This document shows positions 1 through 64,000 of a stretch of 64,000 bases of DNA, one piece after another. Within the stretch, counting starts at the first letter, position 1. Each line of letters begins with the position of its first letter. Source of the stretch: Sphingobium boeckii (lineage in GTDB: Bacteria > Pseudomonadota > Alphaproteobacteria > Sphingomonadales > Sphingomonadaceae); the NCBI RefSeq assembly GCF_014199215.1, contig NZ_JACIJC010000006.1:62001-126000 (forward strand). Direction: 5' to 3'. The translations under genes were made by a program, and so were the position numbers. The notes beneath the pieces were generated by a model. The model was not told where the DNA came from. It ran no database searches and saw nothing but the letters and a program-made list of their open reading frames with translations.

Positions 1-227
1 CCGATCCGCTGGCGAACTTCATCAATCGCAATCCCACGGTGGTGATGCTGGCGCTGGGTTTCCTGCTGATGATCGGTGCGGTGCTGATAGGGGACGGTTT
101 CGGCGTGCATGTGCCCAAGGGCTATATCTATGCGGCCATGGCTTTTTCTGCGCTGGTGGAGACGCTCAACATCTTCTCCCGCCGCGCGCAGGCGAAGAAG
201 GCAGCGGCCAGCAACAGGGGAGATTGA
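1..227 (+). CDS. TerC family integral membrane protein (C-terminal part)
   Basis: The open frame enters from the left edge (first full codon at base 3) and gives the last 74 residues of a membrane protein. One hydrophobic helix around [20 protein letters not shown] is followed by the stretch [18 protein letters not shown], which is typical of the C-terminus of TerC/YkoY family proteins (COG0861). The end is a short basic tail. TerC proteins are inner-membrane proteins linked to metal-ion export or metalation of secreted enzymes; the substrate here cannot be told. The start lies outside the window, and the in-frame ATG at 39 is internal. Confidence 0.85.
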
Positions 228-258
228 GCGGCGGGCCTTTAGCGCGTAAGGCCCGTGC

Positions 259-876
259 ATGACCGTATATTTCCATGAAGAAGATTTGCCCGCGGATGTC
301 CTCGCGCCGGGTGCCGTTGCCATCGATACCGAGACGATGGGGCTCATCACCCCGCGGGACCGGCTCTGCCTGGTGCAGATATCGGACGGGCAAGGGGATG
401 AGCATCTGGTGCGCTTCGGGCCGCAGAGCGATTATGCCGCGCCCCATCTGCGCGCCGTGCTGGCCGACCCATCACGGCTGAAGCTCTATCATTTCGGGCG
501 GTTCGATATTGCCGCGCTCAAACATTATATGGGCGTGCTGACCGAGCCGGTCTATTGCACCAAGATCGCCTCGCGCCTGATCCGCACGTATACGGACCGG
601 CACGGCCTGAAGGAACTGGTCAAGGAAATCCTCCAGACCGATATTTCCAAGCAACAGCAAAGCTCCGATTGGGGCGGCGCTGAATTGAGTGAGGCACAGC
701 GCGAATATGCCGCATCGGACGTGCGCTATCTCCATCGGCTGAAGGCCGAGCTGGACGTGCGGCTGGCCCGCGAAGGCCGGGCCGAAATCGCCCAGGCCTG
801 TTTCGATTTTCTCCCCCACCGCGCGCTGCTCGATCTGCAGGGCTGGCCGGAGGTGGATATCTTCGCCCATGCCTGA
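259..876 (+). CDS. rnd: Ribonuclease D family 3'-5' exonuclease
   Basis: A 205-residue DEDD exonuclease. Motif Exo I is AIDTETMGL with D23 and E25, Exo II holds D83 in YHFGRFDIAAL, and Exo III is YAASD with Y150 and D154, so this is the DEDDy subclass. It is much shorter than E. coli RNase D because the C-terminal HRDC domains are missing; such short forms are common in alphaproteobacteria. It probably trims 3' ends of tRNA and other small RNAs in the cytoplasm. Its last 8 bases overlap the start of lptC, so the two are likely co-transcribed. The ATG at 259 fits the family N-terminus. Confidence 0.9.
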   Translation: MTVYFHEEDLPADVLAPGAVAIDTETMGLITPRDRLCLVQISDGQGDEHLVRFGPQSDYAAPHLRAVLADPSRLKLYHFGRFDIAALKHYMGVLTEPVYCTKIASRLIRTYTDRHGLKELVKEILQTDISKQQQSSDWGGAELSEAQREYAASDVRYLHRLKAELDVRLAREGRAEIAQACFDFLPHRALLDLQGWPEVDIFAHA

Positions 877-1504
877 GATTGCCGTTCCCGTCCGCAGCCA
901 CAGGCAGGTGTGGGCGGCGCCCGGCAGTTCGCATGACCGGCTGGTGGGGTTTCTCGGCTGGCTGCTGCCCAGCGCGATCGGCGTGCTGGTGGCATTCCTT
1001 GCGATCGCCCCGCTCACCAAGGGCAATGAAGTGAGCTTCGTGCTGGACAAGAATAAGGTGGAAGTCGCCAAGGAACGGATGCGGGTCACCAAGGCGGTGT
1101 ATCGCGGCGCGGATGGCAAGGGGCAGCCCTTCACCCTCAATGCAGGATCGGCGGTGCAGAAAAGCTCCAACGATCCGATCGTCAATCTGTTCGATCTGGT
1201 CGCTTCGATCACATTGCCCGATGGCCCCGCCGTGCTCACGGCGGGACGCGGGCGCTATGACATGGATCAGGAGAATGTCGCGGTTGACGGTCCGATGCTG
1301 TTCACCGCCGCAGACGGCTACCGGCTCGAGACGAGCGACGTGGGCGTGGATCTGAAAAGCCGGCAGGTGACGGGCACGGGCGCGGTGAATGGCAAGATGC
1401 CGCTCGGCACGTTCAGCGCGAATACGATGCGTGCCGATCTCGGCGCGCGGACGGTGATACTCGATGGGCGCGCACGGCTCCGGATCGTGCAGGGGGCGAA
1501 ATAG
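869..1504 (+). CDS. lptC: LPS export ABC transporter periplasmic protein LptC
   Basis: A 211-residue protein with a cytoplasmic N-terminal stretch, one membrane segment near residues 28-48 (WLLPSAIGVLVAFLAIAPL) and a periplasmic beta-rich domain typical of LptC/YrbK. LptC links the LptBFG ABC transporter to LptA and passes lipopolysaccharide across the periplasm. It overlaps rnd by 8 bases and is one base ahead of lptA, so rnd-lptC-lptA look like one transcript. The identification rests on domain pattern and position before lptA, because sequence conservation in this family is low. Confidence 0.85.
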   Translation: MPEIAVPVRSHRQVWAAPGSSHDRLVGFLGWLLPSAIGVLVAFLAIAPLTKGNEVSFVLDKNKVEVAKERMRVTKAVYRGADGKGQPFTLNAGSAVQKSSNDPIVNLFDLVASITLPDGPAVLTAGRGRYDMDQENVAVDGPMLFTAADGYRLETSDVGVDLKSRQVTGTGAVNGKMPLGTFSANTMRADLGARTVILDGRARLRIVQGAK

Positions 1505-1505
1505 G

Positions 1506-2060
1506 ATGAAGACGATGCGGATAGCGATGCTGGCAGGATTGGGCGCTTCGATCGGGGCGGTGGCGCTGTTGGGCGTGCCCGCGATCGGCCAGTCGGTCGG
1601 CAATCATAATTCCAACGCGCCGGTGGATGTGGCGGCGGATCGCATCGAGGTTCAGGACCGCAGCGATCGCGCGGTCTTTTCGGGCAATGTTCAGGTGCGC
1701 CAGGCGAATCTCGCGCTGGACGCCGCCCGCGTGACCGTCGCTTACGCCAATGGCGGCGGCGGGCTGGATATCCAGCGGCTCGATGCTTCGGGCGGTGTGG
1801 TGGTGCGCAGGCCGGGCGAAACCGCGCGGGGCAGCGTCGCGATCTATGACGTCAACCGGCGGCTGATCACGATGGTCGGCGGCGTCGCGCTTCAGCAGGG
1901 CAGCAACACCATCAATGGCGGCCGGCTCGTGATCGATCTGGCCAGCGGCCGCAGCGTGATCGACGGCAGCACGGTGGGTGGCGGCGGTGCGGTGACGGGC
2001 ACCAGCGGCGGCCGCGTCACCGGCCGGTTCACCGTGCCCGAACGCAAGACGGGCAATTGA
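1506..2060 (+). CDS. lptA: LPS transport periplasmic protein LptA (OstA-like)
   Basis: A 184-residue exported protein. The start chosen is the ATG at 1506, one base after the lptC stop, because it gives a clean signal peptide (MKTMRIAMLAGLGASIGAVA...GQS). The mature part has the OstA/LptA jellyroll signature: APVDVAADRIEVQDRSDRAV, then SGNVQVRQ, then repeated glycine-rich beta strands. LptA forms the periplasmic bridge carrying LPS from LptC to LptD. lptB, which often follows lptA, is not next: the following gene is a convergent small membrane-protein gene only 3 bases away. Confidence 0.88.
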   Translation: MKTMRIAMLAGLGASIGAVALLGVPAIGQSVGNHNSNAPVDVAADRIEVQDRSDRAVFSGNVQVRQANLALDAARVTVAYANGGGGLDIQRLDASGGVVVRRPGETARGSVAIYDVNRRLITMVGGVALQQGSNTINGGRLVIDLASGRSVIDGSTVGGGGAVTGTSGGRVTGRFTVPERKTGN

Positions 2061-2063
2061 GGA

Positions 2064-2285
2064 TCAGATAATCCCGCCGCCGATCGAAAGGCGGATGATC
2101 CCGATCACGATCACCACGATGCACAGATTGCGCCCCGTGTTGCGGCTGGACATCGCACCGAGCGCGAGACCGACCAGAGCGATCGGGATGACGATCCAAT
2201 TGGCCCAGCCGAGCAGGGGAATGAAGGCGGGTATCGCCAGCAGCAATGCGACCAGGCCGATCAGGATCGAGGCGATATTGAGCAT
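2064..2285 (-). CDS. Small two-helix membrane protein, function unknown
   Basis: A 73-residue hydrophobic protein beginning MLNIASILIGLVALLLAIPA. It has two to three membrane segments with a short polar turn (MSSRNTGRN) before the last one. The ATG at 2285 is preceded by AAGGAG about ten bases upstream, which favours it over upstream in-frame starts. No family was recognised with certainty, though small proteins of this shape are frequent in sphingomonads. It is convergent with lptA, with 3 bases between the two stops. Confidence 0.6.
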   Translation of the reverse strand: MLNIASILIGLVALLLAIPAFIPLLGWANWIVIPIALVGLALGAMSSRNTGRNLCIVVIVIGIIRLSIGGGII

Positions 2286-2421
2286 CAGACATTCACTCCT
2301 TGTGGGACGGTCCGCGGCGGGAACCGGCGGATGATGCAAAGGTCACCCGCGATCGGACGTGATTGAAATCCACGCCCTTTCCGCCGCGTGGTCAACAGGC
2401 GGGCCGGCGCGGAGTTCCGCC

Positions 2422-3072
2422 TCAGCGGGTCAAGGCGCGCACAAAGCCGATCAACCCGGTCTGGCGGCTGCGCTTGAGCCGCTCCGCGCCCAGGATGGTT
2501 TTCACCTTCTCGAAACAGCTTTGCGCATCATCGTTCACCAGCACATAATCATAGCCGTCCCAATGCGCGATTTCCGCGGCCGCCCGGTCCATCCGCGCCG
2601 CGATCACCTCTTCCGAATCGGTGTTGCGACCGCGCAGGCGGCGCTCCAGCTCTTCCAGCGAGGGCGGGAAGATGAAGACCCGCGCCACGTCTCCGCCCGC
2701 AATCTGGTGAAGCTGCTGCGCGCCCTGCCAGTCGATATCGAACAACACGTCGCGGCCTTCGCTCAGCATCTTGTCCACCGGAGCGTGCGGCGTGCCATAG
2801 CGATGGCCAAACACATGCGCCCATTCCAGAAATTCGTGGTTCGCCGCCATTTCCTTGAAGGTGGGCAGATCGACGAAATGATAATCCACCCCGTCCACCT
2901 CGCCCGGCCGCATCGGCCGCGTGGTCGCGGACACGGACATGGACAGGCTGGGATCGGCGGCGAGCAGCTTGCGCGCGATGGTCGATTTGCCTGCGCCAGA
3001 GGGCGAGGAAAGAATGAAAAGAACCCCGCGGCGCTTGAAGCCATGCGGGTCGGGCTGGATCGTATCGGGCAT
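2422..3072 (-). CDS. gmk: Guanylate kinase
   Basis: A 216-residue enzyme that makes GDP from GMP and ATP. The P-loop is SSPSGAGKST around residues 22-31 (K29). GMP-binding and lid features follow, including SVSATTRPMRPGEVDGVDYH, which is diagnostic for guanylate kinases. The length is normal for the family. The ATG at 3072 gives the expected short N-terminal extension before GVLFILSSPSG. It is transcribed alone, divergent from the DUF2585 gene. Confidence 0.96.
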   Translation of the reverse strand: MPDTIQPDPHGFKRRGVLFILSSPSGAGKSTIARKLLAADPSLSMSVSATTRPMRPGEVDGVDYHFVDLPTFKEMAANHEFLEWAHVFGHRYGTPHAPVDKMLSEGRDVLFDIDWQGAQQLHQIAGGDVARVFIFPPSLEELERRLRGRNTDSEEVIAARMDRAAAEIAHWDGYDYVLVNDDAQSCFEKVKTILGAERLKRSRQTGLIGFVRALTR

Positions 3073-3129
3073 GGCCGCTAGTGACGTGGCAAGCGCGCGC
3101 CGTCAATCTTGGCGTGCGGGGGCAGGGGG

Positions 3130-3714
3130 ATGGACATGGCGACGAAACCTTCGATCGGCGATATCGGCGCGCGGCACTGGGCGGTGGTCGCTGCGATCCT
3201 CATCGGCATGGCCATGTTCCTCCTGTGGATGGGGCGTAACCCGATCTGCACCTGCGGCACTGTCGAATTGTGGCACGCCGCGCTCGATTCGGGAAACAGC
3301 CAGCATATCGCGGACTGGTATACGCCGAGCCATATCATCCACGGTTTTCTCTTTTATGGGGCCGGCTGGCTGCTGCTGCGCCGGCGTCCGCCCGGCGAAC
3401 GCCTGATCCTGGCGGTTTCGATCGAGGCGGCGTGGGAGATGCTGGAAAATTCGCCGATCATCATCAACCGCTATCGCGATGCGACGATCGCGCTGGGCTA
3501 TACTGGGGACAGCATCATCAATTCCGTGGCGGACGTCGCGTGGATGGCGCTGGGCTTCGCCTTCGCCCGGCGCGTTCCCGTGTGGGTTACCGTCGCGGTG
3601 GCGATCGGGTTCGAACTGTTGGCGCTCGCGGTGATTCGCGACAATCTGACGCTGAACGTGCTGATGCTGGCCTGGCCGATCGAGGCTATCAAGCTGTGGC
3701 AAAGCGGCGGCTGA
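3130..3714 (+). CDS. DUF2585 (UPF0314) integral membrane protein
   Basis: A 194-residue inner-membrane protein of the alphaproteobacterial DUF2585/UPF0314 family. Seen directly are a membrane segment near residues 15-35, the family stretch [14 protein letters not shown], the stretch [15 protein letters not shown], a second block [19 protein letters not shown], and a closing [20 protein letters not shown]. The function is unknown. The start is either the ATG at 3130 or the ATG at 3136; the G-rich run just upstream suits 3136 slightly better, and the TTG at 3109 is less likely. Confidence 0.85.
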
Positions 3715-3723
3715 ACCGCGACC

Positions 3724-4218
3724 TCAGGACTTGCGCAGCCCGGCCACCACGTCGCGCTCACTCTCGGGAATCAGCCCTTCCAGCACCTGCCAGAAACCGG
3801 CGACCGATCCCTGACCCGCCTGCGCATAAGCCGCGGAAACCTTTTCGCGCAGGGATTCGAACAGCCGCGCTTCCAGGGCGCTGCCTTCCGCGGTCAGCCG
3901 CAACAGCCTTTGCCGCCGGTCGCTCGTGCCCGTGCGTTGCTCCACCAGCGCGCGGCCGGCAAGATCATTGAGCACGCGACCAAGCGACTGCTTGGTGATC
4001 GCCAGTAGCCGGAGCAATTCGCTCACCGTGAGATCGGGCTGGCGCGCGATGAAATACAGGGCGCGGTGATGCGCGCGGCCAAGCCCCTGCACCGAAAGCT
4101 CGTCGTCGATCGCGCGGGTCATGTGGCTATAGCCGAAATAGAGCAGCTCCACGCCGCGGCGGATTTCGGGTTCGCGCAGGAAAAGCGGCGACGCGCTGCT
4201 GGACGTTGGGACAGCCAT
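3724..4218 (-). CDS. MarR-family transcriptional regulator, PetP-like
   Basis: A 164-residue winged-helix regulator. The block LGRAHHRALYFIARQPDLTV, the recognition-helix region LLAITKQSLGRVLNDL and the wing sequence TGTSDRRQRLLRLT match the PetP type of MarR proteins from alphaproteobacteria. Ligand and targets are unknown. It diverges from ilvE with 59 bases between the starts, so it may control itself and ilvE; that is inference from position. The ATG at 4218 was chosen over a GTG at 4260 because it leaves room for promoters and starts near the conserved FLREPEIRRG block. Confidence 0.85.
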   Translation of the reverse strand: MAVPTSSSASPLFLREPEIRRGVELLYFGYSHMTRAIDDELSVQGLGRAHHRALYFIARQPDLTVSELLRLLAITKQSLGRVLNDLAGRALVEQRTGTSDRRQRLLRLTAEGSALEARLFESLREKVSAAYAQAGQGSVAGFWQVLEGLIPESERDVVAGLRKS

Positions 4219-4219
4219 A

Positions 4220-4255
4220 TTGACGTATCTAGCCTTGCGTCCTAGTCCAGCGCAA
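4220..4255. promoter_or_regulatory. Overlapping divergent promoter candidates between the MarR gene and ilvE
   Basis: Toward ilvE: TTGACG (4220-4225), a 17-base spacer, then a weak -10 TAGTCC (4243-4248). Toward the MarR gene: TTGCGC (bases 4255-4250), an 18-base spacer, then TAGATA (4231-4226). The two overlap almost completely in a 59-base gap, which would let one bound repressor affect both directions. These are matches by eye only. Confidence 0.35.
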
Positions 4256-4277
4256 CCCACAGAAAGAGGGACATAGC

Positions 4278-5375
4278 ATGTCTTCCGGCGCCCTGCCCGT
4301 TTTTACATTCGAACCCAATACCGCGCCCGTCGCTGCTGAAGAGCGCGCGCAGCGGCTGATCGGTCCGGCCTTCGGCCGCGTGTTCACCGATCATATGGCG
4401 GTGATCCGCTATAGCGAAGACAAGGGCTGGCACGATGCGCGGATCACCGCACGCGGTTCGGTGCAGATGGATCCCGCCTCTTCCGTGCTGCATTATGCGC
4501 AGGAGATTTTCGAAGGCCTGAAGGCCTATAGCCGGCCCGATGGCGGCGCGGCACTGTTTCGCCCGGATGCCAACGCGCGGCGCTTCAATGCGTCTGCACG
4601 CCGCATGGCAATGCCGGAATTGCCCGAAGCGCTTTTCCTGGAATCGATCCGCGCTTTGGTGCGCACCGACGCCGCCTGGATCCCGCAGGATGAGGATGGC
4701 GCGCTCTATCTTCGCCCCTTCATGTTCGCGAGCGAAGTGTTCCTCGGCGTGAAGCCCTCGGCCGAATATCTCTACATGGTGATCGCATCCTCGGTCGGCG
4801 CCTATTTCAAGGGCGGTGCGCCCAGCGTGTCGCTGTGGGTGACGCGCGAATATACCCGCGCCGCGCCGGGCGGCACCGGAGCCGCCAAATGCGGCGGCAA
4901 TTACGCCACCAGCCTGATTGCGCAGGCGGAAGCGATCCGCAACGGCTGCGATCAGGTGGTGTTCCTTGATGCGGTGGAGCGTCGCTATGTCGAGGAATTG
5001 GGCGGCATGAACATCTTCTTCGTGTTCGAAGATGGGTCTATGCTCACCCCGCCGCTCACCGGCACGATCCTGCCCGGCATCACCCGCGATTCGATCCTGA
5101 CGCTCGCGCGCGATCTGGGGATCACTGTGCGCGAGGAACTCTATTCGCTCGAACAGTGGCGCGCCGATGCGGAAAGCGGCAGGCTCACCGAGGCTTTCGC
5201 CTGCGGCACGGCCGCGGTGGTCACCCCGATCGGCAGCGTGAAGAGCGCCGAGGGCGGCTTCACGATCGGCGGCCAGTCCGCCGGGCCGCTCACGCAGCGG
5301 ATCCGTTCATCGCTGGTCGATATCCAGCGCGGCAAGGCGGCGGATCCCTATGGCTGGATTCAACAGATACTGTGA
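4278..5375 (+). CDS. ilvE: Branched-chain amino acid aminotransferase
   Basis: A 365-residue fold-type IV PLP enzyme that interconverts leucine, isoleucine and valine with their 2-oxo acids. The PLP-binding lysine is K204 in the motif KCGGNYATSL. Other family blocks are MDPASSVLHYAQEIFEGLKA near the N-terminus, ELGGMNIFFVFEDG, and the C-terminal GTAAVVTPIGSV. The length fits the long form of BCAT (about 355-370 residues). The ATG at 4278 follows AAAGAGGG at good spacing. It is divergent from a PetP-like MarR gene and followed by a GC-rich hairpin that probably ends the transcript. Confidence 0.95.
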   Translation: MSSGALPVFTFEPNTAPVAAEERAQRLIGPAFGRVFTDHMAVIRYSEDKGWHDARITARGSVQMDPASSVLHYAQEIFEGLKAYSRPDGGAALFRPDANARRFNASARRMAMPELPEALFLESIRALVRTDAAWIPQDEDGALYLRPFMFASEVFLGVKPSAEYLYMVIASSVGAYFKGGAPSVSLWVTREYTRAAPGGTGAAKCGGNYATSLIAQAEAIRNGCDQVVFLDAVERRYVEELGGMNIFFVFEDGSMLTPPLTGTILPGITRDSILTLARDLGITVREELYSLEQWRADAESGRLTEAFACGTAAVVTPIGSVKSAEGGFTIGGQSAGPLTQRIRSSLVDIQRGKAADPYGWIQQIL

Positions 5376-5381
5376 AAAAGC

Positions 5382-5416
5382 GGGGATGGCACCGGTTCGT
5401 CGCCATCCCCCCTTTC
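5382..5416 (+). terminator. Probable terminator after ilvE
   Basis: A perfect 9-base stem, GGGGATGGC (5382-5390) pairing with GCCATCCCC (5402-5410), with an 11-base loop, lies 6 bases after the ilvE stop. The downstream tract is CCTTTCC rather than a run of T, so the strength is uncertain. Confidence 0.55.
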
Positions 5417-5458
5417 CACCGGCGTTTGCCCCGCTATAAGGCGCGGCGCGCATCCTGC

Positions 5459-5533
5459 TGGGGCGTCGCCAAGCGGTAAGGCAGCGGCTTTTGATGCCGC
5501 CATGCGCAGGTTCGAATCCTGCCGCCCCAGCCA
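5459..5533 (+). tRNA. tRNA-Gln (anticodon TTG)
   Basis: The cloverleaf can be folded by hand. The acceptor arm TGGGGCG (5459-5465) pairs with CGCCCCA (5523-5529). The anticodon stem GCGGC/GCCGC encloses the loop TTTTGAT with anticodon TTG, reading CAA. The T arm is GCAGG-TTCGAAT-CCTGC. The discriminator G and an encoded CCA end the gene at 5533. A TATAAG box at 5435-5440 lies 18 bases upstream and may be its -10 element. The gene marks the left edge of the lower-GC restriction-modification insert. Confidence 0.95.
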
Positions 5534-5726
5534 GTCAGTTAAACGCTTATAAATCAAAGTTATATCTCCTGTCTGTCATTGTGTGAATCTGTTCCCTAAA
5601 ACGGGAATTGGCGGGAGCGAGCCATTTCAATTGCTAATCACGACCCGCTTTGTAACCAGTCAGTTGACGGCGTTTTGTCATTATCTTAAGAGAAGAACAT
5701 AAGAGGAACGAAAGGGCTAACTATCG

Positions 5727-6887
5727 ATGCCGCAGTTCTACGAGTTCTTTGCTGGCGGCGGGATGGCGCAAGCTGGTCTCGGCCATCATTGGGCGTGCCG
5801 ATTCGCCAATGACTTCGATGAGATGAAGGCCGCGACTTATTGCGCCAACTGGGGCGGCGAACATATGGTCTGCGGGGACGTGAACGATATTAAGCCGGGA
5901 GATGTGCCGGAATTGGCGGATCTCGCCTGGGCATCGTTCCCTTGCCAAGACCTGTCGTTGGCAGGAAATTATGCGGGGATTGGCGCGGCTGATTCAGGTA
6001 GTCAAACACGCTCAGGTGCTTTTTGGGCGTTTTGGAAGCTGATGCTCGGCCTAAAAGCCGATGGCCGCGCGCCCAATATGATTGTGTTGGAGAACGTGTC
6101 CGGCGTCCTCACAGCCAATAAAGGACGCGACTTCGCCGCTATTGGGGATTGCATCGCGCGCGCCGGATACAGATTCGGTGCCGTGCTGATCGATGCCATA
6201 CACTTCGTGCCTCACTCCCGCCCGAGGGTATTTATCGTCGCGATCAGGGCCGATCTTACGATCCCCGACGACATCCTTACGGCGTCTCCGATCTTGCCTT
6301 GGCACCCCGGCCCACTCGTGGCGGCGTTTGGAGGCATGACCGACAGTGCGAAAGATGCTTGGCTGTGGCTGAATCTCCCTACGCCTGACATTCAACGGAG
6401 AAGGAAGCTAGAGTCCATCATTGATGATAATCCAGAGGGACTTCGGTGGCATACATCTTCAGAGACGGATCGTCTTATTTCGATGATGAGTGAGCGGAAT
6501 CTCGGCAAGCTCGAAAGGATGAAGAGCCGCGGCCAAAGGACGATTGGCACAATTTACAAGCGAACCCGCCAGGGTCAGCAGCGGGCAGAGCTTCGGGATG
6601 ACGGCATCTCCGGATGTCTGCGCACTCCCGCAGGAGGTTCGTCACGGCAACTTATCCTCGTGGTCGATGGCGAACGGGTCCGTTCCCGGCTGCTCGCGCC
6701 CAGAGAGGCTGCGCGGCTTATGGGGTTGCCAGATCAATATAAACTGCCGAGCAATTATAATCACGCTTACCACGTCGCGGGAGACGGGGTTGCCGTTCCT
6801 GTCGTGCGGCATCTGGCTGCATTCATCTTGGAGCCGGTGCTGCAGATGCAGGCCATCACTCGTCAATACGCCGTTGCGGCGGAATAG
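5727..6887 (+). CDS. DNA (cytosine-5) methyltransferase, M.Eco29kI-like
   Basis: A 386-residue C5 methyltransferase with all core motifs in order. Motif I is FAGGGMAQAGL (8-18, AdoMet binding). Motif IV is FPCQDLSLAG with catalytic C73. Motif VI is ENV, motif VIII is RPRVFIVAIR, motif IX is REAARLMGLP, and motif X is near GDGVAVPVVRHLA at the end. The target-recognition region lies between VIII and IX. Size and the neighbouring Eco29kI-type GIY-YIG frame suggest an Eco29kI-like system, whose known site is CCGCGG; the site used here is inference. The gene looks intact, and the nuclease frame begins three bases after its stop. Confidence 0.92.
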   Translation: MPQFYEFFAGGGMAQAGLGHHWACRFANDFDEMKAATYCANWGGEHMVCGDVNDIKPGDVPELADLAWASFPCQDLSLAGNYAGIGAADSGSQTRSGAFWAFWKLMLGLKADGRAPNMIVLENVSGVLTANKGRDFAAIGDCIARAGYRFGAVLIDAIHFVPHSRPRVFIVAIRADLTIPDDILTASPILPWHPGPLVAAFGGMTDSAKDAWLWLNLPTPDIQRRRKLESIIDDNPEGLRWHTSSETDRLISMMSERNLGKLERMKSRGQRTIGTIYKRTRQGQQRAELRDDGISGCLRTPAGGSSRQLILVVDGERVRSRLLAPREAARLMGLPDQYKLPSNYNHAYHVAGDGVAVPVVRHLAAFILEPVLQMQAITRQYAVAAE

Positions 6888-6890
6888 ACG

Positions 6891-7733
6891 GTGAATGAAT
6901 CCGATGATGGGCAAAGCGATATGCTTGCTGCTCTATCGCTTGGAGTGGCCTCGGCTGAAATGCTACTCGATACCCGCGACCCACCTTTTGACACTACAGA
7001 ACTTCGTCGTGGTCTGAAGGCATTCTTCGCGCGGCCCCTGTCTGAGTGACCTGAGCTCTTTCCCGATCCACCTTTAACGGACGGTAAAAAGCCGGCGGTT
7101 GCATCCTTAGGCTCGGTCAAGTGGGGCGTTTACGCGTTCGTAGATTATGACGGAGAGCCAATCTATGTCGGTCAAACTCGCGAGAGTCTGTCGGGTCGCG
7201 TGGGAAGGCATCTGACTAATCAGCGTACTGACGCGGTCGCGATGTCGGTTCTTGATCCTTATGAAGTGAAACAGATCAGGGTTTGGCCGCTTCTCCAATA
7301 CCAGAAGATCATAAAGAAGGATGACCCTCAAGGCTGGGAGGATGCCGTGGTGCATCTCAATAGTCTCGAGCGCCATGTATTTGAGATACTGGTGGAAAAA
7401 AGCCGGTTCAACGCTATCCTCAATGAGAAGAACCCCCCGCCGGCCCAGCCGTGCGAGGTGCCGCCAGTGATCGATCAACCTCCAATTATCACCGGCGAAG
7501 TCGCGAGGCTCCGATCTCATCCAGACACCCGGATTGCGCGGCGTGCTATGGTGATATCGAGGTTGGCGCAGGTCATTGCAGAGCGAGAACTTCGCACTCC
7601 GGGCTTGCGTCGGACGCTTGCTACTCAGGCGGTCCGCCTTCAATGGCTCGCAGCCGAGCGCTTTAAGGCACTGGGCGGTGAGCGTCTCGTCGAAACGCGC
7701 GCAAAGAATGAGGGTGACGACGCGAGCGCTTAG
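6891..7733 (+). pseudogene. Eco29kI-like GIY-YIG restriction endonuclease, broken by an in-frame TGA
   Basis: One continuous reading frame runs from the GTG at 6891 to 7733 except for a single TGA at 7047-7049 (codon 53). After the TGA come the GIY-YIG hallmarks: GVYAF with Y81, YVGQT with Y92, and R103-V-G-R-H107, then SLERHVFE and FNAILN. The spacing of Y, Y, R and H resembles the catalytic set recalled for Eco29kI. No ATG, GTG or TTG occurs in frame between the TGA and codon 104 (GTG at 7200), which is already past most of the active site, so a shorter active protein from a normal start is not possible. Either the gene is dead, the stop is read through, or the base is a sequencing error. 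Confidence 0.75.
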
Positions 7734-7864
7734 CGTCGGCAGCATCGTGCGCTTTAGCCTACTTCCGCTGCCGCTTCAGGATATGAACCGGCGCGAGTAT
7801 TTTTGGTCGGTTTGCGGCGTTTGACTCTGGAATCGGCGGGCGTGGTGGTTCATGATGCGGCGGC

Positions 7865-8080
7865 ATGATGGAGAGTGTGAGCGTGAGTGACGAACCCGGA
7901 CTGGACGAAGCCGACCATGAGGAAGATGGCGCGGAAGCGCTGAAGCTGGCCAAGGAGGCCGCTGCGGCCAAGGCGCGGCTCTACAAGAATGTGGGCATCG
8001 GCATGGGCGTCGGGGTGGGATCGGCCGCATTGGTCGCCGCCTTGCTCTATGCGAACCGCGGCAAACCCAAGGGCGAATAA
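7865..8080 (+). CDS. Small acidic membrane-anchored protein, function unknown
   Basis: A 71-residue protein. An acidic N-terminal part (DEPGLDEADHEEDGAE) and an alanine/lysine helix are followed by one membrane segment near residues 43-64 (VGIGMGVGVGSAALVAALLY) and a short basic tail. No family was recognised. The GC-rich base use is like that of the chromosome, so it lies outside the insert. The start may be ATG 7865, ATG 7868 or GTG 7883; the GGAGAG at 7870 would suit the GTG. Confidence 0.6.
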   Translation: MMESVSVSDEPGLDEADHEEDGAEALKLAKEAAAAKARLYKNVGIGMGVGVGSAALVAALLYANRGKPKGE

Positions 8081-8298
8081 GCCCGGAATTCCTTCATTTT
8101 TTACAAAATGTCTCCAGGGCGCAGCCTTGCGCCGTGCGGCGAGTGTTGCGCATTTGCATCGCCCCTGAAAGATTCATGAACGCTGTCATCTGCGCGCAAC
8201 AATTCGGGCTTTAAGGAGCCGCGAGTTTGCTGCACTGCAACGGTATTGGCAAATTGCGAATCTTGCACGCGTGGCTTCGGCTGCCAAGGGGACAATAT

Positions 8299-10911
8299 AT
8301 GAAGAAGACATTGCTTTACACGGTGGCGACCGCTGCCCTGATGATACCGGGCGCCGCATTCGCGCAGTCGACCGGCTCGATCGATTTCGACGAAGGTTCG
8401 GAAATCGTCGTGACGGGGGCGAGCGTCAACGATGGCGTTGCGGGCGTCGTGGTTCCCGATACAACTAAAGCCAAGGCAGTATTGAACCAAGAGTTCATTG
8501 CTCGTCAGACGCCTGGCCAGTCGGTCAACGACATCATCAACCAGCTCCCCGGCGTCAGCTTTCAGAATAACGATCCGTTCGGCTCTGCTGGCGGCACGAT
8601 GACCATCCGTGGTTTCGACAATACGCGCATCAGCCAAACCTTCGACGGCGTCCCTCTGAACGACTCGGGTGGTTATGCGATCTATTCGAGCCAGCAGCTC
8701 GATTCCGAGCTGATCGAGCAGGTCAACGTCAACCTCGGCACCACCGACGTGGACAGCCCCACCGCAGCGGCCTCCGGTTCGACCGTCAACTATCGCACAC
8801 GCAATCCTACCGATGAATTCAGCGTTAAGGCTGTCGGTTCGGTCGGCGATTCCCAATTTTTCCGCATCTTCGGATCGGTCGATACCGGGGTGTTCACCGC
8901 TGTTGGGACCAAGGCATTTTTCGCGGCTTCGAAATCAACGAACGATGTGCTGTTTAGCAACCGTGGTATCATCGACAAAATGCAGCTCAACGCCAAGGTC
9001 TATCAGCCGCTCGGCGACAATGGAGACTTCATCTCGGTTGCTGCCCATTATAACGAAGCGCGTAACAATCGCTTCGGGTCGGTGACGTTCCGCGACGATA
9101 GCGTTGGCGCTGTTCCCAGCCGGTTCCCGAATAATCGCGACGAACGCGATTATGTTATCCCATATTGCACCACCACGATGCCAGCCATCGCTGGCACGGC
9201 AGACGCGGCGACGAGCTGCGGCTCAACTTTCGACGAGCGCCTTAACCCGTCAAACACGGGCAACATTCGCGTCAATTCTCGCTTCACATTGGCCGATGGC
9301 CTCGTGCTGAGCGTTGATCCGAGCTTCCAATATGTCCGCGCAAATGGCGGCGGTACGGCTGTCGGCCGCGAGGGCTTTCGCGACATTAACCCAACGGGCG
9401 GCACTGGCACATGCGGCACCGCAGCCGGGGCGATCACACCAGCGATCTACTGCTCCGCTGGTTATCTTGCGGGTTCTCCCTATTTCGGCCGGGATCTCAA
9501 TGGCGACGGTGATTCGCTTGACTCGGTTCGTGTGGCTGCGCCCAGCGAAACAAATACTCGTCGTTATGGCCTGATCTCGTCACTGCGTTATGATATCAAC
9601 GACCAACACACCGTTCGTATTGCGTATAGCCTTGATTATGCCCGCCATCGTCAGACCGGCGAAGTCAATTTCCTCGCCGTCGATGGTCAGCAGGTCGTTC
9701 CGTTTCCTGAAACGAATAACCCGCTTCAGGACGTAACTGGTGCGGTTCTTCAGAAACGTGACCGTCTTTCGAAGGCAATCCTCAATCAGGTCTCGGGCGA
9801 ATATCGCGGCCAGTTTGGTGCTCTGACGGTCAATGCAGGCGTCCGTGCTCCTTTCTTCAAGCGTGATCTGACAAACTATTGCGCTACCTCAAGTGCGACC
9901 GGCTTCGTCGAATGTTTTGGTTCGAACGCTGCGGGTGCAACCCAATATGGTACGCTGAACCCCGCCATTCAGGGGCCGCAGCGTCGCGTGCTGAAATATA
10001 ACAAAGTGCTGCCAAACGTCGGTCTTGTTTTTGATGTTGCCTCGTCGGCAAGCGTTTTCGGCAACTATTCGAAGGGTGTGCAGGTGCCGGGCACGGACAA
10101 TCTGTACAATAGCTTCTTCTTTGCTGCGAACACGCCTTCGGCAAACCCAAGTCCAGAGACAACGGACAATTTCGACGTTGGCGTTCGCTACCGCACAAGT
10201 CGTCTGCAGGCGCAGGCTTCGGTATGGTATACGAAGTATAGCAACCGTCTGGCTTCAGCTTATGACCCCGAGACAGACCGGACACTTTATCGGAATCTCG
10301 GACAGGTTGATAAATATGGAGTAGACGGTAGTATTTCTTATCGCCCCACAGACTTCTTCTCGCTTTACGCCTTCGGTTCGTATCTTAAGTCAAAGATCAA
10401 GGACAACGTGCTGTACGGCGAATGCACAGCGCTGAACGCGGCGATCGGCTGTACTGCAATCGGGCAAGAGATTTTTGCGCAAACCGCCGGCAAGCGTGAA
10501 TCGGGTTCGCCGGTTTACACGTTTGGTGGTCGTGCGCAGGCCAATCTCGGCTTCGTAGAACTGGGCGTCCAAGCCAAACGCACCGGTCCTCGCTACGTCA
10601 ACGATCTCAATCAGCCTTTCACGCTTGGCGGCACGATCTCTGGCGGCGTCGCAACTGGCGGTACGCAGGTTTATGGAGCGAAAGCTCCAGCTTACACGCT
10701 GGTTGATCTTGACCTTCGCTTGAGCGCTGCGCCGCTTGGGCTTGGTGATAAGACCTATTTCCAGCTCAACGTGACCAACGTATTTGACAAGCTCTATGTC
10801 GGTGGCTTCGATGGACGTCTAGACTCGGGCTTCGTTGCCGCAAGCAACTTGCCGTTCGTGCAGATCGGTGCACCGCGAACCTTTATCGGCTCGGTCGTTA
10901 TCGGGTTCTGA
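8299..10911 (+). CDS. TonB-dependent outer-membrane receptor
   Basis: An 870-residue receptor. The ATG at 8299 is preceded by AAGGGGAC and starts a signal peptide (MKKTLLYTVATAALMIPGAA...FAQ). Next come a TonB-box-like stretch EIVVTGASV, a plug domain (QLPGVSF, MTIRGFDNTRISQTFDGVPL) and a long beta-barrel ending in phenylalanine (SVVIGF), the usual assembly signal. Such receptors import siderophores, sugars or other scarce nutrients; the ligand is not evident and no transporter or TonB gene is adjacent. Codon choice differs from neighbours (many CGT and GTT codons), which may reflect high expression or transfer. A hairpin with a T-run follows the stop. Confidence 0.9.
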   Translation: MKKTLLYTVATAALMIPGAAFAQSTGSIDFDEGSEIVVTGASVNDGVAGVVVPDTTKAKAVLNQEFIARQTPGQSVNDIINQLPGVSFQNNDPFGSAGGTMTIRGFDNTRISQTFDGVPLNDSGGYAIYSSQQLDSELIEQVNVNLGTTDVDSPTAAASGSTVNYRTRNPTDEFSVKAVGSVGDSQFFRIFGSVDTGVFTAVGTKAFFAASKSTNDVLFSNRGIIDKMQLNAKVYQPLGDNGDFISVAAHYNEARNNRFGSVTFRDDSVGAVPSRFPNNRDERDYVIPYCTTTMPAIAGTADAATSCGSTFDERLNPSNTGNIRVNSRFTLADGLVLSVDPSFQYVRANGGGTAVGREGFRDINPTGGTGTCGTAAGAITPAIYCSAGYLAGSPYFGRDLNGDGDSLDSVRVAAPSETNTRRYGLISSLRYDINDQHTVRIAYSLDYARHRQTGEVNFLAVDGQQVVPFPETNNPLQDVTGAVLQKRDRLSKAILNQVSGEYRGQFGALTVNAGVRAPFFKRDLTNYCATSSATGFVECFGSNAAGATQYGTLNPAIQGPQRRVLKYNKVLPNVGLVFDVASSASVFGNYSKGVQVPGTDNLYNSFFFAANTPSANPSPETTDNFDVGVRYRTSRLQAQASVWYTKYSNRLASAYDPETDRTLYRNLGQVDKYGVDGSISYRPTDFFSLYAFGSYLKSKIKDNVLYGECTALNAAIGCTAIGQEIFAQTAGKRESGSPVYTFGGRAQANLGFVELGVQAKRTGPRYVNDLNQPFTLGGTISGGVATGGTQVYGAKAPAYTLVDLDLRLSAAPLGLGDKTYFQLNVTNVFDKLYVGGFDGRLDSGFVAASNLPFVQIGAPRTFIGSVVIGF

Positions 10912-10935
10912 TTTACGTCAGATAAAAAAGTAAGG

Positions 10936-10963
10936 CCGCCGTCCCGCAAGGGGCGGCGGTTTT
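10936..10963 (+). terminator. Intrinsic terminator after the TonB-dependent receptor
   Basis: The stem CCGCCGTCCC (10936-10945), the loop GCAA and the partner GGGGCGGCGG (10950-10959) pair over ten positions with one mismatch, followed by TTTT. It lies 24 bases after the receptor stop. Confidence 0.8.
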
Positions 10964-11048
10964 GCGTTGGAGCTTTCGGCGCACGGATCGCCGTGGCGGC
11001 GTCGATTGCGAGATGTGCACGCGGCCATGCGGCGCTATGGCTGGGGCG

Positions 11049-13088
11049 ATGAATCGGCTGATCCTTCCTGGCCTGGCGGCTTGCGCGCTGATCGCGCCGG
11101 CTGCGGTGCGCGCGCAGGCGGTGACGGGCGCAATCCGGGGTGAGGTGACCGCCGCCAGGGGGCCGGTCGCGCGCGTTGAGGTGGTCATCGAACACAGCCC
11201 CACGGGGACGCGATCGCGCACCACGGCCGATGCGCTTGGTGCCTTTCTGATGACCGGGCTGCGCGCGGGCGGACCTTATATACTGACCATCGCAGCGCCT
11301 GGCTTCGAAACCTATAGCGTGAGCGGGATCATGCTGGCGGCGGGCGCGCCGCTGCGCCTGCCGATCCGGCTGGCAGCGCAGCAGGAATTGCTGGTGACGG
11401 TGGAGACGCTGCGCGCCACGCGTCTGTCCGCCGGCCCGATGACGCTTTACGACCCTGCCGAGATCGCGGGCGTCGCATCGGTGCGGCGCGAGATCCGTTA
11501 TGTCGCGCGGCGCGATCCGCTTGTGGATTCGTTCGTGAGGGCGGGGCCGGCGGGCGTTGGCGGGTTGTCGGTGGATGGCGTGCGCCTGGCCGGCGCGCAT
11601 GGCCCCGTATCGTTCGACGCGATCGGGCAACTCGCCGTGAAGATGGCACCCTATGACGTGTCGGAGGCACCGGGCGGCACGATCGATGCGGTGTTGCGAT
11701 CGGGCGGGAATGCGTTTTCCGGCACGGCGTTCGTCAGCAGCGCCGTGGATCGCGACGGCGTAGGCTATGGCGCTTTCCTGTCCGGTCCGGTCGCGCGGGA
11801 TCGGCTGTTCTTCGCACTGGCCCATGAACGCCTTGAGAATGATCGCGCATCGCTGGGGAGCGCGGGACGCGACTCGCGATATAGCGCGAAGATCGACTGG
11901 AATGCGGCCGAAGGCCAGCGCGCGGCGCTGAGCTATATCCATCATGATTTCGCGCCGCGCGACGGCGCGGGCGGATGGCGCGCCGGCGAGACGACCGATG
12001 CCGCCGCGCTGCACCTCAATTCGGACTGGAGCACGCGCTTGTCCACGCAGGCGCAATTCACTTATCGCCGGATCGAACGCGTTTCCGGGGCATCCGTCAC
12101 GGCGGCGCGGGCGCAGGCGATGGGTGGCGTGGTCGCGGCCCATCTGCAGCTTGGCCGCCACGCGCTGAAGGCGGTGCTCGGCTATGAGCGGGAGACGATC
12201 CGGATCGCACCCGTGTCGCTGCCGGGCGTGGTTCGCGCCGGCGATCATGCGGCGTCTCATTATAGCGCGGGGGTGCAGGATAGCTGGGATGCGGATCCCG
12301 CGCTGAACATCACCTATGGCCTGCGCCTCGATGCGCGCCGGATCAGCGGCCAAGCCCGGTCGGTGGTCCAGCCGCGCATCAGCGCGACGTGGCGACCCCG
12401 CAAGCGGTTGACGCTGCGTGGCGGCGCTGGCCTGTTTACCCAGACGGGACTGCAGATGCCGGGCGATCCCATGCTCGAGCCCGTCGGTGCGCCGATCGCG
12501 TTCGATCCCGGTTCCAGGCTGCCCTCGCTCTGGAAATCCAGCCTGTCACTTGATTATGTGATGGACCTCGGCCCGTTTGGCGACGGGTGGCGGCTGGGCA
12601 CTGATATCGTCTATGCCGCGGTGCGCCGCGATCCATTGTTCCCCGATCACGCCGACGCGCTCACCGCGGTGGCGCGCATCGCGACTGAGTTCGATTTCGG
12701 GCTTGCCGCGAATGTGGCCTATATCCGGCATGATGTGCAGGATGGTGATCCCGCGCAGGCGGCTCACCCGCGCTTCACCGATGACGTCCGCAGCACGATC
12801 AAATTCGCGCTGGATTATGCTCACGCTTTCGTCGCGGATTACAAAACACGGCTTAGCCTGTTCGGCGAATGGCGATCCTTCCGGCCGTGTGTAACGACCT
12901 GTGTTTCATCATCGATATGGGGATGGGCACCGCCCGACAGACGTGCGCTCGGCGTGGATCTGCACATCGATCAGGATCTGCCGCTGTCCCTTGTCCGCGG
13001 CGGGCGGCTCAAGCTCTTTGCCGATGTGGAAAATGTGTTCGCCGACCGCCATTCAGGGGCGCGGATCGGCGTGCGGTCCGCTTTTTAG
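11049..13088 (+). CDS. Oar-like TonB-dependent receptor with carboxypeptidase-regulatory domain
   Basis: A 679-residue outer-membrane protein. The ATG at 11049 gives a signal peptide (MNRLILPGLAACALIAPAAVRAQA). A carboxypeptidase regulatory-like domain follows at about residues 26-110 (GAIRGEVTAARGPVARVEVV ... APGFETYSVSG), then a plug-like region (GVGGLSVDGVRLAG, EAPGGTIDAVLRSGGN) and a barrel ending in SAF. Oar-type proteins are associated with protein or peptide transport across the outer membrane. It is GC-rich, unlike the receptor before it, so the two are not a recent duplication. Its stop overlaps that of the convergent HD-domain gene by 4 bases. Confidence 0.8.
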   Translation: MNRLILPGLAACALIAPAAVRAQAVTGAIRGEVTAARGPVARVEVVIEHSPTGTRSRTTADALGAFLMTGLRAGGPYILTIAAPGFETYSVSGIMLAAGAPLRLPIRLAAQQELLVTVETLRATRLSAGPMTLYDPAEIAGVASVRREIRYVARRDPLVDSFVRAGPAGVGGLSVDGVRLAGAHGPVSFDAIGQLAVKMAPYDVSEAPGGTIDAVLRSGGNAFSGTAFVSSAVDRDGVGYGAFLSGPVARDRLFFALAHERLENDRASLGSAGRDSRYSAKIDWNAAEGQRAALSYIHHDFAPRDGAGGWRAGETTDAAALHLNSDWSTRLSTQAQFTYRRIERVSGASVTAARAQAMGGVVAAHLQLGRHALKAVLGYERETIRIAPVSLPGVVRAGDHAASHYSAGVQDSWDADPALNITYGLRLDARRISGQARSVVQPRISATWRPRKRLTLRGGAGLFTQTGLQMPGDPMLEPVGAPIAFDPGSRLPSLWKSSLSLDYVMDLGPFGDGWRLGTDIVYAAVRRDPLFPDHADALTAVARIATEFDFGLAANVAYIRHDVQDGDPAQAAHPRFTDDVRSTIKFALDYAHAFVADYKTRLSLFGEWRSFRPCVTTCVSSSIWGWAPPDRRALGVDLHIDQDLPLSLVRGGRLKLFADVENVFADRHSGARIGVRSAF

Positions 13089-13678
13089 GCCGGCGCGCCA
13101 GCGCCCGCATAAAGGCTCTGCCTGGGCTTTTCGAACAGCGTCATCACCATCGGCTCAAAAAACGCCAGCGGCGCGCTTTCATACTGCGGATCGAAGGCGG
13201 ATTGATCGTATTTTTCGCAGAATTCCGCGCACGCCTCGAAATGCTCATGCCCGCGGTAAGTCTCGCGCAGGTCGCGGTCCATGCCGAGATAGTGAAAATA
13301 ATAATAGCCCTGGAATATGCCGTGATGGGCGGTGATCCAGTGCAACTGCTCGGAGACGAACGGCTTGATGATGGCCGCGCCGATATCGGGATGGTTATAC
13401 GCACCCAGCGTATCTCCGATATCGTGGATCAGCGCCATCACCACATAATCATCGGGCCGGCCGTCGCGGTGCGCGCGGGTGGCGGTCTGCAGCGAATGCT
13501 GGAGCCGGTCCACCGGAAAGCCGCCGTAATCGCCGTCGAGCAGCTTGAGGTGATCGAGCACGCGCCGTCCGCCGCGCGCTGCAAAGGGGATGAAATGGCT
13601 GGCGATGGTCGTCCAGTCCTGCTGGCTGCCCTCGGTCATCGCGGTGAACTGCGCGCGATCCTGCGGCTCGGCGGTCAT
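13085..13678 (-). CDS. HD-domain protein, possibly a diiron oxygenase of the PhnZ type
   Basis: A 197-residue cytosolic protein with an HD signature: H61 (RLQHSLQTA), the pair H85-D86 (ALIHDIGDTLG), H96 (YNHPDIG), further histidines at WITAHHG, and a late aspartate in EKYDQ. The layout fits the COG4341 group, which includes mixed-valent diiron oxygenases such as PhnZ as well as uncharacterised putative phosphohydrolases. Its substrate is unknown and no phosphonate genes are nearby. The ATG at 13678 was preferred over an upstream frame extension because the segment before it has no protein-like character. Confidence 0.7.
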   Translation of the reverse strand: MTAEPQDRAQFTAMTEGSQQDWTTIASHFIPFAARGGRRVLDHLKLLDGDYGGFPVDRLQHSLQTATRAHRDGRPDDYVVMALIHDIGDTLGAYNHPDIGAAIIKPFVSEQLHWITAHHGIFQGYYYFHYLGMDRDLRETYRGHEHFEACAEFCEKYDQSAFDPQYESAPLAFFEPMVMTLFEKPRQSLYAGAGAPA

Positions 13679-13800
13679 GGCGGCTTTCTCCCTGGCGTCT
13701 TTTGACCGAGAGGATAGCGCGGCGCGGCGGCATTGCAATGCGCATGGACCTATGTGCGCCCGGCCTTCACCTGGCCGTCACAATCGCATAAGGCACGGAT

Positions 13801-14898
13801 ATGGCAGTCATCGGCCTCGAAAAGCGCCCCTTCTTCGACGACAAGAACAGGGCGTTCTGGAACCTTCAGTCCGCGGGCTGGGCGGGCTATCTGATGCTGC
13901 GCGCCATCTCCAGTTTCTCCAACGGTTTCGCGCTGGAGCGCATGGTGCCGCTCTTGATCCATGTGGTCACCGGCTATTCGCTCACCCTGATCCTCGCAGT
14001 GATGTACCGCCTTGTCATCAACCGCACCCGGCTGGTGACCTGGGGTGTATCGGTCAGCGCGGTCGCGCTGGCGACGCTGCTCTATGCAACGATCGACGCC
14101 TGGGTGTTTTCCACGATCAACCGACCCGACGAACCCTTTGCCACATCGCTGGTGCTGGGCACGCTGTTCATCGATTTCACGGTCCTGGCGGCCTGGTCAT
14201 CGCTTTATTATGCAATCAATTTCTACCTGATCGTGGAGGAGCAGGCGGATCAGCTTGTCCAGCTCGACAGCCAGGCGAGCGCGGCGCAGCTTGCCATGCT
14301 GCGCTATCAGCTCAATCCGCATTTCCTGTTCAACACGCTCAATTCCATCTCGACGCTGGTGCTTCTCAAGCAGACCGAGCGGGCGAATGCGATGCTCTCC
14401 CGCCTGTCCAGCTTTCTGCGCTACACATTGGCGAACGAACCGACGGCGCAGGTGACGCTGGAGCAGGAGGTGGAGACGCTGAAACTCTATCTAGAAATCG
14501 AAAAGATGCGCTTCGAAACGCGGCTGCGCACGCACTTCACGATCGACGAGACCGTATCGAAGGCGCGGCTGCCCTCGCTGCTGCTGCAGCCGCTGGTGGA
14601 AAATGCGATCAAATATGCCGTGACGCCGCAGGAAGAAGGGGCGGATATCTCCGTCGAAGCGCGGCTGGCCGGAGATCGGGTGCAGATCACCGTGTCCGAC
14701 ACCGGTCCGGGCTTGAAGGACGCGATCGCAAGGCCCAGCTTCTCGACAGGCGTGGGTCTCGCCAACATTCGCGATCGCCTTGCCCAGGCGTTCGGCCCCG
14801 ATCATCGTTTCGATGCGGGTTCGAAACCATCTGGGGGGTTCAGCGTTGTGATCGAGTTCCCGATGATAGTGGATGAACAGCCGAAAGAGGCCGCATGA
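13801..14898 (+). CDS. LytS-type sensor histidine kinase
   Basis: A 365-residue membrane kinase. Four hydrophobic segments span about residues 24-145. The phosphoacceptor motif is YQLNPHFLFNTLNSIS with H174, followed by the N box LLLQPLVENAIKYA and the G box DTGPGL ... GVGLANIRDRL, which together define the His_kinase (PF06580) family. The partner is the LytTR regulator, which starts inside its stop region (4-base ATGA overlap), so the two are translationally coupled. The signal is unknown; no periplasmic sensor domain is visible. Confidence 0.92.
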   Translation: MAVIGLEKRPFFDDKNRAFWNLQSAGWAGYLMLRAISSFSNGFALERMVPLLIHVVTGYSLTLILAVMYRLVINRTRLVTWGVSVSAVALATLLYATIDAWVFSTINRPDEPFATSLVLGTLFIDFTVLAAWSSLYYAINFYLIVEEQADQLVQLDSQASAAQLAMLRYQLNPHFLFNTLNSISTLVLLKQTERANAMLSRLSSFLRYTLANEPTAQVTLEQEVETLKLYLEIEKMRFETRLRTHFTIDETVSKARLPSLLLQPLVENAIKYAVTPQEEGADISVEARLAGDRVQITVSDTGPGLKDAIARPSFSTGVGLANIRDRLAQAFGPDHRFDAGSKPSGGFSVVIEFPMIVDEQPKEAA

Positions 14899-15695
14899 CG
14901 ATAAGAACCATTCTGGTCGACGATGAAAGCCTTGCGATACAAGGGCTTCAACTCAGACTGGAAGCGCATGACGATGTGGAAATCATCGACACATGCCTGA
15001 ATGGCCGCGAGGCCATCCGCTCGATCAAGACCAATAAGCCCGATCTGGTGTTCCTTGATATCCAGATGCCCGGATTCGACGGCTTTTCCGTCGTGCAGGG
15101 GATGATGGAGGTGGAGCCGCCGCTCTTCGTGTTCGTCACCGCTTATTCCGATCACGCGCTGCGCGCGTTCGAGGCGGATGCGATGGATTATCTGATGAAG
15201 CCGGTGGAGCCCGAGCGTCTGGCCGATACGCTGGAGCGCGTGCGCCAGCGCCTGTCCGAAAAGCGCGGATCGGAAGAGGCCGAACGGCTGATGGAAGTGC
15301 TGACCGAAGTGGCACCCGAGGCGGTGGAGAATATGGGCGAGGCGAGCGAGGCTCATGCCTCCAACCGGTTCGAAAAGCTTATCAACATCAAGGACCGCGG
15401 GCAGATCTTCCGCGTCGACGTGGACACGATCGAACGGATTGATGCCGCGGGCGATTATATGTGCATCTATACCGGCGATAACACGCTGATCCTGCGCGAG
15501 ACGATGAAGGATCTGGAAAAGCGGCTCGATCCGCGGCGGTTCCAGCGGGTCCACCGCTCGACGATCGTGAATCTCGATCTGGTCAAGCAGGTGAAGCCGC
15601 ACACCAATGGCGAATGTTTCCTGGTGCTCGACTCGGGCGCGCAGGTGAAGGTGAGCCGCAGCTATCGCGACGTGGTGGCGCGTTTCGTTCATTGA
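14895..15695 (+). CDS. LytTR-family response regulator
   Basis: A 266-residue regulator. The receiver domain has acidic residues D9 and D10, the phosphorylated D55 in LVFLDIQMPG, and the switch lysine in DYLMKPVEPERL. A charged linker follows at about residues 115-155. The LytTR DNA-binding domain comes last, with the typical IERIDAAGDYMCIYTGDN and FQRVHRSTIVNLDLVKQV. It pairs with the preceding LytS-like kinase. Targets are unknown; LytTR proteins usually bind paired direct repeats, and the nearby convergent chrA is not an obvious target. Confidence 0.93.
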   Translation: MTIRTILVDDESLAIQGLQLRLEAHDDVEIIDTCLNGREAIRSIKTNKPDLVFLDIQMPGFDGFSVVQGMMEVEPPLFVFVTAYSDHALRAFEADAMDYLMKPVEPERLADTLERVRQRLSEKRGSEEAERLMEVLTEVAPEAVENMGEASEAHASNRFEKLINIKDRGQIFRVDVDTIERIDAAGDYMCIYTGDNTLILRETMKDLEKRLDPRRFQRVHRSTIVNLDLVKQVKPHTNGECFLVLDSGAQVKVSRSYRDVVARFVH

Positions 15696-15699
15696 TTTC

Positions 15700-15730
15700 C
15701 CGGCCTCCCTTTATCGCAAAGGGAGGCCGG
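15700..15730. terminator. Bidirectional terminator between the LytTR regulator and chrA
   Basis: A perfect 13-base stem, CCGGCCTCCCTTT (15700-15712) with AAAGGGAGGCCGG (15718-15730) and the loop ATCGC, sits between the two converging genes. The A and T positions at the stem ends let it serve both strands. Confidence 0.75.
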
Positions 15731-15735
15731 ATTTC

Positions 15736-17043
15736 TCACAGCGCGCCCAGCAGCAGTCCGCCGGCGGCGCAGATGGCGAGGGTGACCATCACCCCGCGGT
15801 TCAACGCGAACAGCAGGATGGCGGCCAGAATCGCCAGCAAGGCGGTGGTCCAGGCGAAGCTCTCTCCATCGGGCACATAGAATCGGACCGGGCCGGCGTG
15901 CGCCTCTGCTACGCGCGTGAACAGGATATGGAGCGCGAACCAGACCGTGAGATTGGCGATCACGCCGACCACGGCCGCGGTGAGCGCGGCGAGCCCGCCC
16001 TGCAGCTTGCGCGCATGTTCCAGCCGTTCGATCCAGGGCGCGAAAGCGAAGATCCACAGGAAACAGGGGGCGAAGGTGACCCAGGTGGTCAGCCCCGCGC
16101 CGAGTATGCCGGCCATCAGCGGCGAGAAGGGTTCAGGCGCGCGGAAGGCAGCGAGATAGCCCACGAACTGGGTGACCATGATCAGCGGCCCTGGCGTGGT
16201 CTCGGCCAGGCCCAGCCCGTCCGCCATTTCGCCCGCATTGAGCCAGTGATGCGACTGGACGGCTTCCTGCGCCATATAGGCCAGCACGGCATAAGCGCCG
16301 CCGAACGTGACCACCGCCAATTGCGAGAAAAAGACCCCGATCTTCCACAGGATATGCTCCTGACCGAGCATCAGCAGCACGAGCGCCATGGGTGCGGCCC
16401 AGATCAAGCCCCAGGCGATGATGGCGCGTATCGTGTGCCCGATGATCGCGCGGCGCGGCGTTGGCGGCGCATCGACGGGCTTGGGCGGCGCGAGCTTGAG
16501 CCAATCCGGGCGGACGGCCGCCACCACCATACCGATCGCACCGCTGCCGAGCACCACCAGCGGGAAAGGCAGATTGAACAGGAACAGCGCCAGGAAGGCG
16601 GCAAAGGCCAGGATGCGCTTGAACGGGCTGTTAAGCGCGCGGCGGCCGATGCGGATCAGCGCCTGCACGACGATCGCCAGCACCGCGGCCTTGATGCCCA
16701 GGAACAGGGCGTCAAACCAGGCAAGGTTCGCGGCATAGCCATAGAGGATGGAAAGACCCAGAATGATCGCCGCGCCGGGGATGACGAAGAGCAATCCGGC
16801 GGTGAGCCCGCCTTTCAACCCGTGCAGCCGCCAGCCGATATAGGTGGCCAATTGCTGCGCTTCGGGGCCGGGGAGGAGATGACAGAAATTGAGCGCGCGC
16901 AGATAGGCACCCTCCTCGATCCAGCCTTTGTCATCGACCAGTTCGCGGTGCATCAGCGCGATCTGCCCGGCGGGGCCGCCGAAGCTCAAAATGCCGATGC
17001 GCGCGAAAGTCGTCGTCAGTTCACGAAATGATGGCTCGGCCAT
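15736..17043 (-). CDS. chrA: Chromate transporter ChrA (long-chain, two CHR domains)
   Basis: A 435-residue membrane protein of the CHR family. It has two homologous halves: the first with SFGGPAGQIALMHRELV, the second with TFGGAYAVLAYMAQEAVQ. The first half also holds the family stretch FCHLLPGPEAQQLATYIGW, and the second LGLAETTPGPLIMVTQFVGY. About ten membrane segments are visible. Members export chromate, driven by the membrane potential, though some homologues have other or unknown substrates. A promoter candidate and a structured leader of about 90 bases lie upstream. No chrB regulator is adjacent. Confidence 0.92.
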   Translation of the reverse strand: MAEPSFRELTTTFARIGILSFGGPAGQIALMHRELVDDKGWIEEGAYLRALNFCHLLPGPEAQQLATYIGWRLHGLKGGLTAGLLFVIPGAAIILGLSILYGYAANLAWFDALFLGIKAAVLAIVVQALIRIGRRALNSPFKRILAFAAFLALFLFNLPFPLVVLGSGAIGMVVAAVRPDWLKLAPPKPVDAPPTPRRAIIGHTIRAIIAWGLIWAAPMALVLLMLGQEHILWKIGVFFSQLAVVTFGGAYAVLAYMAQEAVQSHHWLNAGEMADGLGLAETTPGPLIMVTQFVGYLAAFRAPEPFSPLMAGILGAGLTTWVTFAPCFLWIFAFAPWIERLEHARKLQGGLAALTAAVVGVIANLTVWFALHILFTRVAEAHAGPVRFYVPDGESFAWTTALLAILAAILLFALNRGVMVTLAICAAGGLLLGAL

Positions 17044-17060
17044 AGATACAATTCCCCTCT

Positions 17061-17172
17061 ATCCGGGCCGAAAGCCCGGATGATGCCGCAACGCTTGGGC
17101 GGGGAACGCCTGACCGGGAGGCTGCTTTGTCCCGATCGTGCAATCTTAGGCGCGTGCCGGGGTGACGGGCAA
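17061..17172 (-). promoter_or_regulatory. Promoter and structured leader of chrA
   Basis: Reading the minus strand, TTGCCC (17172-17167), an 18-base spacer and TAAGAT (17148-17143) form a fair promoter. The predicted 5' leader of about 90 bases holds a perfect 8-base hairpin ATCCGGGC / GCCCGGAT (17081-17061) directly before the ribosome-binding region of chrA. No known riboswitch class was recognised. Confidence 0.4.
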
Positions 17173-17195
17173 GACGGGATTTGCTTTTGAAGGGT

Positions 17196-17225
17196 AAAGC
17201 CCCTCTCCCAACGGAAGAGGGGCTT
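17196..17225 (-). terminator. Intrinsic terminator of the tol-pal operon
   Basis: AAAGCCCCTCT (17196-17206) and AGAGGGGCTTT (17215-17225) form an 11-base perfect stem with a short loop, starting 8 bases after the pal stop. On the minus strand the outer pairs give a TTT at the 3' side. Confidence 0.8.
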
Positions 17226-17233
17226 TGAAGCGA

Positions 17234-17749
17234 TCAGCCGAGCGTCACGGTGACGGCGCGGCGGTTCTGCGCCCAGGCAGATTCATCCGAACCCACGGCG
17301 TCCGGGCGTTCCTTGCCATAGCTCACCGTGGTCAGGCGGCCCGCGGCCACGCCCTTGGAGATTAGATAGCTTTTTGCCGCATTGGCGCGGCGATCGCCCA
17401 GGGCGATGTTGTAATCGCGCGTGCCGCGTTCGTCGCAATGGCCCTCGATCGTCGCGCGGACATTGGGATATTGCTGAAGCCAGCCGACCTGGCTGTCCAG
17501 CGTGGCGCGATCGTCGTCTGTCAGCACATCTTCGTCCAAGCCGAAGAAGACGCGATCGGACGAGACCTTGGCAAGGAAATCACCCTGCGAGCCGGGCACG
17601 GGAACATTGTCCACGCCCGTGTCGACCACTTCAGTGCCAGTGCTGTTGTCCACAGGCGGCGGCGGCGCGTCTGCCACTTCCTTTTTGCCGCACGCGGCGA
17701 CAGCGAGCAGGCTCGCGGTGAGGATCAGTTTGGTAGCCAGTCGGGCCAT
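17234..17749 (-). CDS. pal: Peptidoglycan-associated lipoprotein Pal
   Basis: A 171-residue outer-membrane lipoprotein. The signal peptide ends in the lipobox LAVAAC with C20 as the lipidated residue. A short linker leads to an OmpA-like peptidoglycan-binding domain (VFFGLDEDVLTDDDR, EGHCDERGTRDYN, LGDRRANAAKSYL). Pal anchors the outer membrane to peptidoglycan and works with TolB. The ATG at 17749 has AAGGAA six bases upstream and was preferred to an ATG 18 bases earlier. It is the last gene of the ybgC-tolQRAB-pal cluster. Confidence 0.96.
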   Translation of the reverse strand: MARLATKLILTASLLAVAACGKKEVADAPPPPVDNSTGTEVVDTGVDNVPVPGSQGDFLAKVSSDRVFFGLDEDVLTDDDRATLDSQVGWLQQYPNVRATIEGHCDERGTRDYNIALGDRRANAAKSYLISKGVAAGRLTTVSYGKERPDAVGSDESAWAQNRRAVTVTLG

Positions 17750-17794
17750 GTCGGTTTCCTTCTTCATAGTAAACTCAAACCCACCCTGTTCCTT

Positions 17795-17812
17795 CCCCGT
17801 GCCCCCACGGGG
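17795..17812 (-). promoter_or_regulatory. Hairpin in the tolB-pal gap
   Basis: CCCCGTG and CACGGGG form a perfect 7-base stem with a 4-base loop, in the gap of about 90 bases between tolB and pal and some 45 bases before the pal start. No T-run follows. It may stabilise or adjust the pal message; this is inference. Confidence 0.35.
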
Positions 17813-17838
17813 TTGTTACGATAACAGAATTACACGTT

Positions 17839-19212
17839 TCACGGCAATAACGGTCCCCAGGCCGGATCGGATCCATCCAGCGGCGTGGGAATCTTGCGCT
17901 CGTTGCGCCCGGTGAGATCCACCTGCCACACGGCGGACTTGCCCGACCGACCGGGGCTGGAGCGGAAGAATTGGATCACGCGGCCATTGGGCGACCAGCT
18001 TGGCGCTTCATCCTGCCAGCCATTGGTCAGCAGACGTTCGCCACCGCCGGTGGGCGACATCACGCCGACCCGGAAACCGCCGCCGATCTTGGTGAAGGCG
18101 ATCAGATCGCCGCGCGGGCTCCATTCCGGGGTGGCCGAACGCCCGCCGCCAAAGCTGATCCGCTGCTGGCCGGAGCCGTCCGCATTCATCACATAGATTT
18201 GCTGGCTGCCGCCGCGATCGCTTTCGAACACGATCTTGCTGCCATCGGGCGAATAGCTGCCCCCGGTATCGATGCCGGGCGAATTGGTCAGCCGCTGGGG
18301 CGTGCCGCCGCCCGCGGCGGAGACGCGGTAGATGTCCGTATTGCCGCTGACCGACATGGAATAGAGGATGAAGCGGCCATCGGGCGAAAAGCGCGGCGAA
18401 AAGGTCTGGTTGACGCTTTCGGTGACAAGCTTCTGTTTGCCGGTGCCGATATCGTAAATATAGATGCGCGGGCGTTTGCCGATATAGCTCAGATACACGA
18501 TCTGCTTGTAATCCGGCGAGAAACGCGGGGTGAGCGCGATAGACTGGCCATTGGTGATGAAGCGGTGGTTCGCGCCGTCCGAATCCATGATCGCCAGCCG
18601 CTTGACGCGATTATCCTTAGGGCCGCTTTCGGCGATATAGGCGATGCGGCTATCGAAGAACGGGCTTTCGCCGGAAAGGCGCGCATAGATGGCGTCGGCA
18701 CATTTATGCGCGGCGCGCCGCCAGTCGCCCGGCGCGATATCGAAGCCCTGGCGGGTGAGTTCGGTGCCCAGCGCGACGTCGTAAAGATAGCAGCCGACGG
18801 TCAACTTGCCATCGCCCTTCGCGCGGACGAAGCCCTGAACCAGCGCTTCGGACGAGGCGCCACGCCAATAGGTGTATGCCGGCGCGGTCACCTCGCCAAA
18901 GGTGATCCCGCGCACCGAATCCGGACCCTTGGGCCGGAACAGGCCCGAATTGCGCAGATCGGCGGTGATGACTTCGGCGACCTGACGACCGAGCGCTTCG
19001 GTCGATCCCGCGGGTGTAGCGACCGCTTGCGGCGTGGCGAGCGCGGGCACGGCGATGACGAGATCGTCGCCGCTTTCGTCGGTCACGTCCACGCTCAGGC
19101 CCGATTCCCCCGTGGAGACCGATGGCGGGGACACGGCCTGCGCCGCGAGCGGGGAGACGGTGGTCAGCGCGGTGGCGCACAGGCCAAGAGCGAGGGTGCG
19201 GAAACGGGTCAT
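17839..19212 (-). CDS. tolB: Tol-Pal system beta-propeller protein TolB
   Basis: A 457-residue periplasmic protein with signal peptide MTRFRTLALGLCATALTTVS...LAAQA. It has an N-terminal alpha/beta domain and then a six-bladed propeller built of repeats such as RFSPDGRFILYSMSVSGNTD, YSPDGSKIVFESDRGGSQQ and WSPRGDLIAFTKIGGG. It binds Pal and relays TolA action during outer-membrane constriction. It starts 3 bases after the tolA stop. Length and repeat pattern are standard. Confidence 0.96.
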   Translation of the reverse strand: MTRFRTLALGLCATALTTVSPLAAQAVSPPSVSTGESGLSVDVTDESGDDLVIAVPALATPQAVATPAGSTEALGRQVAEVITADLRNSGLFRPKGPDSVRGITFGEVTAPAYTYWRGASSEALVQGFVRAKGDGKLTVGCYLYDVALGTELTRQGFDIAPGDWRRAAHKCADAIYARLSGESPFFDSRIAYIAESGPKDNRVKRLAIMDSDGANHRFITNGQSIALTPRFSPDYKQIVYLSYIGKRPRIYIYDIGTGKQKLVTESVNQTFSPRFSPDGRFILYSMSVSGNTDIYRVSAAGGGTPQRLTNSPGIDTGGSYSPDGSKIVFESDRGGSQQIYVMNADGSGQQRISFGGGRSATPEWSPRGDLIAFTKIGGGFRVGVMSPTGGGERLLTNGWQDEAPSWSPNGRVIQFFRSSPGRSGKSAVWQVDLTGRNERKIPTPLDGSDPAWGPLLP

Positions 19213-19214
19213 GA

Positions 19215-20024
19215 TCAGAGCCTTTTATCGAATGATACAGGATTGATGGTCTTCCACGCATCATAAAGCGCGGGCGGCAATTTGAACGGCGCGGCCAGCT
19301 TGACCGCCTTGATCGCATTTTCACGATGCAATTGCATCTGCGCACGGTTGCTGTCCGTCACGCCGGTGGTGCGCAGAAAACGGATATCGGTGATACTGCC
19401 ATTGGGGGCGAGGCTGATCGCCAGTTCGGTGCGCAACTGATCGGCGTCCGCACCGGTCGGCGCTTTCCAGTGCGGCTTGAGCTGGCGGCGGATTTCCGCG
19501 GCCAGAGCGGATTTCTGGGCCGGGCCGACGGTGGACGCCGGTGCCCCCGCGGAAGCCGCATTGGTGCGGGGCTTGTCGCTCAAACCCTTGGTGAGATCGC
19601 CCAGCGAACCGCGTTGCTTGGGCGGCTGTTTCGCCGGGGTCTGCTTTGCGGGCTTCGCCGCTGCGGCGGGCTTGGCGGGCGCTGGCTTGGGTTTGGGCTG
19701 CGGTTGCGGCGTGGGTTGGGGCTTGGCGGGTTGCGGCTGCACGCGCGGCTGGGGCGTGGGCTGCACCTGCGGCATCGGCTCGGGCGTCGGCGCTTCGGGC
19801 GTATCCATGTCAGCAGGATCGGGCGATTGCGCGGCGGGCGGCTGCGCGTCGGGCGTGGGCGAGGCGCTCTGCAGCGCCACCTCGTCGCTCAGCGTGACAT
19901 CCATCGTCTCGGGCTGCAGCTTCAGCGCGTCATTCGGGCTGAAGCCGACCGAGAGCAGGCCGAACAAGGCGACATGGCCGATCACGGCCACGCCGAGGCT
20001 GGTGCGTTCGGCCCGGTCCATCAA
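19215..20024 (-). CDS. tolA: TolA-like cell envelope protein with TonB/TolA C-terminal domain
   Basis: A 269-residue protein anchored by one N-terminal membrane helix (VAVIGHVALFGLLSVGF). A long proline/lysine/glutamine-rich periplasmic linker covers about residues 60-150 (repeats such as PQPQPKPKP). The C-terminal TonB/TolA domain contains EIRRQLKPHWKAP and the usual late beta strands. It links TolQR energy to TolB-Pal. The ATGA overlap with tolR indicates coupling. The proline-rich linker differs from the alanine helix of E. coli TolA and is common in sphingomonads. Confidence 0.9.
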   Translation of the reverse strand: MMDRAERTSLGVAVIGHVALFGLLSVGFSPNDALKLQPETMDVTLSDEVALQSASPTPDAQPPAAQSPDPADMDTPEAPTPEPMPQVQPTPQPRVQPQPAKPQPTPQPQPKPKPAPAKPAAAAKPAKQTPAKQPPKQRGSLGDLTKGLSDKPRTNAASAGAPASTVGPAQKSALAAEIRRQLKPHWKAPTGADADQLRTELAISLAPNGSITDIRFLRTTGVTDSNRAQMQLHRENAIKAVKLAAPFKLPPALYDAWKTINPVSFDKRL

Positions 20025-20475
20025 TTCGGCGCCGCAGCGGACGCCTCGCCGCCCTGCGTCGTGACCAGGGAAACCTTGTTCAGCCCGGCGCGGTTAAGCT
20101 CGCCCATCACGCCCATCACGCGATCATAGCGCAGTGCGCGATCGGCACGCAGGAAGATTTGCGGCGCATCCTGACCTTCGGCGGGCTGCTTGGTCGCCAA
20201 AATTTCGGGCAGTGCGGCATCGGCCACCGCCACATCATCCACGAACAGCCGGCCGTCGGCATCGAGCGTGATCTGAACGGGCTCCTGATCCTGATCCAGC
20301 GCCTTGGCGCGGCTGTCCGGCAGGTTCACGGGCACGCCGGTGACAAGCAGGGGGGCGGTGACCATGAAGATGATGAGCAGCACGAGCATCACGTCCACGA
20401 ACGGCGTGACGTTGATCTCCGCCATGGGCGCGCGGCGACCGCGGCCGCGGGAGGAGGGAAGCTGGCCCATGCCCA

Positions 20476-20476
<1 letters not shown>
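20021..20476 (-). CDS. tolR: Biopolymer transport protein TolR (ExbD/TolR family)
   Basis: A 151-residue inner-membrane protein. A basic N-terminus (SSRGRGRRAPMAEIN) is followed by one membrane helix with the proton-path aspartate in VTPFVDVMLVLLIIFMV, and then a periplasmic domain with LPDSRAKALDQ and FLRADRALRYDRVMGVM. With TolQ it uses the proton motive force to drive TolA. Its ATG overlaps the tolQ stop by one base, and its own stop overlaps tolA by four. Confidence 0.95.
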
Positions 20477-21174
<698 letters not shown>

Positions 21175-21196
21175 CGCGGTTTTCTAATCCTTGTTT

Positions 21197-21634
21197 TCAC
21201 AGCAGCCGCTCGAACGCTTCGACCCATAAGCGCGGCTGACGCCTGGGCTTCCCATTGGGGGAGAGAAACGCCGCAAGCACATCCGCTTCCGTTACAATTT
21301 CGTCGCCGCGCATGACCCTTTGATGAATAAGGCAGGTGGCGGCACGGATTTCTTTCACCCGGCTGACAACGAGCAATGCGTCATCGAGTTTCGCCGGGCG
21401 GCGATATTTGATCGTGAGATCGGCCACGGCATAGACGCCTTCGCCGCCGTCATGCGCCGCGCGCTGATCGATTCCGGCGCAGGACAGCATGTCCGATCGG
21501 GCGCGCTCCATGAAGCGCAGATAATTGGCGTGATAGACGATGCCCGACAGATCGGTGTCCTCGAAATAGACGCGGACCGCGAAATGGTGCGCCTTGCCGG
21601 CGAAATGGCCTGCATAGGGCTGATCGGAAGTCAT
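21197..21634 (-). CDS. ybgC: YbgC/Tol-Pal-associated acyl-CoA thioesterase
   Basis: A 145-residue hotdog-fold thioesterase. The active-site block VYFEDTDLSGIVYHANYLRF carries the catalytic aspartate and is diagnostic for the 4HBT/YbgC group, as is MERARSDML. It hydrolyses acyl-CoA or acyl-ACP and is a usual first gene of tol-pal clusters. The ATG at 21634 fits the conserved N-terminus, but no good ribosome-binding sequence precedes it. A repeat element fills the gap to ruvB. Confidence 0.9.
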   Translation of the reverse strand: MTSDQPYAGHFAGKAHHFAVRVYFEDTDLSGIVYHANYLRFMERARSDMLSCAGIDQRAAHDGGEGVYAVADLTIKYRRPAKLDDALLVVSRVKEIRAATCLIHQRVMRGDEIVTEADVLAAFLSPNGKPRRQPRLWVEAFERLL

Positions 21635-21708
21635 CGGAGGTGCCTTAGCCGCTGGGGGATAAGGGGTGAACCCCCATTCGGCCCGTTGGCGTAACGATTG
21701 GTCTTGAG

Positions 21709-21834
21709 CCATTCCTCCCCGGAAAGGGGGAGGGGGACCGCCCGAAGGGTGGTGGAGGGGCAGTCGCGCGCACCGAGCGCGGCCACTACCCCTCCGTCAC
21801 GCTGCGCGTGCCACCTCCCCCGAGGGGGGAGGGA
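21709..21834. repeat. Dispersed palindromic repeat, family C, copy 1
   Basis: About 126 bases of alternating CCTCCCC and GGGGAGG blocks that abut the ruvB stop. Read on the plus strand it matches, nearly base for base, the reverse complement of the copy at 24204-24326. Shared blocks include CATTCCTCCCCGGAA, GGTGGAGGGGCAGTC, CGCGCACCG and CCCCTCCGTCAC. It has no ORF. It lies between ruvB and ybgC inside a minus-strand operon. Confidence 0.85.
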
Positions 21835-21835
21835 T

Positions 21836-22867
21836 TCACTTCCCGTCGAACAGACCATCCTGCCCGGCTTCGGGCGGCGGGTTCAGACCCAGATGCAGCC
21901 AGCCGCGGCTGTTGAGGCAGCGGCCCCGCGCGGTGCGGGCGATCAGGCCGAGCTGGATCAGATACGGTTCGATCACCTCCTCGATCGTGTCGCGCGGTTC
22001 GCTGAGACCCGCAGCGAGCGTCTCCACGCCCACCGGCCCGCCACGATAGATGTCGGCGATCATCATCAGATAGCGGCGATCCATCGCGTCGAGGCCGAGC
22101 TTGTCCACCTCCAGCCGGTTGAGCGCGGCGTCGGCGGCGTGCGCGTCCACGATCGGCGTGCCCGCCACATTGGCGAAATCGCGCACCCGGCGCAGCAGCC
22201 GTCCGGCGATCCGCGGGGTGCCGCGCGCGCGCTTGGCGATCTCATGTGCGCCATCGTCGGCCAGCGGCAGCGCCAGCAGATGCGCGGCGCGGCGCACCAC
22301 CTGCTCTAACTCGTCCACGGTGTAGAAATGCAGGCGCACGGGGATGCCGAAGCGATCGCGTAGCGGCTGGGTGAGCAGCCCCTGCCGCGTGGTCGCGCCC
22401 ACCAGCGTGAATTTGGGGAGATCGATGCGGACCGAGCGGGCGGATGGCCCCTCGCCGATCATCAGATCGAGTGCACGATCCTCCATCGCGGGATAGAGTA
22501 CCTCCTCTACCGCGGGATTGAGGCGGTGGATCTCGTCGATGAAGAGGACGTCGCCATCCTCCAGATTGGTGAGCAAAGCCGCCAGATCGCCGGATTTGGC
22601 GATCACCGGCCCCGATGTCGCGCGGAAACCCACGCCCAGTTCGCGCGCGATGATCTGCGCCAGCGTGGTCTTGCCCAGACCGGGCGGGCCGAAAAACAGC
22701 ACATGATCCAGCGCATCGCCCCGGCCTCGTGCGGCTTCGATGAACACCCGCAAATTCTCGCGCGCGGACTTTTGGCCGACGAACTCGTCCAGCGTCTTGG
22801 GGCGGAGCGCCGCGTCCAGGTCTTCCGGCTTGCGGATTGGGGTGATGAGGCGATCGGTGTCGGTCAT
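21836..22867 (-). CDS. ruvB: Holliday junction branch-migration helicase RuvB
   Basis: A 343-residue AAA+ motor. Seen are the early [13 protein letters not shown], Walker A in [13 protein letters not shown], Walker B in [11 protein letters not shown], sensor and arginine-finger region [19 protein letters not shown], and the winged-helix end ([16 protein letters not shown]). It works with RuvA to migrate Holliday junctions, which RuvC then cuts. The ATG at 22867 was chosen because the upstream extension translates repeat DNA. Confidence 0.97.
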
Positions 22868-22875
22868 GTCACCTA

Positions 22876-22959
22876 CGTCCCTCGACTTCGCTCGGGACAA
22901 ACGGTTTCTGGAGGAGCGGAACAAATTTATCCGTTTGTGTCGAGCGAAGTCGAGACACG
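22876..22959. repeat. Dispersed palindromic repeat, family A, copy 1
   Basis: Two inverted arms of about 29 bases: the left holds TCCCTCGACTTCGCTCGGGA and CAAACGG, the right CCGTTTGTGTCGAGCGAAG and TCGAGACACG. They pair with few mismatches around a short centre. It fills the whole ruvA-ruvB gap, ending at the ruvA stop. Two more copies are at 31701-31773 and 35824-35896. Confidence 0.85.
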
Positions 22960-23556
22960 TTATTTCGCCGCCTTCTTCAACGCCAGCCGCACCAAAGCAT
23001 CCAGCGTCGCGCCTTCGCCCAGATCGGCTTCAGCAGCGTTCACCGCGGCATTCGCCTCGCCCGGCTTGAAGCCCAGATTGAGCAGGGCCGACACAGCATC
23101 CGCCGCAGCACCGGCCACCGGCGCAGATGTCGGCAGGCCGGGTGCGAGCGCGATGCCGCCCACCTTGTCCTTCAATTCCATCACGATGCGCTGCGCCAGT
23201 TTCGGGCCGACGCCGTTCGCGCGGGACACCATCGCCTTGTCGCCGCTGGCGACGGCGCGCTGGAGTTCGGATGAATCAAGCGCGGACAGGATCGCGAGCG
23301 CGACGCGGCCGCCGACGCCCTGCACCGAGGTGAGCAAGCGAAACCAGTCGCGCTCGTCTGCGGTGGCGAAGCCCATCAGGCGGATGAAATCCTCGGCCAC
23401 CAGCATCTCGGTATGGATGGTCACCGCGCCGCCGATCGGGCCGATGGCGGCGAGCGTGCGGGCGGAGGCGCCGACCAGATAGCCGACCCCCGCGACGTCG
23501 ATCACGGCATGGTCAATGCCGGTGCTGACGAGTTCCCCCCTGAGACGTGCGATCAT
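22960..23556 (-). CDS. ruvA: Holliday junction DNA-binding protein RuvA
   Basis: A 198-residue protein with an OB-fold N-terminal domain ([20 protein letters not shown]), helix-hairpin-helix motifs ([20 protein letters not shown] and [20 protein letters not shown]), and a C-terminal RuvB-contact domain ([20 protein letters not shown]). As a tetramer it holds the four-way junction flat for RuvB. The length is standard. Palindromic repeats of two different families flank it. Confidence 0.96.
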
Positions 23557-23595
23557 GATTTGTTCTTAGGTGGAAAAGCAGGTTTTGCAAACACC

Positions 23596-23684
23596 CGTCA
23601 TTCCCGCGAAAGTGGGAATTCCGCTGCCTTTGCGATGGCGCCGAACAAAGAAGAAGCGGGATCCCCGCTTTCGCGAGGATGACG
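23596..23684. repeat. Dispersed palindromic repeat, family B, copy 1
   Basis: An inverted pair: CGTCATTCCCGCGAAAGTGG at the left and ATCCCCGCTTTCGCGAGGAT with GACG at the right, with about 45 bases between. It sits in the ruvC-ruvA gap. A second copy with a CCTGCGCGGGAATGACG arm lies at 47883-47970. Confidence 0.85.
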
Positions 23685-23712
23685 AAGAAAAAAAGGGATA
23701 GAGTGACGAGGC

Positions 23713-24198
23713 TTAAAAAATCCGCCGCGCGCTGGCCACATGATGCGCGTGGGTGATCGCCACAGCGAGCGCGTCGGCTGCGTCCGCGCCCGCGATCTTC
23801 ACGCCGGGCAACAGGCGGGAGACCATCGCATGGACCTGCGCCTTTTCGGCATTGCCCACGCCGACGACCGCCTTTTTCACCAGCCGGGCGGCATATTCGC
23901 CCACTGCGATGCCGGTGCGTGCGGGCGCGAGCAGGCAGATGCCGCGCGCCTGGCCGAGCTTCAGCGTCGATTGCGGGTTCACATTGACGAACACCTCCTC
24001 CACCGCTGCGCCGTCGGGCCGGTAGTGCAGCAGCAGATCGGTGAGCGCGGCGTCGAGCGTCACGAGCCGTTCGGGCAGCGGTGCCTTGCTGTCGGTCTTG
24101 ATCTGGCCATTGGCGATATGGCTCAAGCGGTTGCCCTCGGCCACAATGACGCCCCAGCCGGTGGTGCCCAGACCCGGATCAAGACCGAGGATGATCAG
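23713..24198 (-). CDS. ruvC: Holliday junction endonuclease RuvC
   Basis: A 161-residue resolvase starting [17 protein letters not shown], where the first catalytic aspartate sits in LDPG. Others follow in AAVEEVF and [15 protein letters not shown]. No ATG, GTG or TTG lies at the expected site. The CTG at 24198 has GGAGGG seven bases upstream and gives the expected N-terminus; the only other usual start is a TTG at 24216, inside the upstream repeat and without a ribosome-binding sequence. The GGAGG itself is part of repeat C copy 2. The protein is otherwise complete. Confidence 0.9.
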
Positions 24199-24203
24199 AG
24201 AGA

Positions 24204-24326
24204 TCCCTCCCCGCAACGGGGAGGTGGCACCCGGAGGGTGACGGAGGGGCAGTGGCCCCGTCCGGTGCGCGTGACTGCCCCTCCACCGGCTCCGCCGGTC
24301 CCCCTCCCCGTTCCGGGGAGGAATGG
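24204..24326. repeat. Dispersed palindromic repeat, family C, copy 2
   Basis: About 123 bases, an inverted near-copy of 21709-21834. It fits between the yebC stop (24332) and the ruvC start (24198), so the two copies bracket ruvC-ruvA-ruvB in opposite orientation. Its CTCCCC arm supplies, on the minus strand, the GGGGAGGG that serves as the ruvC ribosome-binding sequence. Confidence 0.85.
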
Positions 24327-24331
24327 GCGAG

Positions 24332-25072
24332 TCACCCCAATTTCTCCATCACATCATCGGGCACTTCATAATTGCCCCAGACGGTCTGGACGTCATCATC
24401 GTCGTCCAGCGTGTCGATCAGCTTGAGCAGGCTCGCCGCGGTGGCCTCGTCGACCACGATCATCGTCTGCGGACGCCAGGCGAGCTTCGCCGTCTCGGCT
24501 TCGCCCAGCACAGGCTCAAGCGCCTTGGCGACCTCATGCAGCGCATCCTGCGCGGTCCAGATTTCATGGCCCTCATCGGAAGACACGTCTTCGGCCCCGG
24601 CTTCCAGCGCGGCTTCGAACACGGTTTCGGCGTCGCCCGCCTTGCCCGGATATTCGATCAGCCCCATGCGATCGAAGCCGTGGCTCACCGAGCCGCTGGC
24701 ACCCAGATTGCCGCCATTCTTGGAGAAGGCGGTGCGCACGTTGGTCGCGGTGCGGTTGCGATTGTCGGACAGCGCTTCCACGATCAGCGAGACACCACCG
24801 GGGCCGAAGCCCTCATAGCGGATTTCCTCGTAATTCTCCGCATCACCGCCGACCGCCTTGTCGATCGCGCGCTGGATATTGTCCTTGGGCATGGACTGCG
24901 CCTTGGCCGCGTTCACGGCCAGGCGCAGTCGCGGGTTCATATCCGGATCGGGCAGGCCCGATTTCGCCGCGACGGTGATTTCGCGGCTGAGCTTGGAGAA
25001 CATCGAGGACCGTTTCTTGTCCTGCGCGCCCTTGCGGTGCATGATGTTCTTGAATTTGCTATGGCCTGCCAT
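24332..25072 (-). CDS. yebC: YebC/PmpR family protein (translation or transcription factor)
   Basis: A 246-residue protein with the family start [20 protein letters not shown]. The middle block [20 protein letters not shown] and the C-terminal [20 protein letters not shown] are standard. YebC proteins were first described as transcription regulators near ruvC, and some members assist ribosomes at proline stretches; which role applies cannot be told from sequence. It is the first gene of the yebC-ruvCAB-ybgC-tol-pal block. Both ends and length are normal. Confidence 0.94.
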
Positions 25073-25104
25073 AAGCCTCTGCTTTCCCTCTCATATTCAA
25101 CGCA

Positions 25105-25344
25105 TCAGTCGATGCCGAGCGCTGCCTTATAGGTATCGAGCAATGCTTCCATTTCCGCGCGGTCATGGGCTTCCATCTTCCGCAAACGGACGATCTGGCG
25201 CATGATCTTGCCATCATAGCCATTGCCCTTGGCTTCGGCATAAACATCACGGATATCGTCCGCGATCCCCTTTTTCTCTTCTTCGAGGCGTTCGATCCGC
25301 TCGATGAACAGCCGCAACTGATCGGCTGCGACATTGTCGCTCAT
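25105..25344 (-). CDS. gapR: DUF2312 nucleoid-associated protein GapR
   Basis: A 79-residue coiled-coil protein: [20 protein letters not shown] followed by [20 protein letters not shown] and a basic helix [14 protein letters not shown]. This is the UPF0335/DUF2312 family, whose Caulobacter member GapR clamps overtwisted DNA ahead of polymerases. The ATG at 25344 has GGAG six bases upstream, better than a TTG four codons earlier. It lies upstream of yebC with a 32-base gap and may share its transcript. Confidence 0.92.
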
Positions 25345-25395
25345 GTGATTCTCCAATTGATGAACCGGTGCCTCTAGGGCAGCGGCCAGCCCGGC

Positions 25396-25773
25396 TCAAG
25401 TGTCGTGCGACGGTGCCGTCATCGAAGGCGGGTCGCTGGCGGGAAAGCTCTCGTCCAGCGCCTCGTCCAGCGCGTCCTCGCGGTGGTTACGCGCCACGCT
25501 TTCCGCCATCTTCGCGATCTGATCGGGCGAAGCGGGCAATTGATGCGTCGCTTTCCACTGGGCATAGGACATCCCATAGACCGCCTGGCGGCCCGCATCC
25601 TTGTCGAACGCGCCCCCGCTCGCCTCGGCCAGCCAGTCCCCCAGGCAATTGCGGCAGAAGCCCGCAAGGCCCATCAGGTCCACATTCTGCGCATCTGTCC
25701 TATATTGCATATGAGCGACCAGACGACGGAAGGCTGCGGCGGCCGTGGCGTCGTCGATCTCGTCGATTGTCAT
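25396..25773 (-). CDS. DUF1244 domain protein with a SFPASDPPS C-terminal tail
   Basis: A 125-residue protein. The DUF1244 domain runs from about residue 15 to 85: FRRLVAHMQYRTDAQNVDLM, then GFCRNCLGDWL with two cysteines, then YGMSYAQWKATHQ. After it comes a separate acidic tail ending LDEALDESFPASDPPSMT, a motif that recurs at the C-termini of otherwise unrelated small alphaproteobacterial proteins. The function of domain and tail is unknown. It is divergent from pyk with a gap of about 70 bases. Confidence 0.85.
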   Translation of the reverse strand: MTIDEIDDATAAAAFRRLVAHMQYRTDAQNVDLMGLAGFCRNCLGDWLAEASGGAFDKDAGRQAVYGMSYAQWKATHQLPASPDQIAKMAESVARNHREDALDEALDESFPASDPPSMTAPSHDT

Positions 25774-25845
25774 GTGGGGCGCTCCATGGTTGAACTGTCT
25801 CGATTAAGGCTTAAGGCGCGTCGATAACAAGTCAGCGGAGAGTTT

Positions 25846-27306
25846 GTGACCCATATTATCGCCCCCCGCACCCGCAAGGTCCGTGTCCTCGCAACGCTTG
25901 GCCCCGCCAGCAGCACGCCGGATATGATCCGCAAGCTCTTCATGGCGGGGGCCGACGCCTTCCGCATCAACATGAGCCATGGCAGCCATGAAGGCCATGC
26001 CAAGGTGATCGGGCATATCCGCGAGATCGAGAAGGAACTGGGCCGCGCGATGACGGTGCTGGTCGATCTCCAGGGGCCAAAGCTGCGCGTGGGCAAATTC
26101 GAGGGCGGCTCGACCATCCTGAAGACGGGCAAGACCTTCATCCTTGATCGCGACAAGACGCCAGGCGATGACAAACGCGTCAATCTGCCGCATCCTGAGA
26201 TTTTCGCCGCTCTGGAGCCGGATACCCGCCTGCTGCTGGACGACGGCAAATTATGCCTGCGCGTAAAGACCGTGACCCCGGACCGGATCCAGACGCAGGT
26301 GGAGACCGGCGGCAAGCTCTCGGACAATAAGGGTCTGAACGTGCCCGATGTGATCGTGCCGATGGCCGCGCTGACCGAGAAAGACCGCAAGGATCTGAGC
26401 TTCGCGCTGGAGCATGGGGCGGACTGGATTGCGCTCAGCTTCGTGCAGCGCGCCGAGGATGTGGCCGAGGCGCGGCGGCTGATCGGCGGCAAGGCGGCGT
26501 TGCTCGCCAAGATCGAGAAGCCCTCGGCGATCGACCGGCTGGATGGAATCCTGGAATTGTCCGATGCGGTGATGGTGGCGCGCGGCGATCTGGGCGTGGA
26601 ATTGCCGCCCGAACAGGTGCCGCCGCTGCAGAAGCGCATTGTCGAAATGGCGCGGCGGATGGGCCGCCCGGTGGTGGTCGCCACCCAGATGCTCGAATCG
26701 ATGATCACCGCGCCCACGCCGACGCGCGCCGAAGTCTCCGACGTGGCCACCGCGATGTATGACGGGGCCGACGCGGTGATGCTGTCGGCCGAATCGGCGG
26801 CGGGTGCCTGGCCGGTCGAATCGGTGACGATGATGGACAAGATCGCGCACGCCGTGGAGGCCGATCCGGCCTATGCGGACCGCATCCATTTCACCGAGAC
26901 TTTGCCCGATCCGACGACCGCCGACGCGCTGGCCGAGGCGGCGGGGCGGATCGCGGATACCGTGTCCGCATCCGCCGTCATCTGCTTCACCACATCGGGA
27001 TCGACCGCGCGGCGCATCGCGCGTGAACGGCCGCTGGTGCCGATGCTGGTGCTGACCCCCAAACTTTCCACCGCACGGCGGATGGGGCTTTTATGGGGTG
27101 CCCATGCGGTGCGCACCAAGGATATCGCCTCGTTCGAGGAAATGATCGCCAAGGCCAAGCGCATGGCGCTGCGTCACGGCGTCGCCGGCGCGGGAGACCG
27201 GGTGATCATGATGGCAGGCGTTCCCTTCGGCACGCCGGGATCGACCAACGTGCTGCATGTCGTGCGCCTGACGGGCGATGAGCTGAAGAGCTATTCGGGG
27301 GAGTAG
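25846..27306 (+). CDS. pyk: Pyruvate kinase
   Basis: A 486-residue glycolytic enzyme turning phosphoenolpyruvate and ADP into pyruvate and ATP. Conserved blocks are TLGPASSTPDMIRKLF, INMSHGSHEGH, LVDLQGPKLRVG, the active-site LLAKIEKPSAIDRLDGIL, MVARGDLGVELP, and the C-terminal domain with VICFTTSGSTARRIARERP. The start is the GTG at 25846, after GCGGAGAG. Its last 16 bases overlap the 3' end of the convergent PIN toxin gene. Confidence 0.97.
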   Translation: MTHIIAPRTRKVRVLATLGPASSTPDMIRKLFMAGADAFRINMSHGSHEGHAKVIGHIREIEKELGRAMTVLVDLQGPKLRVGKFEGGSTILKTGKTFILDRDKTPGDDKRVNLPHPEIFAALEPDTRLLLDDGKLCLRVKTVTPDRIQTQVETGGKLSDNKGLNVPDVIVPMAALTEKDRKDLSFALEHGADWIALSFVQRAEDVAEARRLIGGKAALLAKIEKPSAIDRLDGILELSDAVMVARGDLGVELPPEQVPPLQKRIVEMARRMGRPVVVATQMLESMITAPTPTRAEVSDVATAMYDGADAVMLSAESAAGAWPVESVTMMDKIAHAVEADPAYADRIHFTETLPDPTTADALAEAAGRIADTVSASAVICFTTSGSTARRIARERPLVPMLVLTPKLSTARRMGLLWGAHAVRTKDIASFEEMIAKAKRMALRHGVAGAGDRVIMMAGVPFGTPGSTNVLHVVRLTGDELKSYSGE

Positions 27307-27686
27307 GCGAGGGGGTGGCCGCGCAACTTCGTATCGCGCGTCAGCAGCTTGAGGCCAAGTTCCTGCGCCTGGACGAGCAGCAACTCGTCGAACGGATCCT
27401 TGTGATCGAGCGGATGGATAAGGGGCACGGTGGTATGTTCGGGTTCGAGCGCAATGAGACCGACATTCATACGAACCAGCGCACCTAAGACGTCTGACGG
27501 ATCACCTCGCCCTTTGCCTTCGCCCGATTTGAAGTAACTATTCCATTTGATGCGTAATTCCCAAAGGGAAACGGCTGAAACCCGGAGGTCGCTTCCCGCA
27601 TCGTTTAGGAAACTCATCTCACGGAAAGTCAGGGTTTGGCGTTCCGTTGCCAGCCATAAAGCGATGTGCGTATCGAGCAGGATCAT
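27291..27686 (-). CDS. PIN-domain toxin (VapC-like)
   Basis: A 131-residue PIN nuclease. The first acidic residue is in MILLDTHIALW (D5), the second in SAVSLWELRIKW, and the third pair in DHKDPFDELLLVQAQ and LLTRDTKL. PIN toxins cleave RNA, often tRNA or rRNA. It starts within the 4-base overlap with its antitoxin gene. Its tail overlaps the pyk tail by 16 bases. It appears intact. Confidence 0.9.
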   Translation of the reverse strand: MILLDTHIALWLATERQTLTFREMSFLNDAGSDLRVSAVSLWELRIKWNSYFKSGEGKGRGDPSDVLGALVRMNVGLIALEPEHTTVPLIHPLDHKDPFDELLLVQAQELGLKLLTRDTKLRGHPLAYSPE

Positions 27687-27943
27687 TCGTCATCAAGGCC
27701 GAGCACATGACGACTGAAAGCGGGATCATCGAAATGTGCAGGCCAGCCTTCACCCTGATATTTCCAGCCCACCTCCTTCAGATAGGCGTCGGCGGCCTCG
27801 AAATTCAGCCCCTTCTTCACTGGCGGCGGATTGATCTGGGCGACCGGGCGGCCGTGTTTGGTGATGATCACGCTTTCACCGCGCTCGGCGGTGGCGATGG
27901 CTTCCGAGAAGCGGGCTTTGGCATCCCTGATCGACATTTCCAT
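27683..27943 (-). CDS. Phd/YefM-family antitoxin
   Basis: An 86-residue antitoxin. The N-terminal DNA-binding part reads MEMSIRDAKARFSEAIATAE and ESVIITKHGRPVAQINPP, as in Phd/YefM proteins, and the C-terminal toxin-binding tail ends FSRHVLGLDDE. The ATG at 27943 has AAGGAG seven bases upstream; an upstream extension of ten codons is unlikely. It precedes the PIN toxin with a 4-base overlap, and a perfect palindrome upstream is its likely operator. Confidence 0.9.
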   Translation of the reverse strand: MEMSIRDAKARFSEAIATAERGESVIITKHGRPVAQINPPPVKKGLNFEAADAYLKEVGWKYQGEGWPAHFDDPAFSRHVLGLDDE

Positions 27944-27976
27944 CGCAATGCTCCTTGCAGACAGCAATAGCAAAAA

Positions 27977-27999
27977 ATGTGACTACATGATAGTCACAT
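27977..27999. promoter_or_regulatory. Palindromic operator candidate of the toxin-antitoxin operon
   Basis: ATGTGACTA (27977-27985) and TAGTCACAT (27991-27999) are perfect 9-base inverted repeats around CATGA. The site lies 34 bases upstream of the antitoxin ATG and directly against the stop of the HAD gene. Phd/YefM antitoxins bind such palindromes to repress their own operon. Confidence 0.65.
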
Positions 28000-28000
28000 C

Positions 28001-28609
28001 TCAGAGCAGGTGAAGACGTTCCAGGTCAGCGCGCAATTCGGCGGCATCCGTAAACAGGTGCCCCTTCATCCCCACGGCCTCAGCACCCTGCACATTCTCC
28101 AGCCGGTCATCGATGAAGATCGCCTGCGGGGGTGTCAGGCCGAAGCGATCGAGGGCGAGGTGGTAGATCGCCGGATCGGGCTTCACGAGCTTCTCGTCAC
28201 CGGACACCACGATATCCTTGAACCGGTCGAAAATCGCAGCCTCGCGCTCCCGAAAGGGTGGCCAGAATTCGCCGGAAAAATTGGTGATTGCGAACAGCGG
28301 CACGCTGCGGGCGTCGAGTGAGCGGATGATCTCCGCCATGCCTTCGACCATGCCCCTCACGCTGTCTGCGAATCGCGGACCCCAGAGCGCGATCAGGTCG
28401 GCATGTTGGGGGTATTCTGCGATCAGCTCCGCGCTGGTCTCGGCGAAGGGGCGGCCGGCGTCATGCTGGAAATGCCATTCATGCGTCACGACATCGCGCA
28501 GAAACGCATCGAGCGCCCGATCATCCTTGATCAGGCGCTCGTAGAGGAACCGTGGTTCCCAATGATAAAGGACGTTGCCGACGTCGAAGACGACGGCGTG
28601 AACGCCCAA
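28001..28609 (-). CDS. HAD-superfamily hydrolase (YihX-like)
   Basis: A 202-residue haloacid dehalogenase-type hydrolase. Motif I is VVFDVGNVLYHW with nucleophile D9, motif II is ITNFSGE, motif III holds the lysine in LVKPDPAIYHLAL, and motif IV is AIFIDDRLENVQGA. The helical cap sits between motifs I and II. It is closest to the YihX/epoxide-hydrolase N-terminal subfamily, which often removes phosphate from sugar phosphates; the substrate is not known. It starts 5 bases after the rpmJ stop. Confidence 0.88.
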   Translation of the reverse strand: MGVHAVVFDVGNVLYHWEPRFLYERLIKDDRALDAFLRDVVTHEWHFQHDAGRPFAETSAELIAEYPQHADLIALWGPRFADSVRGMVEGMAEIIRSLDARSVPLFAITNFSGEFWPPFREREAAIFDRFKDIVVSGDEKLVKPDPAIYHLALDRFGLTPPQAIFIDDRLENVQGAEAVGMKGHLFTDAAELRADLERLHLL

Positions 28610-28614
28610 CGCGC

Positions 28615-28740
28615 TCAGCCTTGGCGGGCCTTGAAGCGGCGGTTGGTCTTGTTGATCACATAGGTGCGGCCGCGACGACGAATCACGCGGTTATCGCGAT
28701 GACGGTCCTTGAGCGACTTCAGTGAATTGCGGATCTTCAT
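28615..28740 (-). CDS. rpmJ: 50S ribosomal protein L36
   Basis: A 41-residue protein, [20 protein letters not shown] then [20 protein letters not shown] and a final G. This is the zinc-free form of L36, since the usual Cys and His ligands are absent. It is part of the large ribosomal subunit near the peptidyl-transferase region. It lies outside the main ribosomal cluster, as is common in alphaproteobacteria, and sits 5 bases before a HAD hydrolase gene. Confidence 0.95.
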
Positions 28741-28820
28741 GGCGGAAACGCTTTCCGGATTACAAAAATGGCTGAAAATGAAGCGTCGCCCCTATGGGGA
28801 GGGCGCGGGGAAGTCAAGTC

Positions 28821-29822
28821 TCAGGGGCGTATTTCGGACAGTTTCCGCTCCCAAGCCAGCGCATCCTGCACGATCCCGTCGAGATCCGCATGTTTGGGCC
28901 GCCACGGGAGGCGTGCGAGGATGGCCTGATTGTCAGCGACCAGCGAATCGGGGTCGCCCGCGCGGCGGCCCTCGATCTTGCGTTCGATCTTCATGTTGGT
29001 CACCCGGTCCACCGCGTCGAGCACCTGGAGCACGGAAAATCCCTGGCCATAGCCGCAATTGAGGATGTGGCTGCTTGCAGGGTCGGCGAAGAGCGCCTCC
29101 AGCGCCAGCACATGCGCCGCCGCCAGATCGCTCACATGGATATAGTCGCGCACGCCGGTGCCATCGGGCGTATCATAATCCGTCCCGAACACGCCCACCG
29201 ATGCGCGCTTGCCGAGCGCTGCTTCCACCGCGACCTTGATCAGATGCGTGGCCCCTGCGGTAGACTGGCCCGAACGGCCCTGTGGATCGGCACCCGCGAC
29301 GTTGAAATAGCGCAAAGCGCAGAAGTTCATGGGATGCGCCACGGACACGTCGGCCAGCATCGCCTCGGTCATCAGCTTGGACATGCCATAGGGATTGATC
29401 GGGCGCGTGGGCATATCTTCGCGCACCGGGCTCGATTCGGGGACGCCATAGGTGGCGGCGGTGGACGAGAAGATGAAATGCTTCACCCCGCCCTTCACCG
29501 CGGCCTCCATCAGCGCGCGGCTCTTCACCGTATTATTGTGATAATATTTGAGCGGATTTTCGACCGATTCGGGAACGATGATCGATCCCGCAAAGTGCAT
29601 GATCGCCCCGATGTCGTGTTCGGCGATCAACTGGCCGACCAGTGCACCATCCTCGATATCGCCCTCGGCAAATACCGCGCGTTCATCGACGGCCCAGCGA
29701 AAGCCGGTGGTGAGATTGTCGATCACGACGACGCGCCAGCCCGCATCGAGCAGCGCCAGCACCGCATGGCTGCCGATGTAGCCGCCGCCGCCCGTGACCA
29801 GCACCGCTTTCCTGTCCGCCAT
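28821..29822 (-). CDS. galE: UDP-glucose 4-epimerase
   Basis: A 333-residue short-chain dehydrogenase-type epimerase that converts UDP-glucose and UDP-galactose. The NAD-binding motif is VLVTGGGGYIGSHAVLALL near the N-terminus. The catalytic set is S/T in FIFSSTAATYG and Y-x3-K in NPYGMSKLMTEAML. The GalE-specific region GVRDYIHVSDLAAAH follows. The ATG at 29822 has GGAGG six bases upstream. It supplies sugar nucleotides for surface polysaccharides. Confidence 0.95.
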   Translation of the reverse strand: MADRKAVLVTGGGGYIGSHAVLALLDAGWRVVVIDNLTTGFRWAVDERAVFAEGDIEDGALVGQLIAEHDIGAIMHFAGSIIVPESVENPLKYYHNNTVKSRALMEAAVKGGVKHFIFSSTAATYGVPESSPVREDMPTRPINPYGMSKLMTEAMLADVSVAHPMNFCALRYFNVAGADPQGRSGQSTAGATHLIKVAVEAALGKRASVGVFGTDYDTPDGTGVRDYIHVSDLAAAHVLALEALFADPASSHILNCGYGQGFSVLQVLDAVDRVTNMKIERKIEGRRAGDPDSLVADNQAILARLPWRPKHADLDGIVQDALAWERKLSEIRP

Positions 29823-29959
29823 GAAATTCCTCCGGCCCGTTTCAGAAAATCGCCCTATCACCCAAGTGTTAAGCAACCCAATGGCATTGCCTTGCGATTT
29901 GAGGCAGAAACCGGTTTCCAGTCGTTATTGATGATGACAGGTGCGTAATTTCGGATGGG

Positions 29960-30556
29960 ATGTTTGCGATGGTGAGATCGATGTTGAAGCCGCTGGCGCT
30001 GGGATGCGCGCTGGTCCTCTCGGGCTGTGCGACGAGCATTCCGCCCGTGGAGGTCACGCGATTCCATCTGGGTCTGCCGATCGAGCGCTCCACCGTGGCG
30101 ATCGAATCGGTGCCGGGCGCGGACAGCCTGGAACTGCAGACCTATAACAATGCGGTGCGCGGCGAATTGGGCAAGCTGGGCTATCCCGATGCCGATCTCA
30201 GCTCGGCTTTCTATGTCGCCACGGTGCGCGTGATGCGTGACACCCGCGAGGCGCTGGCGCAGAAGTCGCCGGTCTCGATCGGAGTCGGCGGCGGCACGGG
30301 CGGTTATGGCGGCGGCGGTGTGGGCCTTGGTCTCGGCTTCTCCTTCGGCGGCAAAAAGCGCGACATCGTGGTCACTCAGTTGAGCGTGCAGATTAAGCGC
30401 CGTGTGGGCGGCGACGCGGTGTGGGAAGGCCGTGCGCAGACCGAAGCCAAGGAGAATGCGCCCGCCGCGCAGCCGGGCATCGCGGCCGGCAAATTGGCCG
30501 CGGCGTTGTTCAAGGATTTCCCGGGCGAATCCGGCCGCACGATCAACGTGCCATGA
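29960..30556 (+). CDS. DUF4136-like lipoprotein
   Basis: A 198-residue lipoprotein: the signal peptide ends LALGCALVLSGC, so the lipidated cysteine is at about residue 23. The rest resembles DUF4136 domain proteins of unknown function. A glycine-rich insert near residues 108-130 (GVGGGTGGYGGGGVGLGLG) stands out. Starts at 29960, 29969 and 29981 are all possible. Its stop overlaps the next start as ATGA, so it is co-translated with the carboxypeptidase. Confidence 0.75.
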   Translation: MFAMVRSMLKPLALGCALVLSGCATSIPPVEVTRFHLGLPIERSTVAIESVPGADSLELQTYNNAVRGELGKLGYPDADLSSAFYVATVRVMRDTREALAQKSPVSIGVGGGTGGYGGGGVGLGLGFSFGGKKRDIVVTQLSVQIKRRVGGDAVWEGRAQTEAKENAPAAQPGIAAGKLAAALFKDFPGESGRTINVP

Positions 30557-31671
30557 CGCTTAGCATCACCAGCGATTTCGACGGCGGCAATATCGAGATT
30601 CTGAAGATCGAGGGCGACAGCGCCGATCTGGCGATCCGCACTGACCATATGTCGGATTTCTACCAATGGTTCTCGTTCAAGGTGGCGGGCGGCGCGGGGC
30701 GCAGCCTGACGCTGCGAATCACCAATTGCGGCAAGAGCGCCTATCCCGGCGGTTGGCCCGATTATCGCGCGCGCGTGAGCGAGGATGGCGAAATCTGGCG
30801 GCAGACCGATACGGATTATGCCGACGGCGTTCTGACGATCCACGCCACGCCCGTGGGAGATGATTTTGCGGTGGCCTATTTCGCGCCTTATTCCAGCGAT
30901 CGCCATGCCGCCCTGATCGATCTGATCGCGGCGCAGCCCGGTGTGACGCGCGCCTTGCTATGTCACACGCTGGATGGCCGTCCACTCGAAAGCCTGACGA
31001 TGGGAAGCGGGCCGAAGCAGGTTTGGCTCTATGCCCGCCAGCATCCCGGCGAAACGATGGCCGAGTGGTGGATGGAAGGCGCTCTGGAAAAGCTCACCGA
31101 TCCCGGTGACGCCACGGCGGCGCTGCTGCGTGAAACGGCCACGCTCCATATCGTGCCCAACATGAATCCGGATGGCTCGGCACGCGGGCATCTGCGCACC
31201 AATGCCGTGGGCGTGAACCTCAATCGCGAATGGGACGCGCCGAGCGCGGAGAAAAGCCCCGAAGTGCTTCATGTGCTGAACGCGATGGACATCAGCGGCG
31301 TGGATTTTGCGATGGACGTGCATGGGGATGAGGCGATCCCGGCGGTGTTCATGGCGGGTTTCGAGGGCATTCCGGGCCTGAAGGATGCGCAGCAGGCGCT
31401 CTATGTGAAATATTGCGATACGCTGGCGGCGCGGACGCCCGATTTCCAGACGAAGCTCGGCTATGGCCAGTCCGCGCCGGGCCGCGCCAATCTGTCCATG
31501 TCGACCACCCAGCTCGCGGAACGGTTCGGCGCGGTGTCCATGACGCTGGAAATGCCGTTCAAGGATAATATGGACGCGCCGGATCCGGCGTGCGGATGGT
31601 CGCCCGCGCGGTCGAAGGCGCTGGCAGGCGCTTGCCTGGATAATCTGGCGGCGATGATCGACGAGATTTGA
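30553..31671 (+). CDS. M14-family zinc carboxypeptidase (cytosolic carboxypeptidase type)
   Basis: A 372-residue protein. A beta-sandwich N-terminal domain (about 1-130) is followed by the M14 catalytic domain: the zinc ligands are H164 and E167 in RQHPGETMAEWW, and H257 in MDVHGDE, with NPDGSARGH and VNLNREW between. The glutamate expected late in the domain is probably in SMTLEMPFKDN. This layout is that of the cytosolic carboxypeptidase group, which includes eukaryotic deglutamylases; bacterial substrates are unknown. No signal peptide is present. Confidence 0.9.
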   Translation: MTLSITSDFDGGNIEILKIEGDSADLAIRTDHMSDFYQWFSFKVAGGAGRSLTLRITNCGKSAYPGGWPDYRARVSEDGEIWRQTDTDYADGVLTIHATPVGDDFAVAYFAPYSSDRHAALIDLIAAQPGVTRALLCHTLDGRPLESLTMGSGPKQVWLYARQHPGETMAEWWMEGALEKLTDPGDATAALLRETATLHIVPNMNPDGSARGHLRTNAVGVNLNREWDAPSAEKSPEVLHVLNAMDISGVDFAMDVHGDEAIPAVFMAGFEGIPGLKDAQQALYVKYCDTLAARTPDFQTKLGYGQSAPGRANLSMSTTQLAERFGAVSMTLEMPFKDNMDAPDPACGWSPARSKALAGACLDNLAAMIDEI

Positions 31672-31700
31672 GACGCGGAACCAAGATTTTTTGAGAGGAT

Positions 31701-31773
31701 CCGTTTGCCCCGAGCGTAGCCGAGGGACGTGGTGCCAGAATCCACGCCCCTCGACGACGCTCGGAACCAACGG
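31701..31773. repeat. Dispersed palindromic repeat, family A, copy 2
   Basis: CCGTTTGCCCCGAGCGTAGC at the left and CGACGCTCGGAACCAACGG at the right, with GTGG/CCAC joining blocks inside, form an imperfect inverted repeat. It lies between two convergent genes (carboxypeptidase and dienelactone hydrolase), where it could also stop transcription. Confidence 0.8.
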
Positions 31774-31794
31774 TTCTTGGATGGCGGCGGGATT

Positions 31795-32514
31795 CTACCC
31801 GAAAATCTCTTCCAGGAAATTCTCCATCGCCTTCCAGCTCCGCCGGTCGGCGGCTTCGCTCCAGCCGAAGCCGTTGCCGGTCGCCGCTAACCCGGAATCG
31901 GTGAAGGCGTGGCCCGTCTGGCCATAAGCATGGATCTGCCAATCGACGCCCGCTTCGTTCAGTTCCTGTGCCAGCGCGACCGTGGCCTCGGGCGGGCACA
32001 GCGGATCCTCCCAACCATGGCAGACCAGGATTTTCGCGGTGATCGCTGCATTGGGGAAAGGCGGCGCATCATAGACGCCGTGGAAGCTCACCACGCCCGC
32101 AACGTCCGCACCGGCGCGCGCCAGATCCAGCACGCTCTTGCCGCCAAAGCAGAAGCCGATCGCCGCGGTGCGCGCCGAATCGACTTCGGGCAATGATTTC
32201 AGGGTGGCATGTGCGGACAAGAGCCTGTCGCGCAGCAGGCCACGGTCTTCGCCAAGCAGGTTGATATAGCGCATCATATCCGGATCATCGCGCGTGGTGC
32301 GTTCACCTTGCCCGAACAGGTCCACCGCAAAGCCGACATAGCCGCGCGCGGCAAGGCGTTCGGCGCGGACATTGTCAAATTCCTTCTGACCCAGCACATT
32401 GGGGATCACCATCACGCCGGGGCGCGGACCGGACAGCGCATCATCCCAGGCCACGACGCCTTCGAACGGACCGCCGGGGCCATCATACACCATCGTCCGC
32501 CGCTGCACCGTCAC
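31795..32514 (-). CDS. Dienelactone hydrolase family protein
   Basis: A 239-residue alpha/beta hydrolase. The nucleophile is C122 in IGFCFGGKSVLD; the aspartate is in CHGWEDPLCPPE and the histidine in YGQTGHAFTD, the cysteine-type triad of dienelactone hydrolases. The natural substrate is uncertain, since many members act on other esters or lactones and no aromatic degradation genes are adjacent. It is monocistronic, convergent with the M14 gene. Confidence 0.9.
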   Translation of the reverse strand: MTVQRRTMVYDGPGGPFEGVVAWDDALSGPRPGVMVIPNVLGQKEFDNVRAERLAARGYVGFAVDLFGQGERTTRDDPDMMRYINLLGEDRGLLRDRLLSAHATLKSLPEVDSARTAAIGFCFGGKSVLDLARAGADVAGVVSFHGVYDAPPFPNAAITAKILVCHGWEDPLCPPEATVALAQELNEAGVDWQIHAYGQTGHAFTDSGLAATGNGFGWSEAADRRSWKAMENFLEEIFG

Positions 32515-32736
32515 GCATCATCTCCCGTCTTGAAGCGGCGATGTCGCACAGGAGCGCCGCGCCATGCAAGCGGGCAGCCGTCTTCATGGGACGGATCGGT
32601 TTGGCGGACGGGACACGGGCGATCGAGAAAAATTCTCGCCGCGCATTTCGCCGGCTCAGCATTCACGCGCCTCCGGGTTTGACGTGACGGTTCGCCGGGC
32701 TAAGAGGCGGGCGATTTCACACGTCCGGAGACTTTC

Positions 32737-33423
32737 ATGCCCCAGCTCGTCCTGATCCGCCACGGCCAGTCCACCTGGAATCTGGAAAACCGCTTCACCG
32801 GCTGGTGGGATGTCGAGGTGACTGAAAAGGGCGTGGGCGAGGCGATCGCCGCGGGTCAATTGATGAAGGCCAAGGGGCTGGATTTCGATCAGTGCTTCAC
32901 CTCGCTGCAGAGCCGGGCGATCAAGACGCTGAACATCGCGCTGGAGGAAATGGGGCGGCTGTGGTTGCCGGTGGAGAAGGACTGGCGGCTGAACGAGCGC
33001 CATTATGGCGGGCTGACCGGGCTGGACAAGGCCGAGACCGCGGCCAAGCATGGCGATGCGCAGGTGAAGATCTGGCGGCGCAGCTTCGATGTTCCGCCGC
33101 CGCCGCTGGAGGCCGGGAGCGCTTATGATCTGTCTTCGGATCGGCGCTATGCGGGAATCGAAGTGCCGGCGACGGAGAGCTTGAAGGACACCATCGCGCG
33201 CGTTCTGCCTTATTGGGATGCGCGGATCGCGCCCGCGCTGAAGACGGGGCAGCGCGTGCTGATTTCGGCGCATGGCAATTCATTGCGCGCGCTGGTCAAG
33301 CATCTGTCGAACATTCCCGATGACGAGATCACCGGGCTGGAAATCCCGACCGGGCAGCCGATCGTCTATGAGCTGGATGACGCGCTCGCGGCGGTGGACC
33401 GCTATTATCTGTCGGAGCGATAA
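32737..33423 (+). CDS. gpmA: 2,3-bisphosphoglycerate-dependent phosphoglycerate mutase
   Basis: A 228-residue enzyme interconverting 3- and 2-phosphoglycerate. The phosphohistidine is H9 in [10 protein letters not shown], followed by [14 protein letters not shown] and the active-site [14 protein letters not shown]; the second histidine is in [15 protein letters not shown]. Length and motifs are standard for the cofactor-dependent type. The ATG at 32737 follows GGAGAC. Confidence 0.96.
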
Positions 33424-33456
33424 GACGTAATCCACTCCCACAAAGGGCGGAACAGC

Positions 33457-34053
33457 CTATCCCCGTTTCGCGCAATACATGGCGATGTCCGCGCGGGCGA
33501 GCGCGGTGGCGAAGCTGTCTTCGCTGGTGATGATGGTCGAGCCGATGGACACGCCCACTTCGATCATGCCGCCTTCGACGGGGATCGGCGTCTGCGCGAT
33601 CTGGCGCACCAGCATGTCCGCCTTTTCCTTGGCGGCCGCCTGATCCAGCCGGTAAAGTACCAGGCCGAATTCGTCGCCGCCGATCCGCGCGACCACATCG
33701 GTGGCGCGCACATGATCGCTCAGCACCTTGGCCACATGGATCAGCGCCGCATCGCCCGCATTATGGCCATGCTGGTCATTGACGCTTTTCAGTCGATTGA
33801 GATCAACGAACATCACCGCGATCGGCGTGGCATGGCGCGCCACATGCGCCACGGCGCGTTCGAATTCGCGGACGAACGCGCGGCGGTTCGGCAGCGGAGT
33901 CAGCGGATCGCTGTCCGCAATCAACTCAAGTTCGCCGACAAGCTGCTGGGCTGCCGCAAGCTGATTGCGCAGCCTGGCATTTTCGTCGAGCAACTTTTCT
34001 ATCGCCTCGCGCGATGAATGCGCAAGATCGTCAAGCGCAACGCGCCCGGTCAT
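33457..34053 (-). CDS. Diguanylate cyclase (free-standing GGDEF protein)
   Basis: A 198-residue soluble protein. A short helical N-terminus (about 1-45, coiled-coil-like: [20 protein letters not shown]) precedes one GGDEF domain. The signature is RIGGDEFG at 125-129 and the inhibitory site is R116-x-x-D119, five residues upstream, so both activity and product inhibition are expected. It makes cyclic-di-GMP from GTP. No sensor domain is present, so control is probably through the coiled coil or by expression. GGAG lies before the ATG at 34053. Confidence 0.92.
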
Positions 34054-34244
34054 ATATCTCTCCCCGGATGAGATACCCCACGCGACCCGGATTCGGTTTG
34101 GTTGACAGCATCATAGGGAAACCGACTGAAAATCGAAAGAAAATAACGGTAAACCATATCGCGGCGGTCGCGGCGCAATTGCGCCGAGGCTCCGGTGCCG
34201 ATAAGGGGCGTGGCTTCATTGTTTCCGGGGAACGGGCAGAAACC

Positions 34245-34733
34245 ATGGGCGACACGGCTCCTCTCATTGGCATCATCATGGGCAGCCGCTCCGATTGGGA
34301 GACGATGCGCCATGCCGCCGAGGTGCTGGAGACGCTAGGCGTGCCGCATGAATGCCGGGTCGTATCGGCGCACCGGACGCCCCAGCGGCTCTATGATTAT
34401 GCGCAATCGGCGGCGGCGCGCGGGCTGAAGGTGATCATCGCAGGCGCAGGCGGCGCGGCGCATCTGCCGGGGATGGCCGCGGCGATGACGCGCCTGCCCG
34501 TGCTGGGCGTGCCGGTGGAGTCCAAGGCTTTGAGCGGGATGGATAGTTTGCTCTCGATCGTGCAGATGCCCGGCGGTATTCCCGTGGGCACGCTGGCGAT
34601 CGGCAAGCCCGGCGCGATCAATGCGGGCCTGCTGGCGGCGGCGATCCTGGCGAATGCGGATGCGGCGCTCGCCGAACGGCTGGATGCCTGGCGCGCTAAG
34701 CAGACCGAGGATGTGAGCGTCGATCCCGTATGA
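34245..34733 (+). CDS. purE: N5-carboxyaminoimidazole ribonucleotide mutase PurE
   Basis: A 162-residue enzyme of purine synthesis that shifts the carboxyl group of N5-CAIR to make CAIR. Conserved blocks are [12 protein letters not shown], the active-site [29 protein letters not shown] and [15 protein letters not shown]. The ATG at 34245 gives the family N-terminus; the frame is open further upstream but not protein-like. It overlaps purK by 4 bases, so the two form one operon. Confidence 0.96.
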
Positions 34734-35800
34734 CCATGTTGAAGCCCGGCTCCACGATCGGCATCATCGGTGGCGGCCAGCTTGGCCGGATGCTCGCGAT
34801 GGCGGCAGCGCAGCTTGGCTATCGCTGCCATATCTATGCGCCCGAAGCCGATTCGGTGGCGGCGGAGGTTGCGGCCGAATTCACCTGCGCCCCCTATGAG
34901 GATTGGGATGCGCTGAAGCGCTTTGGCGACAGCGTTGATGTCGTCACTTATGAGTTCGAAAATCTGCCGGTGGACGCGCTGACTCCGCTGGCGGCGATCG
35001 TGCCGATCCATCCCCGGCTCAGCAGCCTAACCATTGCGCAAGACCGGTTGAACGAGAAAAGCCATATGGCCGATCTGGGGATCGCGACCGCGCCGTGGCG
35101 GGCGGTATCGGATCAGGCGTCGCTCGAACGCGCATTGGCCGAAATCGGGATGCCCGCGATCCTGAAGACGCGGTGTTTCGGTTATGACGGCAAGGGACAG
35201 GTGCGCATCACCAGCCCGGACGATGTGGCGACGGCGTTCGAGGCGATCGGCGCGCAGCCCGCGATCCTCGAAGGCTTTGTCGATTTCGAAGCGGAATTTT
35301 CGATCCTGCTCTGCCGCGCGGCCGATGGCGATTGCACTTTCTGGGACGCATCGACCAATGTGCATCGTGACGGCATATTGGCGGTCTCCACGGTGCCGCC
35401 CGCCGCGCTGGTGGCGGGGCAGGCGCGCGAGGCCAAGGCGATCGCGCGCCGTGTGGCAGATGCGATGGACTATGTCGGCGTGCTGACGCTGGAATTTTTC
35501 GCCAGCGCCCATGGCCCGGTGTTCAACGAAATGGCGCCGCGCGTCCACAATAGCGGTCATTGGACGATCGAGGGCGCGCTCACCTCGCAATTCGAAAATC
35601 ATATCCGCGCGGTCTGCGGCCTGCCGCTGGGCGCTACCGCGCTCACCGCCCCGCGCGTGCGGATGGACAATCTGATCGGGCATGAGGCGGATGCCTGGGC
35701 GGAGATCCTGTCCGACCCGACCGCGCATCTGCACCTTTACGGCAAGGATGAAGCGCGGCCCGGCCGCAAGATGGGGCATGTCACGCGGCTAATGTTTTAA
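34730..35800 (+). CDS. purK: 5-(carboxyamino)imidazole ribonucleotide synthase PurK
   Basis: A 356-residue ATP-grasp ligase that makes N5-CAIR from AIR, bicarbonate and ATP, feeding PurE. The N-terminal block is [17 protein letters not shown]. The ATP-grasp parts are [16 protein letters not shown] and the metal-binding LTLEFFA ... [19 protein letters not shown]. Length and motifs are normal. A palindromic repeat follows the gene. Confidence 0.96.
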
Positions 35801-35823
35801 GCGGGGCAAATGGCCAACAACGT

Positions 35824-35896
35824 CCGTTTGTGTCGAGCGTAGTCGAGACCCGTGGTTCGTGGCTCAACATCCCTCGACTTCGCTCGGGACAAACGG
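35824..35896. repeat. Dispersed palindromic repeat, family A, copy 3
   Basis: CCGTTTGTGTCGAGCGTAGT at the left and CGACTTCGCTCGGGACAAAC with GG at the right are inverted copies. It lies between the convergent purK and HerA-like genes and closely matches the copy at 22876-22959. Confidence 0.85.
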
Positions 35897-35922
35897 TTTT
35901 ACTGGAGCGTTGCCAAGCTGGC

Positions 35923-37605
35923 TTACCGCCCCTGGCTGCGCCAGCGCTGGATGACGCGGCCCACGATTTCCTCTTCGCCGCCCACTTCGCGCCACAGATG
36001 CGTGAACACGGGATCGCTTGAGGCGGGGCGGCGCTCCTCCTCCAGATTATCCAGCGAGACGCGGATGGGAATGGCGACGCCTTCGCCGCAGATGATGCAC
36101 TCGCGGTTGCGGAGCGCCGGAATGGTATCGAGGAAGCCGCGCGCGCCTTCGGGCATGGCGGCCTTCACGAAAGCCTGATCGCGCTCGTTATTCAGGCGCA
36201 TGGCGATGATCGTTCCGCATTGCGACAGCACGCCTTCGGCCAGATCGGACGGACGCTGCGTGATCAGCCCCAGCGAGACGCCGTATTTGCGGCCCTCCTT
36301 GGCGATGCGGCCGAGGATCGTGCCGACCGATGATCCATGCGCATTCTGCTCGTTGGGCACATAGCGATGCGCCTCTTCGCAGACCAGCAGGATCGGGCGT
36401 TGCGGCTCGTTGCGGGACCAGATGGCGTAATCGAAGACGGTGCGGCTGAGCACGGCGACCACCACCTGGGTGATATCCGATGGCACGCCCGAAACGTCGA
36501 TGATCGAGATCGGCTTGCCGTCTCCGGGCATCCGGAACACGCGGCTGATGAAGCTCGCCATGCTGTCCGCCACCAGCATACCCGAAAACATGAAGCTGTA
36601 GCGCGGATCGGCCTTGATCTCGTCGATCTTGGTCTTGAGCCGCATATAAGGCGCGGTTTCGCCCGCGCGGTCCATCTTGCCCATCTCGGTCTGGATGATG
36701 TTGGTCAGATCGGAGAGCAGATAGGGGATGGGCGAATCCACGGTGAGCTTCGAAATGCCTTCGGCGGCGCGGTTCTTCGCGCGGGCCGCGAGCAGGCATT
36801 TGGACAGGATATCGCGATCCTGTTGCCCCTGATTGCCCGTGGTCGTCACGAAGACTTCGCAATGCTCCTGAAAGTTCATCATCCAATACGGCATCGCCAG
36901 ATTGTTGACGTCATAGAGCGCACCATTGGTGCGGAAGGCCGCTGAATATTCGCCGTGCGGATCGATCATGACAATATGGCCTTCCGGGGCCATGTCGCAG
37001 ATGCGGTGGAGGATCAGCGCGGCGGAGGTGGATTTACCCGTGCCGGTGGAGCCAAGCAGCGCGAAATGCTTGCCGAGCATGGCATCCACGAACAGCGCGC
37101 CGCGAATGTCGCGCGTGGGATAAACCGTGCCGATCTCGATATTGGGCGTGTCTTCCGCGGCGTACATTTCCTTCATGTCTTCGGTGGACACCGGATAGAC
37201 GCGGCAGCTTGGCACCGGGAAACGCGTGATGCCGCGGCGGAAGTTGGTCAGGCGGCCGGTGAGGCGCGCCTCGAGCCCCTCGCCGAGGAAATCGATATGC
37301 GCGAGGATGAGATCGCTGTCCGACGTATCAAGCCGGAGATTGCGGACATTGGCCACGATCCAGAGATGACCGACCTTCATCTTGATCAGGCTGCCGACCT
37401 GGCCTGCCATGGCGATGCAGGGATCGTCCGATTTGGAGAGCTTGCGCAACATCTGTGCATCCAACTCGATCTGCGAACCCGAACCCGCGACTTCGAGAAC
37501 CTTGCCGATCTCATCGGGCAACACCGGCACGATCACCGGCGCGGCGCTTTCCAGCATATGATCGTCAGCCATGTTCAGATTACGCATCCCACCGATGTCG
37601 GTCAT
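35923..37605 (-). CDS. HerA-like ATPase (DUF87 family)
   Basis: A 560-residue ring ATPase. A HAS-barrel-type N-terminal domain covers about residues 20-150. Walker A is LLGSTGTGKSTSAALIL with K191, followed by MIDPHGEYSAAF; Walker B is ILLVCEEAHRYVP, and an arginine/sensor stretch LGLITQRPSDLAEGVLSQ is near the end. HerA proteins move on DNA, often with the NurA nuclease, or serve in defence. Here it stands alone without NurA or other defence genes, as commonly in alphaproteobacteria. Confidence 0.88.
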   Translation of the reverse strand: MTDIGGMRNLNMADDHMLESAAPVIVPVLPDEIGKVLEVAGSGSQIELDAQMLRKLSKSDDPCIAMAGQVGSLIKMKVGHLWIVANVRNLRLDTSDSDLILAHIDFLGEGLEARLTGRLTNFRRGITRFPVPSCRVYPVSTEDMKEMYAAEDTPNIEIGTVYPTRDIRGALFVDAMLGKHFALLGSTGTGKSTSAALILHRICDMAPEGHIVMIDPHGEYSAAFRTNGALYDVNNLAMPYWMMNFQEHCEVFVTTTGNQGQQDRDILSKCLLAARAKNRAAEGISKLTVDSPIPYLLSDLTNIIQTEMGKMDRAGETAPYMRLKTKIDEIKADPRYSFMFSGMLVADSMASFISRVFRMPGDGKPISIIDVSGVPSDITQVVVAVLSRTVFDYAIWSRNEPQRPILLVCEEAHRYVPNEQNAHGSSVGTILGRIAKEGRKYGVSLGLITQRPSDLAEGVLSQCGTIIAMRLNNERDQAFVKAAMPEGARGFLDTIPALRNRECIICGEGVAIPIRVSLDNLEEERRPASSDPVFTHLWREVGGEEEIVGRVIQRWRSQGR

Positions 37606-37707
37606 TCAATCGTCTCCCCCGCCGCGCCCGGAAACCCAATGGGTGCAGGGGATCAGGCTTAACCCCGGGAGGTAAAAATTTGATTTACCGATATTGCGCG
37701 GGTGTCT

Positions 37708-38469
37708 TCAGAACCGGCGGAAGACCGCGCCGGCGAGCCAGCCCAGCGCCACGGAGAGCGCCACTGCGACGAAGCCGTAAGTGAAGGGGCTGTTTTCGGC
37801 GGCCGAGGCGACGAAGCGTTCGAAGCCGGATTTGTGGATTTCCACGTCCAGGCTGGCCGCGGCGATCACGCGCCCCCCTTGGATCAGGAAGGTTTCGGCG
37901 GTATATTTGCCCACCGGCACGCGCGCGGGAATGGCGAGGCGCGCGCGATACAGCACATCGTCGGTGATCTTCACATCATTGTCCGCTTGCGCGAACAGGC
38001 CCGTGCGTTTGCGCAGATCGGTGAGGCCTGCTTCGAACCGCTGCTGTTCCGCCGGGGTGGCGCCGCTGGCGGGGGATAATTGGAGATTGCCGAGGCCCAG
38101 TTCGAAGATGGAGGCGGTGCGCTCGTCGATCAATTTGTCCAGCGGCCTGGACGACGCCACCGCATAGAAAGTGGGAACGGAGCGGAATCGCGTGCTTTCG
38201 GCATTGATCCAGATGCCGGCCACCTTCTGCTTCTCCCGCACGGTGATCGGCTGGAACGGCCCTTTCAGGACGACCGCGATATCGGCGGGCTTGTCCGGTG
38301 ATTTGCCACCCGGATAGAGGATCGCGCCGAACAGCAGCAATTCGGCACCGGTGAAGCTGTATATGATCTCCACCTTTTTCTGGGACACATCAGGCACCAA
38401 TATGGGTTGCGCCTGCCCCAGCATCAGGGGTGCGAATGCCGCCAAGATCAGGACGGGGACGCGCTTCAT
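37708..38469 (-). CDS. TIGR02186 family membrane-anchored protein
   Basis: A 253-residue protein: signal peptide (MKRVPVLILAAFAPLMLGQAQ), a periplasmic beta-rich domain (VEIIYSFTGAELLLFGAILY, PFQPITVREKQKVAGIWIN), and a C-terminal membrane helix (FVAVALSVALGWLAGAVF). This is the Alph_Pro_TM/TIGR02186 family, restricted to alphaproteobacteria and of unknown function. The gene overlaps the TauE/SafE gene by 4 bases, a recurring pairing which suggests that the two work together. Confidence 0.85.
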   Translation of the reverse strand: MKRVPVLILAAFAPLMLGQAQPILVPDVSQKKVEIIYSFTGAELLLFGAILYPGGKSPDKPADIAVVLKGPFQPITVREKQKVAGIWINAESTRFRSVPTFYAVASSRPLDKLIDERTASIFELGLGNLQLSPASGATPAEQQRFEAGLTDLRKRTGLFAQADNDVKITDDVLYRARLAIPARVPVGKYTAETFLIQGGRVIAAASLDVEIHKSGFERFVASAAENSPFTYGFVAVALSVALGWLAGAVFRRF

Positions 38470-39380
38470 GATATCGTGACCGTGTAGATTTCATCCGGTC
38501 GCCAGCCGAGGCCGAGCGCCATGCGGATCGCCACCAGCAGCACCATCGCGGCAAGCAGCAGACGCAGGTAATCCGGCTTGATCTTCTGCGCCAGCCGCGC
38601 CCCGAATTGCGCGCCCGTCACGCTGCCGATCAGCAACAATGCGGCCAGCACGATATCCACCGCCTTGGTCGTGGTGGCGTGCACCATCGTTGCGGCCATG
38701 GTGACGAAGAGGATCTGGAACAGCGAGGTGCCGACCACGACCTGCGTGGTCATGCCCAGCAGATAGAGCATGGCGGGGACCATGATGAAGCCGCCGCCGA
38801 CGCCGAGGATCACGGTCAATATCCCGGTGACAAAACCCAGCAGCAGCGGCGCCAGCGGAGAAATGTAGAGGCCGGAACGATAGAAGCGCCAGCGGAAGGG
38901 AAGCGAGGCGACCAGCGGATGATGGCGGCGCTTGCGGACCTTGAGCGGCACGCCGGTCCGCGTCGCGCGAATGCTGACGATCGCGTCGCGCGCCATCAGG
39001 GCACCGATGCCGCCCAGCAGAATCACATAGAGCATGGCGATCACGGTATCGATCTGCCCGCTTTCCTGAAGCAGGCGGAAGAGCCAGGCACCCGCAATCG
39101 AACCGATCACGCCACCGGCCACCATCACGCCGCCCATGCGGAAATCGACGCCATTGCGCTGGAGATGCGCATAAACGCCCGAGACGCTGGCACCCGTCAC
39201 CTGGCTGGCGGCGGACGCGGCGGCGACCGTGGGCGGAATGCCATAGAAGATCAGCAGCGGCGTGGTCAGAAATCCGCCGCCCACGCCGAACATGCCCGAA
39301 AGCAGGCCGACCAGCCCGCCCAGGCCGATGATGACCAGGGCGTTGACCGAGAGATTGGCGATGGGAAGATAGATATCCAT
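38466..39380 (-). CDS. TauE/SafE family sulfite exporter-like permease
   Basis: A 304-residue permease with about eight membrane segments in two halves. Both halves start with the family signature: GLVGLLSGMFGVGGGFLTTP at the N-terminus and GFVTGILTVILGVGGGFIMV in the middle. The family moves sulfite, sulfonates or other anions; the substrate here is not shown by the sequence. It is coupled to the TIGR02186 gene by a 4-base overlap. Confidence 0.9.
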   Translation of the reverse strand: MDIYLPIANLSVNALVIIGLGGLVGLLSGMFGVGGGFLTTPLLIFYGIPPTVAAASAASQVTGASVSGVYAHLQRNGVDFRMGGVMVAGGVIGSIAGAWLFRLLQESGQIDTVIAMLYVILLGGIGALMARDAIVSIRATRTGVPLKVRKRRHHPLVASLPFRWRFYRSGLYISPLAPLLLGFVTGILTVILGVGGGFIMVPAMLYLLGMTTQVVVGTSLFQILFVTMAATMVHATTTKAVDIVLAALLLIGSVTGAQFGARLAQKIKPDYLRLLLAAMVLLVAIRMALGLGWRPDEIYTVTIS

Positions 39381-39432
39381 CCTGCCGCCACCGCCTAACG
39401 GCTATTTGCGGCATGGGAAAGGCTCGTCGGTT

Positions 39433-40494
39433 TCAGAAACTGCCATCGATGGTGAGCGCTGGGCCGGATGCGGGCGCGGCGTCACCCGCAACACGCTGCC
39501 GCCAGTCCAGCGCAACCCCGATGCTGGCGTGGCCGGTTTCCAGGCGGATGCGCACGCGCGGGCCGATATCCAGCCGCTCGACGCCGGGTTGCGCCGCGCC
39601 CCATGCACCCATGCCCGCTGCCACCGAAATGGTGTTGCCGGTCACGATCGTGCGGGTGGCGCTGAGAGAGCCATCCACGAATTGATCGCGCTTCTTTGCG
39701 CCTACGATTCCGGCCTGCGCATAGGCGTCGAGCTTGAAATCCAGCGGCAGCGCGATCGCATTCACGCCGCCCGCCACGCTCGCCGCAAAAGCGTCGCGGC
39801 CGGCACTGTCGAGGCCGATCCGTCGCTCGATTGATAGCGTCAGCGGGATATCGGGTCCGGGTTTCCAGCCAAGCCCGATCGCGGCTTCGCGGCCCTTGCC
39901 CTCCAGCGGGGCGGAGAATCGCGCGCCGATCTGGAAGCCGCGGGCGGGATCGGGGCCAAGCGCGTAATCGAGCCGCATTCCCGCCTGACTGCCGCCGAGT
40001 TGGCCATTGTTGGCAAGGCCAGTGGCCGAACCGGAGTCGCGCACGAACATCCAGCCATAGCCGCTCAGGCGCTTGGGTCCGGGATGCGATGCAGCACCAG
40101 CGCCCGGCTGCGGCGCAGGACGGAGCGCGCTTGCGCCGGCGGCGAGCATGGCGGTCAAGGCGGGGGCGTGAACCCCAGCGTCCAGAGCCTCGGCTTCCGC
40201 AAGGCGCCCTGTCTGCGCGCCGATGACACGGGATGCGGGTTGCCAAAGACGTGGTGTATGGCCCGACCGGGTCGACTTTTCCGCCCATGCAGCCGCGGCG
40301 TTCGTCGCCCTTGACGGCATGGCGGCGAGAGGGGTGCTTTCGGGTGCGAAATCGCCAATCGGGGCCGTTCGCGGCGGTGCGGGCGGTGGCGATGGTTCGT
40401 CGCCCTCCGGCTGCGACAGCAGGACGGCGCGGCCACCGATCCACGCGCACAGCGCCAGCGCCACGAAGCGCAACGGGCGGGCGGGATCCTTCAT
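39433..40494 (-). CDS. Outer-membrane barrel protein resembling the NfrA C-terminal domain
   Basis: A 353-residue protein. An N-terminal hydrophobic segment (LRFVALALCAWIGGRAVLL) is followed by a proline-rich, poorly conserved region to about residue 140, then a repeated beta-strand domain. That domain includes GYGWMFVRDSGS, GGSQAGMRLDYALGP, GLGWKPGPDIPLTLSIERR and a closing LDWRQRV ... GPALTIDGSF. It resembles the C-terminal barrel of phage-N4 adsorption protein A but lacks the TPR scaffold. It is coupled by 4 bases to the NfrB-like gene, so a role in exporting that enzyme's glycan is likely; this is inference. Confidence 0.65.
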   Translation of the reverse strand: MKDPARPLRFVALALCAWIGGRAVLLSQPEGDEPSPPPAPPRTAPIGDFAPESTPLAAMPSRATNAAAAWAEKSTRSGHTPRLWQPASRVIGAQTGRLAEAEALDAGVHAPALTAMLAAGASALRPAPQPGAGAASHPGPKRLSGYGWMFVRDSGSATGLANNGQLGGSQAGMRLDYALGPDPARGFQIGARFSAPLEGKGREAAIGLGWKPGPDIPLTLSIERRIGLDSAGRDAFAASVAGGVNAIALPLDFKLDAYAQAGIVGAKKRDQFVDGSLSATRTIVTGNTISVAAGMGAWGAAQPGVERLDIGPRVRIRLETGHASIGVALDWRQRVAGDAAPASGPALTIDGSF

Positions 40495-41864
40495 TCTTCA
40501 GGCACCAGATCGGGAAAGACATGGTTTGTCTTGTCCCACACCACCGTCCCGTTGCGCCGCCGGGTGCGGTAAATCTTGACTGCGCGGGCGGCTGCGAAAA
40601 TCTCGACGACATTGGCGATGACCATTCGCGGCGGCGCGCGGAGCCCTTCGCGCCAGCCATAAGCGCGGGTCACGAAGCCGGCGCGCAGACATAGGCGCCA
40701 TAAGAGCAGCGCCAGATTGATCCACAACAGCGCGGTCATCAGCGGGGTGAAGGGCGCAGGCGTCATGCCCGCAAGGTGCCCTGCGCCGGCGGCGGCGAGC
40801 GTGCCGAGAAAGCCGATATAGGCGGCGAGCAGGATCACCGCCCCCAGGGGGGCGCGCCGATCCCGCAGCCGCATCCAGCGCTCGGCAAAGCCGCCGCGCC
40901 ACCCCATCCGGTCCCAGCCGGAGAGGGCGATCCCGGCCATCCAGCGAGATTTCTGGCGCACGGCATCGCGGAAGGTGGCGGGGAAATGCGCGCGGATGGA
41001 GACGGGCTTGCCGCCCGGAAAACTCGGCAGGCTGACGAAAATCCCCTTGCCGCCATCGGTCGCGATACCGAGGCCGAGTTCGTAATCCTCGGTCAGACTG
41101 TCGGCATCGAACGGCGCGCCGCCCTTTTTCGCGGCGACACGCGCCAGCGCGCGGCGGGAAAAGGCGCAGCCGACGCCAGCGGCGGGGATCGCCGCGCCCA
41201 GGGCTTCGCGCACGACCATCGCCTTGCCATGCGCTTCGGCGAATTCATCGTTATAATGGCCGGAGATCCAACGCGAGCCGGGATCGATCAGCGGCAAGAC
41301 GGGAAGCTGCACCAGATCGTAGCGCTCGATCAACCGGTCGAAGATGCGCAATTCGCCCGAATGCACGATATCCTCGGCATCGTGCAACACGATCGCCTTG
41401 GCATTCTGCCCATGATCGCGCTCGTCTTCCAGCATCTTGCGCCACAGGCCGTTGAGGCAATCCGCCTTTGTGGTGGGGCCGGGGTGCGGCAGGATGACCT
41501 GGCACAGCCGTGCGTCCTTCGCCGCGACCGCCGCCACGGCGCGGATCGTCTCGGGATCATTGGGATAGCAGCCGATGTAGAGCCGGTAATCCGGGTGATC
41601 GAAGCGATCGAGCGCCGTTTGCGCCATCTGTCCGATGACGGCGGCTTCCTGCCACGCGGCCACGAACACCGCGATCCAGCCCGGGCGATCGGGCGGTGCC
41701 AGTTGCAGCAGATCCCCGCGCGGATAGCGGCGGTAGATTGTGGTGCGCCGCCAATAGATGCGCCCAAGCCAGATGGCGTCGATGACAAGATCGTCCAGCC
41801 CCCCGATCAGGAAACCGATCGCGGCGAATAGCACGAACTCATGCGCCACAGCGGATAGCGCCAT
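40491..41864 (-). CDS. NfrB-like processive glycosyltransferase (GT2)
   Basis: A 457-residue inner-membrane GT2 enzyme. An N-terminal helix is followed by GGLDDLVIDAIWLGRIYWR and IYRRYPR, which match E. coli NfrB. The catalytic parts are GCYPNDPETI, PTTKADCLN, the DxD-like VLHDAEDIVHS, the acid in SLTEDYELGLG and the product-binding RQKSRWMAG. Two or three C-terminal helices follow. The MshEN domain that lets NfrB bind cyclic-di-GMP is absent (E. coli NfrB is about 745 residues). The ATG at 41864 matches the family N-terminus; TTG codons at 41888 and 41930 are alternatives. Confidence 0.82.
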   Translation of the reverse strand: MALSAVAHEFVLFAAIGFLIGGLDDLVIDAIWLGRIYWRRTTIYRRYPRGDLLQLAPPDRPGWIAVFVAAWQEAAVIGQMAQTALDRFDHPDYRLYIGCYPNDPETIRAVAAVAAKDARLCQVILPHPGPTTKADCLNGLWRKMLEDERDHGQNAKAIVLHDAEDIVHSGELRIFDRLIERYDLVQLPVLPLIDPGSRWISGHYNDEFAEAHGKAMVVREALGAAIPAAGVGCAFSRRALARVAAKKGGAPFDADSLTEDYELGLGIATDGGKGIFVSLPSFPGGKPVSIRAHFPATFRDAVRQKSRWMAGIALSGWDRMGWRGGFAERWMRLRDRRAPLGAVILLAAYIGFLGTLAAAGAGHLAGMTPAPFTPLMTALLWINLALLLWRLCLRAGFVTRAYGWREGLRAPPRMVIANVVEIFAAARAVKIYRTRRRNGTVVWDKTNHVFPDLVPEE

Positions 41865-41956
41865 GACGATTGTAGATAATTCAGGCAAACCGGATCCCCC
41901 CGATTCTGATGGTCTATCATCAATAGCCAATAATGAATGATCAATACTTAAAATGA

Positions 41957-41985
41957 ATATTACGTCTGATGGTAAACGTGACCAA
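41957..41985 (-). promoter_or_regulatory. Promoter candidate for the NfrB/NfrA-like operon
   Basis: On the minus strand TTGGTC (41985-41980), a 17-base spacer and TAATAT (41962-41957) form a well-placed promoter about 93 bases ahead of the glycosyltransferase ATG. The surrounding 41931-42060 stretch is strikingly AT-rich. Confidence 0.5.
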
Positions 41986-41998
41986 TATTAGTACAGAT

Positions 41999-42027
41999 TT
42001 GGATGTATTCATCAATCCACGTAATAA
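41999..42027 (+). promoter_or_regulatory. Promoter candidate for the alpha-2-macroglobulin gene
   Basis: TTGGAT (41999-42004), a 17-base spacer and TAATAA (42022-42027) give a good match, leaving a leader of about 120 bases before the ATG at 42154. It is back-to-back with the opposite promoter at 41957-41985. Confidence 0.5.
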
Positions 42028-42153
42028 TAAAGTTTGTATTCTAAGAGAATGAGCAATGACGGCGGGCCTAAGCCGCGCGCGGCGCATGATATTCACTGGA
42101 CTTGAAGGGCTGAATTGCTGCACCGTCCGCCCCAGTCTCAGGGGAGTGATTTC

Positions 42154-45100
42154 ATGTTCAACCGGTTGTGGCGGGTGGCCGTCCTCGCGCTGGCGATTGC
42201 GCCTGTCGCCGCATCGGGGGATCAGTCCGCGCAGGTCGTGCTGGCGACACCGGGCAATGGCGATGGCGCGATCGAACGCTTCACGATGCGCTTTTCGGCC
42301 GACATGGTGCCGCTGGGTGATCCGCGCGCCAAGGTGCCGGTCAAGGTGGAATGCCCCGTGGGCGGCACCGGGCGCTGGATCGACACCAAGACGTTCGTCT
42401 GGGATTTCGCCAAGAGCCTGCCGGGCGGGATCGCCTGCACCTTCACGCTGAACGACGGACTGGAGACATTGGCCGGGACCGGCCTTGGCGGCACCCGCAG
42501 CTTTACGGTCGATACGGGCGGGCCATCGGTCCGCGCGGTACTGCCGGGGGCCTATGGCAGCGATATCGAGGAAGATCAGGTGTTCCTCGTCGCCACCAAT
42601 GTGCCCGCCGATCCGCGCTCGATCGCCGCCAATGGTTATTGCGCGGTGGATGGGCTGGGCGAGAAGATCGCGCTCGACGTGCTGCCGCGCGAAACCGTGT
42701 CCAAGGTGCTGAGCGGCCTGGGCGATGATGACTGGCGCGCCACCGAATTCATGAGCGAGGCCGGGGTGCCGATCGCGTCGCGCAGCGATCCCAAGGCGCT
42801 TTCAACGATCACCGCCGTCCAGTGCCGTCGTCCCTTGCCGCCCGGGCGCGACATGGGGCTGGTGTGGAGCAAGGCGATTTCCGGCGCAGGGCGCGTGGCG
42901 GGGCGCGACCAGCGGTTCGACTATACCGTGCGCCGTGAATTTGCCGCGCGCTTCGAATGTGGCCGCGTCAATCCGCAAGCCGGATGCAATCCGGTGCAGA
43001 GCGCCTATGTGCGTTTCACCGCGCCAATCCCGGTGGCCACGGCGGCGGCCATCCGGCTGGAGACGTCTGACGGACGCTCGCTCAAGCCCAAATTGGAGGC
43101 GGATGGCGATGCGGTGGTGTCGCAGGTCAGTTTCGAAGCGCCCTTGCCCGCGTCCGTCACGGGCAGGGTGCTGCTGCCCGCCAATGTAAGGGATGAAAGC
43201 GGCCGTCCGCTTTCCAATGCAGAGCGCTTCCCGCTCGATATCAAGATCGACGAGGCACCGCCGCTGGTGAAATTCGCCGCCAATTTCGGCATTCTCGAGG
43301 CCCGCGAGGGCGGTGTGCTGCCCGTGACGGTCCGCAATGTGGAGCCGGCACTTCAGGGCAAGAATATCGGCGTCGTCGGCGAAAAGCTGCGTGTGGACGG
43401 GTCGGACGGCGAGATCGCCAATTGGCTGCGAGAGATCGATCGGGTCAGCAAGAGTGATTTCCGCACCGAGAAGCGCGGCAAGGATGAAATCACGGTCAAT
43501 TACAGGGGGACCGAAGCGCTGATCGGGGACCGGCCCGGCACCAATGCGATGACACTGGCGCTGCCTGGAAAGGGCAAGGATTTCGAAGTGGTCGGCATCC
43601 CGCTCACCAAACCCGGATTCTATGTGGTGGAGCTGGCCAGCCCGCGTCTGGGCCAGGCTTTGCTGGGGCGTAACGTGCCGCGCTATGTGACCGCGGGCGC
43701 GCTGGTCACCAATATGAGCGTGCATTTCAAATGGGGCCGGGCGGCCTCGCTCGCCTGGGTGACCGCGCTGGATAGCGGCAAGCCGGTGGCCGGTGCGGCC
43801 GTGCGCGTGACGGACGCCTGTTCGGGCCGCACACTGGCCCAGGGCACGAGCGACAAGGCCGGGCGGCTGATCGTGGCCGGCGGACTGCCTGATCCCGAAA
43901 CCTATGGCAGTTGTGAGAATGACAATCCCCATCCGCTGATGGTCTCGGCGCGGTCGGGCGAGGATTTCAGCTTTACCATGACCGATTGGGGCAGCGGCAT
44001 CCGCCCCTATGATTTCGATCTGCCCTATGGCTGGAGCGAGAGCGAGGATCTGGTCCACACCATCTTCGATCGCACATTGATTCGCGCGGGCGAGACGGTG
44101 AACATGAAGCACATCCTGCGCAAACCGATTGCGACGGGCTTTGCCTATGGCGGCGGTTTCACGGGCAAATTGAAGCTCAGCCACCGCGGATCGGGCACCG
44201 AATTCGAGATGCCGCTGACGATCGGTGCCGAAGGGATCGGCGAATCCGTCTGGACTGCGCCCAAAGGCGCGCCGCAGGGCGATTACGACATCACCATCAT
44301 CCATGGTGACAAGAGCATCTACACCAACCAGTCGATCAAGGTGGACGAGTTCCGCCTGCCGACGATGCGCGCGACGATCGACGGGCCGAAGAATGCGTTG
44401 ATCCGCCCAGTCAATGTGCCGGTGGATATGTTCGTTGGCTATCTCTCCGGCGGCGGGGCAAGCAATCTGCCGGTGCGCGTTCGCACGGCCTTCACGCGCG
44501 GATATGCCACGCCGCGCGGCTGGGATGGCTGGAGCTTCGGCGGGCGCGCGATCGCGGAGGGCACGGTGCCGCTGAACGGCGATGGCGAAGAGATCGAACA
44601 GGCGCTGCCGCCGGCGCAGACCCAGCCGATGACGCTGAACCCGCAAGGGACGGGCAGGGCAGTGATCGACGTGCCCACCGCGGTGGACGAGATCACCGAC
44701 ATGAATGTCGAGATGGATTATGCCGATGCGAATGGCGAAATCCTGACCGCGACCCGCCGGATCCAGCTTTTCCCCTCCGCCGTGCGGCTGGGCATCAAGA
44801 CCGATGGCTGGATGATGAAGTCCGATGATCTGCGCCTGAAGTTCGTCGCGCTCGATACCGAGGGGCGGTTGCGCAAGGGGCAGAAGATTTCGGTGACGCT
44901 CTACAGTCGCGAGATATTGACCGCGCGGCGCAGGCTGATCGGCGGCTTCTATGCCTATGACAATCAGGCCAAGACGACCAAGTTGGCGACCGGCTGCACC
45001 GCGGTAACCGACAAGAGCGGCCAGGCGAGCTGCGCGATCGACCCGGACATTTCGGGCGAAGTCTGGGCCGTGGCGACCACGCTGGACGAAAATGGCCATG

Positions 45101-47865
45101 TCTCGCGCGCCGTCACGTCCGTCTGGCTGGCGGGCGCGGACGAATGGTGGTTTGGCGGGGACAATGGCGATCGGATGGACGTCATCCCCGAAAAGAATGA
45201 TTATAAGGCCGGCGAGACCGCGAAATTCCAGGTGCGGATGCCGTTCCGCGAGGCGACCGCGCTGGTCACGGTGGAGCGCGAGGGCGTGCTGTCTTCTTAT
45301 GTCACCACGCTGAAGGGCAAGGATCCCGTGATCGAGGTCAAGATGCCGGGCAGCTATGCGCCCGATGTCTATGTCTCGGTGATGGCGGTGCGCGGGCGCG
45401 TCAGTGGGTGGAAGCAATGGCTGATGGACAAGGCGCGCGAATGGAAAATGCCGTTCGTCGATACCGGCGACACGCCGACCGCGCTGGTCGATCTGGCCAA
45501 GCCCAGCTTCCGCCTGGGCATCGCCAAGGTGAATGTCGGCTGGGAAGGTCATCGCCTCGCAGTGAAGGTGAAGGCCGACAAGGACAAATACGCCGTGCGT
45601 AGCACGGCCAATGTGGACGTGGAGGTCAAGCGCCCCGGCGGCAAGGCCGCGGCCAGCGCGGAAATCGCCTTCGTCGCGATCGACGAAGCGTTGATCCAGC
45701 TTCAGCCCAATGAAAGCTGGAAGCTGATCGACGCGATGATGGGGGAAAGACCGCTGTCGGTGCTGACCTCCACCGCGCAGACGCAGGTGGTCGGCAAGAG
45801 ACATTATGGCAAAAAGGCTGTGGAGATCGGCGGCGGCGGCGGTGATCTGTCCGCACTCAATCGCGAGGATTTCCGCCCTGTGCTGCTGTGGAAGGGCCGC
45901 GTGACGCTGGACGGCAAGGGCCGCGCGCGTGTTCAGGTGCCGCTGGCGGATTCGCTCACGGCCTATCGCCTGGTCGCGATCGCCACCGATGGGCCGGGGC
46001 TGTTCGGCACGGGCGAAGCCGCGATCCGCACGGTGCAGGATCTGGCGGTCTATTCCGGATTGCCCCCCTTGGTGCGGTCGGGTGATCAATATGGCGCGAG
46101 CTTCACGCTGCGGAACGGCACGGACAGGCCGGTGAAGGTGACGGCCAATGCGTCCGTAGAGGGCGCGAGTCTCACCATGCCGCCACTGACCGTGGAGATA
46201 CCCGCCAATGGCGCGGTGCCGGTCACCTGGAACCTCACCGCGCCTGCGGGCATGGAGACGCTCAACTGGACCGTGGATGTGAAGGCCGGGAAGATGGCGG
46301 ACCGTCTCACGGTGTCACAGGATGTGATCCCCGCGATCCCGATCGAAACCTGGGCGACGACGGTGCTGCAGGTCGGCCCCAATGCGCAGGTGCCGATCAT
46401 GGCGCCCGCTGGCGCGCTGCCGGGGCTGGGCAGTGTGGACGTGCGCCTGTCCGATACGCTCGCGCCGCCGATGGCGAGCGTGCGGGACTATATGGCGCGC
46501 TATCCCTATAATTGCTTCGAACAGCAATTCTCCCGCGCGATCGTGCTGGGCGATGCCGCGGCCTGGGCGCGCCTCTCCGAAGAGATGCCCGCCTATCTCG
46601 ATCCCGAGGGGCTGTTGCGTTATTTTCCGATCGATCGGATCAGCGGATCGGAAACGCTGACGGCCTATGTGCTCTCGCTGAGCGCCGAGGCCGGCTGGGT
46701 GATCCCCGAAGGCGCGAAGGACCGGATGGTCAAGGCGCTGCAGGCTGTGATCGACGGACGGCTGAAGCGGGAAAGCGCATGGGGCGGCGATATCCGACTC
46801 CAGCGGATCGCAGCGCTCGCGGCGCTCGCGCGCAACGGTCTGGCGCGCCCGGCCATGCTCGGATCAATCGGCCTCGCGCCGCAGGATATGCCGACCGGGG
46901 CGCTGGCGGACTGGCTGGTGATCATCGACAAGACCAAGGGGCTGAACAACCGGGCACCATTGCGCATTGCGGCGGAAGCCGTGCTGCGCACCCGGATCGT
47001 CTATGAAGGATCGCGCTTCGATCTGGTCGATGCGAAGAATGCACCGTGGTGGATGATGTCGTCGGGCGATGAAATGTCGCTCAAGGTGCTGATGGCGACT
47101 TTGGGCAAGCCCGGCTGGCAGGATGAAACGCCACGCCTAATGATCGGCGCGGCCATGCGCCAACAGCGCGGCCATTGGGATACGACCCCGGCCAACGCCT
47201 GGGGCGCGATCGCGGTGATGCGCTTTGCGCAAATCTATCCTGCGCAGGCGATTGCGGGCACGACCACGGCCACGATGGGCGGGCAGACGCAGAGTCGCGT
47301 CTGGCCGCAGATGACCGAGGCCGCGCCGCTGATGCTCGCGCTGCCGCCAAAGCGCGAGACGCTGACGCTGCGCCAGAGCGGCGGAGCGGGGCCATGGGCG
47401 ATGGTCTCGGTCCGCGCGGCGGTGCCTTTGCTCGAGCCGCTTTATGCAGGCTACAAGATGAGCAAGACGGTCACGCCGATCCAGCAGCAGGTGTCCGGCC
47501 AATATACGCGCGGCGATGTGCTGAAGGTGACGATCACGGTGGATGCCACCGCCGATCGCAACTGGGTGGTGGTGAACGATCCGGTGGTGCCGGGCGGCAC
47601 CATCGTCAGCGCGTTGGGCGGTCAATCCGCGCAATTGGCGCAGGCGGGCGGAGAGGGCGTGCAACCAAGCTATGTCGAGCGTGGCAAGGATGGCTGGCGT
47701 GGCTATTTCGAATGGGTGCCGCGCGGCCGTTTCACGGTGAGCTATGCGGTGCGGCTGAACGGCATCGGCAGGTTCACTCTGCCGCCCACGCGGGTGGAGG
47801 CGATGTATTCGCCCGACATCCGCGCTCAGGTGCCCAATGGTCCGGTCGTGGTGGAGATGCAGTGA
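42154..47865 (+). CDS. yfhM: Bacterial alpha-2-macroglobulin family protein (YfhM-like)
   Basis: A 1903-residue exported protein. The ATG at 42154 follows AGGGGAG and begins a signal peptide (MFNRLWRVAVLALAIAPVAASG). Many MG-type beta domains follow; the A2M core is near TDGPGLFGTGEAAIRTVQDL. The thioester motif C1454-F-E-Q1457 lies in RYPYNCFEQQF, next to the helical TED domain. Such proteins trap proteases in the periplasm and are linked to PBP1C, which is encoded next. The lipobox of E. coli YfhM is not obvious here, so this one may be soluble. Confidence 0.95.
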   Translation: MFNRLWRVAVLALAIAPVAASGDQSAQVVLATPGNGDGAIERFTMRFSADMVPLGDPRAKVPVKVECPVGGTGRWIDTKTFVWDFAKSLPGGIACTFTLNDGLETLAGTGLGGTRSFTVDTGGPSVRAVLPGAYGSDIEEDQVFLVATNVPADPRSIAANGYCAVDGLGEKIALDVLPRETVSKVLSGLGDDDWRATEFMSEAGVPIASRSDPKALSTITAVQCRRPLPPGRDMGLVWSKAISGAGRVAGRDQRFDYTVRREFAARFECGRVNPQAGCNPVQSAYVRFTAPIPVATAAAIRLETSDGRSLKPKLEADGDAVVSQVSFEAPLPASVTGRVLLPANVRDESGRPLSNAERFPLDIKIDEAPPLVKFAANFGILEAREGGVLPVTVRNVEPALQGKNIGVVGEKLRVDGSDGEIANWLREIDRVSKSDFRTEKRGKDEITVNYRGTEALIGDRPGTNAMTLALPGKGKDFEVVGIPLTKPGFYVVELASPRLGQALLGRNVPRYVTAGALVTNMSVHFKWGRAASLAWVTALDSGKPVAGAAVRVTDACSGRTLAQGTSDKAGRLIVAGGLPDPETYGSCENDNPHPLMVSARSGEDFSFTMTDWGSGIRPYDFDLPYGWSESEDLVHTIFDRTLIRAGETVNMKHILRKPIATGFAYGGGFTGKLKLSHRGSGTEFEMPLTIGAEGIGESVWTAPKGAPQGDYDITIIHGDKSIYTNQSIKVDEFRLPTMRATIDGPKNALIRPVNVPVDMFVGYLSGGGASNLPVRVRTAFTRGYATPRGWDGWSFGGRAIAEGTVPLNGDGEEIEQALPPAQTQPMTLNPQGTGRAVIDVPTAVDEITDMNVEMDYADANGEILTATRRIQLFPSAVRLGIKTDGWMMKSDDLRLKFVALDTEGRLRKGQKISVTLYSREILTARRRLIGGFYAYDNQAKTTKLATGCTAVTDKSGQASCAIDPDISGEVWAVATTLDENGHVSRAVTSVWLAGADEWWFGGDNGDRMDVIPEKNDYKAGETAKFQVRMPFREATALVTVEREGVLSSYVTTLKGKDPVIEVKMPGSYAPDVYVSVMAVRGRVSGWKQWLMDKAREWKMPFVDTGDTPTALVDLAKPSFRLGIAKVNVGWEGHRLAVKVKADKDKYAVRSTANVDVEVKRPGGKAAASAEIAFVAIDEALIQLQPNESWKLIDAMMGERPLSVLTSTAQTQVVGKRHYGKKAVEIGGGGGDLSALNREDFRPVLLWKGRVTLDGKGRARVQVPLADSLTAYRLVAIATDGPGLFGTGEAAIRTVQDLAVYSGLPPLVRSGDQYGASFTLRNGTDRPVKVTANASVEGASLTMPPLTVEIPANGAVPVTWNLTAPAGMETLNWTVDVKAGKMADRLTVSQDVIPAIPIETWATTVLQVGPNAQVPIMAPAGALPGLGSVDVRLSDTLAPPMASVRDYMARYPYNCFEQQFSRAIVLGDAAAWARLSEEMPAYLDPEGLLRYFPIDRISGSETLTAYVLSLSAEAGWVIPEGAKDRMVKALQAVIDGRLKRESAWGGDIRLQRIAALAALARNGLARPAMLGSIGLAPQDMPTGALADWLVIIDKTKGLNNRAPLRIAAEAVLRTRIVYEGSRFDLVDAKNAPWWMMSSGDEMSLKVLMATLGKPGWQDETPRLMIGAAMRQQRGHWDTTPANAWGAIAVMRFAQIYPAQAIAGTTTATMGGQTQSRVWPQMTEAAPLMLALPPKRETLTLRQSGGAGPWAMVSVRAAVPLLEPLYAGYKMSKTVTPIQQQVSGQYTRGDVLKVTITVDATADRNWVVVNDPVVPGGTIVSALGGQSAQLAQAGGEGVQPSYVERGKDGWRGYFEWVPRGRFTVSYAVRLNGIGRFTLPPTRVEAMYSPDIRAQVPNGPVVVEMQ

Positions 47866-47882
47866 TTGACGACTCACCATGC

Positions 47883-47970
47883 CGTCATTGCAGCGCAGGC
47901 GGAAATCCATAAACGCGGAATGATCCGGAAGATGTCGAGCATATGGATTCCCGCCTGCGCGGGAATGACG
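47883..47970. repeat. Dispersed palindromic repeat, family B, copy 2
   Basis: Inverted arms CGTCATTGCAGCGCAGGCGG with AAATCCATA and TATGGATTCCCGCCTGCG with CGGGAATGACG, about 30 bases apart. It fills the gap between the A2M gene and pbpC and contains a misleading in-frame ATG (47943). Confidence 0.85.
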
Positions 47971-47987
47971 ATGATGGGTGGCTTCGG

Positions 47988-50135
47988 GTGATCGATCTCT
48001 GGCGGAGCTGGTCATGGAGGGCGAAGGCGTGGGCCGGAGCAGCGCTGCTGCTGTTCGGTGCCTTCACGGCCCTGTGGTTCGTCACTTTGCCGCCGCCCTT
48101 GCCGGGCTATGCGCAGACCAAGGCGGGCTGGGCACCGAGCGAAGCCTGGCTCTATGATCGCAACGGCCGTCTGATCGATAGCGCGCGGGTGAATTTCAGC
48201 GTGCGGCGACTCGCGTGGACGCCGCTGGAGAGCGTCACCCCGGTGCTGCCCCAGACGATCATCGCGTCGGAAGATCGCCGATTCGCAAGCCATGATGGCG
48301 TGGACTGGTGGGCGATGGCGGGATCGCTCCGCGATCGGCTGGAAGGCAAGCGCGCGCGCGGCGCTTCCACACTGTCGATGCAGGTGGCCGCCTTCCTGGC
48401 CCCCCAACTCGCCGCGCCCGGATCACGCGGCTGGCGGGACAAGGCACGGCAGATGCGCGCGGCGATGGACCTGGAGGACGATTGGTCAAAGGATCAGATT
48501 CTCGAGGCCTACCTCAATCTGGCGGGCTATCGTGGCGAGGCGCAAGGGATCGGCGCGTCGGCGCTGAGCCTGTTCGGAAAAGCGCCCGATGCGCTCACGA
48601 AGACCGATGCGCTTCTGATGGCGGCGTTGCTCCCCAATCCGCGCGCGGGGCCGCAGGAACTGGGCAGGCGTGCGTGCCTGCTGGCATCCCAAAACCGGAC
48701 GGGGCAGGGTTGCTTGCCTTATATGGCCGCCGCGCTGGACATGCTCGGCCCGGCGCGGCGGCTGGCGCTCGATCCCGGCCTTGCGCCGCATCTGGCGAAC
48801 CGGCTGCTCAAGACGCCCGGCATGAAGATCACGACCACGCTGGACATGGATATCCAGCGGATGGCGGTCACCGCCCTTTCCCGGCAATTGCAGGGGCTGG
48901 GATCGGATCGCGCGCGGGACGGTGCCGTCTTGGTCGTGGATAACGCCACGGGCGATGTGCTGGCCTATGTCGGCGGGGTCGGCGGATCGTCCACCGCGTC
49001 CGCCGTGGATGGTGCGAACAGCTATCGTCAGGCGGGATCGACGCTCAAGCCGTTCCTTTATGCGCAGGCGATCGAAAAGGGCTATCTGACGCCCGCCTCC
49101 ATATTGGATGATTCGCCGGTTCAGCTCGATACGGCGTCGGGCCTCTATGTGCCGCAGAATTACGATCATGATTTCAAGGGGCCGGTCTCGGCCCGCACCG
49201 CGCTGGCGGGGTCGCTCAATGTCCCCGCCGTGCGCACGCTGGTGCTGGCGGGGGTGGATAGCTTCCGCGATCGACTGTGGGACACGGGCTATCGCGGGCT
49301 GACCGAGGACGGACAATATTACGGCTTCTCGCTCGCGCTGGGATCGGCGGAAGTGACGCTGATGGAGCAGGCGGCGGCCTATCGCACGCTGGCGAAGGGC
49401 GGACGCTGGTCACCGCTCCGGCTCAGGGCGGACGACAAGAAGGAGGTGCCCCGCGCGATCTTCTCGTCGCAATCGGCGTGGATCGTCTCCGACATGATGT
49501 CGGATGCCGACGCGCGCGCGCAGAGCTTCGGGCTGGACAGCGCGCTCAGACTCTCCTTCTGGTCAGCCGTGAAGACCGGAACGTCCAAGGCGATGCGGGA
49601 CAATTGGTGCATCGGCTTTTCGGATCGCTACACGGTGGCGGTGTGGGTTGGGAATCTCGAGGGCGATTCGATGCGCGCGGTGTCCGGCACGGCGGGGGCC
49701 GCGCCCGTGTGGCGCGATCTGATGCTGGCGCTGCATCAGGGGCATCCGGGCCGGCAGCCTGCGCAGCCATCGGGGATCGAGACGCGGCAGGTGCGCTTCG
49801 CCGATGGAATCGAGCCGCCGCGCCGCGAATATTTCCTGGCGGGCACCGGACAATCGGTGATCGGGGTCGCCCCCCGGCAATCACGCCGCCCGCGCATCAC
49901 CAGCCCGGTGGGCGGCAGCGTCTATGCGCTCGATCCCGATATCCCGATCCAGCGCCAGCGCATGGCGATCCAGGTGGCGGGCGCGGTGGAAGGGTTTCGC
50001 CTGATCCTGGACAAGAAGGATCTGGGGCCGGCCGACGCGCGGCCGCAGGTGCTGGCCGGTCCGGGCGCGCACCGGCTGCAATTGGTGGATCCGGCGGGCA
50101 AGGTGGTCGATAGCCTGTTGTTCACCGTGCGGTGA
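47988..50135 (+). CDS. pbpC: Penicillin-binding protein 1C
   Basis: A 715-residue bifunctional peptidoglycan synthase. One membrane anchor near residue 20 is followed by the GT51 domain (IASEDRRFASHDGVDWW, RGASTLSMQVA) and the transpeptidase domain with S-x-x-K in AGSTLKPF, SLN in AGSLNVPAV and KTGTS in SAVKTGTSKAM. A C-terminal BiPBP_C domain ends it. It is paired with the A2M gene as in E. coli. The GTG at 47988 was chosen because the in-frame ATG at 47943 lies inside a repeat; GGTGG precedes it. Confidence 0.94.
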   Translation: MIDLWRSWSWRAKAWAGAALLLFGAFTALWFVTLPPPLPGYAQTKAGWAPSEAWLYDRNGRLIDSARVNFSVRRLAWTPLESVTPVLPQTIIASEDRRFASHDGVDWWAMAGSLRDRLEGKRARGASTLSMQVAAFLAPQLAAPGSRGWRDKARQMRAAMDLEDDWSKDQILEAYLNLAGYRGEAQGIGASALSLFGKAPDALTKTDALLMAALLPNPRAGPQELGRRACLLASQNRTGQGCLPYMAAALDMLGPARRLALDPGLAPHLANRLLKTPGMKITTTLDMDIQRMAVTALSRQLQGLGSDRARDGAVLVVDNATGDVLAYVGGVGGSSTASAVDGANSYRQAGSTLKPFLYAQAIEKGYLTPASILDDSPVQLDTASGLYVPQNYDHDFKGPVSARTALAGSLNVPAVRTLVLAGVDSFRDRLWDTGYRGLTEDGQYYGFSLALGSAEVTLMEQAAAYRTLAKGGRWSPLRLRADDKKEVPRAIFSSQSAWIVSDMMSDADARAQSFGLDSALRLSFWSAVKTGTSKAMRDNWCIGFSDRYTVAVWVGNLEGDSMRAVSGTAGAAPVWRDLMLALHQGHPGRQPAQPSGIETRQVRFADGIEPPRREYFLAGTGQSVIGVAPRQSRRPRITSPVGGSVYALDPDIPIQRQRMAIQVAGAVEGFRLILDKKDLGPADARPQVLAGPGAHRLQLVDPAGKVVDSLLFTVR

Positions 50136-50150
50136 AGCCTAAAAGGCACC

Positions 50151-51368
50151 ATGACCCGCACCCGCCCCGCCTCCGCCCTCCGCGATTTCCTGCATAGCGA
50201 GGCGGCGGGTGGGATCATCCTGATGATCGCCGCTGCGCTGGCGATGATCGTGGCGAACAGCCCGCTTTATGATCTCTATCATCACGCGCTTCATGCGCCC
50301 TTTGGCCCGGTTTTGACCGAGACGCTCGGCCCGATGACACCGCATCTGTGGATCAATGACGGGTTGATGGCGGTATTCTTCCTTTTGGTGGGGCTGGAGA
50401 TCAAGCGCGAGTTTGTCGATGGGCAACTCGCGAGCTGGAAGCAGCGCCGCCTGCCGGTGATCGCGGCGGCGGCGGGCATGGCGGTGCCGGCGGCGGTCTA
50501 TCTGTTCTTCACCGGGGGCGTGCCGGGCCTGGCCCAAGGCTGGGCGATCCCCGCGGCGACCGACATCGCCTTCGCCATCGGCGTGCTGGCGTTGCTGGGC
50601 AGCCGTGCGCCGACCTCGCTCAAACTGTTTCTCACCACCGTCGCGATCGTGGACGATATGGGTGCGGTGGCGATCATCGCACTCGCCTATACTGCCAGCA
50701 TCAATCTGGCAGCGCTGGGAGCTGCGGCGGTGATCCTGCTGGCGATGGCGGTGATGAACCGGCGCGGCGTTACATCGCTTCCGCTGTATCTGATCGCCTT
50801 TGCACTGCTCTGGTATGCGGTGCTGCTCTCGGGCGTCCACGCGACGATCGCCGGGGTTCTGGCCGCTTTCACCATTCCCATCCGTGTGACACCGGGCGCG
50901 CCGGATGCAGAGGATTCGCCGCTGCACCGGCTGGAACATGCGCTGCATCCCACAGTGGCTTACGCCATCGTGCCGTTGTTCGGTTTCGCCAATGCGGGCG
51001 TGTCGCTGTCGGGGATGGGCATGGCGCAGCTTCTCGCGCCACTGCCGCTGGGGATTGCGGCGGGCCTGTTCATGGGCAAGCAGATCGGGATTTTCGGGAG
51101 CATCTGGCTGTGCGTGAAGCTCGGCCTTGCGGGCAAGCTGGGCGGCGCGAGCTGGCTGCAGATTTATGGCGTGGCGCTGCTGTGCGGCATCGGTTTCACG
51201 ATGAGCCTGTTCATCGGCGCCCTTGCCTTTCCGGGCAACGCAGCGCTGGTGGAGGAGGCGAAGATCGGCGTGCTGCTGGGGTCGCTTCTGTCCGCGCTGA
51301 CGGGTTTTGCCGTGCTGCGTTTCGCGCCGGTCCCGCCCCGGCAGGCTCCCCCTTCCGGAGCGGCGTGA
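50151..51368 (+). CDS. nhaA: Na+/H+ antiporter NhaA
   Basis: A 405-residue antiporter that exports Na+ in exchange for H+. About twelve membrane segments are present. Diagnostic parts are [12 protein letters not shown]-like start ([17 protein letters not shown]), [20 protein letters not shown] and the ion-binding pair in [16 protein letters not shown]. The end lacks any extra domain. It follows pbpC by 15 bases and may share its transcript. Confidence 0.95.
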
Positions 51369-51412
51369 TGCTATGATAAGGCTCCGGCTCGGGTGAGCGG
51401 AGGACGAACGGA

Positions 51413-52426
51413 ATGAGCCAGCACTATTGCGGGAAATGCGGCCAGCGCCTGCCGGACGGTGCGCGCTTCTGCACGGCCTGTGGCGCGCCCGTGGATGCGG
51501 CTCCCGTGTCACCGATCACACCCGCAACCGAAATTGCGACGGAACCCGCATTCACGCCCGCGCCCAAAGCTGCGCCCGAGCCGGCCTATCGCGCCGCGCC
51601 CGATCCGGTGCCCGACGAAAGCGGCGGCGGCAATCGCACCACGCTCATCATAGCCGGCGCGATGATCGCGATCCTGGTGCTGCTGATCGGCTATATGGTG
51701 ATCGCGGGCCGCGACTCCGATGAGGGCGTCGCCAGCAATGCGGCGGCCAGCGCCATGAATGCCGCCGCGCCCGTGGTCGCGCTTGCGCCCGAAGTGCCGG
51801 CGCATGTCGATGAATTTCTCTCCGCTCAGGATGAGCAGGTGGATGTGGTGGGCGAAGCGCGGATGCGCGACAGGCCCACCGCCAAGGATACGCAGATCCT
51901 GTCCGTCCTGAAGCCGAATCAGGTTCTGTCCGGCCGCTGGGTAAAGGGCGTCGATCCCGCCACCCGCTGGATCAAGGTCGATGTGGACGGCAAATCGGGC
52001 TATGTATGGGAGGGCAATCTGGCGGCGCATCTGACGCAGGCGGATTATCAGGCGCTCGATCTGGCGACGTTCGACGGCAAATATCCGATGGACCGCGTGG
52101 GCAGCCGCACGTTCGCGACAGACCCCGTGGTCAAGCGGCTGATCGGCGACGCCGTGCCGCGCGATATCCTGCAAAGGATGCAGGCCTCACCGGGGCCGGC
52201 CTCGCCCATCGTCTATGGCGATGGCGAATTGCTGTCGTGGAGCTGCAAGCAGCATGATTGCGGCGCGCAGAACTGGAGCGTGTTCATCCTCGATGGCCCC
52301 CGCAAATTCGCGCGGGTCTGCTATCATGATGAAGAGAAGATGGGCGATTCGTCGGAATGGTATGAACGCGGGAAATCCACGGGCCGGCAGCCGGGCGGAT
52401 GCCCGAGCGAATTCGACGGGATTTAA
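51413..52426 (+). CDS. Zinc-ribbon membrane protein with an SH3-like domain
   Basis: A 337-residue protein. It starts with a zinc ribbon (CGKCGQRLPDGARFCTACG, four cysteines), then a proline/alanine linker, then one membrane helix near residues 78-100 (TLIIAGAMIAILVLLIGYMV). A bacterial SH3-type domain follows (VVGEARMRDRPTAKDTQILS and VDVDGKSGYVWEGNLAAHL), then a C-terminal domain with two cysteines (SWSCKQHDCGAQNW). The cytoplasmic ribbon and outer SH3 could link the cytosol to the cell wall. No defined function is known. Confidence 0.75.
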   Translation: MSQHYCGKCGQRLPDGARFCTACGAPVDAAPVSPITPATEIATEPAFTPAPKAAPEPAYRAAPDPVPDESGGGNRTTLIIAGAMIAILVLLIGYMVIAGRDSDEGVASNAAASAMNAAAPVVALAPEVPAHVDEFLSAQDEQVDVVGEARMRDRPTAKDTQILSVLKPNQVLSGRWVKGVDPATRWIKVDVDGKSGYVWEGNLAAHLTQADYQALDLATFDGKYPMDRVGSRTFATDPVVKRLIGDAVPRDILQRMQASPGPASPIVYGDGELLSWSCKQHDCGAQNWSVFILDGPRKFARVCYHDEEKMGDSSEWYERGKSTGRQPGGCPSEFDGI

Positions 52427-52487
52427 GTCGTCCGATCGGGCGAGAGGCTGAGCGGGTTGCAACGTGCGAAACCGCCCGGTCCCCCGC

Positions 52488-52516
52488 TTGACCCTCTCCG
52501 ACTCCATTGTTATAGG
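52488..52516 (+). promoter_or_regulatory. Promoter of the str ribosomal operon
   Basis: TTGACC (52488-52493), a 17-base spacer and TATAGG (52511-52516) form the best promoter match in the window. The predicted start is near 52523, giving a leader of about 165 bases before rpsL. The leader begins with a stem GCCTGC (52525-52530) / GCAGGC (52558-52563), a possible site for ribosomal-protein feedback. Confidence 0.6.
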
Positions 52517-52690
52517 CCGCCCCTGCCTGCGGGTTTGTGGTGGATTCGCCCCTTTTTGCAGGCAAACAAGAGCTTGAACATTGCTGATGCGTGGGAAGGC
52601 CAGGGTGGTCATTGTGCCGCCGGGGTTCTTTTTGCATTTCGTGTGTCCCGCGCTCAAGCAAAGTAACTGAACGATAAAGGTGAAGGCTTC

Positions 52691-53062
52691 ATGCCAACGA
52701 TCAATCAGCTGATCCGCAAGGGTCGCGACCCGCAGAAGGCCAAGTCGAAGGTCCCTGCAATGGATGCCAACCCGCAGAAGCGCGGCGTTTGCACACGCGT
52801 CTACACGACGACTCCGAAGAAGCCGAACTCGGCGCTTCGCAAGGTGGCCAAGGTTCGCCTGACCAATCAGCGCGAAGTCATCACCTATATTCCGGGTGAA
52901 GGTCATAACCTGCAGGAGCACTCGGTTGTGCTGATCCGCGGCGGTCGCGTTCGCGATCTTCCCGGTGTGCGCTATCACGTGTTGCGCGGCGTTCTCGATA
53001 CCCAGGGTGTCAAGGATCGCAAGCAGTCTCGCTCGAAGTACGGCGCCAAGCGTCCGAAGTAA
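52691..53062 (+). CDS. rpsL: 30S ribosomal protein S12 (Arg at position 88)
   Basis: A 123-residue decoding-centre protein. The loop [13 protein letters not shown] (K43 retained) is standard, but the second loop reads [14 protein letters not shown], with arginine at residue 88 where E. coli has lysine. K88R is a well-known streptomycin-resistance substitution, and natural streptomycin resistance is reported in sphingomonads. AAAGGTGA precedes the ATG. It is the first gene of the str operon. Confidence 0.98.
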
Positions 53063-53107
53063 GCTCGCCGGAGCTTTCCGGTGATCTGAAGTTAAGAGGG
53101 TATATCC

Positions 53108-53578
53108 ATGTCACGTCGTCGTCGTCCCGAAACCCGGGAAATCCTGCCTGATCCCAAGTTCGGAGATCAGGTCCTTTCGAAATTCATGAACAGCGTCATG
53201 CTGGATGGCAAGAAGGCCGTTGCCGAAGGCATCGTCTATTCCGCCCTGGAAACCGTCGAGGCGAAGGCCAAGAAGGATCCGATCGGCGTGTTCCATGATG
53301 CGCTGAACAATGTGAAGCCCGGTATCGAAGTGCGCAGCCGCCGCGTCGGTGGTGCCACCTATCAGGTTCCTGTCGAAGTGCGCATCGAGCGTGCCCAGGC
53401 GCTGGCCATCCGCTGGCTGATCACCGCGGCACGCGCCCGCAGCGAAAACACCATGTCGGCGCGCCTGTCCGGCGAACTGCTGGATGCGTCGAACAATCGC
53501 GGCAACGCGGTGAAGAAGCGCGAAGACACGCATCGCATGGCTGAAGCCAACCGCGCATTCTCGCATTACCGCTGGTAA
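53108..53578 (+). CDS. rpsG: 30S ribosomal protein S7
   Basis: A 156-residue primary 16S rRNA-binding protein that nucleates assembly of the 30S head. Conserved parts are [39 protein letters not shown] and NRAFSHYRW at the end. It lies 45 bases after rpsL in the same operon; S7 is the feedback regulator of this operon in E. coli. Confidence 0.98.
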
Positions 53579-53652
53579 CAGCGGTTTTTACCGGCTCCCG
53601 CTGGTAATCAAATCGAACGCCGGGGCCGAGCCCCGGCCACGGAGTTAAGATC

Positions 53653-55749
<2,097 letters not shown>

Positions 55750-55834
55750 TCTGAAATTTGCCTCTATGTGCGCTCGTCACGGCGCGGCAGAGTCGGCAAG
55801 AGACAATTGTTTTTGATAAGAAGGTAGGAAGATA

Positions 55835-57025
55835 ATGGCGAAAGCTAAGTTTGAGCGGAACAAGCCGCATTGCAACATCGGCACCATCGGTCACGTCGAT
55901 CATGGCAAGACCTCGCTGACCGCAGCGATCACCAAGGTTCTCGCCGAAACCGGCGGCGCTACCTTCACGAGCTATGCGAACATCGATAAGGCGCCCGAAG
56001 AGCGCGAGCGCGGCATCACCATCTCGACCGCACACGTCGAGTATGAGACGGAAGCGCGTCACTATGCGCACGTCGATTGCCCGGGCCACGCCGATTATGT
56101 GAAGAACATGATCACGGGTGCCGCACAGATGGATGGCGCGATCCTCGTCGTTTCGGCGACCGATGGCCCGATGCCACAGACCAAGGAGCACATCCTGCTC
56201 GCAAAGCAGGTCGGCGTTCCCCAGATGGTCGTGTTCATGAACAAGGTCGATCTGGTTGACGATGCCGAGCTTCTCGAGCTGGTCGAGCTGGAAATCCGCG
56301 AGCTTCTCTCGAAGTATGATTTCGATGGCGACAACATCCCCATCATCCAGGGTTCGGCTGTGGCCGCGCTTGACGACAAGACGCCTGAAATCGGCCATGA
56401 CGCCGTGCTCAAGCTGATGGAAGCCGTCGATAGCTGGATCCCGCAGCCAGAGCGTCCGCTCGACCGCGCATTCCTGATGCCGATCGAAGACGTTTTCTCG
56501 ATCTCGGGTCGTGGTACGGTTGTCACCGGCCGCGTCGAGACCGGCATCGTGAAGGTTGGCGAGGAAGTCGAGATCGTCGGCATCAAGGACACCAAGAAGA
56601 CCGTCGTGACCGGCGTCGAAATGTTCCGCAAGCTGCTCGATCAGGGCCAGGCTGGCGACAACATCGGCGCGCTGATCCGCGGCGTTGGCCGTGAAGAAGT
56701 CGAGCGCGGCCAGGTGCTCTGCAAGCCCGGTTCGATCACGCCGCACACCGAGTTCACCTCGGAAGTGTATGTCCTGTCGAAGGACGAGGGCGGCCGTCAC
56801 ACGCCATTCTTCGCGAACTATCGTCCGCAATTCTACTTCCGCACCACCGACGTCACCGGTGAAGTTGTCCTCCCCGAGGGCACCGAAATGGTGATGCCTG
56901 GCGATAACGTGCAGCTCGGCATCAAGCTGATTGCCCCGATCGCCATGGACCAGGGTCTGCGCTTCGCAATTCGCGAAGGTGGCCGCACGGTCGGTGCAGG
57001 GGTTGTGGCTTCGATCACAAAGTAA
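55835..57025 (+). CDS. tuf: Elongation factor Tu
   Basis: A 396-residue GTPase that delivers aminoacyl-tRNA. G motifs are [47 protein letters not shown] and the SAL-like GSAVAALD. The length is standard. An 85-base gap from fusA and a strong hairpin after the stop suggest partly independent control of tuf within the str-S10 series. Confidence 0.98.
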
Positions 57026-57037
57026 TATAGGCACCGC

Positions 57038-57072
57038 AGTCGCCCGATTCTCCGCAGGGGAATCGGGCGACT
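57038..57072 (+). terminator. Terminator-like hairpin between tuf and rpsJ
   Basis: A perfect 13-base stem, AGTCGCCCGATTC (57038-57050) with GAATCGGGCGACT (57060-57072), a 9-base loop, and a downstream CGCATTTCATTT. It begins 12 bases after the tuf stop and probably ends or thins str transcription before the S10 genes. Confidence 0.65.
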
Positions 57073-57135
57073 CGCATTTCATTTAATACGGTTACCCTCC
57101 CTCGGGAGGACGGCTCTTTCGCATCGGTAGTGGAC

Positions 57136-57447
<312 letters not shown>

Positions 57448-57496
57448 GGCCAGCAAGACATAGGGATACCGCACGGCTCCGGCCGTGGTCTGCGTC

Positions 57497-57586
57497 CCCC
57501 GTCTTTCCCCGTTCGCGGGGGCCAGCCCGGACGGGGCGATGTCAATAATTTTGGGTTGGAGCACGCCCGCGGAATTTCCCGCGGGC
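57497..57586 (+). promoter_or_regulatory. Structured leader between rpsJ and rplC
   Basis: The 162-base gap holds three stems. An outer stem CCCCGTC (57497-57503) with GACGGGG (57530-57536) encloses a hairpin CCCCG-TTCG-CGGGG (57507-57520) with a UUCG tetraloop. A separate perfect stem GCCCGCGG (57565-57572) with CCGCGGGC (57579-57586) lies just ahead of the rplC ribosome-binding site AGGGAG. No T-run follows, so RNA-level control is more likely than termination. Confidence 0.55.
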
Positions 57587-57609
57587 CTCTGTATTAGGGA
57601 GTATGGATC

Positions 57610-58371
57610 ATGCGCACTGGCGTGATCGCGAAGAAAATGGGGATGACCCGGGTGTTCCTGGACGACGGCAAGCATGTGCCGGTTACCGTCCTGTCGCTTG
57701 AGGGTTGTCAGGTTGTTGCGCGTCGGGAGGCCGATCGCGACGGCTATGTCGCTGTCCAATTGGGCGCCGGCACCGCGAAAGCGAAAAACATCACCAAGCC
57801 TGAGCGTGGCCATTTCGGCAAAGCCGAAGTCGAGCCCAAGGCGCGGCTTCAGGAATTCCGCGTCGCCGAAGATGCGCTGCTCGATGTGGGCGCCTATATC
57901 TCGGCGGACCATTTCGTGGCTGGCCAGCTCGTCGATATCGGCGGCCAGACACAGGGCAAGGGCTTTGCCGGTGCCATGAAGCGTTGGGGCTTCGGGGGTC
58001 TTCGGGCTTCGCACGGCGTCTCGCTCTCTCACCGTTCGCATGGTTCCACGGGCAACCGTCAGGATCCGGGTCGCGTGTTCAAGAACAAGAAGATGGCCGG
58101 CCATATGGGCGACCGTCAGCGCACCCAGCAGAATCTGGAAATCGTCTCGACCGATGTCGAGCGCGGTCTTCTGTTCGTGAAGGGTTCGGTCCCCGGTTCC
58201 AAGGGTGGCTGGCTGTTCGTGAAGGATGCCGTGAAGGTGCCGCGTCACAGCGATGCGCCCTATCCCGCTGGCCTGAAGCTGGCTGCCAATCTCAATGACG
58301 ATGCCGCTCCCGCGGAAGCGCCGGCCGAAGCCGCTGCTCCCGTCGAGACGGTCGAAGGCCAGGAGGGCTGA
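57610..58371 (+). CDS. rplC: 50S ribosomal protein L3
   Basis: A 253-residue core protein of the large subunit. It starts [20 protein letters not shown] and contains [15 protein letters not shown] and [20 protein letters not shown], the loop near the peptidyl-transferase centre. It ends in an alanine/glutamate-rich tail of about 25 residues ([20 protein letters not shown]), an extension frequent in this lineage. It precedes rplD by two bases. Confidence 0.97.
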
Positions 58372-58373
58372 TC

Positions 58374-59000
58374 ATGAAAATCAAGGTTCAGACCCTCGAC
58401 GCCAAGGGCAAGGGCGACATCGACCTCAATGACGAGATCTTCGGCGTCGAGCCGCGCGCAGACATTCTGCACCGCGTCGTTACCTGGCAGCTCGAAAAGC
58501 GCCGCGCCACCGCGCGTGGCACGCGTGAGCGCTCGGATGTCGCACGCACCGGCAAGAAGTTCGGTCGCCAGAAGGGCGGCGGTACGGCACGTCACGGCGA
58601 TCGCCGTGCGCCGATCTTCATCGGTGGTGGTAAGGCTCACGGCGCGCGCGTTCGTGATTTCAATCCGTCGCTGAACAAGAAGATCCGCGTTTTGGGCCTG
58701 CGCATGGCGCTGTCGTCCAAGGCGAAGTCCGGCGATCTGATCATCATGGAAGATCTGGCCGTCGCAGAAGGCAAGACCAAGGCGCTCGTCGCCAATCTCG
58801 CCAATCTGGGCTTCGGCAAGACCGCTCTGGTGATCGACGGCGATGCGGTCGAGCAGAGTTTCGCGCTGGCATCGGCAAACCTGCACACGATCAACGTGCT
58901 GCCGGCGATCGGCGCCAATGTATATGACATCCTGAAGGCCGAAACGCTGGTGCTTACCCGCGCTGCGGTAGAAAAGCTGGAGGCGCGGTTCAATGGCTAA
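58374..59000 (+). CDS. rplD: 50S ribosomal protein L4
   Basis: A 208-residue protein lining the exit tunnel. Conserved parts include [35 protein letters not shown] and the tunnel loop, with the C-terminal [20 protein letters not shown]. In E. coli L4 represses the S10 operon by binding its leader; whether it binds the rpsJ-rplC leader here is open. It overlaps rplW by 8 bases. Confidence 0.97.
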
Positions 59001-59307
59001 AAAGCAGGCCAAGGGCATCGACAACCGTCATTATGACGTGGTTGTCGCCCCGCACATCACCGAGAAGTCGACGCTGCTCTCCGAGCATAATGCGGTTGTC
59101 TTCAAGGTGGCAAACGACGCAACCAAGCCGCAGATCAAAGCGGCTGTGGAAGCCCTGTTCGACGTGACCGTGATGAACGTGAACACGATGAACCAGAAGG
59201 GCAAGACGAAGCGCTGGAAGGGCAAGCCCTACAAGCGCTCCGACGTGAAGAAGGCGGTTGTGACGCTGGCCGAAGGCCAGTCGATCGACGTCACCACCGG
59301 TATCTGA
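58993..59307 (+). CDS. rplW: 50S ribosomal protein L23
   Basis: A 104-residue protein at the tunnel exit, the docking site for trigger factor and SRP. It reads [20 protein letters not shown], then [20 protein letters not shown] and the basic loop [20 protein letters not shown]. It starts inside the rplD end and lies 10 bases before rplB. Confidence 0.97.
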
Positions 59308-59317
59308 GGCGGGATAG

Positions 59318-60154
59318 ATGGCACTCAAGCACTATAACCCGACGAGCCCGGCCCGACGCGGCCTGATTCTCGTCGATCGTTCCTCGCTGCACAAGGGCAA
59401 GCCTCTCAAGGCGCTCACGGTCGGCAAGACCAAAACCGGCGGCCGCAACAACAAGGGTCATGTGACCTCGCGCGGCATCGCTGGTGGCCACAAGCAGAGC
59501 TATCGCATCATCGACTTCAAGCGTCGTAAATGGGATATGCCTGCCACGGTCGAGCGTCTGGAATATGATCCCAACCGCACTGCGTTCATCGCTCTGGTGA
59601 AATACACCGATGGCGAGCAGACCTACATCATCGCACCGCAGCGCCTTGGCGTTGGCGACACCATCGTCGCTGGCAAGAAGACCGACGTAAAGCCGGGCAA
59701 CGCGATGGAATTGGGGCAGATGCCGGTCGGCACGATCGTCCACAATATCGAGATGAAGCCCGGCAAGGGCGGCCAGATCGCCCGTTCGGCAGGCACCTAT
59801 GTGCAGGTCGTTGGTCGTGATCGCGGTCTCGTGATCGTCCGCCTCAACTCGGGCGAGCAGCGTTACATTCGCGGCGAGTGCATGGGTACGGTTGGCGCGG
59901 TTTCAAACCCCGACAATTCGAACCAGAACCTGGCCAAGGCCGGCCGCAATCGCTGGAAGGGCATCCGCCCGCTGACCCGCGGTGTTGCAAAGAACCCGGT
60001 CGATCACCCGCATGGCGGTGGTGAAGGCCGGACTTCCGGTGGTCGTCATCCCGTGACGCCATGGGGCAAGCCGACCAAGGGTGCTCGCACTCGTCATAAC
60101 AAGTCGACCGACAAGATGATCATCCGGTCGCGTCACGCGAAGAAGAAGAGGTAA
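59318..60154 (+). CDS. rplB: 50S ribosomal protein L2
   Basis: A 278-residue protein needed for subunit joining and peptidyl transfer. It contains [20 protein letters not shown], then [20 protein letters not shown], and the C-terminal [20 protein letters not shown], which holds the essential histidine. Length and ends are standard. Confidence 0.98.
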
Positions 60155-60157
60155 GCT

Positions 60158-60433
60158 ATGGCCCGTTCCATCTGGAAAGGTCCGTTCGTCGACCTGCATC
60201 TGCTGAAGAAGGCCGAAACCGCGCAGGAAACGAACGCGCGCGCGCCGATCAAGACCTGGTCGCGCCGCTCCACCATCCTGCCGCAGTTCGTTGGCCTGAC
60301 CTTCAACGTCTATAACGGCCGCAAGTTCGTTCCCGTTTCGGTGAACGAAGACATGGTCGGCATGAAGCTGGGTGAATTCGCGCCGACGCGCTACTTCCCC
60401 GGCCACGCAGCCGACAAGAAGGGCAAGCGCTAA
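60158..60433 (+). CDS. rpsS: 30S ribosomal protein S19
   Basis: A 91-residue protein of the 30S head near the A-site tRNA. It reads [20 protein letters not shown] and [15 protein letters not shown], ending [18 protein letters not shown]. Three bases separate it from rplB, and its stop shares one base with the rplV start. Confidence 0.98.
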
Positions 60434-60810
60434 TGTCCAAGCCTAAATCACCCCGCAAGGTCGGCGAGAAGGAAGCTCTTGCTGTGGGCACCACGATCCG
60501 TGGTTCCGCGCAGAAGCTGAACCTCGTCGCGGCGCTGATCCGCAACAAGAAGGTCGGCGATGCGATGAACATCCTCTCCTTCTCCAAGAAGGCGATGGCT
60601 GTTGACGTGCGCAAGGTGCTCGCAAGCGCCGTGGCGAACGCCGAGAACAACCACAACCTCGATATCGACGCTCTGGTCGTATCCGAGGCGAGCGTCGGCA
60701 AGGCGCTTTCGATGAAGCGCTTCGCCGCCCGCGCCCGCGGTCGTTCGACGCAGATCATCAAGCCGTTCAGCCGTGTGCGCATCGTGGTGCGCGAGCAGGA
60801 AGAAGCATAA
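60433..60810 (+). CDS. rplV: 50S ribosomal protein L22
   Basis: A 125-residue protein with a long hairpin lining the exit tunnel. Conserved parts are [39 protein letters not shown] and the tunnel loop [20 protein letters not shown]. It overlaps both neighbours by one base. Confidence 0.97.
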
Positions 60811-61505
60811 TGGGTCACAAGAGCAATCCGATCGGTCTGCGTCTTCAGATCAACCGCACCTGGGACAGCCGCTGGTTCGCGGAAGGCCAGGATTATGGCC
60901 GTCTGCTGCTTGAGGATCTGCGGATCCGCAAGTTCATCATGAAGGAGCTGCCGCAGGCGGCGATTTCCAAGGTGGTGATCGAGCGTCCGGCCAAGCTGTG
61001 CCGCGTGTCCATCTACGCTGCGCGCCCCGGCGTGATCATCGGCAAGAAGGGCGCGGACATCGAGAAGCTGCGCAAGAAGCTGGCTTCGATGACCTCTTCG
61101 GACGTGAGCCTGAACATCGTCGAAATCCGCAAGCCGGAAATCGACAGCAAGCTCGTCGCCCAGTCGATCGCCGATCAGCTCGAGCGTCGCGTCGCTTTCC
61201 GTCGCGCCATGAAGCGCGCGGTTCAGTCGGCGCTGCGTCTTGGCGCGGAAGGCATCAAGATCACGTGCGGTGGCCGTCTCGGCGGCGCTGAAATCGCCCG
61301 CGTCGAATGGTATCGCGAAGGCCGCGTGCCTTTGCATACGCTGCGCGCGAACGTCGATTATGCCGATGCCGAAGCGCATACCGCTTATGGCGTGTGCGGG
61401 ATCAAGGTCTGGATCTTCAAGGGCGAGATTCTCGGCCATGATCCGATGGCTCATGACCGGCTCATGATGGAAGCCCAAACCTCGGGAGTACGGCCCGCGC
61501 GATAA
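60810..61505 (+). CDS. rpsC: 30S ribosomal protein S3
   Basis: A 231-residue protein at the mRNA entry channel. It starts [20 protein letters not shown], has a KH domain with [20 protein letters not shown], and the C-terminal block [20 protein letters not shown] with the helicase-linked arginines. A 68-base gap to rplP follows. Confidence 0.98.
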
Positions 61506-61573
61506 GGCTTAACAGCCCTGTCAGCACGGCCTGATCGACCGACATACGAACGGTGTCAGAAGGCGAATAAGAA

Positions 61574-61996
61574 ATGCTTCAACCCAAGAAGACCAAGTTC
61601 CGCAAGGCGTTCAAGGGCCGGATCCACGGCAACGCTGCCGGCGGCACCACGCTCAACTTCGGCGCCTTCGGCCTGAAGGCGATGGAACCGGACCGGATCA
61701 CGGCCCGCCAGATCGAAGCGGCGCGCCGCGCGATCACGCGCCACATCAAGCGCCAGGGGCGTTTGTGGATCCGCGTATTCCCCGATTTGCCGGTTTCGAA
61801 AAAGCCTGCCGAAGTCCGTCAGGGCAAGGGCAAGGGTTCGAACGAATATTGGGCGGCGCGCGTCAAGCCCGGCCGTATCCTGTTCGAACTGGACGGCGTA
61901 CCCGGCCCGCTGGCCCGCGTTGCTTTCGAGCGCGCCATGGAAAAGCTGCCGATCAAAACCAAGGTGGTCGCCCGCCTTGGCGAATCGATGCACTGA
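61574..61996 (+). CDS. rplP: 50S ribosomal protein L16
   Basis: A 140-residue protein that positions tRNA in the A site. It reads [40 protein letters not shown] and [20 protein letters not shown]. The length is standard, and rpmC starts 12 bases after its stop. Confidence 0.98.
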
Positions 61997-62008
61997 GGAA
62001 TTTGAGAG

Positions 62009-62218
62009 ATGGCTAACAAAGACGATCTCAAGGTGAAAACCGACGACCAGCTCAGCGAGCAGTTGGGCGAGCTGAAGCGCGAGCAGTTCAACCTGCGCTT
62101 CCAGGCCGCGACCAACCAGCTCGAGAAGCCGTCGCGTATGCGCGTGGTGCGTCGCACCATCGCACAGATCAAGACGCTTCAGACCGCGCGTTCGCGCGAC
62201 GCTGCGGCAAAGGCTTAA
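62009..62218 (+). CDS. rpmC: 50S ribosomal protein L29
   Basis: A 69-residue two-helix protein next to L23 at the tunnel exit. The family block is [20 protein letters not shown] followed by [22 protein letters not shown] precedes the ATG, and rpsQ starts 10 bases after its stop. Confidence 0.97.
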
Positions 62219-62228
62219 GGAACACACT

Positions 62229-62495
62229 ATGCCAAAGCGCGTGCTGACCGGAACGATCGTTTCCGACAAGACCGACAAGACGGTGGTGGTGAAGGTCGAA
62301 CGCCGGGTAAAGCACCCTGTGTACGGCAAGATCATCCGTCGTTCGAAGAAGTATCATGCCCATGATGAAGCCAATTCCTACAAGGAAGGCGAAACCGTCC
62401 GGATCGAAGAGACCGCGCCGATTTCGAAGCTGAAATCCTGGAAGGTCGTCGAGCGGGTTGATACCCATGCGGCGCCGGAAACAGCCGAAGGCTGA
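62229..62495 (+). CDS. rpsQ: 30S ribosomal protein S17
   Basis: An 88-residue primary rRNA-binding OB-fold protein. It reads [20 protein letters not shown] then [20 protein letters not shown] and [19 protein letters not shown] lies ahead of the ATG. A 59-base gap to rplN holds nothing evident beyond a ribosome-binding site. Confidence 0.97.
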
Positions 62496-62554
62496 CAAGA
62501 TCAACGGAACTCCCGGAGCAATTCCGGAAAGCCAGATAAGAAGGAAGCGGATCA

Positions 62555-62926
62555 ATGATCCAGATGCAATCCAATCTTGATGTCGCTGACAACAGCGGCG
62601 CCAAGCGCGTCCAGTGCATCAAGGTGCTCGGAGGCTCCAAGCGGCGCACTGCGACCGTCGGCGACGTGATCGTCGTTTCGGTCAAGGAAGCAGCGCCGCG
62701 CGGCAAGGTGAAGAAGGGCGATGTCCATCGCGCCGTGATCGTGCGCACCCGCAAGGACATTCATCGTCCCGACGGTTCCACGATCCGCTTCGACGGCAAT
62801 GCCGCCGTGCTGATCAACAAGAACAATGGCGAGCCCATCGGCACGCGCATCTTCGGGCCGGTCGTTCGCGAGCTTCGCGGCAAGAACCACATGAAGATCA
62901 TCTCGCTCGCACCGGAGGTGTTGTAA
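62555..62926 (+). CDS. rplN: 50S ribosomal protein L14
   Basis: A 123-residue protein at the subunit interface. It reads [20 protein letters not shown] and [17 protein letters not shown], ending [20 protein letters not shown] then APEVL. Its TAA overlaps the rplX ATG by one base. Confidence 0.98.
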
Positions 62927-63246
62927 TGGCATCCGCCAAGATCAAGAAGGGTGACACGGTCGTCGTCCTGTCCGGCAAGGACAAGGGCCGCACCGGCGAA
63001 GTCACCAAGAGCCTGCCCAAGGATGGCAAGGTCGTCGTTTCGGGCGTGAACATCGCGACCCGTCATCGCAAGCCGACCCAGCAGAATCCGCAGGGCGGCC
63101 TGGAACGCACGGAAGCGCCGATGCACGTCTCGAAGGTCGCGATTGCCGATCCCAAGGATGGCAAGCCGACGCGCGTTCGCTTTGAAACCAAGGACGGCAA
63201 GAAGGTTCGCGTCGCCGTGAAGTCCGGGGAGACGATCAGTGGCTGA
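62926..63246 (+). CDS. rplX: 50S ribosomal protein L24
   Basis: A 106-residue early-assembly protein. A KOW motif near the N-terminus ([20 protein letters not shown]) is followed by [20 protein letters not shown] and the closing [18 protein letters not shown]. The frame is open upstream inside rplN, but the ATG at 62926 gives the proper start. It overlaps rplE by 8 bases. Confidence 0.98.
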
Positions 63247-63823
63247 TGCCCAATATACGCCGCGTCTGCGCAAGACGTATGATGAAACCATCATCAAGGC
63301 GATGACCGAGAAATTCGGTTATAAGAATGTGATGCAGATTCCGCGTCTCGACAAGATCGTCATCAACATGGGTGTTGGCGAAGCGACGCAGGACAAGAAG
63401 AAGGTCGATATCGCGGCTTCCGAAATGGAGCTGATCGCCGGCCAGAAGCCTGTCATCACCAAGGCGAAGAAGTCGATCGCACAGTTCAAGCTGCGCGAAG
63501 GGATGCCGATCGGCGTGAAGGTCACCCTTCGCCGTGAACGCATGTACGAATTCCTCGATCGCCTGATCACCGTCGCGCTGCCCCGCGTTCGCGATTTCCG
63601 TGGCCTCAATCCGAATTCGTTCGATGGCCGCGGCAATTATGCGATGGGTCTCAAGGAACAGATCATTTTCCCTGAGATCAGCTATGACCGCATCGAAAAG
63701 GTGCGCGGCATGGATGTGATCGTGACGACCACCGCGAAGACCGACGACGAGGCGCGCGAGCTGCTTCGCCTCTTCGGTTTCCCCTTCCCCCAGGAAGAAA
63801 CCGAAGAAAAGAAGGCGGCCTGA
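63239..63823 (+). CDS. rplE: 50S ribosomal protein L5
   Basis: A 194-residue protein that binds 5S rRNA and contacts P-site tRNA. It starts at a GTG inside the rplX end (8-base overlap, with GGGGAG upstream) and reads [40 protein letters not shown] and [21 protein letters not shown] lysine/glutamate-rich tail ends it. Confidence 0.97.
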
Positions 63824-63826
63824 GCC

Positions 63827-64000
63827 ATGGCGAAACTGAGCTCCATCAATAAGAACGAACGCCGCAAGAAGCTGGTCAAGAAATATGCCGGTCGATATGC
63901 GTCGCTCAAGGCAATCGCGGGCGACACGTCCAAGGATGAAACCGAGCGTCTGATCGCACGGTTGAAGATGGCCGAGATTCCCCGGAACGGCAATCCGACC
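63827..64000 (+). CDS. rpsN: 30S ribosomal protein S14 (N-terminal part)
   Basis: The first 58 residues of S14, cut by the window edge: MAKLSSINKNERRKKLVKKY, AGRYASLKAIAGDTSKDETE and RLIARLKMAEIPRNGNPT. No zinc-binding cysteines are seen in this part, as expected of the long zinc-free form of about 101 residues. It starts 3 bases after rplE, as in the standard S10-spc order. Confidence 0.97.
   Translation, partial: MAKLSSINKNERRKKLVKKYAGRYASLKAIAGDTSKDETERLIARLKMAEIPRNGNPT

Follow-up and report, generated by a model that had tools for sequence, protein, structure and literature searches.

Does the nuclease gene that follows an intact DNA methyltransferase gene in Sphingobium boeckii, open from end to end but for one TGA, belong to a restriction-modification (R-M) pair whose nuclease has been lost, or is this stop read through, avoided by a later start or simply an error in the sequence? 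The question arises in the window, that is, the whole stretch of 64,000 nucleotides analysed here, to which all positions refer. Nuclease loss beside a kept methyltransferase is an already described kind of event. In the excerpted text of PMC6471742, decaying R-M systems are expected to lose the nuclease before the methyltransferase, a lone nuclease being one that would cut its host, and several orphan methyltransferases are said to adjoin degraded nuclease genes (Seshasayee et al., as cited there). According to the excerpt of PMC4752239, 48% of organisms had active type II methyltransferases for which no nuclease was apparent. From work by Oliveira et al., the same part of PMC6471742 also reports that the change from an R-M system to an orphan methyltransferase is infrequent, and that orphans more often come on mobile elements than by R-M decay, a result that counts against a decay reading here. 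The pair in the window resembles the orphans found near degraded restriction genes in PMC6471742, as far as they are described in that excerpt, in that its methyltransferase is intact and the nuclease beside it disrupted, and differs from them in that its nuclease carries one stop and is otherwise undecayed.

A nuclease frame interrupted at one codon

The nuclease frame runs on the forward strand from GTG 6891 to the final TAG at 7731-7733, a total of 281 positions made up of 280 codons, the internal TGA included, and the terminal stop (Table 1). A previous sequence-only reading had described this frame as open except for the TGA at 7047-7049, and translation bore this out: it is the sole in-frame stop ahead of the terminal one, standing at codon 53 behind 52 residues. 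The segments on both sides of it are not two chance open frames, because a single tblastn alignment crosses the stop, with 68% identity to residues 28-282 of a 282-residue Qipengyuania protein. The same reading had placed Y81, Y92, R103 and H107 after the stop and found no ordinary start codon before GTG 7200, past most of these residues, and both points agree with our alignment and start-codon listing. GTG 7200 is the first in-frame ATG, GTG or TTG located 3′ of the TGA, beyond Y81, Y92 and R103 and still ahead of H107. When the listing is widened to every table-11 start, the first one in frame behind the TGA is ATC 7161, already beyond Y81, and between the TGA and Y81 the window nuclease holds no in-frame ATG, GTG, TTG, CTG, ATT, ATC or ATA. 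The whole loss claim hangs on one codon, the TGA at 7047-7049.

Table 1. Features of the R-M locus and its left border, in window coordinates
Feature	Position	Strand	Evidence
tRNA-Gln (TTG), left border of the insert	5459..5533	+	ARAGORN; Rfam RF00005, 62.9 bits
DNA cytosine-5 methyltransferase, 386 aa, intact	5727..6887	+	ORF; PF00145; TIGR00675 dcm
N-terminal nuclease fragment, 52 codons, motif PF-D/E-T..LR..L	6891..7046	+	translation; motif alignment
In-frame TGA interrupting the nuclease	7047..7049	+	translation; aligned sense codon in Qipengyuania mesophila L001
GIY-YIG catalytic core and C-terminal helical part, 227 codons and stop	7050..7733	+	PF01541; start-codon list; invariant residues

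Family and predicted fold of the nuclease

The part of the nuclease encoded 3′ of the TGA matches the general GIY-YIG model PF01541 with 25.5 bits (cut-off 22.6; hmmscan against Pfam-A). The Eco29kI family (PF09517), proposed in the sequence-only reading, did not hold, as this model had no match to the core in hmmscan against Pfam-A at E <= 1, and the family label given earlier is hereby corrected. A search of the own genome with PF09517 gave no match, and its 14 controls likewise gave none, so that the absence of this family rests on hmmscan. Profiles from NCBIfam and PADLOC were tried and provided no useful name for the nuclease. Among solved structures, phmmer returned no match, and a profile search returned four chance-level matches (best E 0.33), none of them relevant in the PDB.

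Membership in the superfamily is supported by profile, residue order and fold. In an alignment of 19 rows, which includes the window and leaves out L009 and the broken L020, the residues Y81, Y92, R103, H107, E160 and N178 are invariant (19/19), forming a set in the order Tyr, Tyr, Arg, His, Glu, Asn. Their catalytic roles are assigned by analogy with R.Eco29kI, a type IIP enzyme for CCGCGG whose catalytic residues are given in the excerpt of PMC1952068 as Y49, Y76, R104, H108, E142 and N154. Both proteins share the GIY-YIG superfamily and this order of residues, and differ in that the window nuclease is unmatched by PF09517.

The read-through protein (translated with code 4) was modelled with AlphaFold2 from the alignment of 19, and the model reached a mean pLDDT of 82.6. 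Its best matches with VIA-align were GIY-YIG domains of UvrC (Z 6.0-7.0, rmsd 2.6-2.7, alignment spanning 89-93 of 89-94 residues), compared with Z 3.8 and rmsd 4.8-5.3 over 110-112 residues for the Eco29kI chains (3nic, 3mx4) and Z 3.1 for the top row of ferritin type, all of these values lying below the Z of 8 under which a match can reflect a common arrangement. Foldseek alone found no match for the model at E <= 0.001.

The adjacent methyltransferase

As the sequence-only reading had stated, the neighbouring methyltransferase is intact: its ORF of 386 residues is uninterrupted, and the nuclease frame starts three bases on. The protein matches PF00145 with 146.9 bits and TIGR00675 (dcm) with 145.7 bits, above the cut-off. 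PADLOC names it DruM (Druantia, PDLC00028) on a profile match of 527 bits. Eight aligned members of the family show a mean column identity of 64%. The own genome contains no second nuclease copy, no second match to this methyltransferase and no other match to PF00145; a search of it for Vsr gave no match either. As judged from its sequence, the gene would class as a solitary C5 methyltransferase, intact and without an intact cognate nuclease.

Relatives of the pair

A scan of genome contigs yielded 20 nuclease loci, and three overlapping genome sets gave matches in 5/148, 10/396 and 9/385 genomes, the own genome being counted each time. A match was present in 14 plasmids, and none was found in the viral contigs or in four genomes of the same genus. 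The nearest relative of the window pair is that of Qipengyuania mesophila YG27 (L001), which keeps the same gene order and orientation and is 70% identical in the nuclease core and 64% in the methyltransferase. It differs in that its frame is continuous at the place of the TGA, where it has a Trp codon.

The comparison was extended to 34 loci, the window included. Left out of this number were duplicates by coordinates (L021 and L052, equal to the window; L026, equal to L001; L027, equal to L002; L034, equal to L015) and matches that were weak or of the short subfamily (L024, L025, L029-L031 and L036-L039). The plasmid matches H1, H3, H4, H5, H8, H10 and H12 are among the 34, with H2 entered as L022, and H6, H7, H9, H11, H13 and H14 are outside. 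A methyltransferase match accompanies the nuclease in all of them (34/34, from tblastn and the stretches of the loci). It is not directly adjacent, or lies on the opposite strand, in a few cases such as L013, L016 and L062, is fragmentary in L058 and frameshifted in L003, and runs off the end of the analysed stretch in L006, L022, L028 and L057. On this comparison, the pair classes as a type II R-M system by its closely placed, co-inherited genes.

The nuclease frame is intact in 28 of these loci and broken in five (the window, L020, L057, L058 and L059), with one that could not be called (L018, at a contig end). L007 was scored as intact from the frame check, its tblastn row beginning in a segment ahead of the ORF. 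A broken nuclease next to an intact methyltransferase occurs in 4/34 loci, as seen by tblastn for the window, L020 and L059 and by annotation for L057, and both genes are broken in L058. Part of the broken frames outside the window may be sequencing errors.

Two of the loci show other states of the pair. In Tepidimonas (L020, 3101-3514), an in-frame deletion has removed most of the catalytic core beside an intact methyltransferase, another way to the same outcome. A short draft contig of Sphingomonas sp. Ant H11 (L003, 929-2042) is the only locus with a frameshifted methyltransferase and an intact nuclease, a state that would be harmful if both genes are truly so and that is perhaps an error of the draft contig.

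Genomic setting

The tRNA-Gln gene marks the left border of a segment of low G+C content (0.559 for 5536-7733, against 0.643 before and 0.630 after it). The codon-usage scores of the two genes of the pair are close to zero (-0.04 and -0.01), under the threshold of 0.25 (17 window genes). DNA similarity to genomes of the same genus stops at 5533-5535, the end of the tRNA-Gln, in 4/4 cases, and when 67 kb of one of these genomes were compared with the window, only 3752-5535 aligned. In one of the four genomes, G004, the next large ORF at this place encodes a phage-type integrase (PF22022, PF13356, PF00589). From these sequences, the place at the tRNA-Gln looks like a variable slot in the genus. 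The slot (window 5533-5536; L053-L056) follows a gene for a branched-chain aminotransferase.

The window was searched for another copy of the tRNA 3′ end, allowing three mismatches at most, and none was found. A search of 5400-7900 against Rfam at E <= 1 matched the tRNA-Gln alone, and a scan for promoters and terminators found 3 and 4, respectively, where shuffles gave 1.5 and 2.3 on average.

Age of the interruption

Relative rates in the nuclease core are balanced. The changes unique to the window and to Qipengyuania were, for six outgroups, 17/15, 7/12, 10/5, 8/6, 8/9 and 8/9, with a largest chi-square of 1.67. The corresponding counts in the methyltransferase were 31/14, 17/24, 32/21, 21/26, 18/18 and 30/21, and one of the six outgroups reached a chi-square of 6.42. 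With these outgroups, there is no sign of an excess of amino-acid change in the nuclease core since the stop, and because of this the interruption looks recent, as far as the sequences can tell. Balanced rates fit equally a gene that is still functional by readthrough, or a sequencing error. Synonymous sites are saturated with respect to the nearest relative (proportion 0.867), and therefore the window branch does not lend itself to dating by dN/dS.

Explanations for the internal stop

The alternative that leaves nothing broken places the start of a functional nuclease 3′ of the TGA, and we regard it as extremely unlikely. It may draw on L024, whose GIY-YIG nuclease belongs to another subfamily found next to this methyltransferase family and can start some 19 residues ahead of its GVY motif, and on some close relatives that also have later starts (for instance L008, at ATG 4995). 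Against it stands the lack of any table-11 start in frame from the TGA to Y81, together with the segment 5′ of the TGA, which carries the motif PFETxELRxxL: its R39 is invariant in 19/19 rows, and the region 33-47 is a confident helix in the AlphaFold2 model. That this motif is conserved suggests that the proteins of the relatives start 5′ of it, which speaks against homologues starting beyond the stop, one of the two refutations that the sequence-only reading had set itself. An ATG, GTG or TTG exists ahead of the aligned TGA place in 20/20 loci of the contig scan; in L009, a locus with unread bases, the sole one falls within the motif. A sequencing or assembly error has more in its favour and is still unlikely. 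It would restore a sense codon at 7047-7049, and with it an intact and working R-M pair, and it fits well with the intact state of the remaining frame and of the catalytic residues and with a core free of excess change. The quality of the assembly speaks against it (14 contigs, 99.93% complete, 0.14% contaminated), as does the scarcity of other same-frame interruptions in the window, which number two, both at the ends of complete long ORFs, in a survey made weak by a codon-usage threshold that the nuclease itself would fail. Loss of the nuclease is, moreover, not rare, being seen in 4/33 other loci, some of them perhaps errors too.

The remaining possibility, which appears very improbable, is occasional decoding of the UGA by near-cognate tRNA-Trp, giving a small amount of full-length nuclease and a pair that goes on restricting; the same slight chance is given to the TGA being a tolerated dosage valve, with UGA-C read by tRNA-Trp, which would insert the same residue as in the nearest relative, to give a trickle of full-length nuclease. 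The base after the TGA is indeed C, and in the excerpt of PMC5289835 UGA-C is a poor termination context in bacteria and UGA the stop most often read through; the Trp of the nearest relative at this place and the conserved frame beyond it point the same way. However, none of the 18 other aligned proteins has a stop at the aligned place, the excerpted text of PMC5289835 ties misreading by tRNA-Trp in E. coli to a following A and not C, and the predicted RNA fold at the TGA is no more stable than those of shuffled sequences (z 0.59). Levels of UGA readthrough also vary widely in the excerpt of PMC9481147: an E. coli reporter reached about 12%, two species of Pseudomonas 0.08% and 0.04%. Among the papers listed, titles and abstract openings describe no readthrough of a restriction nuclease gene. 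Insertion of selenocysteine was considered and discarded, as no tRNA-Sec was found and the only match above the Rfam cut-off is a tRNA-Ser according to ARAGORN. If the valve were real, restriction would persist at a level safer for the host, and a UGA truly read through would teach something new on how bacteria limit the dose of a nuclease; otherwise it would not.

Altogether, it is highly probable that a type II R-M pair arrived here by horizontal transfer and then had its nuclease abolished by a recent nonsense substitution. A C5 methyltransferase gene followed by a GIY-YIG nuclease gene would have been gained horizontally beside the tRNA-Gln, and a recent substitution would then have created the stop at codon 53 of the nuclease. 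Deamination of a methylated cytosine is one conceivable source of this change; the genome, as noted, gave no match to Vsr. Provided that the sequence is correct and that readthrough gives nothing useful, translation would end after a peptide of 52 residues, and reinitiation at table-11 starts would at best give products missing at least one catalytic tyrosine. The nuclease would be inactive because reinitiation cannot restore all the catalytic residues, leaving a methyltransferase that presumably works alone. Judged by its sequence, the pair would be classed as decayed, the nuclease frame being interrupted at codon 53. That an R-M pair is losing its nuclease, the central proposal of the sequence-only reading, is supported by the intact frames of 28/34 loci, the motif 5′ of the stop, the intact methyltransferase and the lack of second copies. 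The two exceptions that this reading had itself named, a sequencing error and readthrough of the TGA, gained no positive support. The locus would be one more case of such a loss, and a clean early stage of an R-M pair turning into a solitary methyltransferase.

Other neighbours of the methyltransferase family

In the order, members of the methyltransferase family (E <= 1e-60) occur in 18/396 genomes (L052, L079-L095). Within 1.5 kb of the gene, the GIY-YIG family of the window stands in 5/18, the shorter GIY-YIG subfamily in 3/18 and no GIY-YIG in 10/18. In a profile scan of seven ORFs, these last ten included L080, with a Vsr (PF03852), L093, with a GHKL-type ATPase (PF13589), and L082, with a weak DEAD match under the cut-off. 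Among the plasmid relatives, Vsr is annotated near the pair in four of seven (L057, L058, L059 and L061), one of the seven being unannotated, and such a neighbour is expected because the methyltransferase is of the C5 type.
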